This document shows positions 1 to 64,000 of a DNA stretch of 64,000 bases, piece after piece; within the stretch, counting starts at the first letter, position 1; each line of letters opens with the position of its first letter. The stretch comes from Pseudomonadota bacterium. Its GTDB lineage: Bacteria; Bdellovibrionota; Bacteriovoracia; Bacteriovoracales; Bacteriovoracaceae. Location: NCBI GenBank assembly GCA_027487685.1, contig JAIYDC010000029.1:1-64000 (forward strand), given 5' to 3'. The notes below the pieces were generated by a model. It was not told the DNA's origin. It worked only from the letters and a program-made list of their open reading frames with translations, and made no database searches. Made by a program: the position numbers and the translations under genes.

Positions 1-56
1 CGTGGATGTGGGGCCCGTTGTGCTCTCGTCCCCTCGCCAGCGTCTAGGAGGGACAG

Positions 57-1340
57 ATGAGTATTCTTTCTTCTTTTAACATCGGTGTGACAGGGCTTAA
101 CGCCGCCGGCTCCTCAATGGGTGTTGTCGGTGATAACATCGCCAACGCAGGCACCTTCGGGTTCAAGAGTTCACGAGCAGAGTTTCAGGACATGCTTGCC
201 AACTCCCTCAAGGGCATCGACGGCGGTGACCAGATGGGCTCGGGTACAAAGCTCGCCCACATCACGGCCCAGTTCACCCAGGGAACTATCGCCCGCACAA
301 ATAACATCACCGACATTGCGATCAACGGCAACGGATTCTTCTCTGTCGATGCGCCGTTCGGCAAAGGCTACTCCCGGGACGGCTCCTTCCATTTCGACAA
401 AGACGGTTTCATGGTCAATGGAGACGGCTATAAGGTCCAGGGCTTCCAGCCAGATGAGAAAGGGGACATCACGAATAAGCTTGGAGCGATCAAGCTTGGC
501 AATACAAACATTCCTGCTACGCCCACCAACGAAGTCTCAATGCGCTTAAATCTGGATTCTCGAGATGCAGTTAAGGTTTTCGATCCCAAGAACCCGGATA
601 AGACGTCGAACTTCAATAGCTCAGTCACGGTCTATGATTCCGTGGGGACGGCCCGCCTTGTTACACTCTACTTTAATAAGCAAGCCGACGGTGCTACTTG
701 GGAATACCATGCGATGGTCGACGGTGCAGACGCAACCAACGGCAAGGCCGGTGAGATGCTCGAGATGGCCAATGGGAAGCTCCGCTTTGACCAAAAAGGC
801 ATTCTCCAGGAGGAGACACCTGGCCTGAACGCCTTCAACTTTAATAAAGGTGCACTCCCAGGCCAGAAGATAGGCTTTGACTTCGGCGTGTCGGTAAAGG
901 ATGGTGGAACTGGCCTCGACGCTGCGACACAGTTCGGTTCTAAGTCATCTGTCTCTCGCCATACACAAGACGGTGCGTCTGCGGCGACACTCGCTTCCAT
1001 GTCCTTCAACGACAACGGCGTTCTCACTGCAGTGTATGATAATGGAAAGTCGATGGAACTTGGTCAGATCGCGATCGCCAAGTTCGAGAATAACGAGGGC
1101 CTCTTTAAGACGGGGAAGAATCTCTTCAAGGAAACTCGCAAGTCAGGTCAAGCGGCCATGGGAAAACCAGGGGCCGATGGTCGGGGCGAGGTACTTGCGA
1201 AGTCCATCGAGCAATCCAACGTCGACATCGCTAACGAGTTCATCAACCTCATGGCCGCCCAAAGAAACTTCCAGGCCAACACCCGGACCATCACAACGTC
1301 GGATCAGATGCTCCAGGAAGTCCTAAACATCAAGCGCTAA
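57..1340 (+). CDS. flgE: Flagellar hook protein FlgE
   Basis: 427 aa; N-term SILSSFNIGVTGLNAAGSSMGVVGDNIANAGTFGFKSSRAEF and C-term SNVDIANEFINLMAAQRNFQANTRTITTSDQMLQEVLNI are typical of flagellar rod/hook proteins; RBS aggaggg upstream. Confidence 0.95.
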   Translation: MSILSSFNIGVTGLNAAGSSMGVVGDNIANAGTFGFKSSRAEFQDMLANSLKGIDGGDQMGSGTKLAHITAQFTQGTIARTNNITDIAINGNGFFSVDAPFGKGYSRDGSFHFDKDGFMVNGDGYKVQGFQPDEKGDITNKLGAIKLGNTNIPATPTNEVSMRLNLDSRDAVKVFDPKNPDKTSNFNSSVTVYDSVGTARLVTLYFNKQADGATWEYHAMVDGADATNGKAGEMLEMANGKLRFDQKGILQEETPGLNAFNFNKGALPGQKIGFDFGVSVKDGGTGLDAATQFGSKSSVSRHTQDGASAATLASMSFNDNGVLTAVYDNGKSMELGQIAIAKFENNEGLFKTGKNLFKETRKSGQAAMGKPGADGRGEVLAKSIEQSNVDIANEFINLMAAQRNFQANTRTITTSDQMLQEVLNIKR

Positions 1341-1370
1341 TAGATCCTAACTCCTAGATTTTAAACTCCA

Positions 1371-1402
1371 GAAAGGGCAGCGATAAGCTGCCCTTTCTTT
1401 TT
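1371..1402 (+). terminator. Rho-independent terminator after flgE
   Basis: GAAAGGGCAGC-gataa-GCTGCCCTTTC followed by TTTTTT. Confidence 0.9.
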
Positions 1403-1449
1403 TGCAATAGAAGAGTAAAGTTTTTCCTGTAACTGACCGATTCAGTTGT

Positions 1450-2028
1450 ATGACTTCATGGAAACTCCATCTTCTGTACTTAGGACTCGGCGTAGCACTT
1501 TTTATTGCCGGGAAGTACAATGCCACGCCTAAAGCAACCCCAAACCGCACGGTAGCATCTACTAACATGGAAAAACCGATACTCGGTGCTTTTGAGTTCG
1601 TCGAGCTAGGACAAGATAAGGGTTTTGGTTTTATCGCTAAAATCGACTCCGGAGCAGAGACGTCGTCTATCCACGCGACAGATATTCAGGCGCAGTTTAA
1701 AGATGGAATGCAATTTGTGTCCTTCACAACAGTTGACGACCTGGGGAAGGTCCAGCGACTTACGCGGCAGGTGCTCAAGCTGGACACTGTGAAAAGTGCA
1801 AGCGGAACTGGAGTTCGATACTTCATTCAGGAAACGATTTGGATCGGTGATAGCTCATACGATATCGAGGTCAATCTCGCCGACCGTAAGCACCTGAGTC
1901 GAAAGTTTCTTATCGGAAAGAATCTTCTTAAGGTAGGAAACTACATGATCGATACGACTACTAACTTCCATATGACCCGTAAACCAGCGTCCTTGACCTT
2001 TATTAAAGTGTCAAAACCTAAGGAATAG
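1450..2028 (+). CDS. Retropepsin-like / putative ATP-dependent zinc protease family protein, membrane-anchored N-terminus
   Basis: 192 aa; N-terminal hydrophobic segment, then FVELGQDKGFGFIAKIDSGAETSSIHATDI (D-S-G-A active-site-like motif) and DRKHLSRKFLIGKNLL. Confidence 0.75.
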   Translation: MTSWKLHLLYLGLGVALFIAGKYNATPKATPNRTVASTNMEKPILGAFEFVELGQDKGFGFIAKIDSGAETSSIHATDIQAQFKDGMQFVSFTTVDDLGKVQRLTRQVLKLDTVKSASGTGVRYFIQETIWIGDSSYDIEVNLADRKHLSRKFLIGKNLLKVGNYMIDTTTNFHMTRKPASLTFIKVSKPKE

Positions 2029-2029
2029 T

Positions 2030-2242
2030 ATGCACTTCAAATCTCTCTCTTTCATTTTCATTCTTCTTTGCATGTCTCTTAATGCGATCGCCGCCACAGA
2101 TGGGCGTGCCTCTGGAGATAGTTTGAGCACCTCTTTGCAGCTTGTTCCACCCACGGGCAATGAACCGGATAAGGGTGACGGCGAAGGCGGGAAGGGGGAT
2201 TCTGATGATGAGGATGAGGATGAAGAAGGTGCAGACGAATAG
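2030..2242 (+). CDS. Small secreted protein with acidic C-terminal tail
   Basis: 70 aa; signal peptide-like N-term; tail GDSDDEDEDEEGADE; starts 1 nt after the previous stop. Confidence 0.6.
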   Translation: MHFKSLSFIFILLCMSLNAIAATDGRASGDSLSTSLQLVPPTGNEPDKGDGEGGKGDSDDEDEDEEGADE

Positions 2243-2530
2243 AGTCTAAACTGCCCTATTAAAATGGTGTTAGAGTAAGAAAAAGGCGAAAGATTCCAGA
2301 CCCTTACTCTACGGTTAATCGGATAAATCCAGAGAAAAGGCGTCGTAATCGGATGTGTCGAGCTCTGTCTTCCTATCAAGTTTCATTTCCGAAATACGAC
2401 GACCTTTTTTTCAACACCAATGTAAGGGGCCAGTTAGTGGAAGGTGCTCCAAGGCCAACTTAAGCGCTCTTTAAGGTCTCTGACGACGTCCGCCGCACTA
2501 TACTGAGTCGGAGTCGTTAAAGGAGTCCTT

Positions 2531-2770
2531 ATGAAAGCATCGATCTCTATAATCTTTATGATTTTAACTCTACTACAGGCCTGCGATTCCCGCGAAGTGC
2601 GCCCCCCGTCTGAAATTGAGGAGGAGCAACAGCAAAAAATGGAACATGATAGAGAAAAAGATCCGCGGGAGATGGACGAGACCGAACTAAAAGATCAGCA
2701 ACGAAGGGAAGCTGATGCCAGCGATGTGAATTTTACTCCTGCGAATCAAAAGCAAAACGCAATCTTCTAG
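2531..2770 (+). CDS. Small predicted lipoprotein
   Basis: 79 aa; lipobox LLQAC; RBS aaaggag; highly charged body. Confidence 0.65.
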   Translation: MKASISIIFMILTLLQACDSREVRPPSEIEEEQQQKMEHDREKDPREMDETELKDQQRREADASDVNFTPANQKQNAIF

Positions 2771-2997
2771 CCGTTGTTGCCGATGGCCTCAACGGGACAA
2801 GCCGCCAGGGCATTTTCGGCTTCATGGATCTCTTCAGGAGTCAGAGGCTGAAGTTTAACGAAAGCGTGGCCATCATTATCATTCATAGCAAAGAATCGAG
2901 GAGCTTCGACGCAGCAGGCGTCACAGGCGATACAAGAGTCGTCGACAAAATATCTGCCAGCGACGCTACCTTTCACACGTGAGTTTTTATCTGCCAT
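2767..2997 (-). CDS. Ferredoxin-like iron-sulfur protein
   Basis: 76 aa; DDSCIACDACCVEAPRFF ... ALAACPVEAI cysteine pattern. Confidence 0.85.
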   Translation of the reverse strand: MADKNSRVKGSVAGRYFVDDSCIACDACCVEAPRFFAMNDNDGHAFVKLQPLTPEEIHEAENALAACPVEAIGNNG

Positions 2998-3025
2998 AAA
3001 TCAAAGCCCCTTTTTGGAGGCTAAA

Positions 3026-4504
3026 CTACAACAATCCTTGATTTGTGACAATCTTTGCCTTGTTGTTAAGGACTTTGATCAACTCTTCTCTAACTTTTCG
3101 GGAAAAGAGTTGAGTTTGGGCGCCAACCTCTGCTTTTAGCTGTTCTGGCGTTTTGCCCTCGGTGACCTTCTTGCCAACGACTTTTACCAGGAAAATAGTC
3201 CCAGGATTGCCGAAATTCAATACTGACCCCGCTTGGGCCTTGAAGATCTGCTCAGCCTCTTGAGGGGCCAGGTCGGCCGAATCGAGCTTTTGGTCGAATT
3301 GGTTAACGTCGGCGTTAGAGAAGACTTGGCCGCTGACTTTCTTTGCAAGGGCCTCAACTGAACCGAAATCATTCTGCGCGAGCCTTGCTTCCAGATCCAC
3401 GGCGGTTGATTTCAGCAGTTTATCGAGATCCTGGGCCTTCGTTTTCTGTAGTTCCATACGTGCGAGCTCATTCTGAACTAACTCGAGGGACTTGGTCTCT
3501 GCAGCCTTCTTATCTTCAACGTAAATCAGGTGGTGCCCGAAGCTTGACTTTACCGGCTCAGAGATCTCGCCTTTCTTCATAGCGAAAGCGACTTTCTCGA
3601 ACTCCGGTACCATCCTTCCGGCGCCGAACCAACCAAGGTCTCCTCCGTTGGACTTACCGGTATCGTCTTCGGTTTCCTTCTTGGCAATGTCGCTGAAGTT
3701 CTTTTGAGTTACTTTCGTCCGGATGGCCTTTATGCGCTCAAGTGCCTTGGCATCGTCGCCCTTGATCAGGATATGGCGTGCTTTGACTTCTTCAGGCTTG
3801 TTGTATTTTGCGATGTTCTCCGCGTAAGCCGCTTCGAGTGCCTTTTTATTCTCTGGTTTTGCGAGGTACTGAGTGACCTCCTGCTCGGAAACCGAGACTA
3901 GCGGTGCCAGTGCCTGGCGGCTGATTTTAACCCCTTGAACGGTCACCTGGTTACTCTTGAACTTCGTGACGTCGCTGACAAAACCTTCTGAGACGATAAG
4001 GTTGTTGAAAAGCTCGTCGACTTTCTTTTGCTTGAGATCATTACCCACGAGCTCTTCAAACTGAGTCGGAGTGTATCCATTGCCTTGCAGCATATTGCGG
4101 TAGCGGTTCACGTCAAACTGGTCATTAGTTTTGAAGTAAGTCATTGCTTTGATCTCGTTTTTGACTTCTTCCAATGACACGATGATTCCCATCTGTTCCG
4201 CAGTGTTTAAGATCAGCTTCTGCTGGATCAGACCGTTTAGGACGGATTGCTTAATCCCCATTTCTTCGAGCTGCTTCTGGCTAAGGCCATTGCCGCCCAT
4301 CATTTGGTTGAAAAATTCGACCTGTCGGGTAAGCGCAACGTTATACTCTTTCGTCGTTATCGGAGTTCCATCGACTGAGCCCACCTGCTGGGCCGATCCC
4401 ATGGAGAAGTTATCAAAGTTACTGAAAAGGAAGCTGGCGGTGATGATGAGGAAGATGAAGGTCAGGATGAAGTACGAAATCTTATTCGCGTAGGCGTTTT
4501 TCAT
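3026..4504 (-). CDS. ppiD: PpiD-like membrane-anchored peptidyl-prolyl isomerase/chaperone (SurA_N + parvulin domains)
   Basis: N-terminal TM anchor, then SurA-like region and parvulin domain (EVKARHILIKG...GGDLGWFGAGRMVPEFEKVAFAMKKGEISEPVKSSFGHHLIYVEDKK); start moved to ATG at 4504 with RBS AAGGGAG (ORF track opens at 4537). Confidence 0.85.
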   Translation of the reverse strand: MKNAYANKISYFILTFIFLIITASFLFSNFDNFSMGSAQQVGSVDGTPITTKEYNVALTRQVEFFNQMMGGNGLSQKQLEEMGIKQSVLNGLIQQKLILNTAEQMGIIVSLEEVKNEIKAMTYFKTNDQFDVNRYRNMLQGNGYTPTQFEELVGNDLKQKKVDELFNNLIVSEGFVSDVTKFKSNQVTVQGVKISRQALAPLVSVSEQEVTQYLAKPENKKALEAAYAENIAKYNKPEEVKARHILIKGDDAKALERIKAIRTKVTQKNFSDIAKKETEDDTGKSNGGDLGWFGAGRMVPEFEKVAFAMKKGEISEPVKSSFGHHLIYVEDKKAAETKSLELVQNELARMELQKTKAQDLDKLLKSTAVDLEARLAQNDFGSVEALAKKVSGQVFSNADVNQFDQKLDSADLAPQEAEQIFKAQAGSVLNFGNPGTIFLVKVVGKKVTEGKTPEQLKAEVGAQTQLFSRKVREELIKVLNNKAKIVTNQGLL

Positions 4505-4646
4505 GGAACTCCCTTTTGGAGAAATAGTGCAAGTCATTTTATCGGGAAGCCACTCTTACGGTCAAAAGAAATTCTCTCGAAACATCGTTGGCATCGGGTA
4601 GGGACTTCTATTAATCTTATGTGATCAGCAAAATAAGGGTTCGCGA

Positions 4647-5573
4647 TTGAAACTAATCCAAGAGTCTTCCAAGACTAAAATTGTCAATAATCTTATCGTC
4701 GGAATGTTCGCCGTCTATGGGATCTCGCAGAAGCAGTTTAACCTTAGTGAGCCATCGGTTTTCCATCAAGTCGTTACTGAGGTCGTAGCGCCCGTTCAGG
4801 AAGGACTTGCCAGCTCGCGTAAGAACTTAGCATCGCTCTGGGATAACTACATCGCCATCGTGAATACCAGTAAAGAAAACTCGGTCCTCAAGAAGCAAAT
4901 TTCTCGTCTTGAAAGTGATCTTTCGTCAATGGAAGAGATCCGGAAGGAGAACCTCCGTCTTAAGCGCCTCATGAGCTACACCGAAGAGCAGAGTTACCAA
5001 AAGGTCATGGCCCAGGTCGTCGGCTGGGACTCGGCCAACGAGTTCAAGGTCATCCGACTCAATAAGGGAACTCGTCATGGGATTCGGACCATGGCCCCGG
5101 TGGTTACAGATCAGGGTCTCGTGGGTTATGTCTACAGGGCATCCGAGAACTACGCCGATGTTCTTACGATTCTTGACCAGAACAATCGTGTCGACATCGT
5201 CGTCGAACGGACCCGGACCCATGGAATCGTTGAAGGTGTCTTTAATTTCAAGTGCGCCCTAAAATACATCACTCGAAATGAACCAGTAGAAGTCGGAGAT
5301 AAACTTATCACCGCCGGTGTTGGTGGTATTTACCCCAAGGGAGTCAAGGTTGGGATGATCACAGACATCACGAAGGAGAACTTCGGGATGACCCTTTCGA
5401 TCGAGGTCATTCCTAGCGTAGACTTTGATAAGCTCGAAGAAGTCATGGTTATGATACCTCTCGAGGGTGGTGTTCAGGCAAGCTTTTCAACCTCTGACAG
5501 CGGACCTCTTACCAATTCGCCTACAGTAATTCCTGTGAGCGCAGCGCCGGCGACCCAGGAGACGAAGATATGA
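4647..5573 (+). CDS. mreC: Rod shape-determining protein MreC
   Basis: 308 aa; coiled coil plus VVTDQGLVGYVYRASENYADVLTILDQNNRVDIVVERTRTHGIVEG; upstream of mreD/PBP2/rodA. Confidence 0.93.
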   Translation: MKLIQESSKTKIVNNLIVGMFAVYGISQKQFNLSEPSVFHQVVTEVVAPVQEGLASSRKNLASLWDNYIAIVNTSKENSVLKKQISRLESDLSSMEEIRKENLRLKRLMSYTEEQSYQKVMAQVVGWDSANEFKVIRLNKGTRHGIRTMAPVVTDQGLVGYVYRASENYADVLTILDQNNRVDIVVERTRTHGIVEGVFNFKCALKYITRNEPVEVGDKLITAGVGGIYPKGVKVGMITDITKENFGMTLSIEVIPSVDFDKLEEVMVMIPLEGGVQASFSTSDSGPLTNSPTVIPVSAAPATQETKI

Positions 5574-6106
5574 GAATGCGTTTTTCCCAAATGCTAATGT
5601 CGTTTGTGATCTCTCTCGGGCTTCTCACAGGACTAGAGATTGTAACTGCTACAATCTTGCCAGCCTTCGGTTGGCACGAGTATCGTTTGACGTTTAATGT
5701 GCTCATTATTATTTTCCTCGCGATTCGTCTTGATTCTCCTTTAGTGCCCTGGATGATCATGGGCCTTCAGACAGTCCATTCAGTTTTTTCGGTTGAGGGC
5801 TGGGCACTTGGAACTTTCGCTGGTCTTATCGTCATGCTGTCTGCGAACTATTTAAAGGAAATTCTCCATCTGACTACGGCGTTCATGACGATGTTCACTG
5901 TTCAGCTGTTTCAGCTTATTTGGTACATTACTGTTACATTGATCATCTGCCTGAAGATTTCGAACTTTGAAAAGTTTGGTCTGATTATATGGAGCTTCAT
6001 CCCAGGGAGTATTCTCCTGTCGCTCCTATCTCCGATCCTTTTCTGGGTCCTAGAACAGGTCTGGCGTGTTCCCTCTGAGGGTGGCCCGCGGGGAGTTGAG
6101 ATTTAA
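5570..6106 (+). CDS. mreD: Rod shape-determining protein MreD
   Basis: 178 aa polytopic membrane protein overlapping mreC and followed by PBP2. Confidence 0.85.
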   Translation: MRMRFSQMLMSFVISLGLLTGLEIVTATILPAFGWHEYRLTFNVLIIIFLAIRLDSPLVPWMIMGLQTVHSVFSVEGWALGTFAGLIVMLSANYLKEILHLTTAFMTMFTVQLFQLIWYITVTLIICLKISNFEKFGLIIWSFIPGSILLSLLSPILFWVLEQVWRVPSEGGPRGVEI

Positions 6107-8106
6107 TGTTCGGCGAAGAAGAACTAGTCAAGATCCATAAAGATCGTGCGACCCTCATCTCCTACATTATTACAGCGGCATTTGGGCTGGTCCTGTCCCG
6201 GCTATGGTACCTCCAGGTCTATAAGGGCGAGACACTTCATAATTATTCCATTCAGAACCGACTCCGGAAAGAGGTGGTTTGGGCGCCACGGGGGCTCATC
6301 TATTCCCGAGACGATCAGCTCCTGGTGGATAATATCCCTCGCTTCGATGCGATTCTGACGCCTCAGTTCCTCCAGGACGCTGAAGAGACATTAAAAAAGC
6401 TTGGGACTATTCTCAACACGGATGTTTCGGCCATCAAGCAGATCCTTAAGAAGAACTCAAACCAGGCCAAGTACCGACCAATTATTATCAAAAAAAATAT
6501 CTCCTTTGCAGAGCTCGCCCAAATTGAGACCCAGAACGCTGATCTCCCAGGCGTTAGCGTCGACACTTTTATTTCCCGCGAGTACCGTGACAAGGATATC
6601 GGGGCCCATCTCCTGGGTTACATCTCGGAGATATCCCAGGTTCAGTTACCGAAGCTTCGTGAGCGCGACCGAATGGATTATCGTTTAGGGGACTTCATTG
6701 GTCAGTTTGGAATCGAGGAGCAACTCGACAAGTATCTGCGGGGCGAGAATGGTCACGAGTTTGTCGAGGTCGATGCCCGAGGTCGGCGTAAGCGCTACAT
6801 TAATACGGATAATCTTTTTAAAGGAATCGAGGACGAAAAGCCCCTCTCCGGGATGAACATTAAGCTCACCATTGACCGGGATATGCAGATTGCGGCCTAC
6901 AACGCTCTCGAGGGGAAAGTTGGCGGCATCATCGCAATTGACATCGATTCCGGTGAGGTTCTAACGATGGTTTCAAGGCCATCCTTTGATCCGTCTCAGT
7001 TCTCCCGGGGCCTTACTTCTGAGTACTGGAGAGGCTTAGTAGGCAACAAAGAGCACCCGCTTAGAGACCGCAACATCCAGGAACACTTTTCTCCCGGTTC
7101 GACCTTCAAGGCCCTCACTGGAATCGCTGCTTTTGAAAAAGGCGAGATCGACGAGAACACCGAGGTCAACTGCGGTGGATCGTTCCGCTTGGGTCGCAAG
7201 GTCTACCACTGCTGGAAAAAAGAAGGTCACGGTCCAACTAATCTCGTCAAAGCGATCCGCGAATCCTGTAACGTCTTCTTTCAGAAGGCAGCAAACCGCA
7301 TGGACATTGATGATCTGGCCTACTACGCCAAGAGCTTTGGACTCGGTGCCCGGACTGGGATCTCCCTTCCGCGTGAAGTCTCTGGTCTCATTCCTACAAA
7401 GGAATGGAAGAAGAAGCGCTACGGGCAGGAATGGCAGGCAGGAGAAACTCTTTCCTGCGCCATCGGTCAGTCTTATGTCCTCGCCTCGACGATGCAGATG
7501 GCCATCTCCTACGCTGCGATCGCTAACGGCGGAAGGATCTACCGGCCTTACGTCGTAAAAGATATTTATGACACCGACGGGGAGTTAGTGAAGACCTTCA
7601 CACCTGAGCTTCTCTCAGAGATCAAGCTGCAGAATCCTAAGACCCTCAAGTTTGTCCGGGAAGGTCTCTTTCAGGTGGTCAATAACCCGAAGGGAACTGC
7701 ATTTGCCCGCCGCGGACAAGGTATCCTGATGGCCGGGAAGACGGGAACTTCGCAGGTTAAAAGTGCCAGCGCTGATAAAGTCTACCAGAAATGTGAGCTC
7801 ATGGACTACGAGTCACGGCACCACGGACTTTTCGTCGGCTTTGCTCCTTTCGATAACCCAAAGATCGCTGCTGCGGCCATCGTCGAACACGGTTGCCACG
7901 GATCGAGCGCTGCAACTCCGGTGGTGGAAGCCGTCATCACCCAGTACATGAAGAAGTACCAGCCGGAGATGTACCTCCAGAATCTGGAGAAAGATAAGGC
8001 GATCAAAGATAACTGGGTTAAGTCCCTGCGAGTGGCGCAACCTGCGACCCCTACGGCGGCAACAGCACCGAATCCTGAAGCTGCCCCTGCCGTGGAAGCC
8101 GAATAA
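6106..8106 (+). CDS. mrdA: Penicillin-binding protein 2 (MrdA/PbpA)
   Basis: 666 aa; transpeptidase motifs SPGSTFK, SCN, KTGTSQ. Confidence 0.95.
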   Translation: MFGEEELVKIHKDRATLISYIITAAFGLVLSRLWYLQVYKGETLHNYSIQNRLRKEVVWAPRGLIYSRDDQLLVDNIPRFDAILTPQFLQDAEETLKKLGTILNTDVSAIKQILKKNSNQAKYRPIIIKKNISFAELAQIETQNADLPGVSVDTFISREYRDKDIGAHLLGYISEISQVQLPKLRERDRMDYRLGDFIGQFGIEEQLDKYLRGENGHEFVEVDARGRRKRYINTDNLFKGIEDEKPLSGMNIKLTIDRDMQIAAYNALEGKVGGIIAIDIDSGEVLTMVSRPSFDPSQFSRGLTSEYWRGLVGNKEHPLRDRNIQEHFSPGSTFKALTGIAAFEKGEIDENTEVNCGGSFRLGRKVYHCWKKEGHGPTNLVKAIRESCNVFFQKAANRMDIDDLAYYAKSFGLGARTGISLPREVSGLIPTKEWKKKRYGQEWQAGETLSCAIGQSYVLASTMQMAISYAAIANGGRIYRPYVVKDIYDTDGELVKTFTPELLSEIKLQNPKTLKFVREGLFQVVNNPKGTAFARRGQGILMAGKTGTSQVKSASADKVYQKCELMDYESRHHGLFVGFAPFDNPKIAAAAIVEHGCHGSSAATPVVEAVITQYMKKYQPEMYLQNLEKDKAIKDNWVKSLRVAQPATPTAATAPNPEAAPAVEAE

Positions 8107-8122
8107 CAACTAAACGGAGTTT

Positions 8123-9238
8123 GTGTTGAATCAGACCATCGTCCAATTCCTTAAGCGCTATGACTTCAGCTTCATCGGAAGTATGTCGGCCATTTTCCTA
8201 GTTGGAGTGCTGAACTTGTATTCCGCGACCCATTCCCAGGCCCATGATGGCCTAGATTCCCTCTATAAGTCACAGATTGGCTGGTACTTCATTTCGATTT
8301 GTGTGGCCATTGGCATAAGTTTTTTAAATCCGAAGACTTTTGAACGCTTCGCCTACGTTGGCTACATTGCGACCCTCTTCCTTGTGCTTCTAGTTCTGTT
8401 GATGGGTAAAGTTGGGATGGGGGCCCAGCGCTGGCTTGTCATAGGCCCCATCCGGATGCAGCCCTCAGAGTTTATGAAGATGGGCCTTGTGCTGGCTCTG
8501 GCCAGATACTTCACGAAGGTTTACCCAGAGCGCCAGCTTGGATTTAGGGATCTCATCCTGCCTGGCCTCATAACAGGTATTCCAGCTGTGATGGTTATTA
8601 TTCAGCCGGACCTCGGGACTGGTATGCTCCTGGTTTTCATTTTCGCCCTTATGATCTTTTACAAGCGCCTCAAGTGGCGGACCATCGTTACCCTAGGTAT
8701 CATCAGCCTCGTCTCGGGTGTCTTGATGTATAATTTCGGTCTTAGAGAATATCAGAAAAAACGGATTCACACTTTCATTGATCCTTATGAGGATGCTAAG
8801 GGGTCCGGTTATAACGCAATTCAGTCGGAGATTGCGATTGGTTCAGGTCGGCTCTTCGGCAAAGGCTTTAAAAACTCTTCCCAGGCATCCCTAAATTATC
8901 TCCCCGAGAACCACACGGACTTCGTCTTTGCTATCTTTAATGAGGAGCATGGTTTTTTCGGATCTGTATTTCTGATCATTCTGTACCTGGTGTTTTTCAT
9001 GCGAATGATTTGGCTCGCCACCTCGGTACAGCGGTTCTTTGATTCGGTCCTTATCGTCGGGATTATGTCGATCTTTTTCTGGCACTCGTTTATTAATATG
9101 GCGATGGTGTCGGGACTTTTGCCCATTGTCGGGATTCCACTCCCACTCATGAGTTACGGGGGATCTTCCATGCTTACTTTTGGGGTTGGGGTTGGAATTG
9201 CGACCTCGATCTCGAATAGCAGGAACTTCTTTAACTAA
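8123..9238 (+). CDS. rodA: SEDS peptidoglycan polymerase RodA
   Basis: 371 aa; GMGAQRWLVIGPIRMQPSEFMKMGLVLALARYF, PENHTDFVFAIFNEEHGF, LPLMSYGGSS; GTG (or TTG at 8126) start. Confidence 0.95.
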   Translation: MLNQTIVQFLKRYDFSFIGSMSAIFLVGVLNLYSATHSQAHDGLDSLYKSQIGWYFISICVAIGISFLNPKTFERFAYVGYIATLFLVLLVLLMGKVGMGAQRWLVIGPIRMQPSEFMKMGLVLALARYFTKVYPERQLGFRDLILPGLITGIPAVMVIIQPDLGTGMLLVFIFALMIFYKRLKWRTIVTLGIISLVSGVLMYNFGLREYQKKRIHTFIDPYEDAKGSGYNAIQSEIAIGSGRLFGKGFKNSSQASLNYLPENHTDFVFAIFNEEHGFFGSVFLIILYLVFFMRMIWLATSVQRFFDSVLIVGIMSIFFWHSFINMAMVSGLLPIVGIPLPLMSYGGSSMLTFGVGVGIATSISNSRNFFN

Positions 9239-9248
9239 GATGAGAAAT

Positions 9249-9273
9249 GGACAGGCGGAACCTGTCCTCTTCT
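9249..9273 (+). terminator. Probable terminator after rodA
   Basis: GGACAGG-cggaa-CCTGTCC followed by tcttctt. Confidence 0.6.
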
Positions 9274-9488
9274 TAGATTGTAAGAATTGTGTTCTTAGAA
9301 GACATTCGCAGAGTAACGGTTTGCACCTTGAGACAGAAGACGAGAGTTAAGAATGTGCTCAGGCGATAGGCGAAGCCGACTAAAAATTCAACACAACAAA
9401 AAAGGGGTTGGAAAAAATTCAGAGCTTAACTCCACGAATATGAATCGAGATAAAATGTCTGAAGAACATTTAACTAGGAGGAGAGAAA

Positions 9489-10070
9489 ATGAAGAGAATA
9501 CTTTTAGTTGCGGCCCTAGCGATATCAACACAGACCTTCGCAAGCGACTGTAATCCCGATCCAGTCATCGGTAGAAATATTGAATCAGGCCAATCAGTCA
9601 TTTATCAAAATAAAGTTTTTGTCGTAAACAACGAAATATGCAAAGAGGCCTACGATTTGCGGTCAACAGACGGCATGCGCACTTTGATCTCTGACGTCCC
9701 TCGGGATCAGCTCTCTGTAATGTCCCGATGTAACAACGGGCATTGTATAAGTGATTTTGTGTATGACCTGGAGACTTTGAGTGAAGTAAGAATTATGGGT
9801 CTCTCATTCGATGGTGGCTTTATCGTGAGACCCGTTAATAACAGTAATATGTATGGACCAGTTAAACGTCAACAGCTTGCCAGGACAAAGGATTGTGTTA
9901 TTGCCAACTACAGCACGATCTGCGTTGGTAGCTACGTCAAAGATGAGTCCAACCAGCGCTTCAAAGTTGTAGGTATCCAACAAAATGAAAAGCTTGTACT
10001 AAGTTCCACTGATGGCAGAAATACCATCAGCGCGAACGTTGACCCAACGAATGTTCTGCGAACTCTTTAG
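9489..10070 (+). CDS. Secreted protein of unknown function with three internal beta-type repeats
   Basis: 193 aa; RBS aggaggagag; signal peptide ending TFASDC; three related segments. Confidence 0.75.
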   Translation: MKRILLVAALAISTQTFASDCNPDPVIGRNIESGQSVIYQNKVFVVNNEICKEAYDLRSTDGMRTLISDVPRDQLSVMSRCNNGHCISDFVYDLETLSEVRIMGLSFDGGFIVRPVNNSNMYGPVKRQQLARTKDCVIANYSTICVGSYVKDESNQRFKVVGIQQNEKLVLSSTDGRNTISANVDPTNVLRTL

Positions 10071-10077
10071 TATCTAT

Positions 10078-10112
10078 CTCATCGGACCCATAAGAAGGTC
10101 CGATGAGTTTTA
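10078..10112 (+). terminator. Rho-independent terminator
   Basis: CTCATCGGACC-cataagaa-GGTCCGATGAG followed by TTTTAT. Confidence 0.85.
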
Positions 10113-10158
10113 TCCTATTCTTTAATGGGAGGGGTTCTAGAAATCCCTGGTTGTCTGA

Positions 10159-10497
10159 TCACCATCTCAATAGAATAAAAATGTTGCGACGTCTGACCAG
10201 GGCACCTGGTTTTAAGTCCAAATATCCTGAGTTTGTTGTCATCGGACTTAAAAATTTTAGAAATTTCTCTACGAGGCATATATTTATAAAAGAGGACTTT
10301 CGGAAATTTGGATAAATCTCGTTAAAGACGGCCGAACTTAAACCAACAGAGACCTGAGCATTTCCGTTTCTGATGGTAGTGTCACCATACCCAGAAGGTC
10401 CTTTGAAAAATTCAATCTTGAAAGTGGCGGCGACATCATCAGGGCAATTGAAACGAGTGTGGGTCTTGCCATTAAGAGTTATCTTGTAAGGGTTCAT
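10159..10497 (-). pseudogene. Probable gene remnant or start-less ORF; open frame continues upstream of the ATG
   Basis: Open frame continues upstream as IIPDFDPSGEELTLNLSGNDAERPDDILR-MNPYKITLNGKTHTRFNCPDD... to a stop near 10585 with no ATG and no signal peptide. Confidence 0.4.
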
Positions 10498-10587
10498 CCT
10501 AAGGATGTCATCCGGCCTCTCTGCATCATTGCCAGATAAATTCAGAGTAAGTTCCTCTCCGGATGGATCAAAATCTGGAATGATTTA

Positions 10588-10616
10588 AACCAAAAAAGGC
10601 CCCAAAAGGGGCCTTA
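10588..10616 (-). terminator. Hairpin terminator, minus strand
   Basis: AAGGCCCC-ttttt-like loop-GGGGCCTT followed by TTTTTT on the minus strand; immediately after a short minus-strand C-terminal fragment (DWNSGQSELILLQ*). Confidence 0.6.
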
Positions 10617-10920
10617 AATTTTACTGAAGCAAGATAAGCTCGCTCTGGCCCGAGTTCCAATCGGGACCCCTAATTCGTTAATAAGTAGGATGTTTTTGGT
10701 TACTTAATTATGGAATATCAGGGTTTGAAATAACAATTCTTCACACCCATTTCGGTGTCATTTTATCGGTTCAATTCGGCCACTGTCCACTTTCTCGACA
10801 GAATTGGGGAGTAGGAATTGAGAGTGTATAATATGTCGACAGTTCTATGTGCTAGGTCTTCGAAACATGGGACTTCGAGATTGGCCCAATGTTTGCCTAT
10901 AGATGAGAAAAGGGATTCCT

Positions 10921-11121
10921 ATGAAACTCAGTATTATTCTTGTTTTTATCATTTGCTCTGCTGCCGCTCATGCGAACCCGGCATTTTCTGTGAAGGATCG
11001 GCTTCGGCTGCATCTTTGGGTCTACGGCCTGGAGGATCAGAATCAGGGAGGGCCTAGACCTCGAACAGAACTTAAGAAGCGCCTTCCCGAAGAGGTTGAG
11101 CGGGCCCTTCGTAAATTTTAA
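10921..11121 (+). CDS. Small secreted protein
   Basis: MKLSIILVFIICSAAAHA signal peptide; RBS-like gagaaaaggga upstream. Confidence 0.6.
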   Translation: MKLSIILVFIICSAAAHANPAFSVKDRLRLHLWVYGLEDQNQGGPRPRTELKKRLPEEVERALRKF

Positions 11122-11140
11122 TACCATCTTCTACTGCCGC

Positions 11141-11161
11141 ATAGTATGATCATCATACTAT
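11141..11161. promoter_or_regulatory. Candidate MarR operator (perfect palindrome)
   Basis: ATAGTATGAT-C-ATCATACTAT, 10-bp perfect arms, 21 nt before the MarR start codon. Confidence 0.75.
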
Positions 11162-11182
11162 ACCTGATACAGGCACGAGGAC

Positions 11183-11638
11183 ATGAAGAGAATTGCTAAT
11201 ATCGGAAGCTTGTTAAAAAAGATCTATCGGGTCTACAGTATCGAGCTTATCAAAGAACTCCAGTCCAGTGGCTTTAATGATCTAAGGCCAAGCTTCCTCG
11301 AGATTCTGATGTTTCTTTCCGAGAATGATGGTCCTTCCATTAAACTCATCGGCAAGGCCTGTGGTTTAAAAAAGCAAACCATGACATCCCACTTAAACGA
11401 GCTCGAAAAGCGTGGTTACATAAAACGCACCCATTCGGATCAGGATAAGCGCGAACAGCTCGTTTATCTCACTGACTACGGGGAGAAATTTAAACTAAAC
11501 CTACTTCAAGTTACAAACGACCTTGAGACTCAATATACGACGAAGTTAGGTGAAGTGGAGCTTGATCGGGTCGAGCTTATGCTGGATAACCTCTATCGAG
11601 AACTGGTAGAGAACCAGAAAAAAGGAAGCCTCATCTAG
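11183..11638 (+). CDS. MarR family transcriptional regulator
   Basis: 151 aa; winged-helix pattern SIKLIGKACGLKKQTMTSHLNELEKRGYIKRTHSDQDKREQLVYLTDYGE. Confidence 0.9.
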   Translation: MKRIANIGSLLKKIYRVYSIELIKELQSSGFNDLRPSFLEILMFLSENDGPSIKLIGKACGLKKQTMTSHLNELEKRGYIKRTHSDQDKREQLVYLTDYGEKFKLNLLQVTNDLETQYTTKLGEVELDRVELMLDNLYRELVENQKKGSLI

Positions 11639-12147
11639 GCGGGCCTTGCTTCCGCCATGCGGAAGCCTTTCCAGAACTTATATCCACCTGAGACATTGGT
11701 GCAGTTATAGTAACCTCTTTTCACGAGGAACTCACAGGCAAGAACCGAGTGAGTCCCGTCTTCCGAGATGACGATGATCGGTGTCGTCTTATCCGTTATT
11801 TCAAAAAAGCGCTTGGAGAAATCATCCCAAGGAATACGAATAGCCTCGGGGAGTGGTTGCGGTGGCGAATAGTCTGATGCTGAAACGTCCAACAGAATGA
11901 AGTTATAATTTGGATCGCTGTACAACTTCCAAGCCTTATCCGGGCCAATGTCATGGTACTTTCGACCTTGATAAATGTATTCGTCAGACAACTCCTCTCC
12001 ATTCTTAACTCGGATTAAATTGGAGCGGTCGACCATGATCAGATGTTCGAGTTTTTGCTGTAAGGTGAGGATGTGACTCTCGAGGTCTTCAATATGTTTC
12101 TCGAAGGCGTGGAGCTGGGCGAAGATATTCTTATATTTTTTTGCCAT
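11635..12147 (-). CDS. Coiled-coil protein with degenerate rhodanese-like domain
   Basis: 170 aa; N-term heptad-rich segment; PDKAWKLYSDPNYNFILLDVS...AIRIPWDDF...PIIVISEDGTHSVLACEFLVKRGYYNCTNVSGGYKFW. Confidence 0.75.
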   Translation of the reverse strand: MAKKYKNIFAQLHAFEKHIEDLESHILTLQQKLEHLIMVDRSNLIRVKNGEELSDEYIYQGRKYHDIGPDKAWKLYSDPNYNFILLDVSASDYSPPQPLPEAIRIPWDDFSKRFFEITDKTTPIIVISEDGTHSVLACEFLVKRGYYNCTNVSGGYKFWKGFRMAEARPA

Positions 12148-12185
12148 ACGTTCCTCTGCTTACATTGTATCAGAGGAAGCGCTGC

Positions 12186-13088
12186 CTAAAAAAATGGGTA
12201 AATTGTACCAAACTGGATCCGATTCACGATCATCGTAGTCAGGATTGCGGCGGAGATAAAAATGGAACCCTCATAAAAGCCGTAACCCAGGCTTTGCATG
12301 TCCGTATCGATGTGGCCCTCGAGTCCTCGCTCTTCGCCCAGTTTAATCGGAAAGATTCGTACCAAGCCTTTCTTAAAGATCGGGAAGATGATGAGCGAGA
12401 GGATCGTCTTTAGAAGTACCTGGATACAGTAGACCGTAATGTCGTAGTGCTCCTGATCGAAGCAGCTTGCAATAACGAAGCCTGCCCCGAGAGTGAAGCC
12501 CCCGTAAGCAAAACAAAGGGAGAGGTTCTTCTGTATCAAAAGCCGGTTGAAGGAGAGTTTACTGATCAAGGTGAAGTACTTCACAGAAAAGCCGACGATG
12601 ACAAGCATATAGAGCCAAAGAACGAGGAGGATCACAAGGGAGTTTTCGGCTTCAATCATCACCGTTCTGGTGAGGTAAGCGATAACGATGGCATGGCAGA
12701 AGCTGATGAAGGCGTAGCTCATGTTCTTTCTCTTCAAGATCTCATCCGTATAGTCGAAGTTATAGAAGACGATCGACTCAACTATAAACAAAGAGAGGAG
12801 ATAGAGGATGATGGCTATAGTGCCCCAAACAGCGAAGTGGAAAATGCTCAGGATGAAGCCTGAGGTTTCGTTAAAGGTTATGGAAGAGAAGATAATCGAA
12901 ATCCCTACGACTCTGGCAAAAAGATGGAGCGTGTCGGCCGCGTTTTCGGCTGGGTGAATTTTCTTCAGGACCTGGCGTTTGACCGTCGGGTAGAAGATCA
13001 CATGAGCGTACCGATAAACGTAGATCATAAGGCATACGAATCCTGCGAGGAGAAGACGAATGACGAGGCGATCAAAAATTTCGGCCAT
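12186..13088 (-). CDS. Polytopic membrane protein of unknown function
   Basis: 300 aa with multiple hydrophobic segments; same-strand neighbour of 13098-13350 ORF. Confidence 0.7.
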   Translation of the reverse strand: MAEIFDRLVIRLLLAGFVCLMIYVYRYAHVIFYPTVKRQVLKKIHPAENAADTLHLFARVVGISIIFSSITFNETSGFILSIFHFAVWGTIAIILYLLSLFIVESIVFYNFDYTDEILKRKNMSYAFISFCHAIVIAYLTRTVMIEAENSLVILLVLWLYMLVIVGFSVKYFTLISKLSFNRLLIQKNLSLCFAYGGFTLGAGFVIASCFDQEHYDITVYCIQVLLKTILSLIIFPIFKKGLVRIFPIKLGEERGLEGHIDTDMQSLGYGFYEGSIFISAAILTTMIVNRIQFGTIYPFF

Positions 13089-13097
13089 GGGATATCC

Positions 13098-13350
13098 TTA
13101 GAAGTTTTCTTTCAGGTATTCGATCAGGAGCGTCTTTAACTCGACCTTCTTGCGGCGCTCGTCCTTGAAGAAGTGGGGAAAGTTCATCCTGGTCACAGGG
13201 CCCGTTGGCCCAAACTCTTGTGCGGGCCCAAAGAAAGGCCGGTTCAGGGAGATGCTCGATTTTAGTTCCAGGTAGAACTGCTCGTTGGGACGAAACTTTC
13301 CCCAGCCCAGAAAGCGCGGAAAGTTTTTAAAGGATTTGCTGAATCGCCAT
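13098..13350 (-). CDS. Uncalled short CDS; no in-frame canonical start (possible +1 frameshift from ATG at 13350)
   Basis: Minus-strand open frame (84 codons) WRFSKSFKNFPRFLGWGKFRPNEQFYLELKSSISLNRPFFGPAQEFGPTGPVTRMNFPHFFKDERRKKVELKTLLIEYLKENF*; RBS AAGGGAG + ATG at 13350 is one nt out of frame (MAIQQIL* ending CTT TAA). Confidence 0.6.
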
Positions 13351-13388
13351 CGTGTTTCTCCCTTTTTGTTTTTTTTTTTTTTTTCGAA

Positions 13389-13757
13389 TTAACGGTTATT
13401 CAGGTACAGGGATCCAGGCGGCACAGGTAGGAACTCTTCTTTGTCGTTGGCCTTGCGATAAATCGACAGGCCGATATGCGGGAGGTTCTTTCGGGCAAAC
13501 TCCTTGCTGGTACGGACAATGAGCTCTTCGACGGTGTCATAGCCGGATATGACCCGGTACTTCTGGTAATAGGTTTTAATCAGAAATCCCGTGGCGTGAG
13601 TATCCACGAGAATAACTGTCGTCATCGGGCCCTTGATGAGTCGTGCGAAGCCGCGTTCGTTCTGGAGGTAGTGAACACCGATCTCCGATGGAGACAGGGC
13701 CTTGGCGAGGCCCAAGTAAAGAATTAAAAGGACTGAGTAGAGGAAGAATTTATACAT
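13389..13757 (-). CDS. Small membrane/secreted protein of unknown function
   Basis: 122 aa with N-terminal signal/TM segment; directly upstream of the 13098-13350 ORF in the same frame. Confidence 0.6.
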   Translation of the reverse strand: MYKFFLYSVLLILYLGLAKALSPSEIGVHYLQNERGFARLIKGPMTTVILVDTHATGFLIKTYYQKYRVISGYDTVEELIVRTSKEFARKNLPHIGLSIYRKANDKEEFLPVPPGSLYLNNR

Positions 13758-13758
13758 G

Positions 13759-15051
13759 CTAGGCCTGGATGATCTTCAGAATGGCCGCTTGCTGTCCTTC
13801 GGGGAGCTCGTCAAAGTCACAGTGGATTCGGTTCACCGCATGTGACTGGCTATACTTCGCGAAGAGGTCCGTTGCTTCCTGGATGTTCTTGATCGTCCGA
13901 TGCCCCTTGGCGAGTGAAGATTCTCGCAAGACTTTCATCGGATAAATATTCTGGGGCGAGTTCGCACTGTAGTACTTTGATAACCGGCCCGATGAAGAGC
14001 ACTTGATGTAATCAATTTTCTGGCCTTTGAGATACCCTTCGAGCTCGTCCATCTGATCCAGATGAACGCCGCCGAAGGTTTCAAGGATTTTTTTTGGGAT
14101 GTTGTTCATCACAATCCGTCTGGCCCACTGGTCACTGGACTTGCGAAGCACGCGGTATAGGAAGGCATCGTCGTGTTCGAGGTACGCTTCGATGTCTGCC
14201 GGGATCGCGTACTCGCTACGGCCAGCTCCGTCGAAGTAGCGCTGGAGCATTTGCTCAAGACAAACGGCGCGGTAATGGAAGTAGACCATCATGAACATGT
14301 GGAACCGAGAGAGGAGAAAGTCGTCAAAGGTTGAAATGGCGCGCTCTGATATTCCAAGGTACGCCTCGCCGCCTTCAACGCAGATCTTCAGGTTGTCGAT
14401 AATCCAGTCCAGATCGAACTTCCCGTAGCTGACACCACAAAAGTAGCTGTCCCTCAGGAGGTAATCCATCCGGTCGCAGTCCATCTCGCTTGAAACGAGT
14501 TGGTGCAGTAGAGGAAAGTAGTTAACGCCACCGACGGTGAAGTAGGCGGGGTCTGAGCTTTCACCAACAACGAGCTCTGCGATCGCCTTGGGATCAATGC
14601 CGAACTCGGCCGTGACGCCTCGAAATGCAGTTGTAAAAGACGAATCGACGATTGATTTAATAGTATAGTCTTCATGTGTCGCCTGCCGTTCCCGAGAGAC
14701 GAATTGTGGCGGCAGCCGCAGGGCACTCACCTGCGGCATTACAGATTCTGTAGAATGGCTAAGCGGCGCGTGGCCAATATCATGAAGGAGGCAGCCGAGT
14801 CTTAGGCTCTCCCGAAGACGTTGCACGTCCCGGGACGACTGGTCCTTAAACAGACCGTTAAAGACCAGGGTCGCAATATGCATCACTCCAATCGAGTGGA
14901 GGTAGCGTGTGTGGGTTGCTCCGGGGAAGACGTACTCAGAGAAACCGAGCTGCTTAATGTTCCGGAGCCTCTGGAAGAACGGGTGTTCAAGGATCTCGAT
15001 CTCGGCGTCATGGATAGCAATGGAGCCGTGGACTGGGTCCCTAATTTCCAC
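13759..15051 (-). CDS. HD superfamily phosphohydrolase (SAMHD1/dGTPase-like)
   Basis: EIRDPVHGSIAIHDAEIEILEHPFFQRLRNIKQLG...HTRYLHSIGV...LLHDIGHAPLSHSTE...EMDCDRMDYLLRDSYFCGVSYGKFD; likely GTG start at 15051 (ORF track opens at 15123). Confidence 0.85.
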   Translation of the reverse strand: MEIRDPVHGSIAIHDAEIEILEHPFFQRLRNIKQLGFSEYVFPGATHTRYLHSIGVMHIATLVFNGLFKDQSSRDVQRLRESLRLGCLLHDIGHAPLSHSTESVMPQVSALRLPPQFVSRERQATHEDYTIKSIVDSSFTTAFRGVTAEFGIDPKAIAELVVGESSDPAYFTVGGVNYFPLLHQLVSSEMDCDRMDYLLRDSYFCGVSYGKFDLDWIIDNLKICVEGGEAYLGISERAISTFDDFLLSRFHMFMMVYFHYRAVCLEQMLQRYFDGAGRSEYAIPADIEAYLEHDDAFLYRVLRKSSDQWARRIVMNNIPKKILETFGGVHLDQMDELEGYLKGQKIDYIKCSSSGRLSKYYSANSPQNIYPMKVLRESSLAKGHRTIKNIQEATDLFAKYSQSHAVNRIHCDFDELPEGQQAAILKIIQA

Positions 15052-15319
15052 GAGGAGTATTCTCGCCGTGGGCGATTTCTTTGGCGTAGCTGTGCAACCA
15101 CGCCGAGATGTCCCGTGATTCATGCATCGGCTTACCGTCTATAAATAGGCAGGGAACAGTTCCGCGGCCGGTTGCCTTGATCAGTGCTTCTTTGGATTGG
15201 GGGTTCTCGTTGACATTATAGTAGGTGACATTTTTCTCAAGGCCTGTAACCCGGAGTGCCTGCTCAACAATCTTACAGTAAGGACACTGGGGAAAAAAAT
15301 AAAGTTCTAACTTTTTCAT
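15041..15319 (-). CDS. Glutaredoxin-like protein
   Basis: MKKLELYFFPQCPYCKIVEQALRVTGL...GTVPCLFIDGKPMHESRDISAWL; CPYC active site; ATG at 15319. Confidence 0.88.
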   Translation of the reverse strand: MKKLELYFFPQCPYCKIVEQALRVTGLEKNVTYYNVNENPQSKEALIKATGRGTVPCLFIDGKPMHESRDISAWLHSYAKEIAHGENTPRGN

Positions 15320-15334
15320 ATGCACCTCATAAAC

Positions 15335-15363
15335 AAAAATGGCCCCTCTAGGGGCCATTTTTT
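15335..15363 (-). terminator. Rho-independent terminator after the Lys/Ala-rich gene
   Basis: AAAATGGCCCC-tcta-GGGGCCATTTTTT, symmetric. Confidence 0.85.
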
Positions 15364-15372
15364 CGGCTCGAT

Positions 15373-16014
15373 CTAGAGATCGTCGTCTTCTTCTGCTTCC
15401 TCGTCTGCCTTCTTCTTAGGACCTTTGACATACTCAACGTCTTCGTCGAGTTCATCAATCTCGTCTTCTTCCTCTGGGGAGTCTAGGCCTTCTTCGTAAC
15501 CCCATCCGTAGCCGTAGCTCGCTTCCTCTTCTTCATCGGCCACCGCATCAGCAGGCTTGCCCTCGCCCTCTTCCTCATCGTCAGCATCAAACTCAGCATC
15601 GAAGTCATCGTTGATAGAGTCCGCAGTGTAGTCATCGCCTAAGTTGGCAGCGGCATGAGCGGGAGCCTTGGCAGTAACGATTTCTTTAACAGGAGATTTT
15701 TTTTCTTTCGTAGCCTTCGGTGTGGCCTTAGGAGCTGGCTTAGCGGCCGCAGTTTTCTTTGGCACGGCCTTCGTCTTTGCCGCGACTTTGGCAGCTGCCT
15801 TGGGAGCAGCTTTAGGGGCGGCTTTCTTAGTCACCTTTTTCACGACCTTCTTCGGCGCTACAACTTTCTTCGCCGGTGCCTTCTTCTTAGGAGCAGCCTT
15901 CGACGGTGTCGCTTTCTTAGTTGCTATTTTCTTAGCCGCTTTCTTAGGGGCAGCTTTTTTGGCGACCTTTGGGGCTGCCTTCTTTGTTACTTTTTTGGTC
16001 TTTTTCGTGGCCAC
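15373..16014 (-). CDS. Histone H1-like Lys/Ala/Pro-rich protein with acidic C-terminal domain
   Basis: 213 aa; about 115 residues of K/A/P repeats (KKAAPK, KKVVKK) then highly acidic tail with SYGYGWGYEEGLD. Confidence 0.8.
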   Translation of the reverse strand: MATKKTKKVTKKAAPKVAKKAAPKKAAKKIATKKATPSKAAPKKKAPAKKVVAPKKVVKKVTKKAAPKAAPKAAAKVAAKTKAVPKKTAAAKPAPKATPKATKEKKSPVKEIVTAKAPAHAAANLGDDYTADSINDDFDAEFDADDEEEGEGKPADAVADEEEEASYGYGWGYEEGLDSPEEEDEIDELDEDVEYVKGPKKKADEEAEEDDDL

Positions 16015-16099
16015 AAAAGATCCTTTTGAAGAAGTGGAAGTATGTATAAGACCCCACTATTATAGGGCCCCGCTGAGGATCTTATCAAGAGGCGAAAAA

Positions 16100-18883
16100 T
16101 TAATACTTAATTGAGGAAAAATCCTCACCGAGCGTATCAAGCGAGTTCCGGAACGCTGTCTGTTTGGTATCGTCTCCCGTGCCTGTTGGGTTGACAGTGC
16201 CTTCAGAGTGAATGAGGAAGGTGGTGTTATCGTACCTCGGGCCCCCACCGGATTGCAGTGATTCAAGTGTGACAAACTTTGTAGAATAGAAGTTACGACG
16301 CATCCTGTCACTTATATCTGTAGAGAGAGGACTGATAAATGAACCGTCAAAATTGGCACCCGTAAATGGTCCTGGCATATAGGCCGTCATGAGCCGGAGG
16401 TTGTCAGCGTTTTTATCGTAGGAATACTCTAACTGGTAGTACGTTGGATCATAGGAGGCAGTGGCAGGGTTGTTACCAGAAAAATACTCCTGGAGAAGGC
16501 TTCCCAGTGGCTTAGGGCAACCCGCAGGGTCCGCCGGCGCCAGGGCAGGCCTCACGGGTCCGCCATAGTAGAAATAGAGGAAGCGTCCGGCGAGGCTAGA
16601 GCAAGACTCTGGCATGAGGGTGATGTCGTTGGCCGCAAAGTCGATGTCTGATATTCCTTTGGCGGATCGGATCACTCCCTGGGCGGCACCTTGGGCGCCC
16701 CCGGCCAGATTGTCCTTCTCTTTGAAGACTGCGAGGGCGGCTTTATTCATCGCCATCTTATACTTCGTCATGCCCGTTTCTTGAGCACCCATGAATTCAT
16801 AGATAGCGCTAAGGACTTCCTGGGCTGAGCTATAGAGGACGTCGACTTGATCGTTGGCCTTAAATAGAGGCGCGTAAACCCGCGTGCGGTAGACATCTAT
16901 TCCATTCTTACTAACCGGCCCTCCTTCGTCAGTAATGAAGCCGAAGGAATCAAGACCTGATCCGAGGTTTAATGCCTCATTCGGTGTTGGGATGAGATAG
17001 TTTGCGGCTTCGTAAAGGGTCGGTGCCTTGATTCGAGCGATCTCAGCATCGAGGTCGCTGGGAGAGATTGTTGGGCTTAGGGCCGAGCCCTTAAATTTTT
17101 TGAACTGATACTGAGCATAGAGTCCCACTGGCTGTTCAGTACTCGGATTTTTTGCATCAAGGATATGGATGCGGTCTGTGGCCAGGGTGTAGCCAGTTCC
17201 CTTAAAGGGCACTTCATAATCGTAGACAAGATTGGGGACGCCGAACTGAACGCCGCCGGCGTCGGCTAGCTTACCTCCGAGAGGTTTGTCGGGGGCTTCG
17301 AGCCAGAACGACCCCGGTGCCTGGGTGGAGTTGGTCGGCAGTGGCAGTCCTGGGATGAACTTCAGACCTCCGGCGGTCGTTTCGCTGTAGAGCTTACCCC
17401 GAATAGTGACGCCGTCAAATTTGTAAGAGGTCATGTAGGGGAGGGAGCGTAGCTTCAGTGAATCGGTTCGGCCCACGATATAATTCTCGTTTTGCTTCTG
17501 AGTAAAAAGCATAGGCCCAATCCGGCCTCCCATAGGCTTGGCCGCGGCGTAGGCGGTGAGGATGACGGGCCCTTCCATGAACGGATTAAACATTCCGACG
17601 AACTCAGCTTCGCCTTTCACAGCGTAGTAGGTAAGGACGTCTGGATCTTTGTAGAATCCCATCGGGTAGCCGGGGACAGGAATCGCCACCTTCGAGACGT
17701 CACAGGCACCGGAGGTTTTATCGTCGTTTCGGGGAAACATGGCCGCGTAGAAGATGGCGTAGTTCACCATCATGAGCTTAAGATCCACCCATTGCTTTTC
17801 GTACTGCTTGTCTTTCGGGATCAGAAGATTACTAGCGTTGGCCTCGTTCGGATAGCTCACCTTCTTGGGTGGAAGCTCAGTGAGAGTGAAAGATGACTTC
17901 ATCTCATTGTCTTCCTCGTTCCCGAGGTTCCGGTAGCCCGAATAGAAGGCCTTAACGATGCGCTCGTTCCCGAGGCGTTGCTCCTGAGAGATGGCGGTGA
18001 TGGATTTCGTGCAGTTCGTGAGGCTTGTGGACCCATTGGCGCAGACCTTGCCTTGTTCCGCCGGTCGGTTCATGACAAACTCTAGGTTTCGGATCCGGAG
18101 TGCCAGTTCAACGGCACGAGGCCACGCTCCCTGCCGGTCTGAGAGGATCGCCGGGCCACGTCCCGCGAGGGACTCGTCCATGCTGTTCGAGAGGACGTTG
18201 TAGGTCCAGGTGGTCGCGACGGTCATGTTGAGATCGGAGCGGTCCACGCAGTCGGCGATCTTAGTGGAGATGAGCACGTCAGTGAACGCCCTTGATGCCT
18301 CTTCTGCACCCGGAAGATTCGAGGAGCCGAACTCAGGAAGACCCGGAACCGAGTAGCGCTTACAGATGTTCGTCTTCGACCCGGCGATGTGGATGCATAC
18401 CGCAGGAATGTTGAACTGGTCCTCGGTCTGGACTCCGGAGAGCACGTTGACGTCCTTCTCCAGCTTAAAGCGCATCACACCTGCGTCCCCGGGATTTTCG
18501 ACGTCAGCGATATTGAGGTTTCCGATCACGTAGTACTTGTAGAGCCACTCTTTATAGATGTTGCGCATTTCCCAGTTGAGATAAGCGATTTTTGTGAGTT
18601 GGCGCGCCTGCACAGATGCCCCGGCAAAGGCCGCCGCATCAGTCGCGTTTTGAAGGTTGATTTTCGCTTTTACAAAGAGGCCTACGTTGATCACGAACGC
18701 CACAATCGTGATCATCACCACAAGCGAGGCGGAGAAAAAAATGCTGATTTGTCCCCGCTCGTTTACGAGCAGGGCCATTCGGGGGGTTCGTTTTGCCACT
18801 GGCGCCAATTCTTGTCGGTTAAAGCTGGTGAATTTACGTCTCCTTATTTTGGTACGTGTCTTGCCTTGTGTAAAGTCATCCAA
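16100..18883 (-). CDS. Large Tad-like (TadE/TadG type) pilus-assembly-like protein
   Basis: 927 aa; N-term NERGQISIFFSASLVVMITIVAFVINVGLFVKAKINLQNATDAAAFAGA; start could be 18778 or 18883. Confidence 0.7.
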   Translation of the reverse strand: MDDFTQGKTRTKIRRRKFTSFNRQELAPVAKRTPRMALLVNERGQISIFFSASLVVMITIVAFVINVGLFVKAKINLQNATDAAAFAGASVQARQLTKIAYLNWEMRNIYKEWLYKYYVIGNLNIADVENPGDAGVMRFKLEKDVNVLSGVQTEDQFNIPAVCIHIAGSKTNICKRYSVPGLPEFGSSNLPGAEEASRAFTDVLISTKIADCVDRSDLNMTVATTWTYNVLSNSMDESLAGRGPAILSDRQGAWPRAVELALRIRNLEFVMNRPAEQGKVCANGSTSLTNCTKSITAISQEQRLGNERIVKAFYSGYRNLGNEEDNEMKSSFTLTELPPKKVSYPNEANASNLLIPKDKQYEKQWVDLKLMMVNYAIFYAAMFPRNDDKTSGACDVSKVAIPVPGYPMGFYKDPDVLTYYAVKGEAEFVGMFNPFMEGPVILTAYAAAKPMGGRIGPMLFTQKQNENYIVGRTDSLKLRSLPYMTSYKFDGVTIRGKLYSETTAGGLKFIPGLPLPTNSTQAPGSFWLEAPDKPLGGKLADAGGVQFGVPNLVYDYEVPFKGTGYTLATDRIHILDAKNPSTEQPVGLYAQYQFKKFKGSALSPTISPSDLDAEIARIKAPTLYEAANYLIPTPNEALNLGSGLDSFGFITDEGGPVSKNGIDVYRTRVYAPLFKANDQVDVLYSSAQEVLSAIYEFMGAQETGMTKYKMAMNKAALAVFKEKDNLAGGAQGAAQGVIRSAKGISDIDFAANDITLMPESCSSLAGRFLYFYYGGPVRPALAPADPAGCPKPLGSLLQEYFSGNNPATASYDPTYYQLEYSYDKNADNLRLMTAYMPGPFTGANFDGSFISPLSTDISDRMRRNFYSTKFVTLESLQSGGGPRYDNTTFLIHSEGTVNPTGTGDDTKQTAFRNSLDTLGEDFSSIKY

Positions 18884-18978
18884 AGGGTACCGATCTTTGG
18901 TAGCGGTACGTATGTCGAATTCGGTAAGCCTTTCCTAGCATCCCACCTTTTTCTACCCCGCCACAACAGTTCACCACC

Positions 18979-19000
18979 CTAGGCATCGCAGGATGCCTAG
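18979..19000. promoter_or_regulatory. Inverted repeat/hairpin in a divergent intergenic region
   Basis: CTAGGCATC-gcag-GATGCCTAG. Confidence 0.4.
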
Positions 19001-19090
19001 AGGTTCTTTTCTCAGGGTAAAGCGAGGCAAAATCTGCTAGCTCAAGGCGAGGTGCCCGAAGATGTGTTCTAATACTCTTAGGAGGAGTGA

Positions 19091-19474
19091 ATGAAGAAGA
19101 CCACGCGAGATTGTTTTTGCGCCCTATGCCGGTCACCCCGGAAGCTCCGCTACTCGCGGTACCTGACAACGCTCCACTATGGCCAGATCCTGGTCCTAGC
19201 TCTTGTCTTCACCTCTGCCACCTTTCCGCTTTTTGGCTGGAAGGGAGTGGGCTCACTTCCCCTGATCTGGGCGCTCTTTGAGAGCATCCACAAGTCGCTC
19301 TACCGCAAAGATCTGATGTGTCCTTATTGCGGCTTCGATCCGAAATGGTACAAAAAAGACGTCAAATTCGCCCGCCAGAAGGTCGAAGAGTTTCTGAAAC
19401 AAAACCCGGATAGCCCCGTTCTTCGACGAGTTGAGTCTCAATCCTCTGAGATTACTTACTCGCGATCGAATTAA
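19091..19474 (+). CDS. Small membrane protein with two Cys-x2-Cys pairs (zinc-ribbon-like)
   Basis: 127 aa; CALC near the N-term, hydrophobic segments, then CPYC in LMCPYCGFDPKWY; RBS ggagg. Confidence 0.7.
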   Translation: MKKTTRDCFCALCRSPRKLRYSRYLTTLHYGQILVLALVFTSATFPLFGWKGVGSLPLIWALFESIHKSLYRKDLMCPYCGFDPKWYKKDVKFARQKVEEFLKQNPDSPVLRRVESQSSEITYSRSN

Positions 19475-19665
19475 TTTTGGTGAGCCGCGCAAAAACTCAT
19501 TTGATTCCAGTATTTACCATCCGCTCTTTTGGTATCGTTCTTTCATCTGGTAAGGGTTAGAAAGGAAATAAACTTTTCCCATCACCCCTAACTGCGGTAA
19601 GAAAGGAAGAATAGGAAACCTTATAACACCAATCATTCGCATCCTATGCGACTAAGGAGCATTTC

Positions 19666-20124
19666 ATGAGCGTAAATAAAGTTATTTTACTCGGACGACT
19701 CGGGCAGGACCCTGAGCTTAAGTACACACCGGGAGGTTCTGCGGTTTGTAACTTCTCTCTCGCTACGACTGAGTCCTGGACAGACAAGGCCGGTCAGAAA
19801 CAAGAGAAGACCGAATGGCACCGTGTTGTTGTTTGGGGCAAGCTCGCTGAGCTCTGTAACCAATACCTCGCCAAGGGCCGGCAAGCTTTTCTTGAGGGGC
19901 GTCTGCAGACTCGCTCTTGGGATGATAAGGATGGAAATAAGCGCTACACCACTGAGATCCTGGCCTCGACGGTCCAGTTCATCGGGGGCCCTTCTGCCAA
20001 CGCGAACGCTGGTGCTAGTACCGGTGCTGGAGTCGATACGTCGTACTCTCAGGCCCCGGCCCGTGAGCAGGAGTATCAAGTTTCCTCTGACGCCTCTTTC
20101 GCTGCCGACGATATCCCGTTCTAG
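19666..20124 (+). CDS. ssb: Single-stranded DNA-binding protein
   Basis: 152 aa; [36 protein letters not shown]...[13 protein letters not shown], acidic tail DDIPF. Confidence 0.97.
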
Positions 20125-20152
20125 GCAAACGACACTGTCAAGAATTCTATTC

Positions 20153-20177
20153 AGGCCCACTTTTAAGTGGGCCTTTT
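20153..20177 (+). terminator. Rho-independent terminator after ssb
   Basis: AGGCCCAC-ttttaa-GTGGGCCT-TTT. Confidence 0.85.
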
Positions 20178-20234
20178 AATTTGAGTTTTAAATTGCCTTA
20201 CTCTATCCTCCCCTAAAAGTGCTATAATTGACTT

Positions 20235-21371
20235 ATGGACATGAAGACCAGTTTTTTTTCGGTCAGGCACGACCTTATTCCCAGTGAGGAACCTCTTCCT
20301 TTTGACCTCTTCGTGAACTCTTCCGTCGTGAAGGGCAAGGAGAAGTTCGTTCGCATTTTTCCATCCGGCGGAACGCTCCATCGGGATGAACTTGAAGAGT
20401 TTCACCGAAAGTACTTTCAGCTCTACATCCCGGAAGAGCAGAGGAAGAGTTTTCTTAAGGGCCTTGTGAAGTCTGGCGTCGATGACGTTCAAAAGACGAA
20501 TGTCCTCAAAGATGCTGCTCTCGATTACCTCAATAACATTTTCCATAAAGAGTTTTCCACTGAACTCCTGTCTGAGAACATTGAAGCGTGCCGCGAGGTC
20601 GTCGAGAATATGGTGGATGTACTTGATCACCATAATATCGACTCCCTTAGAACATTGATCGGAAATCTTTCGTTCCATGATTTCTACACCTTTGATCATT
20701 CCATCAATGTCTCTATGTATTGTATCCAGATCTACCGATCGGCGAACCCACGGGCGACACGCAGAGAACTTACCCACGTTGGCCTCGGCGGTCTTCTCCA
20801 CGACCTAGGTAAAATAAAAATCCCGACACACATCTTGAATAATCCTGGTGGGCTCTCAAACGAGGAGTACCAAACCATCAAGCGTCACCCTGATTACGGA
20901 CTGGATCTTCTCCTTAATGGCCACTGCGAGGTCGGAGGTGGTGTAGACCTGAAGATCATCGCCCGCGTGGTGCATGAACATCACGAGAACTTCGATGGGA
21001 CCGGCTATCCTAAGAAGCTCAAGGGGAAGGAAGAGATTCACCTTTATGCGCGAGTCTGTACAATCGCAGACTTCTTTGATGCGATTACGACCAAGCGCTC
21101 GTATAACGAAGTACTGTCGATCCAGGATGCGATGAATACCATGCGCAAGTTCCGGGGCATCAAGCTCGATCCAGACCTCTTCGATGTCTTTGACCGCCAC
21201 GTCCGGTACGTGCGCGCAGATAACTCAAAGGATCTTCGGCTTGCTGACTCCTTCGACCCAACCTTGCCTTATGCTAAGCTTCCGGTCGAGGAGATCAAGC
21301 GCACGGTGAAAGAGGCCGACTTTGGAAAAATTAAGGTCGTCGATCCAGATAAGAAGAAGCCCAAAAACTAA
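20235..21371 (+). CDS. HD-GYP domain protein (predicted cyclic-di-GMP phosphodiesterase)
   Basis: 378 aa; LLHDLGKIKIP and HEHHENFDGTGYPKKLKGKEEIHLYARVCTIADFFDAIT. Confidence 0.92.
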   Translation: MDMKTSFFSVRHDLIPSEEPLPFDLFVNSSVVKGKEKFVRIFPSGGTLHRDELEEFHRKYFQLYIPEEQRKSFLKGLVKSGVDDVQKTNVLKDAALDYLNNIFHKEFSTELLSENIEACREVVENMVDVLDHHNIDSLRTLIGNLSFHDFYTFDHSINVSMYCIQIYRSANPRATRRELTHVGLGGLLHDLGKIKIPTHILNNPGGLSNEEYQTIKRHPDYGLDLLLNGHCEVGGGVDLKIIARVVHEHHENFDGTGYPKKLKGKEEIHLYARVCTIADFFDAITTKRSYNEVLSIQDAMNTMRKFRGIKLDPDLFDVFDRHVRYVRADNSKDLRLADSFDPTLPYAKLPVEEIKRTVKEADFGKIKVVDPDKKKPKN

Positions 21372-21400
21372 AAAGGGATGAGTTTGCTCATCCCTTTTTA
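21370..21400. terminator. Bidirectional terminator between convergent genes
   Basis: AAAAAGGGATGAG-tttg-CTCATCCCTTTTT. Confidence 0.9.
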
Positions 21401-21421
21401 AAGAATAATACTGATTAGGAA

Positions 21422-21847
21422 TTACTGGTTCGTTGTCGGCTTTGTGGCCGGAACAGGTGCTGTTGGCGTGGAATTTGTAGCTGCCGGCCCATCTTGAACC
21501 TGAGAAGTCCCATCTCCAGCAGGAGCTGATTGAAGTCCTTTCTTATCAAGTGCCTGAACGTCAGAGTTGAGCGGGGCCGCCACTGGTGCTTCATTATCGA
21601 AGAGTGACCGTTTTGACTCACGCGACTTGATCGTAGTGAGGACAATCGAGTTAACCATGAAGCTTATCGCAAGTACCGAGGTAAGCTTGGTCATAAAGTT
21701 GCCCTTGGCAGAGCTTGAGAAGACGGCCTGAGAAGCACCCCCACCCATGACAGCTCCCATCTCTGCACCCTTTCCAAACTGAAGGAGAACAGCGGTAACG
21801 AGGAGGACGCAGATGATGACGTGAAAAACGATAAGGAAAGTAATCAT
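21422..21847 (-). CDS. secG: Preprotein translocase subunit SecG
   Basis: 141 aa; LQFGKGAEMGAVMGGGASQAVFSSSAKGNFMTKLT. Confidence 0.92.
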   Translation of the reverse strand: MITFLIVFHVIICVLLVTAVLLQFGKGAEMGAVMGGGASQAVFSSSAKGNFMTKLTSVLAISFMVNSIVLTTIKSRESKRSLFDNEAPVAAPLNSDVQALDKKGLQSAPAGDGTSQVQDGPAATNSTPTAPVPATKPTTNQ

Positions 21848-21905
21848 AGTGGTTTAAACTCCGGGTAAGAAAATTAGTTTTAGCAAAGCTCTTAAACAAA
21901 AACAA

Positions 21906-22634
21906 TTACATATCGCCACAAAGCGCTAAAAAATCCCTGGCCTTTAGACTCGCCCCACCAACGAGACCCCCGTCGATGTCCTTTTGTGCCAGTAATTCTT
22001 CTACGTTATCCGGTTTGACCGAGCCGCCGTAAAGGATTCTAGTTTGATGGCCAAAAGCAGGAAACTTGGCGGTCAGGATCGACCGGATGAACCCATGAAC
22101 CTCTTGTGCCTGGAGCGGAGATGCCGTTTTTCCAGTCCCGATCGCCCAAACGGGTTCGTAGGCGATGATAAGATTCTCTACTGTTGCTTTCGATTGGTCA
22201 TTCAGGCCCTGATGCAATTGATCTTCAATGAGAGAAAGGGTTAAACCCTGATCCCGTTCTTTCAGAGTCTCTCCCACGCAGTAGATGACCGTGAGGCCTT
22301 CATTAAGAGCGGTGGAAATCTTTGGATTGAGATTCCGAGAGTTCTCAGTAAAGTATTGCCGTCGCTCTGAATGGCCCAAAATGACGAAATGTCCGCCCAT
22401 CTCCTTGAACGTCCGAGGCGAGATCTCTCCGGTGTAGGCACCCTCGACGTGCTCTGAGCAGTTCTGGATCCCCGCTTTAAGTGGAGAGTTGATGACGAGT
22501 TTCACGTAAAGCGCCTGCGGGGCAATCCAAGCTTCGCGCCTACCGCTATACTTCGCCACGAACGCTTCGAGGTATTCGGTGCACTCCTTGCCGTTCTTGT
22601 TCATCTTCCAGTTACCCACCATCAGCTTCTTCAT
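21906..22634 (-). CDS. tpiA: Triosephosphate isomerase
   Basis: 242 aa; MVGNWKMNKNG, GHSERRQYF, AYEPVWAIGTGKTA, ILYGGSVKPDN. Confidence 0.97.
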   Translation of the reverse strand: MKKLMVGNWKMNKNGKECTEYLEAFVAKYSGRREAWIAPQALYVKLVINSPLKAGIQNCSEHVEGAYTGEISPRTFKEMGGHFVILGHSERRQYFTENSRNLNPKISTALNEGLTVIYCVGETLKERDQGLTLSLIEDQLHQGLNDQSKATVENLIIAYEPVWAIGTGKTASPLQAQEVHGFIRSILTAKFPAFGHQTRILYGGSVKPDNVEELLAQKDIDGGLVGGASLKARDFLALCGDM

Positions 22635-22636
22635 CG

Positions 22637-23824
22637 TTAGACTCCGAGTCTCAGGGCTTGAACACCTGGAAGCTCTCCCTTCTCAATGTACTCGAGAGAG
22701 GCTCCGCCACCAGTAGAGACATGAGAAAACTTATCCGCTTCTCCCGAAGCATGAACCGCTGCAACGGAGTCGCCGCCGCCTACAACAGAAAACGCCCTCG
22801 TCTCTGCGATGGTGTGGGCTATCGCCATGGTTCCCTTGGCAAAGTCGTTATTTTCAAAGAGCCCCATTGGCCCATTCCAGAAAATCGTCTTGGCCGTTCG
22901 GATATGATCTGCATAGGCCTTAATGGTAAGTGGCCCAATGTCGAGTCCAAGCTGTTCAGACGGAATGCTCTGACCAGGGCACGGGAGCGGCGGTCCTCCG
23001 AATTCTATTGCTGTGACATGATCCTTTGGAAGCTGGATCTTGCCACCACGATCTGCGATGAGCAGTTGCTTGGCGAGGGCAACGTCCTCAGCAGAGCAAA
23101 GAGATTTGCCAACTTCATACCCCTTGGCCTTGAGGAAGGGGTAGGCCATGGCCCCGCCAATCAGCAGTGTGTCTACAAGGACGAGCATCTTTTCAATCGT
23201 TTTGATTTTGTCTGAAACCTTTGCGCCTCCGATGATGGCCACAAATGGTTTAGCCGGTTTTTCAAGAAGCGCCCCGAGTGAATCGATTTCTTTTTTCATC
23301 AACAGGCCTGGATAAGCACGGTTTTTAAAGAAAGCATTGATCGCATAGGTGGATGCGTGCTTTCTATGGGCCGCTCCGAAAGCATCATTGACGTAGATGT
23401 CCCCATACTGGGAGAGCTTCTCTGCCAGTTCCATATCATTCTTTTCTTCACCTGGATGGAACCGGACGTTCTCCAGGAGCACGAGCTTAGTCTCAGGAAG
23501 AAGCAGAAGGTTTTTAACGCCGTTGTCGACCGGTGACTCGGAAAGGATGACGTCTATCCCTAGCTTTTGCGCCAGGTAGGAAGCGACGGGCTCCAGGGAG
23601 TACTTGGGATTCGGTTCTCCGTCCGGTCGGCCTAAGTGGCTAATCATGACAATCTTAGTTACCCCTTTTTCGAGGAGCAGCTGGATGGTAGGGATCGCAA
23701 GGTCAATGCGGCTCGCATCCGTGATGGTCCGCGGTTCCGTTTTGGTGAGAGGAACGTTGAAGTCGAAGCGCGCTACGACCTTCTTGCCTTTGAGGTCTGC
23801 GTCCTGAAGCGACTTAAGATGCAT
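22637..23824 (-). CDS. pgk: Phosphoglycerate kinase
   Basis: 395 aa; VVARFDFNVPL, ISHLGRPDG, NDAFGAAHRKHAST, GGGDSVAAV, VSTGGGASLEYI. Confidence 0.97.
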   Translation of the reverse strand: MHLKSLQDADLKGKKVVARFDFNVPLTKTEPRTITDASRIDLAIPTIQLLLEKGVTKIVMISHLGRPDGEPNPKYSLEPVASYLAQKLGIDVILSESPVDNGVKNLLLLPETKLVLLENVRFHPGEEKNDMELAEKLSQYGDIYVNDAFGAAHRKHASTYAINAFFKNRAYPGLLMKKEIDSLGALLEKPAKPFVAIIGGAKVSDKIKTIEKMLVLVDTLLIGGAMAYPFLKAKGYEVGKSLCSAEDVALAKQLLIADRGGKIQLPKDHVTAIEFGGPPLPCPGQSIPSEQLGLDIGPLTIKAYADHIRTAKTIFWNGPMGLFENNDFAKGTMAIAHTIAETRAFSVVGGGDSVAAVHASGEADKFSHVSTGGGASLEYIEKGELPGVQALRLGV

Positions 23825-23847
23825 GGTGAGCTCCGCGGGTGAGGTGG

Positions 23848-24876
23848 TTAAAGTTTTTGGCCGATGTAAACGGCAAGGTCGACGACTCGGTTGGAAAATC
23901 CGACCTCGTTGTCATACCAGCTCACGATCTTAGCAGTGTTTCCGATAACGTTCGTTAGCTTGGCGTCGAGGAAAGATGATTCTGTGGCGCCCATGTAATC
24001 CATGGAAACCAGCTCTTCCTCGGTATAGCCAAGAATACCCTTCAGGTAAGTTTCAGAGGCCAGCTTCATAGCGGCGTTGATCTCATCTTTGGTCGCCTTT
24101 TTTTCCAGCACGACTGTGAGATCGACCATTGAGACGTCGGGGGTCGGAACGCGGACAGCGTAACCATCGAGCTTGCCCTTAACCTCCGGAATAACTTCTC
24201 CGAGTGCCTTGGCGGCGCCAGTGGAAGTCGGAATCATCGAAAGGTTCGCGGCCCGTGCTCGGCGAAGATCGTCGTGGGCGTTATCGAGGAGGTTCTGATC
24301 GGAGGTGTAAGCGTGAACCGTTGTCATAAGGCCATTCACGATACCGAACTGCTCGTTGAGGACTTTTACTAGGGGAGCTAGACAGTTCGTGGTGCATGAA
24401 GCATTTGATATCACGTGGTGCTTAGTCCCGTCGTACTTCTCGTGGTTGATTCCCATGACGAATGTTCCGTCCAGGTCTTTGCCGGGAGCGCACATGATGA
24501 CTTTCTTCACGGTGCCGCGCAAGTGTGCGCTAAGGCCGGCCTTGTCTTTAAATCTTCCCGTGGCATCAATGACGACCTGTGCGCCAACTGATGACCAGTC
24601 AATTTCTTCAGGGTTCTTATTGTTAAAGAACTTAATCTTTTTTCCATTGTAATTCATCTCACGCGCCTCGGCGTTAAAGCTGAAGTCGCCTTCCAGACGC
24701 CCATGGAGTGAGTCGAAACGCAGGAGGTGCACATACGGCTTTGGCTCCCCGGGATTGTTAACAGCGACGATTTCTATGTGGGCATCGATATTCTTGGCGA
24801 CCCGGTTGAAGTACGCGCGCAGGATAGTTCGGCCGATGCGACCAACGCCGTTGACTCCAATTTTTACTGTTTTCAT
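23848..24876 (-). CDS. gap: Glyceraldehyde-3-phosphate dehydrogenase
   Basis: MKTVKIGVNGVGRIGRTILRA, ISNASCTTNCLAPL, WYDNEVGFSNRVVDL; ATG at 24876. Confidence 0.97.
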   Translation of the reverse strand: MKTVKIGVNGVGRIGRTILRAYFNRVAKNIDAHIEIVAVNNPGEPKPYVHLLRFDSLHGRLEGDFSFNAEAREMNYNGKKIKFFNNKNPEEIDWSSVGAQVVIDATGRFKDKAGLSAHLRGTVKKVIMCAPGKDLDGTFVMGINHEKYDGTKHHVISNASCTTNCLAPLVKVLNEQFGIVNGLMTTVHAYTSDQNLLDNAHDDLRRARAANLSMIPTSTGAAKALGEVIPEVKGKLDGYAVRVPTPDVSMVDLTVVLEKKATKDEINAAMKLASETYLKGILGYTEEELVSMDYMGATESSFLDAKLTNVIGNTAKIVSWYDNEVGFSNRVVDLAVYIGQKL

Positions 24877-25036
24877 AGGACTCCTCATGTCACGGATGTG
24901 ACGAACGGTAAGATTCAAAACTAAGATATTTTAAGCGTTTAGAACATACTCCAAGCGAGAGGTTTTGTGTAGCGAATTCAAGGAGATCAGTGTAGTGTCA
25001 AGTTCTTGTTTTAGGTACTTAACGCTTGAGGCTACT

Positions 25037-26170
25037 ATGACAAAACTCTTTATTTCCGACTTGCAAGGTAAGGATGAATTTGAATCGATCTTCCTCGTGA
25101 AGTTGATCAATACCATGGAAGACAAGAGTGGTAAGCGGTACTTCAACATTATTCTTGCCGACTCCTCCGGCGACCTCGAGTCCCGTCTGTGGCAATACTC
25201 ACCAGAGGTCGAAGCTGCGATTGTTAAAAATTCATTCGTGCGCGTGCGGGGAAAGCTTAATTTCTATCAGGGCCGCCGCCAGTGCATCGTGGCCCAGATG
25301 GTGAAGGTATCTGAAACGGAAGTTAACGTCGACGACTTCATCATGAAGGCGGCCGGCGATCCAGAAGGGATGTATCAGAGGCTTTTGGTTATAATCGATG
25401 GTCTTACGGACGTTTACATCCGCGACCTCCTCAGGAATATTGTTACTGACGGTGAGATCGCCCGGCGCCTGAAGGTCTGGCAGGCCGGAAAGACCATCCA
25501 TCATGCTTACCGTTCGGGTCTTCTTGAGCATATACTTTCTTGTACGGAACTCGCCCTTACTCTGTCGAAGCACTACCGCGTTAACGAGAACTACGTCGTC
25601 GCGGGATGTATCCTCCATGATCTTTGTAAAATCTACGAGCTCACCGACGGAGTTACCGTCGACTACACCGAGGAAGGTAAGCTTGTAGGCCACCTCGTGA
25701 AAGGTCTTGAACTTGTCGATCGGTTTTCATACAAGATCCGGAATTTCCCTCATTACCTGAAGCTTCATCTCAAGCACATTCTCCTTTCTCATCATGGGGA
25801 ATACGAATACGGCTCCCCGAAGATTCCGCAGACCTCTGAAGCCTACCTTGTGCACCTGATCGATCTCATGGATTCCAGGATGGGTGCTCTGGAGCAAATC
25901 CGGAAGAGTGATTCGACAACGGGCCATTGGTCTGGCTTCGTTAAGCATCTAGACCGGATCGTTTACAAATCCGAGCTCCCTTTCTATCCAGAGTACGTTG
26001 ATGACGAGGGCCATAGCGAAGAACACCGCGAGGCGAGGCGTTCCGAAATTGCGCCGAAGGCCGGAGTCCGAGCACCTTCTGACCATGGGCCAAAAACCGG
26101 CGCCAAAGGGCAGCCCGATCCAAAGACGAGCCTTGGGAAGATCCTTGGAAACTTTAAGGTCGATTCTTAG
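25037..26170 (+). CDS. OB-fold/HD domain 3'-5' exoribonuclease YhaM-like protein
   Basis: MTKLFISDLQGKDEFESIFLVK... OB domain followed by HHAYRSGLLEHILSC...GCILHDLCKIYEL...ILSHHGEYEYGSPKIPQTSEAYLVHLIDLMDSRM; ATG at 25037. Confidence 0.85.
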   Translation: MTKLFISDLQGKDEFESIFLVKLINTMEDKSGKRYFNIILADSSGDLESRLWQYSPEVEAAIVKNSFVRVRGKLNFYQGRRQCIVAQMVKVSETEVNVDDFIMKAAGDPEGMYQRLLVIIDGLTDVYIRDLLRNIVTDGEIARRLKVWQAGKTIHHAYRSGLLEHILSCTELALTLSKHYRVNENYVVAGCILHDLCKIYELTDGVTVDYTEEGKLVGHLVKGLELVDRFSYKIRNFPHYLKLHLKHILLSHHGEYEYGSPKIPQTSEAYLVHLIDLMDSRMGALEQIRKSDSTTGHWSGFVKHLDRIVYKSELPFYPEYVDDEGHSEEHREARRSEIAPKAGVRAPSDHGPKTGAKGQPDPKTSLGKILGNFKVDS

Positions 26171-26226
26171 CCTAATTTCGAGATGGCCACGTGCCGGAGT
26201 TGTTCACTGGCAAGATTTCCTCAGAT

Positions 26227-26997
26227 TTATAAGAGCTTCGGAAAGCAGCGTAGTGAATTTTGATAAACTTCGGCTTCAAGGCGAGTCGGATCTGCGCCTT
26301 TGAGCTCGGCGATCTTCGCCGCTACAAAGGGTAGATAATAGGGCGCGTTTTCCTTGCCCCGGTGGGGTACAGGTGTCAGGAACGGGGAGTCGGTTTCAAA
26401 CAGGATTCGATCTGTGGGCGTGAGTTTCACAACATCCTGAACGCTCTGCGCTTTTTTGAACGTCACGATCCCGTTAAAGCCGATAAAAAAACCTTCGGCG
26501 AGGATGAACTCAGCGAGGTTCGCGCTCGAGGTGAAGCTGTGGATCACCCCTTTGCGCAGAAGTGTGCGGGAAAAATTGCGAAGGATCGCCTGAGTGTCCT
26601 CTTCTGCGTCCCTAGTATGGATCACTACCGGCAGGTCATGGTCTACTGCTAGCTGGAGCTGTCGTTCAAACTGGACTCTTTGAACTTCCGGAGGCGAGTT
26701 GTTGTAGTGGTAGTCCAGACCAATTTCACCAACGGCCACCATTTTCGGATGGGTCGCTCGGGCCGAGATCTTCTCGAACTCTATCTGTGTTGCGGCCTTC
26801 GCATCGTGGGGATGAATACCCTGGGTGAAGTAGACCTCCGGATACATATCCGCGAGGTCTCGCACAGGATCTAGGTTCTCTGGATCTACGCCGATCGTGA
26901 CCACTTTGCTGATCCCCGCCTCCGCGATTTTCTCGCGGAGCTCGGCAAAGGGGAGTGCCTTCAGGTAGTCAAGATGGCAATGGGTCTCGATCAGCAT
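26227..26997 (-). CDS. TatD family hydrolase (metal-dependent DNase)
   Basis: 256 aa; ETHCHLDYLKALPF, GIHPHDA, VAVGEIGLDYHY, VIHTRDAEEDT, ETDSPFLTPVPHRGKENAP. Confidence 0.93.
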   Translation of the reverse strand: MLIETHCHLDYLKALPFAELREKIAEAGISKVVTIGVDPENLDPVRDLADMYPEVYFTQGIHPHDAKAATQIEFEKISARATHPKMVAVGEIGLDYHYNNSPPEVQRVQFERQLQLAVDHDLPVVIHTRDAEEDTQAILRNFSRTLLRKGVIHSFTSSANLAEFILAEGFFIGFNGIVTFKKAQSVQDVVKLTPTDRILFETDSPFLTPVPHRGKENAPYYLPFVAAKIAELKGADPTRLEAEVYQNSLRCFPKLL

Positions 26998-28146
26998 TTA
27001 GTTCCCATTGAGAATGTCCTCAAAGATGGCGAAGAACTGACCATTGGGAATAGTCCCTTCGATCTTCTTTCCATTGACGATGAGAGTTGGTGTGGACTTA
27101 ATATTAAATTTTGCACCCTGATTGATCATCCCGATCACTGTATCATTCAGCTCTTTGCGCTCAAGGCATCCTGAGAGACCATGTCTTTTTGAGATATCCA
27201 CGAGAGCACCGCTGTCGAGCTTATCCTGGTTTGCGAAAATGTCATCGTGCACTTCCACGAATTTTTTCTGATCGCAGGCCGCCACAACCGCGGCGTCGCA
27301 GGCGCTCTGGTGGAAGCGGCCCTTGACGTTAGAGTTACATTTGGCGTCCAAAGGGTAGAACATATATTGAACGTTGATCTTCTTGCCGTAGCGACGGACA
27401 AGCTGAGGGATTTGATCAGCGACGACCTTGCAGAACGGGCACTGAAAGTCAGAGAAGACTGTGATCCTGATCGGTGCATCCAACCAATTGGTTGTGGCCA
27501 TGTGGATCTTATAAGGCGATTCAGCGTCCGGCTCTCCGAGGTCCTGAAGAGTTCGGAACTGACTTACAATACTCGCGCTAAGCTTGGAATTCGTATCCTC
27601 CTTACCTTTCGTAGTCTGGTACATAAATGCCGAGCCCGCAACGAGGATAACACCCCAAAAGGCGGTGATTTTGATGTCCGGTACCCAGGAGTTGATCCCG
27701 TGTTTCCAAAGGAGAAATGCTGCTACGCCGGACAGTGCGTAGTAGAGCGTACAAAAGGGGCAAAGGCTCCCAAGAGCGGCAAGGGAAAAGACGAAAAGGG
27801 CCAAGCAGCCGATGAAGTTGTACTTCGCAACGGCGCTGGCAGTTTTCTCCAGCGCTTCTCCTGGCATGAGGCTCGTGAAAAGGAATAGGACTCCGACCAC
27901 GAGGCCGAAGAAAGAAATCGGAATACCGGCCAGATTTGAGAGCTTGGAGTAAGTGGCGGCGTCACAGTTAAAAAAGCTCGAGATGTCGCACAGGCTGCCA
28001 GCTCCACCGAGCTTTGTCGGGTAAAGAACGTCGTAGAAATGAACGGTGAGGTATATACTCACGGCGATCATCGCGACGGAGTTCATGATGAAAAGAAAGT
28101 TTTTCCCGCTTATCCCTTCGAGGGTCAGGTTTTTTTTCTGGTCCAT
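26998..28146 (-). CDS. VKOR-DsbA fusion: vitamin K epoxide reductase domain + thioredoxin-like domain
   Basis: 382 aa; SLCDISSFFNCDAATYSKL...GSLCPFCTLYYALSG (VKOR) then VFSDFQCPFCKVVADQIPQLV (DsbA-like). Confidence 0.9.
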   Translation of the reverse strand: MDQKKNLTLEGISGKNFLFIMNSVAMIAVSIYLTVHFYDVLYPTKLGGAGSLCDISSFFNCDAATYSKLSNLAGIPISFFGLVVGVLFLFTSLMPGEALEKTASAVAKYNFIGCLALFVFSLAALGSLCPFCTLYYALSGVAAFLLWKHGINSWVPDIKITAFWGVILVAGSAFMYQTTKGKEDTNSKLSASIVSQFRTLQDLGEPDAESPYKIHMATTNWLDAPIRITVFSDFQCPFCKVVADQIPQLVRRYGKKINVQYMFYPLDAKCNSNVKGRFHQSACDAAVVAACDQKKFVEVHDDIFANQDKLDSGALVDISKRHGLSGCLERKELNDTVIGMINQGAKFNIKSTPTLIVNGKKIEGTIPNGQFFAIFEDILNGN

Positions 28147-28149
28147 TCG

Positions 28150-28731
28150 TTATCCTTTTATGTAGAGATTCCAGTTTCGGTCAGGGGTCTTGTCCCGGCG
28201 GTAGCTGTGGAGTTCAGGGTTACAGCATGTGCAGACGGGAGCGATGCTCACGATAAGAGACGGAAAGGCGATCAGAAGTTGGCGCTTCGCCTCCTCCTGA
28301 AGATTAAAGCTGAATCGGTCTCCCTGCTGGTGGAACCAGGGGCTCTCAGGAAAATTCTGCTGAAAGTCCGAGGAGACTTCAAAGCAACACTCGTGAATAG
28401 AGGGGCCAATAAAAACTCGTTGCGGCCTTATCAGCTCAATTTCTGGCTTGGCAAGAATACCGCTATGCAGGCCCCGCCATCCGGCATGAAGCACAACGAC
28501 ACCGGTCTCACCCTCGATAACAATCGGGAGACAGTCCGCCGTCTTGATGGCAAGGGGACTTTCGAGTTCTTCCCAGGAGACGAGGATACCATCGGCTTCA
28601 CACGGGAGAGTGTATAGTGTCGCTACGTCGATGCCGTGGACCTGAGTTACCTGCAAACAGTGCATGTCCGGTTTGCGGGTCCAGGTTTCGAAGCGGCCGC
28701 GGGTGAGGAGTTCAGTGAAGACGACGTCCAT
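28150..28731 (-). CDS. pgeF: YfiH/PgeF family protein (laccase-domain, purine nucleoside phosphorylase-like)
   Basis: 193 aa; QVTQVHGIDV, AIKTADCLPI, VVLHAGWRGL, IGPSIHECCFEV. Confidence 0.88.
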   Translation of the reverse strand: MDVVFTELLTRGRFETWTRKPDMHCLQVTQVHGIDVATLYTLPCEADGILVSWEELESPLAIKTADCLPIVIEGETGVVVLHAGWRGLHSGILAKPEIELIRPQRVFIGPSIHECCFEVSSDFQQNFPESPWFHQQGDRFSFNLQEEAKRQLLIAFPSLIVSIAPVCTCCNPELHSYRRDKTPDRNWNLYIKG

Positions 28732-28737
28732 AGGGCC

Positions 28738-29733
28738 CTATTGTAGCCCGTCTTGGACGCCGGAGAAAGCCCGGAGTGCCGCCTGAAAAATTTCGGGCGG
28801 AGCGGCCGTAAAATGTAGGCGAACCTTTGTGATCGGATGAACGAAGCCAAGCTCCTTAGCGTGGAGCAATTGGTAGGGGTAGGCTTCAAGTGCGGCCCGC
28901 ATAGACTCCGGTGCTCGCTTGAGATGAGAGTCACTCCCCCCGTAAATAGGATCACAGAGGATTGGCGTGTGAAGGAGTTGAGAAAGGTGGACCCGGATCT
29001 GGTGGGTGCGTCCGGTCTCAAGGCGTAATTCGACGTGGGTCGCACCATCGTACTGCTTCATTGTCTTGTAGTGGGTCACGGCACGCTTTCCGTTCTTGAC
29101 GTTGGCCGCCATCTTCTGGCGGTGAGTAGGGTGGCGCCCTATGGTGGAGGTGATTGTGCCGGAATGTACTGGCAGTTTGCCTCCTACAAGGGCCTCGTAC
29201 TTTCGGTCAATATCGTGAATCGAGAAAAGAGAGGCTAGGCCCTCATGAGTGAGCTGATCCTTAGCGATGACCATGACACCAGAGGTCCCCATATCTAGTC
29301 GGTGGACGATCCCGGGGCGCTTCTCGGCCCCAATACCTTTTAGGTCCGGGCAATGGTGAAGGATGGCGTTTACTAGCGTTCCGGTATAGTGCCCTGGTGC
29401 CGGATGGACGACCAGTCCTGGGGGCTTATTGATGATGATCAGGTGTGAATCCTCGAAGAGGATTTCGAGTGGTATGGCCTCAGGAATAATGTCACTCGGA
29501 ACAGGTGGCGGAACCTCTACTTCAATGATCGTTCCGACCGGGGGCATCTTGTTGAGGGTTAGTGGAGTTTCGCTCGAGATATCCTCGTCTTCAAACAGGC
29601 GCTTGATCGTCGAGCGAGAGAAGGGCAACTTGTCGGTCAGAAAAACGTCGAGGCGTTTGCAGCTCTCTCTGTCTTCAGCAGTGATTGTGAGCGTATAGTT
29701 TTCGCCGTCGATGGCGGCGTCAGGACCGCTCAT
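28738..29733 (-). CDS. rluD: RluD-like 23S rRNA pseudouridine synthase
   Basis: 331 aa; S4-like N-term, GIVHRLDMGTSGVMVIAK, LETGRTHQIRVHL. Confidence 0.9.
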   Translation of the reverse strand: MSGPDAAIDGENYTLTITAEDRESCKRLDVFLTDKLPFSRSTIKRLFEDEDISSETPLTLNKMPPVGTIIEVEVPPPVPSDIIPEAIPLEILFEDSHLIIINKPPGLVVHPAPGHYTGTLVNAILHHCPDLKGIGAEKRPGIVHRLDMGTSGVMVIAKDQLTHEGLASLFSIHDIDRKYEALVGGKLPVHSGTITSTIGRHPTHRQKMAANVKNGKRAVTHYKTMKQYDGATHVELRLETGRTHQIRVHLSQLLHTPILCDPIYGGSDSHLKRAPESMRAALEAYPYQLLHAKELGFVHPITKVRLHFTAAPPEIFQAALRAFSGVQDGLQ

Positions 29734-30425
29734 TATTTCTGATTCTTAAGCTTCTTAAAGTGCAGAAGATAGCTGGCGGCGACTTGGTCCGGGTTTAGCT
29801 TCAGGACCTTTGCGTACTGGTAGACGTAACCACGGACGTAAACGTCGGCCGGAAGCTTCGAAATATCATCGTTTTCTATCGCCGTAATATGTGTTTTAGA
29901 AATTCGAGTCATATCCGCCATTCGGTCAAGAGCGACGTTCTTGTAATCCCGGATCTCCTTAAGGAGCTTCCCGGTGTATTCGGAGCACTCGCGGATCCTG
30001 CGGTCCATCTCTGGGTTCTCAATATACTCGAGGCCAAACTTTTTCATCGCTGTGATCTTGGAGACCTTCGCCTCGATAAGATTCGACCCGTAGTCTTCGT
30101 ATTCGACGGTGTCTTTGGGTCTATCTTCAAGACTCGAGACGGTGTAGATCTGGCCGAGCGGACGAATCGGGTTGATACCATTTTGGTTAAAGCCTCGGAG
30201 CCTATCGTACTCGCGGCGTTTCTCGGGGAAACCGAGAACTGAGTAGGCCTCTTCAATTTGTCCAAGGATCGCGTCGCATTCATCTTTGGTCATGAGCGAG
30301 TAGAGGGCAACGCTGTCTCCAGAGTAGGCATTCCGGGCGCGGATGTAGGCGTTCTCAATTTGTTGAGGATTTGCTCCGGGCTCGACTTCGAGGGCTTCGT
30401 AGTAGTTTTTCTTTTCTGCGTCCAT
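29733..30425 (-). CDS. Degenerate J-domain fused to RodZ-type HTH
   Basis: 230 aa; YYEALEVEPGANPQQIENAYIRARNAY...AYSVLGFPEKRREYDRLRG (J-like, no HPD) and LKEIRDYKNVALDRMADMTRISKTHITAIENDDISKLPADVYVRGYVYQYAKVLKL (HTH). Confidence 0.8.
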   Translation of the reverse strand: MDAEKKNYYEALEVEPGANPQQIENAYIRARNAYSGDSVALYSLMTKDECDAILGQIEEAYSVLGFPEKRREYDRLRGFNQNGINPIRPLGQIYTVSSLEDRPKDTVEYEDYGSNLIEAKVSKITAMKKFGLEYIENPEMDRRIRECSEYTGKLLKEIRDYKNVALDRMADMTRISKTHITAIENDDISKLPADVYVRGYVYQYAKVLKLNPDQVAASYLLHFKKLKNQK

Positions 30426-30440
30426 ACGTTTTCTTAACCT

Positions 30441-31373
30441 CTAGGATTCGATGAGTCGGTTGACGATCCGGTCGAAGTTGTTAACCAGCTTTGAGTTGGG
30501 GTACTCGATCAGGAGCGGCTTGCGCTTCCGGACACTTTGCCAAACGGAGGCATCGTAGTCGAGGTAACCAGGGAAGGTCATCTCGATGCCGAAATATTTA
30601 CGGCAGATGCTCTGGATCGAATAGCCGATGTCGATGTCGGCCTGGGAGCGGACCTGGTTGATGATCAGGTTAGGACGGAAGTGAGACAGCTCGTCCTTAA
30701 TCCTAAGTCCGACTTCCGGATTGATATCGCTGATTCTTTTCACCAGGTCGGCCGGTGACGTCGTTGATCCCGAGGCGATTTTAGCGCTCATGGCCTCTTC
30801 GATTAGAGGTTCAATCTCTGAGATCCCCTCAATCATTTTGAGACGGCGGTAGAAAACTGATTTGATGAACCGGTAGGTGTTTTCAATCGACGTAGGCTCT
30901 GGAAGTACGACGAGGATACCCTTATCTGCACTGATGAAGAAGTCGATGGTGTTGAACGCCGTACCTGCGCCGAGATCAAAGAGGATGTAGTCAGCATCAA
31001 GGTCATGGAGTTTCCGGATGATTTGATTTTTATGCATGTGCTTTAAGTTCGCCATGCCGATCTCATCTTGGGCGCCAGAAATAATTCGTAAATTGCTGAT
31101 AGGCGTTGGTACTAACAGGTCCTCAAAATTAGTGACGCGCTTAGAAACATAGTCTGACAGAGTGACGCTAGGAATCGGCAATCCAAGGCAAGTGTGAAGG
31201 TTGGCCCCACCGAGATCAAGGTCTACCGCTACCACTTTGTTACCCATGAGTGCGAGGCAGATCGCCACGTTGGCAGAAACCAAGCTTTTGCCCACGCCGC
31301 CTTTACCACCACCAATGGCCCAGATTTTTTTCATTTTCTGCGCCGGAAGCCCAGATTCTGTCGCTAAATTCAT
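30441..31373 (-). CDS. MinD/FlhG-like P-loop ATPase
   Basis: 310 aa; IWAIGGGKGGVGKSLVSANVAICLA deviant Walker A; VVAVDLDLGGANLHTCLG. Confidence 0.9.
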   Translation of the reverse strand: MNLATESGLPAQKMKKIWAIGGGKGGVGKSLVSANVAICLALMGNKVVAVDLDLGGANLHTCLGLPIPSVTLSDYVSKRVTNFEDLLVPTPISNLRIISGAQDEIGMANLKHMHKNQIIRKLHDLDADYILFDLGAGTAFNTIDFFISADKGILVVLPEPTSIENTYRFIKSVFYRRLKMIEGISEIEPLIEEAMSAKIASGSTTSPADLVKRISDINPEVGLRIKDELSHFRPNLIINQVRSQADIDIGYSIQSICRKYFGIEMTFPGYLDYDASVWQSVRKRKPLLIEYPNSKLVNNFDRIVNRLIES

Positions 31374-31566
31374 ATCTTAAAATTATTGATTCATTTTTAG
31401 ATTTTGGGAAGGATATTTAGTGAGTGATTTCTTGCAGATAACGATTCTTGTGGAGCTTTTTCAGGCAAGGCTAGACGAGCAGGGTCGAATCCATTAAATT
31501 GTGAACACCAAGTAAGACAATGGATTAGATGTTTTTTATTTAAAACATTATAATGAAGGAGCAGGG

Positions 31567-32247
31567 ATGGCAGCATCTCATGGCCAAAAGTACGATTCCT
31601 CGTTTGAAACAGTTTTGCACAAACGGTCGGATCTTCATCTACTTAGAAAGCTTTGGCATATTTCAACTGGATCCTTAGGGCTATTTTTGTTTACAAATTC
31701 CTCGGAGTCCCAGACTTTTTGGGCCTTTGTTATCCTTTCCATCGCGATCGCTGGATTCTTGGTGGATATTGTTAGAAAACGAATGCCCTCCGTTAATCTT
31801 TTTGTGATCAGATTGATGGGTCCATTAATGCGTCGCTCTGAGCGAGAGGGTGTCACAGGTCTACCTTTCTATGCCCTCGGCGTCTCTCTTTCTCTGTTTT
31901 TTTATTCTCGGGATATTGCCATCGTTTCTAGCATGTTCTTAGTTTTTTCAGATCCGCTCTCGTCTTTTTTTGGTGTTCTCTATGGTAAGGACAAAATCCT
32001 GCCGAATAAATCACTCCAGGGTGCTGTGGCCGGGTTCTTTACCTGCTACCTCATCACGCTGTTTTATGCGATGAATACGACGACTCTTGGGACCCACCTC
32101 TTGGTGTTTGCCATCGTGGCCGGAGTCATTGGTTCGGCATCCGAGCTAATCTCGGCCTTCAATGTCGACGATAACCTCACCATCCCGGTGCTTTCTGGTC
32201 TGGGTATGACGCTTCTCAACTATTACATCACTGTCTTTCCGTCATAG
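31567..32247 (+). CDS. Diacylglycerol/polyprenol kinase family membrane protein
   Basis: 226 aa; RKLWHISTGSLGLF...FSDPLSSFFGVLYGKDKILPNKSLQGAVAGFFTC...DDNLTIPVLSGL. Confidence 0.75.
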   Translation: MAASHGQKYDSSFETVLHKRSDLHLLRKLWHISTGSLGLFLFTNSSESQTFWAFVILSIAIAGFLVDIVRKRMPSVNLFVIRLMGPLMRRSEREGVTGLPFYALGVSLSLFFYSRDIAIVSSMFLVFSDPLSSFFGVLYGKDKILPNKSLQGAVAGFFTCYLITLFYAMNTTTLGTHLLVFAIVAGVIGSASELISAFNVDDNLTIPVLSGLGMTLLNYYITVFPS

Positions 32248-32254
32248 TTTTGAA

Positions 32255-32280
32255 AACAAGGCCGTTTTATCGGCCTTGTT
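32255..32280. terminator. Hairpin terminator between convergent genes
   Basis: AACAAGGCCG-ttttat-CGGCCTTGTT. Confidence 0.75.
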
Positions 32281-32283
32281 AAG

Positions 32284-34689
32284 TTACTCTTTAACGACAA
32301 AATTACAGATTTTTCCTGGTACGTAAATCTCCTTAACGATAGTTCCGTTTAAGAACTTAGCGACCTTTTCATCGGCCTTAATAAGGGCGAAGAGGTCATC
32401 TTTAGAGATGTCCGGTGCGACCTCGAAAGTTCCCCGGGTCTTACCGTTGATCTGGGCGGCGACGGTGATCGTGTCGTCCTTAGCGAGTTCGGCGTTGAAG
32501 AGAGGCCACGGCTCGAAGGTGAGTGTCTTTGTATGGCCGAGGAAGCTCCAGATCTCTTCGGAAAGGTGTGGTGCAAAGGGCGCTAGAGCGAGCGCAAATT
32601 TCTCGGCCGTCTCGCGGGAAATCTTCCCAGTTTTATAGATATGGTTGGTGAAGATCATCATTTGCGAGATAGCGGTGTTAAAGCGCATCCCTTCCACATC
32701 GGCCGTGACTTTTTTGAGCATCTTGTGAAGCTCTTTGACATTGGTGATCGGCTCGTCGCCGTCATCGATGTACCTCGCTTGGTCCAGGACAAACCGGCTT
32801 ACGCGGCTAAGGAAGTTATAGACCCCCTTCACGCCGTCCATAGACCAGGGCTTAGTTTTCTCAAGGGGTCCCATGAACATTTCGTAGAGTCGCAAGGTGT
32901 CTGCGCCGTACTCTTTAACGACTAAGTCCGGGTTGATGACATTTCCTCTAGACTTCGACATCTTCTCGCCGTCCTCTCCGAGAATCATCCCCTGATTGAT
33001 GAGCTTATGGAACGGCTCCTTGGTCGAAACAAGGCCCAGATCAAAGAGTACCTTGTGCCAGAATCTGGAATAGAGCAGGTGAAGGACCGCGTGTTCGGCC
33101 CCGCCGACATAGAGATCGACCGGCATCCAGTAGTTTTCGATCTTCGAGTTCCACGGTTCTTTGGTGTTCTTCGGATCACAAAAGCGCAGGTAGTACCAGC
33201 ACGAGCCGGCCCACTGAGGCATGGTGTTTGTTTCGCGCTTGGCCTTCTTGCCGGTCTTCGGGTCAACGACCGTCAGCCACTCGTCGATAGTGGCGAGGGG
33301 TGACTCCCCAGTACCCGATGGCTCGTATTTATCAACTGCAGGCAGAATCACTGGAAGCTCGTCAGCGTCGAGACAACGGACGGTGCCGTCTTCGAACTTA
33401 AGGATCGGGAACGGCTCACCCCAATAGCGCTGCCGGGAGAAGAGCCAGTCGCGGAGTTTGTAGTTTATTTTTTTACTTCCGAGTTTCTTATCTTCAAGCC
33501 AGGAGATCATCTTCGCAATAGCGCTGGTCTTGTCGAGTCCGTCCAGGAAGCCGGAGTTCACGTGTGGCCCATCTTCAGAGAAAGCTGCTTCTGAAACATT
33601 TCCACCTGCCACTACTTCGACGATCGGTAGGTTAAACTTCTTGGCGAACTCCCAGTCCCTCTCATCGTGGGCCGGAACCGACATGATAGCACCCGTGCCA
33701 TAGGTATTAAGGACGTAGTCAGCAACGTAAACCGGGATCTTCTGGCCATTGGTCGGGTTGACGGCGTAGGCCCCGGTGAAGGCGCCGGTCTTGTCTTTGT
33801 TAAGCTCTGTCCGCTCAAGGTCCGACTTCAGCGCAGTCATCTCCCGGTAGCTGGCGATCACAGTGGTCTGCGCAGAGGTTGTGATGACGTCGACGAGCCG
33901 ATGCTCAGGAGCCAACACCATATAGGTTGCGCCGAAGAGTGTATCCGGTCGTGAGGTGAACACTTCGATGGATTCAGCAGAGTCCGCGACGGCAAATCTA
34001 ATAAGGGCGCCTTCGGACTTTCCGATCCACATCCTCTGCATCTCTTTGACGGACTCAGGCCAGTCGAGGAGTTCGAGGTCTTCGAGAAGTCTTTCGGCGT
34101 ATTGTGTGATCCGGAGCATCCACTGCTTCATGGGTTTCCGTACCACCGGGTGGCCACCGACTTCGGACTTGCCGTTGATGACTTCTTCGTTGGCAAGGAC
34201 AGTCTTGAGCTCTGGGCACCAGTTCACCATCATGTGGGACTCGTAGGCGAGACCCTTATTGAAGAGCTGAACAAAGATCCACTGGGTCCAACGGTAGTAG
34301 TCAACGTTGGAGGTAGCGACCTCTCGGTCCCAATCATAAGAGAACCCGAGAGATTTCAGCTGACGCTTAAAGGTGGCGATGTTTTGCTGAGTTGTGATGT
34401 TGGGATGGATGCCCGTTTTCATGGCATGGTTCTCGGCCGGAAGACCGAATGAATCCCAGCCCATGGGATGGAGAACGTTGAAACCTTTCATCCGCTTGTA
34501 GCGGGCAACAATATCCGTAGCCGTGTAGCCCTCTGGGTGACCAACGTGGAGGCCCGCACCGGAGGGGTAGGGGAACATGTCGAGTACGTAGTATTTGGGT
34601 TTCCCGAAGTCTTCGGTCGTTTTGAATGTCTGGTGGTCTTCCCAGTATTTTTGCCAGCGGGGTTCGATCTCGGAGAAGTTATATTCCAT
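32284..34689 (-). CDS. leuS: Leucyl-tRNA synthetase
   Basis: 801 aa; [49 protein letters not shown]. Confidence 0.98.
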
Positions 34690-34777
34690 AAGCTTTCTAG
34701 TCCTTCACAGTTAAGTGATTCTCAGCTTAATGGAATTTAGGCCACATTTAAAGAGAGTCTAGGTGCGTCATGGGAAA

Positions 34778-34820
34778 TAAAAAAAGGGACATCACGCATC
34801 CGGCGTTAGTCCCTTTTTTT
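34778..34820. terminator. Probable bidirectional terminator
   Basis: AAAAAAAGGGAC ... GTCCCTTTTTTT. Confidence 0.65.
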
Positions 34821-34837
34821 GGGGGGGATAACCGCTA

Positions 34838-35227
34838 TCAGGCCGAGTGACAACTTAGGGGGTATGTTATCTCATGTCCTTTAGGGGACGTGATTGAAAG
34901 GTAGTCGTGAACGTCCGAGAACTCATTGGTGTTCTGAACGTTGATCCGGTGTTTATTTCCGTCGATGTAGAGGGTCTTGGTAAAGCCGAGGTTCTTTTTA
35001 TGGGTACGGACTGAGTCGCCGGGGACCGAGGAAATCGAGCGGGAATTTCCCTCAACGTCTTCCCGGTGGAAAGAGATCCGGTCAGTCTCAATGGTAAATG
35101 TTTTTTCGCCGAAGGCAGTCGAGCAGGTAATGGTGCCGCTGGCAGCGCTGGCACTCAGGGTGTGAATCACAAGCAAGAGGCCTAAAATTCCCAAAAGTGT
35201 GGTGATCGATAGTGTTTTTGTTTTCAT
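34838..35227 (-). CDS. Small secreted protein, unknown function
   Basis: 129 aa with signal peptide; beta-rich body with two cysteines. Confidence 0.65.
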   Translation of the reverse strand: MKTKTLSITTLLGILGLLLVIHTLSASAASGTITCSTAFGEKTFTIETDRISFHREDVEGNSRSISSVPGDSVRTHKKNLGFTKTLYIDGNKHRINVQNTNEFSDVHDYLSITSPKGHEITYPLSCHSA

Positions 35228-35387
35228 ACTTCCCCCGTAATTTTGGTAGAAGATTTCTTCCTGATGTCTTCCGTTGTGCTGTATCTATTACAAAGGAAGT
35301 GCCAAAAAAGGGGGAGTGGTTCTAGGGGGTTAGAGTGGGGCGAGAGAGTGGAGTCCGAACACCTGTCAATTGTTTGGTCAGTTTTTC

Positions 35388-36128
35388 TTAGTGCGCTTGA
35401 AATGTTTCCTGAAGTTTCCGAACCGCCTCGATCTCTGCCAAGAAGTTCTGCTTAATCTTCTTACTCACTACGACTCCACGCTTAAGCGCCCAGATGTTGT
35501 AGGTAATGACGAGGGTGCGATCCTCTTTGAGGGGAATAAAGGAAGAAACGGCTACTCCCGCCTCAGGGCCCCCAGTGAAGTTCGTGTGTTCCCGTAGCAT
35601 GATGAGTGAAGAGCCCTTGGAGATGACATCGAGGTTCTTAGCCGCAGTCACTGCGCGGGTGATTTTTGAGCTCGGAAGGGTGCTAACGTCGTCGGCATCG
35701 AAGAACGCCCGGAGTTTATAGCTGTAGCCCTGGTCTCCCGGAACAGTGACGATGAAAGTTTCAGGGCCAATTCGCTTTAAACGCTGATCCTCAAGAGTGT
35801 GGGCGATGTATTTTTCATCTAAGAGTTGCTTATCGTCGAAGAAACCCACTGGCTTGTTAACCACGTACACAGATTTCGAGATTACGATTCCAACGTCCTT
35901 GCGCTTCAGAAGGTCCAGAGAATCTATCTCGGCCAGGTCGGGGTATTGGACGCTGACTTTCTTGGGTGATAGCATCTTGATAAAATAGTGGATCTCCCGC
36001 TTGAGAAGCTCTTTTGACTTGACCGGAAAGCTCAGGTCCTTCTGTTCGACGGTCATCGCTGAAAGCGGAAGGGCCGCCAAAAGGTTCAGGAGAAACGTGA
36101 GAAGGAGGCGGGGCAGAGTGTATTCCAT
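35388..36128 (-). CDS. Secreted/periplasmic protein, unknown function
   Basis: 246 aa with signal peptide (LLLTFLLNLLAALPLSAM). Confidence 0.7.
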   Translation of the reverse strand: MEYTLPRLLLTFLLNLLAALPLSAMTVEQKDLSFPVKSKELLKREIHYFIKMLSPKKVSVQYPDLAEIDSLDLLKRKDVGIVISKSVYVVNKPVGFFDDKQLLDEKYIAHTLEDQRLKRIGPETFIVTVPGDQGYSYKLRAFFDADDVSTLPSSKITRAVTAAKNLDVISKGSSLIMLREHTNFTGGPEAGVAVSSFIPLKEDRTLVITYNIWALKRGVVVSKKIKQNFLAEIEAVRKLQETFQAH

Positions 36129-36204
36129 GGGTAACCTCAGATTTAATACTGTTCTTGTCGGAGAAGGCGAAGAGAAACATGAGTGAAAATGTCAGGGGTC
36201 AGCA

Positions 36205-36744
36205 ATGATTAGGCCAATATGCCGGATGGGGAACCCGATTCTTAGGAAAAGTGCTCAAAAAGTGGCTAAAGATTTTTTAAAATCTGACGACCTTGGTCGG
36301 TTAATCGAAGATTTGAAGGATTCCATGAAGCACTACGGAGGTATAGGCATCGCAGCGCCACAGATTGGTGTCGATCTTCAGGTAGCGATCATTGAGCTTA
36401 AGGGCTTCAACCGCTATGGCGAGAATCTCGATCTTCCGCTACAGCTCTTTATAAATCCGGAGCTCCACCCTCTCAGTGAGGAAACTCAAGGGTTTTGGGA
36501 GGGGTGCTTGTCCGTACCAGGACTCCGCGGATACGTCGAGCGGCCCTCTGCGATTCGTGTCACTTACATGGACGAGACAGGGGCTTCGAAGGAGCTCGAG
36601 GCACGTGGCTTTCTCGCCACTGTCCTTCAGCACGAGCTCGACCACCTTCATGGAGTCCTTTACGTCGATCGCATCAAGGATCCACGTCTCCTTGCTTACC
36701 AAGAAGAGTTTGATCAGTTCATTAAGGAGAGGGCAATAGAGTGA
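36205..36744 (+). CDS. def: Peptide deformylase
   Basis: 179 aa; GIGIAAPQIGV, EGCLSVPGLRG, LQHELDHLHGVLYVDRI. Confidence 0.96.
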   Translation: MIRPICRMGNPILRKSAQKVAKDFLKSDDLGRLIEDLKDSMKHYGGIGIAAPQIGVDLQVAIIELKGFNRYGENLDLPLQLFINPELHPLSEETQGFWEGCLSVPGLRGYVERPSAIRVTYMDETGASKELEARGFLATVLQHELDHLHGVLYVDRIKDPRLLAYQEEFDQFIKERAIE

Positions 36745-38066
36745 CCACAGTTGTTGACCGGCGCTCTGCTCTGGCGGAGCTTTTAAAGTTTGCTCTCCCG
36801 ATTATCATTGGGCAGATAGGCCTGATGCTTATTGGGACCGGTGACATGATCATCGCAGGCCGCTACTCAAGGGAATGCCTGGCCGCCATAGGTCTTGCGA
36901 TTTCGATCGCCAACCCGATCCAGATCTCCCTACTTGGCATGCAATTTTCGATCTCACCGCTTTTGGCGCAGAAGAGAGGTAATGGCGAGGACATTGGCCC
37001 TTATTTCTGGACCGTCGTGGTGTATAGTCTTCTGATCTCTATAGTTTCTTGTGGCCTGACCTTTCTGAGCTTTAAACTCGTTCCCTTGTTGGGCTACGAG
37101 ACGAATCTCAACGGAATTATAGAAGAGTACCTCATCATCACTAGCTTTTCCTCCCTGGGTCTTTGCCTTTTTCAGGGGATGAAAGAGTTTCTTCAATCAC
37201 AAGAACGGACGATGGCAGCAAACGCTGTGGCGCTCTCATGCGCAGCCCTTAACGTTCCATTGAACTTCGTTCTGGTGTTCGGTGCCTACGGATTTCCGAA
37301 GTTCGCAGAGGCAGGTCTTGCTTGGGCGAGCCTGATCGTTCGCCTCATCATGGGGCTAGCACTCTTTCTTGCTGCCCGGAGCTGGTGGGCAAGCTCACGC
37401 AAAATTGACTGGGGCTTTATGCGGGAACTCTGGAAACTCGGTGCGCCGATCTCCGTGTCCCTTTTCTTTGAGGTCCTGGCGTTCTGTTCGGTCACGCTGT
37501 TTGTTGGAAAATTCGCGGAGGTCCAGATTGCTGCCAACAACCTGGCCTTGAACCTCGGCTCCCTTGCTTTCATGATTCCTCTTTCTATCAGTGCCGCCGT
37601 AAGCGTCAAAGTTGGCCATGCCTACGGCGAACGCAATCGCCCTGTGATCATTCGTTATGCGCAGGTTAGCCTCTTTACATCTTTCATTTTTACCCTGGCG
37701 GTGGGGAGCGTCTTTTACCTCATTCCGCAACCGATCTTAGAACTCTACACAGATGATGTCTTCGTGCTCGATTGGGCCAAAAAACTCCTCTTCTGGGTCG
37801 CCTGTTTTCAGCTCTTCGATGGCGCCCAGGTTACGATATCTGGAATCCTGAGGGGACTTTCAATCACCCGCGCCGCCTCGATCTCGATTTTTGTGGGCTA
37901 CTGGATCATTGGAATTCCTCTTGGGTACTACCTCGGTTTTTACGCAGGCTTCGAGGCCCAGGGCTTTTGGATAGGACTTGCGACTTCTCTCGCCGTTGTG
38001 GCCCTCATGCTCGGCACAGTTTTGAGGCGTAAGCTTATGGCACTCCAATTTGGAGAGGCCCCTTGA
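36741..38066 (+). CDS. MATE family efflux transporter
   Basis: 441 aa; LALPIIIGQIG-like start, twelve hydrophobic segments; overlaps def by 4 nt. Confidence 0.9.
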   Translation: MTTVVDRRSALAELLKFALPIIIGQIGLMLIGTGDMIIAGRYSRECLAAIGLAISIANPIQISLLGMQFSISPLLAQKRGNGEDIGPYFWTVVVYSLLISIVSCGLTFLSFKLVPLLGYETNLNGIIEEYLIITSFSSLGLCLFQGMKEFLQSQERTMAANAVALSCAALNVPLNFVLVFGAYGFPKFAEAGLAWASLIVRLIMGLALFLAARSWWASSRKIDWGFMRELWKLGAPISVSLFFEVLAFCSVTLFVGKFAEVQIAANNLALNLGSLAFMIPLSISAAVSVKVGHAYGERNRPVIIRYAQVSLFTSFIFTLAVGSVFYLIPQPILELYTDDVFVLDWAKKLLFWVACFQLFDGAQVTISGILRGLSITRAASISIFVGYWIIGIPLGYYLGFYAGFEAQGFWIGLATSLAVVALMLGTVLRRKLMALQFGEAP

Positions 38067-38665
38067 ATAGGATGATTGATCACATTCTTGAGGAGCTGGA
38101 GAGCGCAGGATTTTCTCAAGTGGCAGGTCATCTTGCACCAGAAATTCTCGCTCCACTTGGTGCCTTCATTGATGATCACCGGGGAGAGTTTCGTCCGGCG
38201 AAAGTAGGAACGGGCGATAACCGTCAGAGAGTAGAAGGCATCCGCGGTGATGAAACCTATTGGCTCGATCCTTTAACTCGGGCAGCGCCATTCGGTGCAG
38301 TCTTTTCATTTCTCGACGAGCTCCGTGCCAGATTAAACGAGCGCTTCTACCTGGGTCTTAAGCAGTATGAGTGCCACCTCGCCTGCTACCCACCTGGAGC
38401 GTTCTATGGCGTGCACCTCGATCGTTTTAACGCCGACTCTTCGCGCTCCCTCTCCTTTGTCTTCTATCTCAACGAGAGCTGGAACTCAGAGCTCGGGGGT
38501 GAGCTTGTTCTATACACTAAAGATGGCGGCGAGCGCGCTCGGATTTGTCCAGCACCCGGAACTTTCATCTGCTTTTTGAGTGACGATTTTCCCCATGAGG
38601 TGAAGCCGGCCCTTCGGGAGCGCCGGAGCCTTACGGGGTGGATGCACACCAAACTCATTACCTAG
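38063..38665 (+). CDS. 2OG-Fe(II) oxygenase, prolyl-4-hydroxylase/EGLN-like
   Basis: 200 aa; YPPGAFYGVHLDRF (HxD), FYLNESWNSELGGELVLY, DDFPHEVKPALRERRSLTGW (distal H and Arg). Confidence 0.88.
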   Translation: MNRMIDHILEELESAGFSQVAGHLAPEILAPLGAFIDDHRGEFRPAKVGTGDNRQRVEGIRGDETYWLDPLTRAAPFGAVFSFLDELRARLNERFYLGLKQYECHLACYPPGAFYGVHLDRFNADSSRSLSFVFYLNESWNSELGGELVLYTKDGGERARICPAPGTFICFLSDDFPHEVKPALRERRSLTGWMHTKLIT

Positions 38666-38675
38666 GAGCGACCCT

Positions 38676-39110
38676 TTGAACTGCTCACTCTGTAACCGGA
38701 TCTCGGCAACGAAAACCCAAGACTATGCCTACCTGATTCATGAGTATCCCAATAGCTACCTGTACCTTGGGGAGCATCAGTTCTACCATGGTTACTGCGT
38801 CCTTGTGACTAAGGGCCACTATGCGGAAATGACCGATCTCTCTGAGACTGACCAGGTCGCACTTTTTCGGGAGATGATGCATGCACATGCTCTGATTGAG
38901 TCAGTCTTTGCACCCAAAAAGATGAACCTCTGTAGCATCGGAAACGTTGTGCCCCACGTCCATTGGCACTTTTTCCCTCGCTATGCAGATGACCCTCACT
39001 TCACCAACCCACCCTGGCTTCAGATGCACCTCTTCGACACAGCTCGAGTTTCGCCCCAAGTACGAGACGCACTGATTGAGAAACTGCGGGCCGCGGTGAC
39101 CCCGCTGTAA
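38676..39110 (+). CDS. HIT family protein
   Basis: 144 aa; VPHVHWHFFPRY. Confidence 0.88.
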   Translation: MNCSLCNRISATKTQDYAYLIHEYPNSYLYLGEHQFYHGYCVLVTKGHYAEMTDLSETDQVALFREMMHAHALIESVFAPKKMNLCSIGNVVPHVHWHFFPRYADDPHFTNPPWLQMHLFDTARVSPQVRDALIEKLRAAVTPL

Positions 39111-39212
39111 GCCTAGGTTAGATTTTCGAGGCTCAAGATTATTAACACAAATAATGTTTGCCATACGACTGGACAGCGCGCTTCAATTTATTGACGACGC
39201 CTCACTTTTAAC

Positions 39213-40082
39213 ATGGATGTGTTTATGAAGCTTGCCGTTCTCCTTTTCGTTTTGAGCACTGCAACCTGGGCCAAGTGGAGCGTATCCACTTACAACATTC
39301 GAAACTTCGACCGCGATTCAAGGGCCGGAGCAACGGACCTGGTAGAACTAGGGAAGATTCTGGGAGAGTTTCAAAGCGACGTGATGGCCTTCTCCGAAGT
39401 GGTCAATCGTCCTGCCTTTGACGCTCTTGTGAAGCAAAACCTTCCAGGCCACGCCTACCAGATCTCCACCTGTGGAGGAACCGGTCGCCAGCACCTGGCC
39501 GTTGTTTACCGGCAAACATCATTCGACTACGTGAATCACACTGAGGACTTTGGTCTCTCTGGTAATTCCGGACGTTGCGCATCTCTTCGGCCCTTGCTTT
39601 TGGTAACGCTCAAGCACCGAGAGAGTGGAGTGCTTTACACGTTTGGTGCCGTTCATCTCAAGGCCGGTGGTAGCGCCGATGCTATGGCCCAGCGCTGGCA
39701 GCAGTACCGGAAGCTCTCCGCAGTCGCTGAGAGGTCTCCGACGACTCTTATCCTGCTCGGTGACTTCAACACTACCGGTTATAATATCCGTAACGAGGAC
39801 TTCGTGAAGTTTGAAGAATTCATGGGAGACGCACGCCTGCGGACGACCTCGGAAAACCTCGCCTGTACTAGCTACTGGAGCGGAACCTCTGGTGGCCCCC
39901 AGCATGAGTCCTCGATACTCGATCACATTGTGGTTCCGGAGTCTCAAGTGCGTACTGTCGAATCAGTTAAGGTTGGCTCGCACTGCGCCCGACTGGAATG
40001 TCGGCCGGCAACTCCTAAAGAGCTAGGTCGCAGCTACGAAGCCGTCTCGGATCACTGTCCAGTCCAGGTGATTTTTAAGTAG
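39213..40082 (+). CDS. Secreted endonuclease/exonuclease/phosphatase family protein
   Basis: 289 aa; signal peptide; STYNIRNF, AFSEV, LLGDFNTTG, SDHCPVQVIF. Confidence 0.85.
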   Translation: MDVFMKLAVLLFVLSTATWAKWSVSTYNIRNFDRDSRAGATDLVELGKILGEFQSDVMAFSEVVNRPAFDALVKQNLPGHAYQISTCGGTGRQHLAVVYRQTSFDYVNHTEDFGLSGNSGRCASLRPLLLVTLKHRESGVLYTFGAVHLKAGGSADAMAQRWQQYRKLSAVAERSPTTLILLGDFNTTGYNIRNEDFVKFEEFMGDARLRTTSENLACTSYWSGTSGGPQHESSILDHIVVPESQVRTVESVKVGSHCARLECRPATPKELGRSYEAVSDHCPVQVIFK

Positions 40083-40181
40083 GGTTTGCACCTCGATGGC
40101 CACAATTCATCATCCACAAATGAGATCGCTTCTGCTATTCTTGGGAAGTCAAAATCAACTAACTTTCCGGGGATCACTACC

Positions 40182-41375
40182 ATGAATTTTCTTTCGAATC
40201 GAGTGCAGAAGTTGGCCGAGTCTGAAACCCTTGCTATGGCACGTCTGGGAAACGAGCTGAAAGAAAAGGGAGTGAACGTTATCAACATGGGCCTTGGTGA
40301 GCCTGATTTTCCAACCCCTGATTTCGTGAAAACCGCGGGCAAGGAAGCGATTGATAAGAACTTTTCCTACTACACGCCGGTCCCTGGCTACAAAGATCTT
40401 CTTGAGGGCATTGCCGCCAAATTTGAGCGTGATAATAATCTTCACTACAAGCCGTCGCAAATCGTTGTTTCCACCGGCGCGAAGCAATCCATCATCAATG
40501 TCGTTATGGCGACTGTAAATCCTGGCGATGAGGTTATACTGCCGGCGCCTTACTGGGTCAGTTACTCCGAAATGGTTCAGCTCAACGAGGGGGTTGTTGT
40601 CTCCCTTGAGACCGACTACAAATCTGACTTTAAGATCTCGCCGGCCCAACTCGAGCGTGCCATTACTCCGAAGACGAAGATGTTTCTTTTTTCGAACCCG
40701 AGTAACCCTACTGGATCGATGTACTCCGAGGCTGAGCTACGTGCTCTGGGTGAGGTCTTCAAGCGCAACCCTCACGTCCTCATCCTCTCGGATGAAATCT
40801 ACGAGTACATCACCTTTGAGGAGAAGATGTTTTCTATTGGCTCTATCCCCGAGCTCGCCAACCGCACTGTTACCGTCAACGGTCTCTCCAAGGGCTTTGC
40901 GATGACGGGCTGGCGCTTAGGGTACCTTGGCGCACCGGAGACCATTGCCAAGGCCTGCGTGAAGATTCAGGGCCAGTTCACTTCTGGGGCCAGTTCTATC
41001 TCCCAGCGCGCAGCACTTGCAGCAGTGAAGGCAGACCCGAGCACCGTCAATGAGATGCGAGAAGCGTTCAGGAATCGCCGGGACCTCCTGATCTCTCTAT
41101 TCCGTGAGATTCCTCACGTCCATTGTAATAACCCTGGCGGGGCCTTTTACCTGTTCCCTGAAGTCTCCCATTACTTTGGAAAGAAATACCAGGACACTGT
41201 CATTGGAGATGCAAAGGACCTGTGCATGTACCTTTTAAACGTTGGTCACGTCGCCATGACTCCGGGCGGTGCTTTCGGTGCCCCGAATTACATCCGCCTA
41301 AGTTATGCCACTTCTGAGGCGCAGATCCGGGAAGCCGTAAAGCGGATCAAGACGGCGCTGGCGGACCTTCACTAG
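40182..41375 (+). CDS. Class I/II aminotransferase (AspC-like)
   Basis: NVINMGLGEPDFPTPDFV, SNPSNPTGSMYS, VNGLSKGFAMTGWRLGYLG; ATG at 40182. Confidence 0.92.
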   Translation: MNFLSNRVQKLAESETLAMARLGNELKEKGVNVINMGLGEPDFPTPDFVKTAGKEAIDKNFSYYTPVPGYKDLLEGIAAKFERDNNLHYKPSQIVVSTGAKQSIINVVMATVNPGDEVILPAPYWVSYSEMVQLNEGVVVSLETDYKSDFKISPAQLERAITPKTKMFLFSNPSNPTGSMYSEAELRALGEVFKRNPHVLILSDEIYEYITFEEKMFSIGSIPELANRTVTVNGLSKGFAMTGWRLGYLGAPETIAKACVKIQGQFTSGASSISQRAALAAVKADPSTVNEMREAFRNRRDLLISLFREIPHVHCNNPGGAFYLFPEVSHYFGKKYQDTVIGDAKDLCMYLLNVGHVAMTPGGAFGAPNYIRLSYATSEAQIREAVKRIKTALADLH

Positions 41376-41486
41376 TTTCTAATTTGGCCACAATTCAGGT
41401 TACGTCGACACCCTCCTTCGTGACCTTGATTGCAAGCTTAGGCTATCTTACTCCCGCTGGACCCTTCCCCCCTTAGGAGTAAAAAC

Positions 41487-41834
41487 ATGAAACTTTTTTT
41501 GACCTTGGCCATTGTGTCCCATCTTTCTTTCGCGGCGGCAGCCGCTGAGTGGAAGAAGGTGGCAGAAACTACGGCCTGCAGCGAAAAAATCGAAATCCTC
41601 GGTAGGGAAGGTGAGAAGTACGTGCTCCTTGTGCGCGGGACTGAGAACACGAAGCTTTTCTCAGTGGATGGTTCCGTTTTTCGGGAGAACGCCCTCAAGA
41701 CGACGGAGTTTACAGCTTCTGGGGACGTTTCCTATACCTTCACTCAGCCAAGCTACGTAGAGGCGAACCCGCCGAAAATCGTTGCTAAAAATGCCGTTCA
41801 AAACAGGCGATGCCGGATGAGCCTCACACGCTAA
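41487..41834 (+). CDS. Small secreted protein, unknown function
   Basis: 115 aa; signal peptide MKLFLTLAIVSHLSFAAAAA; RBS aggag. Confidence 0.65.
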   Translation: MKLFLTLAIVSHLSFAAAAAEWKKVAETTACSEKIEILGREGEKYVLLVRGTENTKLFSVDGSVFRENALKTTEFTASGDVSYTFTQPSYVEANPPKIVAKNAVQNRRCRMSLTR

Positions 41835-41840
41835 ATCCCC

Positions 41841-43244
41841 ATGAATGACTATCGACTCGAGCGGGATAGCTTCGGAGAAATCCAAGTTCCCACGGACCGG
41901 TTGTGGGGGGCGCAGACGGCCAGGTCTCTGCATTTTTTTCCTATCTCGGGAGAAACGATGGACCCGGAGCTCCTGAAGGCCCTCGTACTCATTAAGAAGG
42001 CCTATGCCTTCGTGAACGGTGAGCTTGGAAATCTTTCTTCTGAGAAGTCTCAGGCGATCATGACCGCGGCAGATGAAGTTCTCTCCTACGCGCGTTTCGA
42101 CGCCGAGTTTCCTCTCTCAGTCTGGCAGACGGGAAGTGGAACTCAGACCAACATGAACGTCAATGAAGTCCTCGCCAACCGGGCCAGCGAACTTCTCGGG
42201 GGCACTCGGGGAGAGAAGCGTTTAGTGCATCCGAACGATGAGGTCAATTTAGGTCAGAGTTCAAACGACGTTTTTCCTTCGGCGATGAACCTCTCAGCTA
42301 TCACTGTCCTAGGGAGGGATCTCATCCCCGCAGTGTCTAGGCTTCGGGATTCTTTACAAACTAAGTCCCGTGACTTCTGGAAGATCACGAAGATTGGACG
42401 TACTCACCTGATGGATGCGACACCTCTCACGCTGGGCCAGGAGTTTTCAGGTTACGTGGCCCAGCTTGAACATTCACTTACCCACCTCGAGAACAGTTTC
42501 TCCCATCTGTATGAACTTGCCCTCGGTGGGACTGCGGTAGGGACGGGTCTAAATGCGCCTACTGGTGTACCCGAGCGTGTGGTGGCCCTCTTGTCTACCT
42601 ACAGTGGTCATTCCTTTGTCTCGGCCCCTAACAAGTTTGAGGCCCTTGCTGCCAATGATGCCTTGGTACATTCCCACGGAGCACTCCGGGGCCTTGCGGC
42701 CACCCTATTTAAAATCGTCAACGACATCCGCTGGCTCTCCTCCGGGCCCCGCTGCGGCTTGGGAGAATTGGCGCTCCCCGAAAATGAACCTGGATCGTCG
42801 ATTATGCCTGGGAAGGTCAACCCCACTCAGTGTGAGTCGCTCATCATGATCGCAGTTCAAGTCATGGGTAACGACACAACAATTGGTCTCTCTGGCGCCC
42901 TCGGAAACTTTGAACTCAATGTGATGAGGCCGGTGCTTATCCACAACTACCTCCAATCTGTGCGGCTCTTGTCTCAAGGATCTATGTCCTTTGAGGAATT
43001 CTGCGTGCGAGGTATCGGGCCCCGTTACCAGCAGATCCACGCTCATCTGGAGCGCTCGCTTATGCTTGTGACCGCACTGAATCCGATCATTGGCTATGAT
43101 AAGGCGGCTCAGATAACCAAAAAGGCCCAGCTTGAAAATAAGACGCTGAAGGAGGCTGCTGTGGAACTCGGTTTTTTGACCCCCCAGCAGTTCGAGGAAT
43201 GGGTGAAACCTGAATCAATGACGAATCTCCCAAACTCAGATTAA
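41841..43244 (+). CDS. fumC: Class II fumarate hydratase
   Basis: 467 aa; [66 protein letters not shown]. Confidence 0.95.
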
Positions 43245-43253
43245 GGTCCGAAT

Positions 43254-43508
43254 TTAGGGCGCTAAAGGATGACCGATGGGGTCTGTCTGCATAAAGACTT
43301 CGAGCTCCCGGTGATGTAATATCGCAGCGTCTCGACACCCGTGAAAGGCGACGGGGACTTTGAGCTTCTTGAGGGCATCCACGCAGCCCTTAAGGTACGA
43401 TGCCTGGGCATGCATGAGGGCCGATTGCACAGAAACGAGCTCCAACTCCTCCACGGGCGACCGATGGGCACAAGCGGTCAGGAGTAAAAAGAGGAGAGTC
43501 AATTTCAT
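43254..43508 (-). CDS. Small predicted lipoprotein
   Basis: MKLTLLFLLLTACAH lipobox; ATG at 43508. Confidence 0.6.
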   Translation of the reverse strand: MKLTLLFLLLTACAHRSPVEELELVSVQSALMHAQASYLKGCVDALKKLKVPVAFHGCRDAAILHHRELEVFMQTDPIGHPLAP

Positions 43509-43571
43509 AAATAAAGCATCTCCCATCTGCGTCCGCTTGAAAAGTGCAGGTCCAAGGCCTAGACTCCTTTT

Positions 43572-45665
43572 ATGATCATTTACTTCCTTTTAAACCTCCT
43601 CTTAGGCACGGCGAATGCCGAGGTCACCTATTCCTGTCCAACATCCTATGAGGCACTTGGCATTCCCCGGATTCGAACGGTCTCAATTGAGGCTTCCTAC
43701 TACTGCTTTGGTCTTCATCATGGCCGAGACCGCGCCTGGCAGATGGATTACTTCCGACGAATCGGTGAGGGGAGGAACGCTGAGATCCACGGTGTATCCC
43801 ACCTGAAATCGGATCTGATGATGAGACTGGTGAATCTCCCTCAGGAGGCCAAGCGCCTGTGGGAAGAGTTTCCTCAAGATAAGAAATCACTCCTTCAGCT
43901 CTACGCTCGGGGAGTGAATGAAGGCTTTGAGACCGGAAAACTCGTCCGGGAATTCCTAGACCTCGGGATCACTCCCCGGCCATGGAGACCGGAGGACTCT
44001 CTTTTGGTTCTCCTGCTCCAGTCTTTCGACCAGACCCGGAAGACTTTTACCCAAGACTATGATGATGAAAAACTCCGGCATACCTGGGGCGACAAGGCGC
44101 GGACTCTCTTCGGTGACGGTCCACTTCCATGGGATAACACCATTCTCAAGGATGGCGAGTACCTCAAGCGTGAAGCCATGCCGGTCAAGACGGTCCAGAC
44201 CCTACCTCTGGACTTCCGATTGTGGGCCCCGATCCCTACCGTCTTCGGCCGGGCATCAGGCTCGAATAACTGGGTCGTCTCCAAGGAGAAGTCCCGGAGT
44301 GGAAATGCTCTTCTCGCCAATGATCCTCATCTCGACTTGAAAACTCCGCTCTTTTGGTATTGGGTTTCACTAGAGACCGGAGATAAAAAGCTCGTCGGTG
44401 CGAGTTTGCCGGGTGTGCCGGTGGTTGCAAGTGGCACCAACGGAAAGGTGGCCTGGGGTCTGACGAACTCCTACCTGAACTCAGCCGACGCCGTCTTCGT
44501 GACTGATCTTCGGGAAGAGCAGGTCGAGACAATGAGGCCCTGGGTCTGGATTAAGTTCGGCTTCATTAAGCTGCCCTTCTTTTTTAAGTCCTTTGAGCAC
44601 TTAAAAACTGGTGAGCGGGTGCTTCCACTTGAACATGATGGCCCTCATCGGCTCCTTCTTCGCTGGACGGGATATAGTCTAACGGCCAAGGATCTCTTGC
44701 CCATGTTTGATCTTCCCTCGGTAGAAAACGTAAGCGATATGGACCGCCTTCTCGGAGGCCTCGGTCTCCCGTCCTGGAACTTCGTCTTCGCTGATCGCAC
44801 GGGGCGGATCGGTTACCGGCTCGTGGGAAAAACCTACAAACATACGGCCCCATTACCCCTCGGCATCCAGGCGCTTAAATACGAGGAATTTTCACAACCC
44901 GCTTATCTCACTCCCGAGGAGAGACCCCGAGTCATCGACCCCAAGCGCGGGTACGTTTACAGTGCTAATAATCGTCACTGGCCAAACGATGGCAAGTTTT
45001 TCGGGGGCAGGGCCTACACCGCCTCTTTTCGCGGGTTCCGGATTGATGAGCTTCTGGCGGGCCCTCAGGACGTTGAGAGTTTTAAAAATATCCAGTGTGA
45101 CCGCCAGGTGGTCGACGCTCGATTCTTCCTCCCGAAGCTACGCCGCTACCTCCCTAAGTTAAGCCTTGATTGGCAGAAAATGGATGCGTCTGATGACTCC
45201 CGGGACTTGCCAATTTACCGACGGATCATGGACCGTCTCTTGGAGCTCTGGAAATTAGATGAAGCCGCACTTTATCGACTCTTGGATGAGCTAACACCAA
45301 AGCAGGTCCAGGAGCTTGAGGCGATTGTCGCCGAGGCACAAAAGGACATCGACTCAAGGAGCTGGGGCGAGGTGCATAAGCTCTCATTCCCCCATCTTTC
45401 TAAAAGCGAACGCTGGAAATTTGCGCCCGAGATTCCGGGAGTTGGTGATACTCATAGTGTGGATCCAGGCACGGCCCGCTGGAACAAGGATCGCCGTGTG
45501 TACGAGCAAAGCTCCGGAGCTTCGATGCGCATGATCGTCGAGATGGGGCAGGTGCCGAGGATCTGGCTTGTTCTCCCAGGGAAGAATCGTGACTACCAGG
45601 AAGCATCAGGTGGATCGCCGTGGTTAGACTGGAAGCGGTGTCAGTATACTGAACTTAAATTCTGA
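43572..45665 (+). CDS. Penicillin acylase family N-terminal nucleophile hydrolase
   Basis: 697 aa; signal peptide; HGRDRAWQMDYFRRIGEGR; ASGSNNWVVS nucleophile motif; LLANDPHLDL; NGKVAWGLTNSYLNSADAV. Confidence 0.9.
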   Translation: MIIYFLLNLLLGTANAEVTYSCPTSYEALGIPRIRTVSIEASYYCFGLHHGRDRAWQMDYFRRIGEGRNAEIHGVSHLKSDLMMRLVNLPQEAKRLWEEFPQDKKSLLQLYARGVNEGFETGKLVREFLDLGITPRPWRPEDSLLVLLLQSFDQTRKTFTQDYDDEKLRHTWGDKARTLFGDGPLPWDNTILKDGEYLKREAMPVKTVQTLPLDFRLWAPIPTVFGRASGSNNWVVSKEKSRSGNALLANDPHLDLKTPLFWYWVSLETGDKKLVGASLPGVPVVASGTNGKVAWGLTNSYLNSADAVFVTDLREEQVETMRPWVWIKFGFIKLPFFFKSFEHLKTGERVLPLEHDGPHRLLLRWTGYSLTAKDLLPMFDLPSVENVSDMDRLLGGLGLPSWNFVFADRTGRIGYRLVGKTYKHTAPLPLGIQALKYEEFSQPAYLTPEERPRVIDPKRGYVYSANNRHWPNDGKFFGGRAYTASFRGFRIDELLAGPQDVESFKNIQCDRQVVDARFFLPKLRRYLPKLSLDWQKMDASDDSRDLPIYRRIMDRLLELWKLDEAALYRLLDELTPKQVQELEAIVAEAQKDIDSRSWGEVHKLSFPHLSKSERWKFAPEIPGVGDTHSVDPGTARWNKDRRVYEQSSGASMRMIVEMGQVPRIWLVLPGKNRDYQEASGGSPWLDWKRCQYTELKF

Positions 45666-45745
45666 GATCATTTATCTTTGAACCTAGATGCATTGGACGT
45701 TTTAAATCTCAGGTGTAACGTAACCATTAGATGCGGAGGTAAGTT

Positions 45746-46054
45746 TCAGAAGTTGCGGATGATAGTGTAGCCGATAAGGCCAAGGACCAGAGCGATGAAG
45801 GCGACCTTCTTCGCCAGCGAATCAAAACCGATCCAGGAATTTTCGCCTTTATTAAAGGCCGCATCCATGATGCAGATCCCGTGGATCACTAGGCCCGGCC
45901 AGAAGAAGGCGAAGTAGCCGAACCCCACAAAGAATGCCCAAAATATACCGGGCATGACCTGTCCCTTCAGGAGCTGACCCAGACCCGGGAGCATCATAGA
46001 CCAAAGAGCTGCGATCGAGTTATCAACCTCATACTGAACTGGATTTTGTTCCAT
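45746..46054 (-). CDS. Small membrane protein (TM2-like)
   Basis: IAALWSMMLPGLGQLLKGQVMPGIFWAFFVGFGY; likely start at 46054. Confidence 0.65.
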   Translation of the reverse strand: MEQNPVQYEVDNSIAALWSMMLPGLGQLLKGQVMPGIFWAFFVGFGYFAFFWPGLVIHGICIMDAAFNKGENSWIGFDSLAKKVAFIALVLGLIGYTIIRNF

Positions 46055-46243
46055 ACCTTCCCTTTTGATATTCATATCATACATTCAAACCTTCAAGAAG
46101 AAGCATCTGGATCTGGATAAGTCATGAAAATGACGACCTTTGAAAAGAAATCTTTTCCGACTTAGGAACTCAAGTTTTTTTGCCCGAGCGCCGATATTAC
46201 TTTAAGCTCTCACTGTGAGAAAGCTTCTTTATAGGAGGTACGT

Positions 46244-46399
46244 ATGAGTAATAAAGGTAACAACGGTCAAAAGAAAAAGCTCACGAAGAAGGAGCAGAAG
46301 GCGATGAACCACGCCAAGCTGATGTCCTCAAAAGGGCAGGCCACCAATGTCGTAGATATTAACGCCTTCCGTGACCAGCAGAATAAGAAAGCCGCTTAA
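46244..46399 (+). CDS. Uncalled 51-aa Lys/Gln-rich microprotein
   Basis: MSNKGNNGQKKKLTKKEQKAMNHAKLMSSKGQATNVVDINAFRDQQNKKAA*; RBS aggaggt 5 nt upstream; followed by a strong terminator. Confidence 0.8.
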   Translation: MSNKGNNGQKKKLTKKEQKAMNHAKLMSSKGQATNVVDINAFRDQQNKKAA

Positions 46400-46408
46400 T
46401 TCATTTTT

Positions 46409-46438
46409 AAGGGGAGGTCTCAGGACCTCTCCTTATTT
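46409..46438 (+). terminator. Rho-independent terminator
   Basis: AAGGGGAGGTC-tcag-GACCTCTCCTT then ATTT. Confidence 0.8.
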
Positions 46439-46605
46439 CGCACCCATCTCTTATCTCTCGTATGAGCAATGATTCATCCATCCCTTTATTTTTTATGGAT
46501 TCCAACCCTCCTAAAAAAATAGTTTTAAGATCTTTTATAACGACTTAAGAACCGCAGAAGGAGACACTACACGGCATTGTGTTTTATCTCAGGAAAGGCG
46601 ATTCA

Positions 46606-47358
46606 ATGAACGGAAAGTTTCGAACCTGCGAGACCCGCGGGGGTGTGATGGATATCTATGTTGCGGCACCGGAAGGCAAGACGCGGTTACCAGTTGTTCT
46701 TGTCCTGCAAGAAGCTTACGGAGTAAACGCTCATATCCGTAGCATCTGTGATCGGCTTGCTGCTGAGGGATTTCTCGCGGCTGCTCCGGAACTTTTTCAT
46801 CGAGAGGGCCGTCGGGTTGAGGTTCCCTATGGCCAGCGGGGCCTTATTCTTCCCTACCTCGCAAAACTCAGCAATGTGGATATCGTCAGTGACATTCGAA
46901 ACTGCATCAATTTTCTTGATGACCTCCCTAATGCTGATACATCCACGGTGAGTGCCATCGGCTTCTGCGTGGGTGGTTTTGCGGCCCTACTTTGCGGAAC
47001 AAAGCTCAAACTGAAGAAGATCGTTTCTTTCTATGGTGCTGGATTGGTTCGTGCAAGGGAAGGATTACTGCTCTCACCACCTCTTGGGGAGATGGGAAAT
47101 ATCCGTTCGCGGTGTCTCTTTTTCTTCGGAGGTCTTGATGCCAGTATTCCTGCCTCCGATGTTTCGGAGATAGAGCAGAAGCTTAAGTCATCGAAGGTTC
47201 CCTTCGAAGTCCGAGTCTTCGCAGACGCGGACCATGGATTTTTTTGCAACGAGCGCGAGAGTTTTCATGCAGAAGCAGCTGCTTCTGCATGGGAAAAAAT
47301 GTTGGCTTTTCTGAGAGAAGAAGTGGAGGAGCGGAGAAATCCTCCTAAGAGAAACTAG
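46606..47358 (+). CDS. Dienelactone hydrolase family protein
   Basis: LPVVLVLQEAYGVNAHIRSICDRLAAEGFLAAAPELFHR, IGFCVGGFAALLCG, ADHGFFCNERESFHAEAA; ATG at 46606. Confidence 0.9.
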   Translation: MNGKFRTCETRGGVMDIYVAAPEGKTRLPVVLVLQEAYGVNAHIRSICDRLAAEGFLAAAPELFHREGRRVEVPYGQRGLILPYLAKLSNVDIVSDIRNCINFLDDLPNADTSTVSAIGFCVGGFAALLCGTKLKLKKIVSFYGAGLVRAREGLLLSPPLGEMGNIRSRCLFFFGGLDASIPASDVSEIEQKLKSSKVPFEVRVFADADHGFFCNERESFHAEAAASAWEKMLAFLREEVEERRNPPKRN

Positions 47359-48083
47359 TCGATGAAGCCGACGTATTCACGACACTGCTTTTTAGCAGCG
47401 CCGAGTGCCCAGCCGATCTTTCCAGTCGTGGCCTCCATACAGGCCTGGTAGAGTTCGTTAGAATCAATCTCCGGACGCTCCACGCGCACAGGCCGACCGT
47501 TCGAGTCCCTGCCCAGGAGGTTCATCGCCACGATTTCTGGAGTCCAGAGTGTGTGAGGAACAAACTTATAATAACAATCGTAAGAACCGTAGGAAGTTTG
47601 CTGCGGGAAGGTCTGACCCTTGAAGATGAGTTCAATCAGATCAGTATCAGAGGCCTGAAGCTCTTTACAGTTGGTGCTATTGGAAAACTTCTTCAGCCAA
47701 TCCTGGGGCAACAGAGGATTCTTGATCCAGCCGGGAAAGCCCGCGTCGAGGACCCAGATTTGTCCGTTTTCGTTCACAACCGGAGAGACGTGATACCACC
47801 AAGTGCGCAGGCTCAGGTCACTTTTCTTCTGAGTGTAAAAGAGAAAGATCTTACCGGTATCCAGTCCATGACGGCGCTTAAAATCATTGGCCCACATAAG
47901 TGCCCGGTTGGAGCAAATGGAGCTCTTGGTTTTTATAAATAGTCTGTCCATGCGTGAGAAGAGATCTTCCTTAGAAAGTCCTTTGGCAGCGATGTCGGTC
48001 AACCGCCAGTCGTAGTCTTTAAGTGGCAGAGCAAACGTGAGAGATGAAAAACAAAGTGCTAGTACAACAAAAGCTGATCTCAT
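47355..48083 (-). CDS. Secreted protein-glutaminase-like (Cys-His-Asp) protein
   Basis: 242 aa; signal peptide; SSICSNRALMWANDFKRRHGLDTGKIFLFY (C57), WWYHVSPVVNENGQIWVLDAGF (H98, D113), PLLPQDWLKKF. Confidence 0.6.
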   Translation of the reverse strand: MRSAFVVLALCFSSLTFALPLKDYDWRLTDIAAKGLSKEDLFSRMDRLFIKTKSSICSNRALMWANDFKRRHGLDTGKIFLFYTQKKSDLSLRTWWYHVSPVVNENGQIWVLDAGFPGWIKNPLLPQDWLKKFSNSTNCKELQASDTDLIELIFKGQTFPQQTSYGSYDCYYKFVPHTLWTPEIVAMNLLGRDSNGRPVRVERPEIDSNELYQACMEATTGKIGWALGAAKKQCREYVGFID

Positions 48084-48421
48084 GCTGAAAACCCTCCGAG
48101 TGGGTGAGTGACTGAGTCACTGTGTAAAATTAACAGGTGGCTTAATTACGAAGAGGAGAGGCTTTTGTCACGGTAGATCTAGAACGTGTCAGCAAAATCG
48201 ATGCTCACTTAATAAAATCAAGCTTGATATAGAGCTGTAGGGTCCAGTGCGCTAAGCGCCAAGAAGAGCTGCCTGGAGTCTAAAGAGCTCAATGCTGCGA
48301 CTGGTTAGAGTTTCTCGGAATGAATGAGGAAGGAGGGCCCTCGTCTTTGTGTTCCGGGGCTTGTCTAGAGTGAGGCTAAATTTATCGATGAAACCTAAAG
48401 TGATAGACTCGGTAATGCGGA

Positions 48422-48676
48422 TTAATCTTCCTTATCGAGTTCCTCAAGGGCCTTGTTCTGTTCCTCCTGGAACTTCTTCCCCTTCATGAGTGCCTCCATC
48501 ATTTTACCGGACTCTGCCGGGGCTGCTGGTTGCGTCTTGAGCCGCTGGATCTCTTGGCGGAGCATCTTGTTTTCATCAGCGAGACGCTTTTGTTCTTCAG
48601 GGGAAAGGCCCTGAGCGAGTCCAGGATTGACTATGAGAACAGAGATAAAAGGTATTATTGAAAAAAATTTTGTCAT
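48422..48676 (-). CDS. Small secreted coiled-coil protein
   Basis: 84 aa; signal peptide then EEQKRLADENKMLRQEIQRLKTQ. Confidence 0.6.
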   Translation of the reverse strand: MTKFFSIIPFISVLIVNPGLAQGLSPEEQKRLADENKMLRQEIQRLKTQPAAPAESGKMMEALMKGKKFQEEQNKALEELDKED

Positions 48677-48727
48677 GAATCCCTCGATTTACTCAAGTCT
48701 ACTGCCCCAGCTTATGAGATTCAACGG

Positions 48728-49156
48728 TTAGTTCAGATCTCTCGAGTTGCGCCGCCGAAGAGTTTCTAAATCGATGAAGTCCAGCATCCGCTCATGGGTT
48801 GCTTCAAGGTCGAGTTTTGGAGCGACGCCCGCTTGAAACGCCTCGCGCCAGCGGGAAGCGCAAAGGCACCACCTATCTCCTGGTCTTAGACCTGGGAAAT
48901 CGTATTCGGGCCTTGGGGTCGAGAGGTCATTGCCTTTCCCACGAGTGAAATCGAGGAATTCCTTCGTAACTTCCGCGCAGGCCACGTGAGTTCCGTGGTC
49001 TGATGGGCCTGTCTGGCAAAGACCATTGCGGTAGAAACCTGTCTTGGGAGAGTCACAACATTTACGCAGTTCACCGCCGAGAACATTCTTCGGTACGATT
49101 GACATGTTGGCCCCCCAGGCACTTAGATTGAAGATCAGCGAAAAGAAAATAATCAC
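48728..49156 (-). CDS. DUF2237 family protein
   Basis: 142 aa; NVLGGELRKCCDSPKTGFYRNGLCQTG, DHGTHVACAEVTKEFLDFTRGKGNDLSTPRPEYDFPGLRPGDRWCLCASRWREA; start may be 49105. Confidence 0.85.
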   Translation of the reverse strand: MIIFFSLIFNLSAWGANMSIVPKNVLGGELRKCCDSPKTGFYRNGLCQTGPSDHGTHVACAEVTKEFLDFTRGKGNDLSTPRPEYDFPGLRPGDRWCLCASRWREAFQAGVAPKLDLEATHERMLDFIDLETLRRRNSRDLN

Positions 49157-49247
49157 TTGAGTAATATAGCCGGGTCCTGAACAAAGAGAACATAGATATT
49201 ATCTTCACAGTGTTTCCTTTTGGTCGAAAAAGAAGAATATAGGACGC

Positions 49248-50270
49248 ATGAAGAAACTCATTGAATCTGTGGTTCTGGCATCTAACCTCTCGAAGACCCT
49301 GATTTATTCTCTGGAATACCGTATGCTCTACGGCCTTTCGAAGAGTCTTTCCTACTTCGTCGAGCCACCTACACGTGAGCGCAACCCTGAGCTTTTGCGT
49401 CACCTTGGGGAAGGAGTTGTGGCGCTTCACCGTCAAGACGGGAGAAATGTCGCTGAAGGCATCTATCCCTTTGACGTTGTAAAACCTCGAGATTTTCGAG
49501 GCCACCTTGGAAATCTTCCGCTACTTTTTACCGACTCTCTCAAAATTTCTCGCCGGCGGCGGCTCAACCTTAAGCGCGATTTCGAGTCAGAGCCTGAGAA
49601 TGTTCCTGATTACCTGAAACGCAATTACCACTTTCAGACTGATGGCTACTTCTCTGCGGAGTCGGCCCGACTCTATGAGCATCAGGTTGAGGTGCTTTTC
49701 TCCGGCACTGCTGCTCCCATGCGGCGGATGCTGATTAAGCTTTTGAAAGATAAGTTTACTCTGACTCGTCCTCTTCGAATTTTAGAACTCGGCGCTGGCA
49801 CTGGTGCCGCCACCTCGGATTTCGCCAAGAGTTTCCGTGTCCTAAGCTATACCGTGAGTGACGTTTCCGAAGATTACCTGAAGCTCGCTCGGATGCGCAC
49901 CCCTAATGGACCTTTCGATTTTGTCCAGGGCCCCGCTGAGGCCCTGCCCTTCGCAGACGCATCTTTTGATCTGGTTTTTTCGGTCTTCCTTTTTCATGAA
50001 CTCCCTCGCTCTGTGCGTGAGGAAGTTCTCCGAGAGACTTTCCGAGTGCTCGCACCTGGAGGAATCATTGGTATCTGTGATTCGATTCAGCGGGATGACG
50101 ACCCGAAGCTCAACATTGTCCTCGAAACTTTTCCCAAAGATTATCACGAGCCTTTCTATAAGGACTACACTCTCTGGGACGCAAGCTCGGCCCTTAAACA
50201 CACGGGGTTTTCGGAGGTCTCAAGTAACCATCAGTTACTTTCTAAATACTGGGTAGGGCGCAAGCCTTGA
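49248..50270 (+). CDS. Class I SAM-dependent methyltransferase
   Basis: 340 aa; LRILELGAGTGAATSDFAK, SDVSEDYLKLAR, LPFADASFDLVFSVFLFHELP. Confidence 0.9.
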   Translation: MKKLIESVVLASNLSKTLIYSLEYRMLYGLSKSLSYFVEPPTRERNPELLRHLGEGVVALHRQDGRNVAEGIYPFDVVKPRDFRGHLGNLPLLFTDSLKISRRRRLNLKRDFESEPENVPDYLKRNYHFQTDGYFSAESARLYEHQVEVLFSGTAAPMRRMLIKLLKDKFTLTRPLRILELGAGTGAATSDFAKSFRVLSYTVSDVSEDYLKLARMRTPNGPFDFVQGPAEALPFADASFDLVFSVFLFHELPRSVREEVLRETFRVLAPGGIIGICDSIQRDDDPKLNIVLETFPKDYHEPFYKDYTLWDASSALKHTGFSEVSSNHQLLSKYWVGRKP

Positions 50271-51271
50271 AGTTGTGCTTTCGCCCAGGAGGCCGGGTCT
50301 TTCAAGATCGCTCGACCAACTGCCGCCAATGAAACTTTGCTGTTCCGAACGAGATGATCAATAAAGGCCCCGCTCTCGATCCCGCCGACCCCGATAACCG
50401 GAACAGAGAGTTGACTTTGAATCATGACCGCCTCCTCAATAAGGTAGCCTTCTCCGTTTCTAGAACCTGGTCGCTTCCAACCTCCGATGCCGGATGAAAT
50501 GTTAATGATGTTGACTCCCGTACGCTCGAGTTCCTGAGCGACGAGAACTGCGTCCGAGACGGTAAGACCTCCGTCTATAAAATCCTGTCCAGGTAATCGA
50601 ACTGACAGCAGGAGGCCTGGGTGCTGGGAGCGAATCTCTCGAACAATCTCAAGAATGATTCGGGAATTTTTCATGATGCTTCCCCCATAATCGTCAGTTC
50701 TTTTATTTGTGATCGGAGAGAGCCATTGATTGAGACCGTACCCATGGGCCGCGTGGAGTTCGACTAAGTCAAATCCTGCCTTCACGGCGCGATCCGCGGC
50801 GCTTATAAACCAATCCTTCCAGTCTTTGATTTCAGTAAGTGCCATCTCTGATGGTGTTTCCAGAGTCCTATCTTTGACTGGCACGATCACTCCGCTAGGT
50901 GACTGAAGAGCGCCTCCTGAAAAAATCCGTTCCGTTTTTCCACCTGCGTGGGTCAGCTGGATGCCAGCGACCGCGCCAGAGTGTTGTATGGTTGCCGCCA
51001 GCCGAGCGAGTCCTGAAATCTGCTCGTCATTATTTATTCCTAACTGGTGGGCCTCACTGCGTCCACTAAGATGGACGAAGCTGTACTCAACGATGACCAA
51101 TCCTGCTTGTGACGTGCCAAGGCGGGTGTAGTGATTCACGGATTCTTGGGTAGCGAAGCCGTTCAGGTCGGATGTTCCCGACGCCATCGGGGGTACAACG
51201 ATGCGGTTAGAGAGCGTGATCTGATTGGTCAATTTCAGAGGTGTAAGGCGGTGAGTAGTGAGGTTTTTCAT
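50231..51271 (-). CDS. Old Yellow Enzyme family NADH:flavin oxidoreductase
   Basis: 346 aa; LSNRIVVPPMASG, QLTHAGGKTE, DLVELHAAHGYGLNQWLSPITNKRTDDYGGS, PVIGVGGI. Confidence 0.92.
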   Translation of the reverse strand: MKNLTTHRLTPLKLTNQITLSNRIVVPPMASGTSDLNGFATQESVNHYTRLGTSQAGLVIVEYSFVHLSGRSEAHQLGINNDEQISGLARLAATIQHSGAVAGIQLTHAGGKTERIFSGGALQSPSGVIVPVKDRTLETPSEMALTEIKDWKDWFISAADRAVKAGFDLVELHAAHGYGLNQWLSPITNKRTDDYGGSIMKNSRIILEIVREIRSQHPGLLLSVRLPGQDFIDGGLTVSDAVLVAQELERTGVNIINISSGIGGWKRPGSRNGEGYLIEEAVMIQSQLSVPVIGVGGIESGAFIDHLVRNSKVSLAAVGRAILKDPASWAKAQLQGLRPTQYLESN

Positions 51272-51284
51272 GGCGCAAATATAG

Positions 51285-51299
51285 ATTGATTGAATCGAT
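51285..51299. promoter_or_regulatory. Candidate LysR-type binding site between divergent OYE and lysR genes
   Basis: ATTGATTGAATCGAT, near-palindromic. Confidence 0.4.
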
Positions 51300-51335
51300 T
51301 GACAAAGAAATAAAATCTCACTTATTGTTTCGATT

Positions 51336-52190
51336 ATGGAAACATTTGAGATGCGTTATTTCCTCGGTGTCGCTCGGACTGAAAACATTCATAGAGCAGC
51401 GGATGAGCTGCATGTTTCGGCTGGATCTCTAAGTAAGGCCATTTCTCGGCTCGAGGAAGAGCTCTCGGTCAAACTCTTCTCTCGGGAAGGGAGAAATATT
51501 AAGCTGACGGAGAATGGAAGATTATTGCAGATCCGTGCCTCTCAAATGATCCAGCTCGAAGAATCCACAAAAATTGAGCTGGCCGGGGCCTTAGGTAAGA
51601 TGCAAGTTCAAATGGCAGGAAGTGAGATGGTTCTTGCTCATTGGGGTCTGCAATTCACTCAGATGGTAAAAGATGCTTTTCCTTTAACTCAATTTGAATT
51701 TCAGGCGACAGATGAGAAAAGTGCATTGGAACAAGTTGAAAGAGGAGAAGTGCATCTCGCTTTGACAACTGGAGACATTCCCACGGCAAGTGGACTTAGT
51801 TCGAAAATCTTAGGTGAGACGACGTTTAAAACCTATGTAGGCCGTGGACATCAATTACAGAAAAGAAAAGAAGTCCCCGTGGCCGAGTTACTTACCCACG
51901 CCTTCGTTAGTCTGAATCGGCCTCTCTTTGGTAAAGTGGGTGTTGGCCAGTCCCCTGATGGGTGGAGAGATGATAAGTTTCCCCGCAGGATTGACTATCT
52001 AACTTCAGGCCAGAAAATTCTTGAAGAAGTCGTGGCCTCAGGCCTCGCCGTGGCCTACTTACCTGATTATCTGGGGATCGCCTTGGGTTTAGTAGCGATT
52101 CAGGTAACGGGGTGCCCGTTCGTTTGCCGCCAGAAAATTAAACTCGTCGTTCGAAATCCAAGAGATTTAAGCTGGCTTGACTGGTCATAG
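51336..52190 (+). CDS. LysR family transcriptional regulator
   Basis: 284 aa; METFEMRYFLGVARTENIHRAADELHVSAGSLSKAISRLEEELSVKLFSREGR. Confidence 0.92.
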   Translation: METFEMRYFLGVARTENIHRAADELHVSAGSLSKAISRLEEELSVKLFSREGRNIKLTENGRLLQIRASQMIQLEESTKIELAGALGKMQVQMAGSEMVLAHWGLQFTQMVKDAFPLTQFEFQATDEKSALEQVERGEVHLALTTGDIPTASGLSSKILGETTFKTYVGRGHQLQKRKEVPVAELLTHAFVSLNRPLFGKVGVGQSPDGWRDDKFPRRIDYLTSGQKILEEVVASGLAVAYLPDYLGIALGLVAIQVTGCPFVCRQKIKLVVRNPRDLSWLDWS

Positions 52191-52245
52191 GGAGCGAGGC
52201 GCCGGAGATCCCTGGGTAGCATGGGACTCCGGCGGTTGTTCGACT

Positions 52246-52788
52246 CTAGGCTTCGCCCGCGAATGCTGGATCGATTGGTGTTGGATTAAAATGGTCAAGG
52301 TAGTTACTGATAGTCTTGAGGGCCACTCCTACAAGGACTTCCATCATCGCTTCAGGCGCAAATCCTACCTTAAGGAAAGTTTCCTTAGTCTGTTCGGAAA
52401 CAATCCCTCGTTCGCCCACGATCTCCCGGGTGAATTGAACCAGTGCTGCTAGTTTTGGATCAGGGATGACCTTTTGATTTCTGATGGCCTTTACGACATC
52501 CCCATCAACCTTCATCATTCCTTTCAGAATGGTGGAATGAGCGGCGATGCAGTAGCGGCACCGATTCTCTACCGATGTTGCCAAGAGGACGACTTGTCTT
52601 TCTTTGGGAGTAAGAGAGGACTCTTCCCAGGCAGCATCGAGGCCCATATAGCCCTTTAAGACCGCCGGAGAGTTTGCAAAAGTTGCCATCAGGTTCGGGA
52701 TGAAGCCGAAGCCCTTTTGGATGCTTTTCAAGACCTCTTTAGATCCCTCTGGTGCTGTCTCAATCGTTAATGGTTTTAGTGTGTTCAT
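52246..52788 (-). CDS. Carboxymuconolactone decarboxylase/AhpD-like protein
   Basis: FGFIPNLMATFANSPAVLKGY...SVENRCRYCIAAHSTI; ATG at 52788. Confidence 0.9.
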   Translation of the reverse strand: MNTLKPLTIETAPEGSKEVLKSIQKGFGFIPNLMATFANSPAVLKGYMGLDAAWEESSLTPKERQVVLLATSVENRCRYCIAAHSTILKGMMKVDGDVVKAIRNQKVIPDPKLAALVQFTREIVGERGIVSEQTKETFLKVGFAPEAMMEVLVGVALKTISNYLDHFNPTPIDPAFAGEA

Positions 52789-52882
52789 AATGTCTCCCTT
52801 GCATGGCCCTCTTGATTGATGGCCTTCATGTCCTGACTTTACGGTATTCCCTGATTGCACAATAGACAGATAATGGTGATAA

Positions 52883-52907
52883 CATATATTCTTATTTAGA
52901 ATATATG
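52883..52907. promoter_or_regulatory. Inverted repeat overlapping the lysR start codon
   Basis: CATATATTC-ttattta-GAATATATG, 9-bp perfect arms; ATG at 52905. Confidence 0.6.
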
Positions 52908-53816
52908 GACCAACTACACTGTTTACGAATCTTTAGAAGAGTTGCCGAGTCTAAGTCCTTCTCACGGATTGCCCAAGAGTTTGGACTGACTCAGCCGATG
53001 GTGAGTAAGCGTGTCGCGTGGCTAGAGTCTGAACTAGGGGTGACGCTACTGAGAAGGTCTACCCGAGGGATTCAATTGACCCCTGAGGGAGAAATCCTAT
53101 ACCGTGCTGGAGGAAACGCGCTCGAAGAACTCGATGCGGTGTTCTCGTCGGTAAAGCACGAAAAACTGAAACTTTCCGGAAGCCTTCGCATCACGGCCTC
53201 GCTTGCATTCGCGCGGCTGATCATCGGACCACTTCTTACTGAATTGAGTGAACTTCACCCGGACCTGCGGCCTCACTTTCACTTAAGCGATGGCTACATC
53301 GATATGGTAGAACAAAACCTCGATCTCGCTTTCCGCATTGGTCATTTGCCGGACAGCTCCCTCAAGGCCCTAAAGATAGGTCAATCAACGAGAAAAATTT
53401 ACGGGTCTCAATCCTACTTCAAGAAATTTGGAATGCCGAAGTCGGTGGATGATCTCGCTCATCATCGATGCCTCTTGTACACGAGACTCTCGGATCTCCC
53501 AGGCTGGCCTCTCGTGGATGAAAAGGGGAAAGCAAGAAATTGGAGCTTCCGTCCTCACATGCAGTCGGATGCTTCCGATCTGATTCGACAGGCCGTAATC
53601 GACGGTCTGGGCATCGCGCTCCTCCCGTCTTGGATGATCGATGGTTTTAACGACACGAAAGGGGTGAGAGCGATCCTCCTCGAAAATGGTCCGAAGCCTA
53701 GCCCGATTTTTGCGGTGACTTCGGGTACTCGTGAACTCACGGCCAAGCAGAGAGTTGTTATTGACTACTTTAAGAAAAAACTGGATCTGAATGAATCCCT
53801 ATCTCTTCGCACCTAA
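52905..53816 (+). CDS. LysR family transcriptional regulator
   Basis: 303 aa; MDQLHCLRIFRRVAESKSFSRIAQEFGLTQPMVSKRVAWLESELGVTLLRRSTRGIQLT. Confidence 0.95.
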   Translation: MDQLHCLRIFRRVAESKSFSRIAQEFGLTQPMVSKRVAWLESELGVTLLRRSTRGIQLTPEGEILYRAGGNALEELDAVFSSVKHEKLKLSGSLRITASLAFARLIIGPLLTELSELHPDLRPHFHLSDGYIDMVEQNLDLAFRIGHLPDSSLKALKIGQSTRKIYGSQSYFKKFGMPKSVDDLAHHRCLLYTRLSDLPGWPLVDEKGKARNWSFRPHMQSDASDLIRQAVIDGLGIALLPSWMIDGFNDTKGVRAILLENGPKPSPIFAVTSGTRELTAKQRVVIDYFKKKLDLNESLSLRT

Positions 53817-53854
53817 GCGTTGATGAATTTTTTAAAAACAAGGAATCAAGGAAC

Positions 53855-54340
53855 ATGAGTACACTTCGACATGTTATGTACAAGAAACTTGCACCTACGG
53901 AAACATTATCAACGGATGATTTTCGCACCGTTACTGAAGCTGATAATCTATTACTAGGCCAGCTTATGTACTCCTCTTACCAGGGGACAATTGACTACGA
54001 TGGGGAGACACTAGAGCAGTCCATCCAAGAAATGACCGAGACACTTTCGGGTAAATACGGAAAAGTCATTTCTCCTGCCTCATTGGTTATTGTCGATGGG
54101 GACGTCGCCGTTGCAGCGGTGATCTTCGTTTTTTATGCAAAGGAGGCGATGCCTCTTCTCACTTTCACGATGACTCATCCGCAGCACCAGGGGAGAGGCT
54201 TGGCCCAGCGCCTGATAAACTCCAGTCTTCGAGTCCTGCATGAGCAATCTTTTGACCAATGCTGTCTCGTTGTCACCGAGGGGAACCGACCGGCCCAGGA
54301 CATTTATAAGAAACTCGGTTTCACGACGACCAAGGCTTGA
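53855..54340 (+). CDS. GNAT family N-acetyltransferase
   Basis: 161 aa; TMTHPQHQGRGLAQRLINSSLRVLHE, VTEGNRPAQDIYKKLGF. Confidence 0.88.
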   Translation: MSTLRHVMYKKLAPTETLSTDDFRTVTEADNLLLGQLMYSSYQGTIDYDGETLEQSIQEMTETLSGKYGKVISPASLVIVDGDVAVAAVIFVFYAKEAMPLLTFTMTHPQHQGRGLAQRLINSSLRVLHEQSFDQCCLVVTEGNRPAQDIYKKLGFTTTKA

Positions 54341-54350
54341 TCCCGAGGAA

Positions 54351-54797
54351 TCAGTTTCTAAAAAAGGGATTGATAACGTTGATGAAAATTTCTCCCACTT
54401 CAATTTTTGCCTCTCTTACGACAATATTTTGAGGTGTATAGCCTCCAATGGGACATTCTACGATGTGACCGACTAAGACCTGGCCACTCGCCGTCTGTGG
54501 TAAATTGAGTTTTTGCGCCTGAAACAAGAAATAGGATGTTTTTTGGGAGGTATTGATTTTCCTGCGACTCTCATAAAAATCTCTGGCCTCGGGATCATTA
54601 ATGGAGAGAATTCCGGAGAAACTCAGCTGGTGACTGTGATGTCCGGATGCCACGAGATGGCCAAAGAATGAATCGCTCTCCGGAATAATGAATCCATGTT
54701 GCATTTCGTGCTGCATGCCTTCTGGTGAGGCGTTCACAGGATGGTTACTGAGAAGTCCAGTGATCAGAACGAGGACTAAGGCACATATTTTTTTCAT
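54351..54797 (-). CDS. Secreted His-rich-N-term protein, unknown function
   Basis: 148 aa; signal peptide; MQHEMQHGF...VASGHHSHQLSFSG. Confidence 0.65.
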   Translation of the reverse strand: MKKICALVLVLITGLLSNHPVNASPEGMQHEMQHGFIIPESDSFFGHLVASGHHSHQLSFSGILSINDPEARDFYESRRKINTSQKTSYFLFQAQKLNLPQTASGQVLVGHIVECPIGGYTPQNIVVREAKIEVGEIFINVINPFFRN

Positions 54798-54869
54798 ACT
54801 CTCTCCTTGATGTGAGTAGAGTATTTATAGGTTGCAAGCTACACTTGATGAATAGCAAAGCTTGCAAGG

Positions 54870-55730
54870 ATGACTGCATCTTTTGCAAGTTCGAGGATAA
54901 CGATGACATCACCCACAGTAAGGTTCCCTCTTTCGTCCGAACATTTGGAGCTCCTGCTCGCCTTCGAGCGCACAGGCTCCTTAAGAGAGCTTTCGGAGCA
55001 TTTAGGGAAGGATCAATCTGTCGTCTCGCGGCAGTTACAAAGACTTGGCGAAGAAGCTCCTGTGATCCAAAAGGTGCGCGGCAAATGGAGCATCACCCCC
55101 CTCGGAGTACGTATCAATCAGCTTACACTTGGTTTCGTTGCGGAATACGAGCAAAGCCTAGGAAGTGAGTCTGGGTCCCAGGTTAGTTTTGAGAACTCCG
55201 TGCTCTTAGTGATTAATGCTCAGAAGGCCCTGCTGGCGTCCAAGGCAAAGAGGAGCAATCCCTCGGCCGAAAAAAATATCCAACTGCTTTTGGATTTTTG
55301 GAGGAAGAAGGGGCGTCCAATTATCCATGTGCAGCACCTCTCTGATAATCCCCAGTCTGACTTTTATCACGCTTCACCACTGTCGAACTTCATGACCGAG
55401 ATTTCACCAGTGGGAGACGAGCAGATGATTCAAAAAATGAATCCGAGTTCATTTGCCAATAATCAGCTTGAGGATCTTCTGAGAGAAAGGGACATATCAA
55501 CGTTAGTTCTTGTCGGGTTTACTGCCAATGATTGCATCGAAGCCACCGCACGAGATTCGTTCGAAAAAGGCTTTACGACCTATATCGCCGGGGACTGCAC
55601 CGCCATGTTTGATTTTGTTGCCCATGATCAAAAAGTCCATAGCGCCCAGAAGATGCACGAACTGATCATGGCCAACATCGAGCTACGTTATGGACAAGTG
55701 AAGGATTTAAATTTCTTTCTTGGGCACTAG
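54870..55730 (+). CDS. LysR-type HTH fused to isochorismatase-like cysteine hydrolase domain
   Basis: 286 aa; HLELLLAFERTGSLRELSEHLGKDQSVVSRQLQRLGEEAPVIQKVRGKWSITPLG then VLLVINAQKALL...GRPIIHVQHLSDNP...KMNPSSFANNQLEDLL...VGFTANDCIEATARDSFEKGF. Confidence 0.85.
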   Translation: MTASFASSRITMTSPTVRFPLSSEHLELLLAFERTGSLRELSEHLGKDQSVVSRQLQRLGEEAPVIQKVRGKWSITPLGVRINQLTLGFVAEYEQSLGSESGSQVSFENSVLLVINAQKALLASKAKRSNPSAEKNIQLLLDFWRKKGRPIIHVQHLSDNPQSDFYHASPLSNFMTEISPVGDEQMIQKMNPSSFANNQLEDLLRERDISTLVLVGFTANDCIEATARDSFEKGFTTYIAGDCTAMFDFVAHDQKVHSAQKMHELIMANIELRYGQVKDLNFFLGH

Positions 55731-55739
55731 GAATAGAAA

Positions 55740-56432
55740 TTATTTGTTATCTTGGAGTGCCTTGTACGTTACCTTCACTTTTTCGTTCCTCTCGCTGTAC
55801 CGATCCACAAGGAAGTCAGCGACATCCCTTGTGAGATACGTAAACCGCATGAGTTCTTCCATAACGTCGACGACCCGCTCTCGGTAGGACGAAGGTTTCA
55901 TCGTTCCATCTTCATTGAACTCGTTAAACGCTTGAGCGACTGAAGATTGGTTAGGGATCGTGATCATCCTCATCCATCGACCCAGGACTCTCATTGTATT
56001 GACCGCATTGAAGGATTGGCTTCCGCCCGATACCTCCATCACGGCGAGAGTTTTTCCCTGCGTGGGGCGAACAGCATTGAGTGCTAAAGGAATCCAGTCG
56101 ATTTGATTCTTCAAAACAGCAGATATTGTTCCATGTAACTCCGGGCCCGACCAAACTTGTCCTTCGGACCAGACGCTCAGGTCCCTAAGTTCCTGAACCT
56201 TTGGATGATCAACGGACTTATTGTTATCAAAGACTGGCAGACCCTCTGGGTTATAGATTTTCACTTCTGCCCCCATATGAGTAAGGATTCTGCCCGCTTC
56301 TTCTGCCAGCAGGCGGCTAAAAGAGCGGTCTCGTAGAGATCCATAGAGGATCAGAATTCGAGGCGGGTGGTCAGAGGAGAGAAGCTTATTCTTGTCTGCT
56401 TTTAGATCGAATGATTGTTTATCTAGGAACAT
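55740..56432 (-). CDS. arsH: ArsH-like NADPH-dependent FMN reductase
   Basis: [94 protein letters not shown] at 56432. Confidence 0.92.
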
Positions 56433-57468
56433 GTTGAGTCTCTTTAAAATAGTGGTCTTTGAGCCAAAGTGAAACACGTACTAAAAATATAAGCACGGGC
56501 ACTTCTACCAGGGGACCAATGACGGCGGCAAAGGCAGCGCCATGATTAATGCCAAAAGTAGCAATCGCCACCGCTATGGCGAGTTCAAAGTTGTTCGACG
56601 CGGCAGTAAAGGAGAGAGTCACTGAGCGGGTGTAGTCAGCGCCTGCCTTCTTACTCAAGACGAAGGACACTAAGAACATAACAAAGAAGTAAATTGTTAG
56701 TGGCATCGCAATTCTTACGACATCCATAGGTAGCTGTACGATTTGCTCCCCTTTGAGGGAAAACATGACAACAATGGTGAACAAAAGAAAGATAAGTGTG
56801 ACGGGACTAATTCTAGGAATGAAACAACGATCGTACCAACTGGCCCCCTTGGAACTGATAAGGATTCTTCTAGTGACGAATCCGGCCAAGAAAGGAATCC
56901 CTAAATAGATGGCCACCGATTGAGCGATGTCACCCATTGTGAAGGCAACTTCAAAGCTTTTAAGCCCGAAGAGGCACGGTAAGTAAGTCATAAAGACAAA
57001 AGCGTAGAGGGGAAAGAAGAGGATTTGAAAAATTGAATTAAAGGCTACAAGCCCGGCGCAATATTCTGCGCTTCCTTTCGCTAACTGGTTCCAGACGAGT
57101 ACCATGGCTATGCACCGTGCAAGACCGATCAAGATAAGGCCCATCATATAGTCAGGATGATCTCTCAGGAAGAGGATGGAGAGGCCAAACATGAGCAGGG
57201 GTCCTATGAGCCAATTTTGAACAAGTGAAAGGAGGAGAATTTTTCGATCTTTAAAGACCATGCCAATTTCTTCATATTTTACCTTGGCCAGAGGAGGGTA
57301 CATCATGAGGATGAGGCCGATAGCAATAGGGATGGATGTGGTGCCGATGCTTAAGGAATGAAGAAGCCCAGAGAAGGCCGGGACATAAATCCCCAGGAAG
57401 ACTCCAACGGCCATTGCTAAAAAAATCCATACTGTGAGGTAGCGGTCCAGGAATGAGAGATTCTTCAC
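56419..57468 (-). CDS. acr3: Arsenite efflux transporter, ACR3 family
   Basis: 349 aa; [81 protein letters not shown]. Confidence 0.95.
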
Positions 57469-57881
57469 AGGTAGTCCTTCAGGTTTTTAACAGTGGTTTC
57501 GATTTCATCTCTGACCCTCCGGTAAATGGTGAGGATCTCGTTTTCATCGGCCATGTCCTTCGTCAGGGCGGGTGGATCCTGGAATCCAATGTGGACTATC
57601 TTTCCACCTGGGAAGTAGGGGCAGCTCTCTTTGGCGGAATCACAAACGGTGACGACGTAGTCGAATCTTACTTTGGGAAGTTCATCAACCGTCTTCGAGA
57701 AGTGAGATGAGATATCCACTCCAGCTTCTTTCATGACTTGCATCGCCCGGAGATTCATCCCGTGTTTTTTCGTTCCAGCAGAAAAGACCTCGAATTCATG
57801 GCCCCAATACTTTCGGCAAAAGCCTTCCGCCATTTGCGAGCGGCAGGAGTTTCCAGTGCATAAGAACACAATGGTCTTCAT
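57465..57881 (-). CDS. arsC: Arsenate reductase, low-molecular-weight phosphatase type
   Basis: 138 aa; [40 protein letters not shown]. Confidence 0.95.
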
Positions 57882-58291
57882 TTTTTACCTAAGCCCTTTT
57901 CAAAACATTCCTGAACTTTATATTCTCGAATTTGATCCTGATCTCCATCACACGCACAAGCTAATTGGCCTAGGCTTTTCTTCATGCGTGTGAGGTCTTC
58001 GATTTTCTGTTGAATTTCATTTATTTTTTGCTCTGTCTTTAGCTTGACGGTAGAGCAGGTGACCCTCGACTTCGTATTGAGCTCAAGAAGTTCCTTGATC
58101 TCGTTCAGTGTAAAGCCTAAGTCTTGGGCCCTTTTGATGAAAAGGATTCGTTGGGCATCCTCTGGGGCATAGATTCGAAATGCCCCGACACTCTTGGGCT
58201 CTCTGAGGAGACCCCGACGTTGGTAAAAGCGGACGGTTTCAATTCCTACGCCAGCGAGTTCAGCAATTTTGCTGATGGTTAGTTTTTCCAT
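57878..58291 (-). CDS. MerR family metal-responsive regulator, first gene of the ars operon
   Basis: 137 aa; LTISKIAELAGVGIETVRFYQRRGLLREPKSVGAFRIYAPEDAQRILFIKRAQDLGFTLNEIKELLEL; C79, C112, C114, C129. Confidence 0.92.
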   Translation of the reverse strand: MEKLTISKIAELAGVGIETVRFYQRRGLLREPKSVGAFRIYAPEDAQRILFIKRAQDLGFTLNEIKELLELNTKSRVTCSTVKLKTEQKINEIQQKIEDLTRMKKSLGQLACACDGDQDQIREYKVQECFEKGLGKK

Positions 58292-58297
58292 AATCCC

Positions 58298-58329
58298 TTA
58301 TTACACTCCGTACCATGGTACGGAGTCAA
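58298..58329 (-). promoter_or_regulatory. MerR-type promoter: -35 TTGACT, 20-bp spacer with palindromic operator, -10-like TAATAA
   Basis: Minus strand TTGACT-CCGTACCATGGTACGGAGTG-TAATAA; perfect 22-bp palindrome ACTCCGTACCATGGTACGGAGT at 58305-58326. Confidence 0.85.
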
Positions 58330-58343
58330 GTCAGGATTATTAA

Positions 58344-58784
58344 TTAGGTATTTTCGAAAATCTCAACGAAATTCTTTAAAGTGCTGGTTAAAACCTCTAG
58401 TTTGGCCTTTCCTATTTTCTCTAACTTCTTTTCTAAGTTCTCAAAGATTCCAATGATTTTGGTGGCATCACTTTTCCCATCGGCAGTGAGAACCAGGCAA
58501 AGGGAGCGGGCGTCCGTCTCATCCATGCGACGCTTGATTTTTCCTCGACCCTCAAGTTCGGAGAGGCCTTGACTCACGCTGGATTTGGATAACCCAAGCT
58601 CTCTGACGATAGACATTGGAGTCACCTTGGTTTTGCCCTCGAAATAGATCGTGAGAAGAATTAGAGATTGAATGAAGTTGATCTCATACTTTTTTAACTC
58701 AGATGAAAAATTGGATTGCACAGTGTTGTTCAAACGGTACATTTGAAAGATTGCACTTTTTTCGGTATACGAGGAGATTTTCAT
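58344..58784 (-). CDS. MarR family transcriptional regulator
   Basis: 146 aa; MSIVRELGLSKSSVSQGLSELEGRGKIKRRMDETDARSLCLVLTADGK. Confidence 0.88.
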   Translation of the reverse strand: MKISSYTEKSAIFQMYRLNNTVQSNFSSELKKYEINFIQSLILLTIYFEGKTKVTPMSIVRELGLSKSSVSQGLSELEGRGKIKRRMDETDARSLCLVLTADGKSDATKIIGIFENLEKKLEKIGKAKLEVLTSTLKNFVEIFENT

Positions 58785-58803
58785 GATAAGTTCGTTTCAT
58801 AAA

Positions 58804-58822
58804 TAGTTTAACAAGTAAACTA
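58804..58822. promoter_or_regulatory. Inverted repeat between divergent marR and bioB
   Basis: TAGTTTA-acaag-TAAACTA. Confidence 0.6.
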
Positions 58823-58875
58823 CTTTTAACTGAACTTTCTTTCATTTTGTTCATTCTCCTTACTATGCTTTGCCG

Positions 58876-59850
58876 ATGAATAATCAAAAGCACAACTGGA
58901 CACTCGAAGGAATTACTTCTCTTTATAATCGACCATTCTTGGATCTCGTTCGGTTGGCCCAGGACGTTCATCTCCGTCATTTTAAGCTCGGTGAAATACA
59001 GGTCAGTAGCTTGATTTCTATCAAAACCGGTGGTTGTCCTGAAGACTGTAGCTATTGTCCTCAAGCGGCCCGATATCACACAGATATTGAGAAGCATTCT
59101 CTTATGAAAGCAGAACAGGTCATGGAGCTCGCTCTTCGGGCCAAGGCGCAAGGTGCGTCTCGCGTCTGTCTCGGCGCAGCGTGGAGAGAAGTAAAAGATG
59201 GTTCGGATTTTGATCGGGTCGTTGATATGGTGAAGCTGATTTCGAATGAGGGTCTTCAAGTGTGCTGTACGCTTGGCATGATGAATGAGAACCAGGCCAT
59301 TCGCCTGAAAGAGGCCGGCCTTTACGCCTACAACCACAACATCGACACGAGCGAAGAGCATTACAGTAAGGTCATCTCAACGAGATCTTATGGTGATCGT
59401 TTAGAAACCATTAATAACGTACGGAAAGCGGGCGTTACAGTTTGCAGCGGCGGCATTTTGGGTCTGGGAGAAACGATTGATGACCGCTTGAAAATGCTTC
59501 AGAACCTCTCGGCGATGAATCCTCACCCCGAGTCAGTGCCGATTAACACTTTGGTACCGGTCAAAGGCACTCCCTTGGAGAACCAAGGAGCGGTGGATAT
59601 CGAAGAGCTGGTGCGAATGATTGCGACTGCCCGGATCCTGATGCCCACTAGTTTCATCAGACTCTCGGCCGGCCGACTCGGACGAAGCCTTTCGGAGCAG
59701 ACCTTGTGTTTCATGGCGGGAGCGAATTCTGTCTTTTCCGGAGAAAAACTTCTCACCACCATGAACCCAGCAGAAGACATTGATGAGAAGATGTTTGTCA
59801 CTCTCGGTCTCACGAAAATAACTCCCGCAGAAGTTCATGCGACCTTCTGA
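58876..59850 (+). CDS. bioB: Biotin synthase
   Basis: GGCPEDCSYCPQAARYHT radical SAM motif; LGLGETIDDR; LSAGR; ATG at 58876. Confidence 0.97.
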   Translation: MNNQKHNWTLEGITSLYNRPFLDLVRLAQDVHLRHFKLGEIQVSSLISIKTGGCPEDCSYCPQAARYHTDIEKHSLMKAEQVMELALRAKAQGASRVCLGAAWREVKDGSDFDRVVDMVKLISNEGLQVCCTLGMMNENQAIRLKEAGLYAYNHNIDTSEEHYSKVISTRSYGDRLETINNVRKAGVTVCSGGILGLGETIDDRLKMLQNLSAMNPHPESVPINTLVPVKGTPLENQGAVDIEELVRMIATARILMPTSFIRLSAGRLGRSLSEQTLCFMAGANSVFSGEKLLTTMNPAEDIDEKMFVTLGLTKITPAEVHATF

Positions 59851-60931
59851 AATCTTTCTCCGTGAAGAGGTGAATCAGCGGGAGGAGAAGAACTCCCGGC
59901 GCTCTCTTAAACTACCTCAGGGGATAGATTTCTATTCGAATGATTACTTGGGATACGCTCGTTCCCCACAGATCATTGGAACCTATCAACAGAAAATTCA
60001 AGACCTCTCCCAGTTAGGGGCGACTGGCTCTCGCCTCCTAGGCGGCCAACATTTCCTTCATCACGTCATGGAGGAAAAAATCTCGGAGCTTTTTCAAAGC
60101 GAAGAGGCGCTTCTTTTTTCTTCCGGGTATCTTGCAAACCTTGGGCTCATTCAATGCCTTGGCATGAATCGCACAATCATCATGGATGAGCTCAGTCATA
60201 ATTCCATGAGAAATGGTGCCAAACTCAGTGGAAGTAAGACGCTCTTGTTCCGACACAACGACCTGGACCATCTGGAGAAAAGGCTTAAAGACAACCTTGG
60301 GTCGATCATTCTTGTTGAGGCCGTTTACTCGATGGATGGTGACCTCTCGCCCCTCAAAGGTATTGTAACCCTGGCCCGTAAATACCAAGCGGAAGTTGTG
60401 GTAGATGAAGCCCATGCTGTCGGGGTCTTAGGGCCGCTAGGGAGAGGCCTCGTGGTTCAGGAGAACCTTGAGAGTGAGATCCTGGCCAGGGTTGTGACTT
60501 TCGGAAAGGCCTTCGGCGCTGAAGGGGCGGCAGTCCTTGGCAGTTCTGCACTTAAAAACTTCCTTATTAATTTTTGCCAGTCATTCATTTACACCACCGG
60601 GGTCTCTCTCCCAAATCTCTTAATGCTAGAATCAGCACTTGAACACTTTTCAGCGTCACCGGTCGAAATTAATGCGCTTCAGGATAATGTCCGCTCCTTC
60701 TCCCAGGGTATTGGACAAGAACTCATGTCTCCTATTTTCTCCTGGAGCACTCCTGGGAGCACTATGGCACGTGCCCAGGCGGCGCATCTCCAGGGACAAG
60801 GCTTTACGGCCTATCCAGTCCTTGCTCCGACCGTGAGGCAGGGGAGCGAGCGTATTCGCATTGTTCTTCACGCGTTTAACAAGAGGGAAGATATCCTCAA
60901 CCTGGCGCAGATCGTGAGGCAGCATGAATAA
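59837..60931 (+). CDS. bioF: 8-amino-7-oxononanoate synthase
   Basis: 364 aa; YSNDYLGYAR, GATGSRLLGGQHFLHHVMEEKI, VVDEAHAVGVLGPLGRGLV, TFGKAFGAEGAAVLGS. Confidence 0.95.
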   Translation: MRPSEIFLREEVNQREEKNSRRSLKLPQGIDFYSNDYLGYARSPQIIGTYQQKIQDLSQLGATGSRLLGGQHFLHHVMEEKISELFQSEEALLFSSGYLANLGLIQCLGMNRTIIMDELSHNSMRNGAKLSGSKTLLFRHNDLDHLEKRLKDNLGSIILVEAVYSMDGDLSPLKGIVTLARKYQAEVVVDEAHAVGVLGPLGRGLVVQENLESEILARVVTFGKAFGAEGAAVLGSSALKNFLINFCQSFIYTTGVSLPNLLMLESALEHFSASPVEINALQDNVRSFSQGIGQELMSPIFSWSTPGSTMARAQAAHLQGQGFTAYPVLAPTVRQGSERIRIVLHAFNKREDILNLAQIVRQHE

Positions 60932-61541
60932 GAACATTTTCGTCACTGGAATCGGCACTGGGATTGGAAAAACGATCACGAGTTCGATCTTGGCAAGGGC
61001 GTTAAACTATCCCTACTGGAAGCCCATTCAGTGCGGCGACCTTCACTTTTCCGACGGGGATTGTGTCAAAAGTCTTTTTCCCCAGATTGAGGTTCTTCCG
61101 GGCCGGTACCGGCTCAAAGCACCTGAGAGCCCTCATGCCGCTGCTAAACGAGAATCAATCGAAATTTGCCTCAATAGTTTTCCCCTACCATCGAGACCAA
61201 CAGTGATTGAGGGGGCGGGAGGAGTCTTAGTGCCTCTCAATCAAAAAGATCTAATTATCGATCTTATACCGATGTTCCACGCCTCGGTCGTGGTTGTGGC
61301 CCAGTACTACTTAGGATCAATTAATCACACGCTTCTCACGTTGAACGAATTGAAACGCCGCGACCTCCTTATTTTAGGCATCGTTTTTAACGGGGAAAAG
61401 AATCAGGAATCAAAAGATATCATTCTCACTCATCACCCCTTGCCAGTCCTTCTGGAACTCCCGCACTTGGACGAAGTCAATTCAGGCACATTAGAGAGGT
61501 ACGTTGAGGTCCTTCGGAGAAACATGCATGTCCATCTCTGA
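60924..61541 (+). CDS. bioD: Dethiobiotin synthetase
   Basis: 205 aa; IFVTGIGTGIGKTITSSILARAL, YWKPIQCG, VIEGAGGVLVPL. Confidence 0.93.
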   Translation: MNKNIFVTGIGTGIGKTITSSILARALNYPYWKPIQCGDLHFSDGDCVKSLFPQIEVLPGRYRLKAPESPHAAAKRESIEICLNSFPLPSRPTVIEGAGGVLVPLNQKDLIIDLIPMFHASVVVVAQYYLGSINHTLLTLNELKRRDLLILGIVFNGEKNQESKDIILTHHPLPVLLELPHLDEVNSGTLERYVEVLRRNMHVHL

Positions 61542-62802
61542 ACGTGATGCCCGATCGGTCTGGCATCCCTACACCAGGCATTTTGATTCACCTAAGTTTC
61601 CGGTCATCACGGGTGCCTCAGGAAGTTACCTTCATCTTGAGAGTGGAGAGAAGATTTTAGATGCCATTTCTTCTTGGTGGGTCAATATACATGGCCATTC
61701 CCACCCCTACATCCTAGAGAAACTCCACGAGGCTGCCCAGGAAATGCAGCAGGTGATGTTCGCGGGGTTCACCCATCCACGTGCGGTGGATTTGGCAGAG
61801 AGAATCATTGCTCTCTACGGAAGGGGCGTATCTAAGGCCTTTTTTTCAGACAATGGGTCTACGGCCGTAGAGGTCGCCCTCAAGATGGCCTTCCAGTTTT
61901 GGCAAAACCAAGGGAAGCGCAAAAGCAAGTTGCTGGCCTTTCGCGGCTCCTATCATGGTGACACCTTCGGTGCCATGTCTGTGAGTTCTAGGAGTCTTTT
62001 CAATGAGCCCTTCTGGCCCTTTCTTTTTGAAGTCCAGTTCATTTCCTCACCGATCAAAGGGCAGGATGATGTCCTTACGGAACTTGCAAACCTTTATGCA
62101 CATCATGGAGATGATATCGCAGGGATCATAGTTGAACCGATGGTTCAGGGCGCCGGGGGGATGATCTTCCACGAAGTGGATCTGTTGAATGCTGTTCTTT
62201 CTTATGTCAAAGAACGGAGTGGCCTCATTATCGCTGACGAAGTGATGACGGGATTTGGTCGCACAGGGAAGCTCTTCGGGAGTCATCACCTTCTCGTTTC
62301 ACCAGATATCGTTTGCCTTTCAAAGGGCTTAACTGGGGGGATGCTTCCGTTGGGTCTTACTCTGGCCGGGGACAAAGTATTCGAGGCTTTTAACTCACCA
62401 GACATTAGTCGCGCCCTCCTTCATGGACACTCTTTTACTGGCAATGTTCTCTCTACCGCTGTTGCTCTCGCGAGTCTTGAGCTGCTACTTCAAGAAGAAA
62501 ACTTAGACAAAATCCGAAGAATTTCCGATATGCATCAGTCATTCGTTCTTAAGGTGTCTCACCCTTTGTTTCACAATGTCCGATGCTTAGGAACTCTCAT
62601 GGCCTTGGAGATTGGTGATTTGGAGGGGTCGTACACTTCTCCAATCAAAGAATCATTGCATCAGTACTTTTTAGGGAAAAATATTCTACTGCGACCTCTA
62701 GGGAACACCCTCTATGTTCTTCCTCCCTTCAGTATTACTGATGACGAATTGAACTTAGTCTATGAATCAATCCTCGATCTTCCTAAGGAATTCTACCGAT
62801 GA
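61528..62802 (+). CDS. bioA: Adenosylmethionine-8-amino-7-oxononanoate aminotransferase
   Basis: VWHPYTRH, DAISSWWVNIHGHSHPYI, FSDNGSTAVEVALKMAFQFW, ADEVMTGFGRTGKLF, CLSKGLTGG. Confidence 0.96.
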   Translation: MSISERDARSVWHPYTRHFDSPKFPVITGASGSYLHLESGEKILDAISSWWVNIHGHSHPYILEKLHEAAQEMQQVMFAGFTHPRAVDLAERIIALYGRGVSKAFFSDNGSTAVEVALKMAFQFWQNQGKRKSKLLAFRGSYHGDTFGAMSVSSRSLFNEPFWPFLFEVQFISSPIKGQDDVLTELANLYAHHGDDIAGIIVEPMVQGAGGMIFHEVDLLNAVLSYVKERSGLIIADEVMTGFGRTGKLFGSHHLLVSPDIVCLSKGLTGGMLPLGLTLAGDKVFEAFNSPDISRALLHGHSFTGNVLSTAVALASLELLLQEENLDKIRRISDMHQSFVLKVSHPLFHNVRCLGTLMALEIGDLEGSYTSPIKESLHQYFLGKNILLRPLGNTLYVLPPFSITDDELNLVYESILDLPKEFYR

Positions 62803-63356
62803 GTTTTGAGCAACATATAGATCAAATCACCAGCGACCGTCATCTGCACGGACGCTTCCTACAGCACCTGAGTGCTTTGGAAAAGTCAGGGCATCAAAAG
62901 CTCCTGCGACTTAAGCACCGTTACGCCATGAGTGATGAGAATTTTCTGTCTCACCTCGCCGATGAGGCGAGGCATGCCGCTCATTTAAAGAAACTTTCCC
63001 AAACATTGATAGAGGCCAGAGAACAGATCGGACTAGCAACTAAAAACTATCTCACGAAGTTGGAAGTTTTCATTCTAAGGGAGTTACGCCGTAGGAACCT
63101 TGAAAGTAATGAGAATTGTTACGTAGTTCTAACCTATGTCATTGAACAACGTGCGCAAAAATTCTACCCAACTTATGAAAATATTCTTGCGCAGAAGCAG
63201 TCGAATCTCTCTGTGGGTAAGATCATTGAAGATGAAAGCGAACATCTGGCAATGATGGAGTCAAAGATGAGCTCCATGCATTTGCCCACATCGATTCTTA
63301 CCGATGCAGCATGCTTTGAAGAAGATTTGTTTCGACAATTTCTCGCGCAGTTCTAA
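62799..63356 (+). CDS. Ferritin-like (predicted diiron) protein coupled to the bio operon
   Basis: 185 aa, all-helical look; E28 ... E56-ARH59 ... E116 ... E146-SEH149 spacing; ATGA overlap with bioA. Confidence 0.65.
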   Translation: MSFEQHIDQITSDRHLHGRFLQHLSALEKSGHQKLLRLKHRYAMSDENFLSHLADEARHAAHLKKLSQTLIEAREQIGLATKNYLTKLEVFILRELRRRNLESNENCYVVLTYVIEQRAQKFYPTYENILAQKQSNLSVGKIIEDESEHLAMMESKMSSMHLPTSILTDAACFEEDLFRQFLAQF

Positions 63357-63628
63357 GCTCTTCACTCTTGCCTGGGAGCGAAGAGCTTCGAGGGACGTCG
63401 CTCCACCGTCTGGCCACCTTCTTATCTTGGCTGGACTTGCCGCCATTCTTGGCACCGACCTCGTTTGGATCAATCTCGAAGCCTTTAAGTTCTCTGGTCC
63501 GTGTTGCGTAATAATTAGAGTATCTTATTTCGATCTTTAAAGTATCGCCACGGGATACCTCTTAGAATTGAATTGTTTTACTCTAAAGCTATATGTACCT
63601 AGCTCCGGTGACCAACAATGGAGGAGTC

Positions 63629-64000
63629 ATGAAATTTACATGTATAAAAAGCATTCATCTAGCATTTCTTCTGCTGGCTTCTATTAATGCCTTTGGCGAG
63701 ACTTCTTTGCCTCAGTGCTCGAGTCAGAGCAAAGATCCGAAATGCTGGGAGAGCAGTGATACCGACAGCTTTCCTCATTCACACACTTGCAGATCAAAAT
63801 CTCGTTGCACTGAAATTAGAAGCATCCACCAAGACGACCGAGGTGAGTTTCACTGTAGTGATGGTAATGGCATGACATTTAGTTGCCACAAGCTCGTTAG
63901 AGATCTTGGCGTCAATCTGCAGGGATTAATTGTAAAAGTCACAACCCCCTATGTTGATGGGTGTCATGTACTCGGCGGTTGTGGGGGGAGAGCATGTACG
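63629..64000 (+). CDS. Cys-rich secreted protein, partial (runs off the window)
   Basis: MKFTCIKSIHLAFLLLASINAFGETSLPQCSSQSKDPKCWESSDTDSFPHSHTCRSKSRCTEIRS... open to the window end; RBS ggaggag. Confidence 0.65.
   Translation, partial: MKFTCIKSIHLAFLLLASINAFGETSLPQCSSQSKDPKCWESSDTDSFPHSHTCRSKSRCTEIRSIHQDDRGEFHCSDGNGMTFSCHKLVRDLGVNLQGLIVKVTTPYVDGCHVLGGCGGRACT

Follow-up and report, generated by a model that had tools for sequence, protein, structure and literature searches.

The window, the 64,000-nucleotide stretch of DNA analyzed here, encodes a protein in which a LysR-type winged helix-turn-helix (HTH) is joined to an isochorismatase-like cysteine hydrolase domain with asparagine in place of the catalytic aspartate (Table 1). 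The same architecture and the same replacement are found in three other genomes of the phylum. We consider it probable that this protein is a LysR-like regulator in which a silenced, ligand-sensing cysteine hydrolase domain has taken the place of the effector domain, and that it controls the divergently transcribed gene.

Architecture and distribution of the fusion

The reading frame is open throughout positions 54870-55730 (+; 286 aa). The earlier note placed the gene start at 54870, which is 33 bases too early: the homologs align at ATG 54903, which is preceded at a few bases by a Shine-Dalgarno sequence, GAGGA (54893-54897), and is the most likely start, and the discarded segment 54870-54902 contains the candidate operator. 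A Pfam search started with the fusion protein identifies Isochorismatase (PF00857) at residues 110-262, with an E-value of 2.2e-29, and an HTH_1 (LysR) match at residues 24-63 that, at 23.7 bits, falls under the 26.6 cut-off. The LysR_substrate (periplasmic-binding-protein-like, PBP-like) domain is absent, the C-terminal half giving only Isochorismatase in Pfam, both in the window fusion and in the other fusions checked. The HTH half is 32-46% identical to the HTH regions of regulators from the phylum; the closest of these are proteins of about 280-310 aa with a C-terminal half that resembles LysR_substrate, a domain confirmed in the two that were scanned. Judging by these sequence comparisons, the fusion HTH and its kin constitute a divergent LysR branch that is scarcely recognized or missed by Pfam HTH_1; the alignment is too short for the HTH tree to resolve the branching order or a single origin. 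The assignment of both domains in the earlier note is thus borne out by Pfam and by the homology of the HTH to LysR regulators, and its suggestion that a cysteine hydrolase fold replaces the usual LysR sensor is right, since the fusion HTH is homologous to regulators that bear LysR_substrate.

With the LysR-type regulators, the fusion shares the homologous winged HTH and linker as well as a T-N11-A operator in the divergent intergenic region, with the start of the divergent neighbor about 85 bp away, but it has the isochorismatase-like domain where they have LysR_substrate. With the isochorismatase-like cysteine hydrolases (PF00857; PDB 3mcw and 4h17, PncA, BiuH, TrtA), it shares homology over the full length of the domain, with the Cys and Lys kept, and differs from them in the Asn for Asp, the altered D-H-C-V-S-T segment and the fused HTH. 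The PDB entries 3mcw and 4h17 are structural relatives of the enzyme domain matched by sequence. An AlphaFold2 model built from two sequences (mean pLDDT 56.7) is confident for the HTH only (block pLDDT 75-90 at residues 21-70); a helix is predicted at residues 66-87, in the linker region, with low confidence from residue 71 on. The enzyme half of the model is poor, too weak to judge the geometry of the pocket or the active site; Foldseek nonetheless ranks isochorismatase-family entries first.

A search of all 369 genomes available for the phylum identifies full-length fusions in four of them, from three genera and two families: the window genome, G006 (same genus, 72% identity to the window fusion), G194 (same family but another genus, 45%) and G160 (another family, 38%, the most distant). 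The earlier note had allowed for a fusion unique to this sequence and resulting from a frame artefact; because the same fusion, with no internal stops, is present in the three other genomes, that objection fails and a frame or assembly artefact is dismissed. The fusion is rare and patchy, being found in only 2 of the 26 genomes of the window's genus; none of the four genomes encodes any other protein of the isochorismatase family. A peptide-pattern scan of 84,980 species genomes, the reach of which is limited to close kin, yielded nothing beyond the copy from the same genus and one free-standing relative, and a search of viral contigs detected no fusion. Two plasmid candidates (H9 and H12), in which the matches spanned the enzyme region and part of the HTH region, were rejected because in both of them these regions belong to separate genes.

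Table 1. Features of the fusion gene, its active site, the divergent gene and the intergenic region (window coordinates).
Feature	Position	Strand	Basis or remarks
HTH-isochorismatase fusion gene, corrected start	54903..55730	+	275 aa; start aligned with homologs in L002, L006, L060
LysR-type winged HTH and linker helix, residues 1-90	54903..55172	+	Pfam HTH_1 (sub-threshold); identity to regulator HTHs; model
Isochorismatase-like (cysteine hydrolase) domain, residues 97-275	55191..55727	+	Pfam PF00857; PDB 3mcw and 4h17 by sequence; Foldseek
Asn105 (codon AAT) at the catalytic Asp position	55215..55217	+	Asn in all fusions
Lys178, catalytic Lys kept	55434..55436	+	column invariant in the 18-row alignment
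Remodeled active-site segment N-D-C-I-E-A	55527..55544	+	fusion-specific columns 209, 210, 213, 214
Cys211, nucleophile position kept	55533..55535	+	column invariant in the 18-row alignment
Divergent gene, small secreted His-rich protein (148 aa), proposed target	54351..54797	-	kept beside the fusion in G006; remote homolog beside the fusion in G194
Candidate LysR-type operator TGCATCTTTTGCA (T-N11-A, TGCA-N5-TGCA)	54875..54887	.	same box in L002, L060; upstream of 7/15 related regulators
Second half-site TTGCAA, candidate activation site	54862..54867	.	TGCA at -69/-69/-68 from the divergent ATG in three genomes
Possible -10 element TATAAA of the divergent gene	54824..54829	-	putative, read from sequence; box center then near -64

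Active site of the fused enzyme domain

The catalytic residues were compared in an alignment of 18 rows, the four fusions and 14 free-standing relatives. In the region of the V-D-x-Q motif, three of the fusions read VINAQ and the fourth LVNTQ, whereas all 14 free-standing relatives contain Asp. The replacement of this Asp in the window sequence, and the presence of the nucleophile Cys and the Lys motif, are as the earlier note described them. It had also raised the possibility that homologs retain the Asp; the homologous fusions do not (Asn in 4/4), in contrast to the free-standing homologs (Asp in 21/21, that is, the 14 alignment rows and seven proteins from plasmid records). The enzyme domains of the fusions group together as a single clade (support 97/93). 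They are set apart from the nearest free-standing relatives at columns including 105 (D to N), 180, 181, 209, 210 (H to D/E), 213 (S to E/D) and 214 (T to A), in other words, the Asp itself and residues beside the Lys and the Cys, so that the segment around the Cys reads (N/S)-(D/E)-C-x-(E/D)-A in the fusions instead of D-H-C-V-S-T.

In the published mechanisms, the Asp is assigned roles in substrate binding, stabilization of the Lys and activation of the deacylating water (PMC7948467; PMC5531466). The D8N mutant of PncA, which carries the same Asp-to-Asn replacement, has reduced pyrazinamidase activity, with the protein amount like that of the wild type (PMC5605632), and the D36A mutant of biuret hydrolase (BiuH) loses all activity (PMC7948467). 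Because these Asp mutants of other family members lose activity or show a drop in it, turnover is likely lost in the fusions. Some chemistry may remain given the retained Cys and Lys, which counts against a silenced enzyme. The invariance of these two residues, together with residue 210, which is an acid in every fusion but His in the free-standing relatives, would fit a bifunctional (trigger) regulator that still hydrolyzes its substrate, with Asp/Glu210 beside Cys211 standing in for the lost Asp, and in which DNA binding depends on the substrate or its turnover. Considering that PncA and BiuH have reduced or no activity once the canonical Asp is changed to Asn or Ala, we regard this scenario as unlikely. 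Quite improbable is a covalent one-shot sensor, in which Lys178-activated Cys211 would attack the ligand and, without the water-activating Asp, the thioester would persist, the acylated form being the gene-regulatory signal. The residue lost in the fusions is exactly the one proposed to activate the deacylating water, and the Cys and Lys are kept, but the same Asp is also proposed to stabilize the Lys and to bind the substrate, so that acylation may fail as well.

Candidate operator and gene neighborhood

Three of the four fusions (window, G006 and G194) are preceded by the T-N11-A box, whose center lies 84, 84 and 85 bp, respectively, from the divergent start codon; the distance to the start of the fusion gene itself varies among the three genomes. 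When the G194 region is dinucleotide-shuffled, a box at that place appears in 0.025% of the shuffles. The G160 fusion has neither the box nor the divergent partner. The motif, defined from the fusions, was tested independently upstream of 15 sensor-bearing relatives and 14 free-standing enzymes: it was detected upstream of seven of the 15 related regulators with a normal LysR sensor (shuffles: mean 0.1, maximum 1), with the exact box absent in the other eight, and upstream of none of the 14 enzymes. Upstream of the 15 relatives, the spacing of 5 stands far above every other spacing from 0 to 15. A genome-wide search yields 11 matches versus 4 for the reversed-pattern control; a second box in the window, at 28652, lies within a coding region and was taken as a chance match. 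Given that the box recurs in three of the fusions and in seven of their sensor-bearing kin, the DNA site of the LysR branch seems to have been retained by the fusion, and this shared operator supports DNA binding by the fusion protein. A scan of the divergent gene's region for a consensus sigma-70 promoter found none.

The 148-aa protein encoded by the divergent gene contains an apparent signal peptide and invariant histidine residues. Its counterpart in G194 (L060 3380-3868) is a member of a larger secreted family with HGM-FG-SHLP-PH motifs, and a profile comparison of the two families gives a probability of 92.9 and an E-value of 3.8e-7, with the signal peptide forming part of the match. The 148-aa family is found away from fusions too, so that its link to the fusion is positional, not exclusive. 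Both families are made up of small secreted proteins and are related to one another; their invariant His residues lie in the patterns MQHGFI..HLVA..HS and HGM..FG..SHLPMF..PH.YQ (window 54351-54797 (-); L060 3380-3868; L076-L087); Pfam reports no family above its cut-off for the scanned members of either, and the proteins are possibly metal-binding. Several sensor-bearing relatives likewise adjoin a gene for a secreted protein, in many cases a divergent one from an HEWGTFTS family. The regulators of the LysR branch in L011, L012, L013, L017 and L021, all with the normal sensor, are next to, and often divergent from, genes for secreted proteins with the conserved HEWGTFTS...GLHHEEE motif, and a TGCA-N5-TGCA box is frequently located between them or upstream. 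By these sequence features, the LysR branch and the HEWGTFTS...GLHHEEE genes represent a candidate uncharacterized regulon.

On its other side, the fusion gene in the window adjoins an arsenic gene cluster (55740-58291 (-)) that includes ArsH (NCBIfam equivalog) together with genes assigned by eye to an arsenite-type transporter, an ArsC-like phosphatase and a MerR-like regulator; G006 shares the cluster but lacks ArsH at the corresponding place. Elsewhere in the window, an AhpD-like, peroxidase-related gene (52246-52860 (-)) is divergent from an ordinary LysR regulator (52905-53816 (+)). The proximity to arsenic-resistance genes in the window genome and in G006 could be taken to imply an arsenic- or thiol-stress regulator of these genes, with Cys as the sensing residue. 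This is very improbable: a single Cys (211) is invariant across the fusions, ars genes are absent from the stretches read around the fusions of G194 and G160, and the conserved box suggests the divergent gene as the target. Arsenic sensing was rejected on the Cys conservation and the neighboring genes.

A recruited enzyme fold as the probable sensor of a LysR-like regulator

A decaying or chance fusion without function, as its rare (4/369 genomes) and patchy occurrence might suggest, has a negligible probability given the same stop-free architecture in four genomes across genera and families, the low dN (0.19) with saturated dS between the window fusion and L002, which indicates that the fusion is under constraint, the invariant Lys and Cys, and the conserved operator geometry.

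For a ligand-sensing regulator with a silenced hydrolase domain, the following scheme can be proposed. The PBP-type effector domain would have been replaced, probably once in the phylum, by an isochorismatase-like cysteine hydrolase domain, which then would have lost the catalytic Asp (to Asn) and been remodeled around the Cys. The HTH would bind at TGCA-N5-TGCA (T-N11-A), in the region flanked by the fusion gene and the gene for the small secreted protein, and a ligand in the former active site, for which the earlier note suggested a nicotinamide-, isochorismate- or N-carbamoyl-like compound, would alter the seating of a dimer or tetramer on the half-sites and, in this manner, control the divergent gene. 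We infer ligand sensing by such a route as well as the sign of regulation, with autorepression being probable, as in ordinary LysR systems.

Enzyme folds have also been recruited, as actual or presumed effector sensors, in other HTH regulators: MocR/GabR (aminotransferase fold), ROK repressors (sugar kinase fold), GATase1-like AraC regulators and BzdR (shikimate kinase fold). The fusion resembles these in combining an HTH with an enzyme fold used, or presumed to be used, as an effector sensor, but it differs from them in both the HTH class and the enzyme fold. A search of the open-licence literature, which is weak evidence of absence, found no relevant publication on an isochorismatase domain joined to an HTH. 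The fusion would extend the range of folds known to act as sensors in LysR-like regulators, and biosensor design may gain a modular part from it. It seems to be a sensor swap made by nature and supplied with its own controls, in which the operator recurs in relatives with the normal sensor, the free-standing enzymes contain Asp and the fusions all contain Asn, so that a few point mutants would allow a direct test of how an enzyme turns into a ligand sensor.
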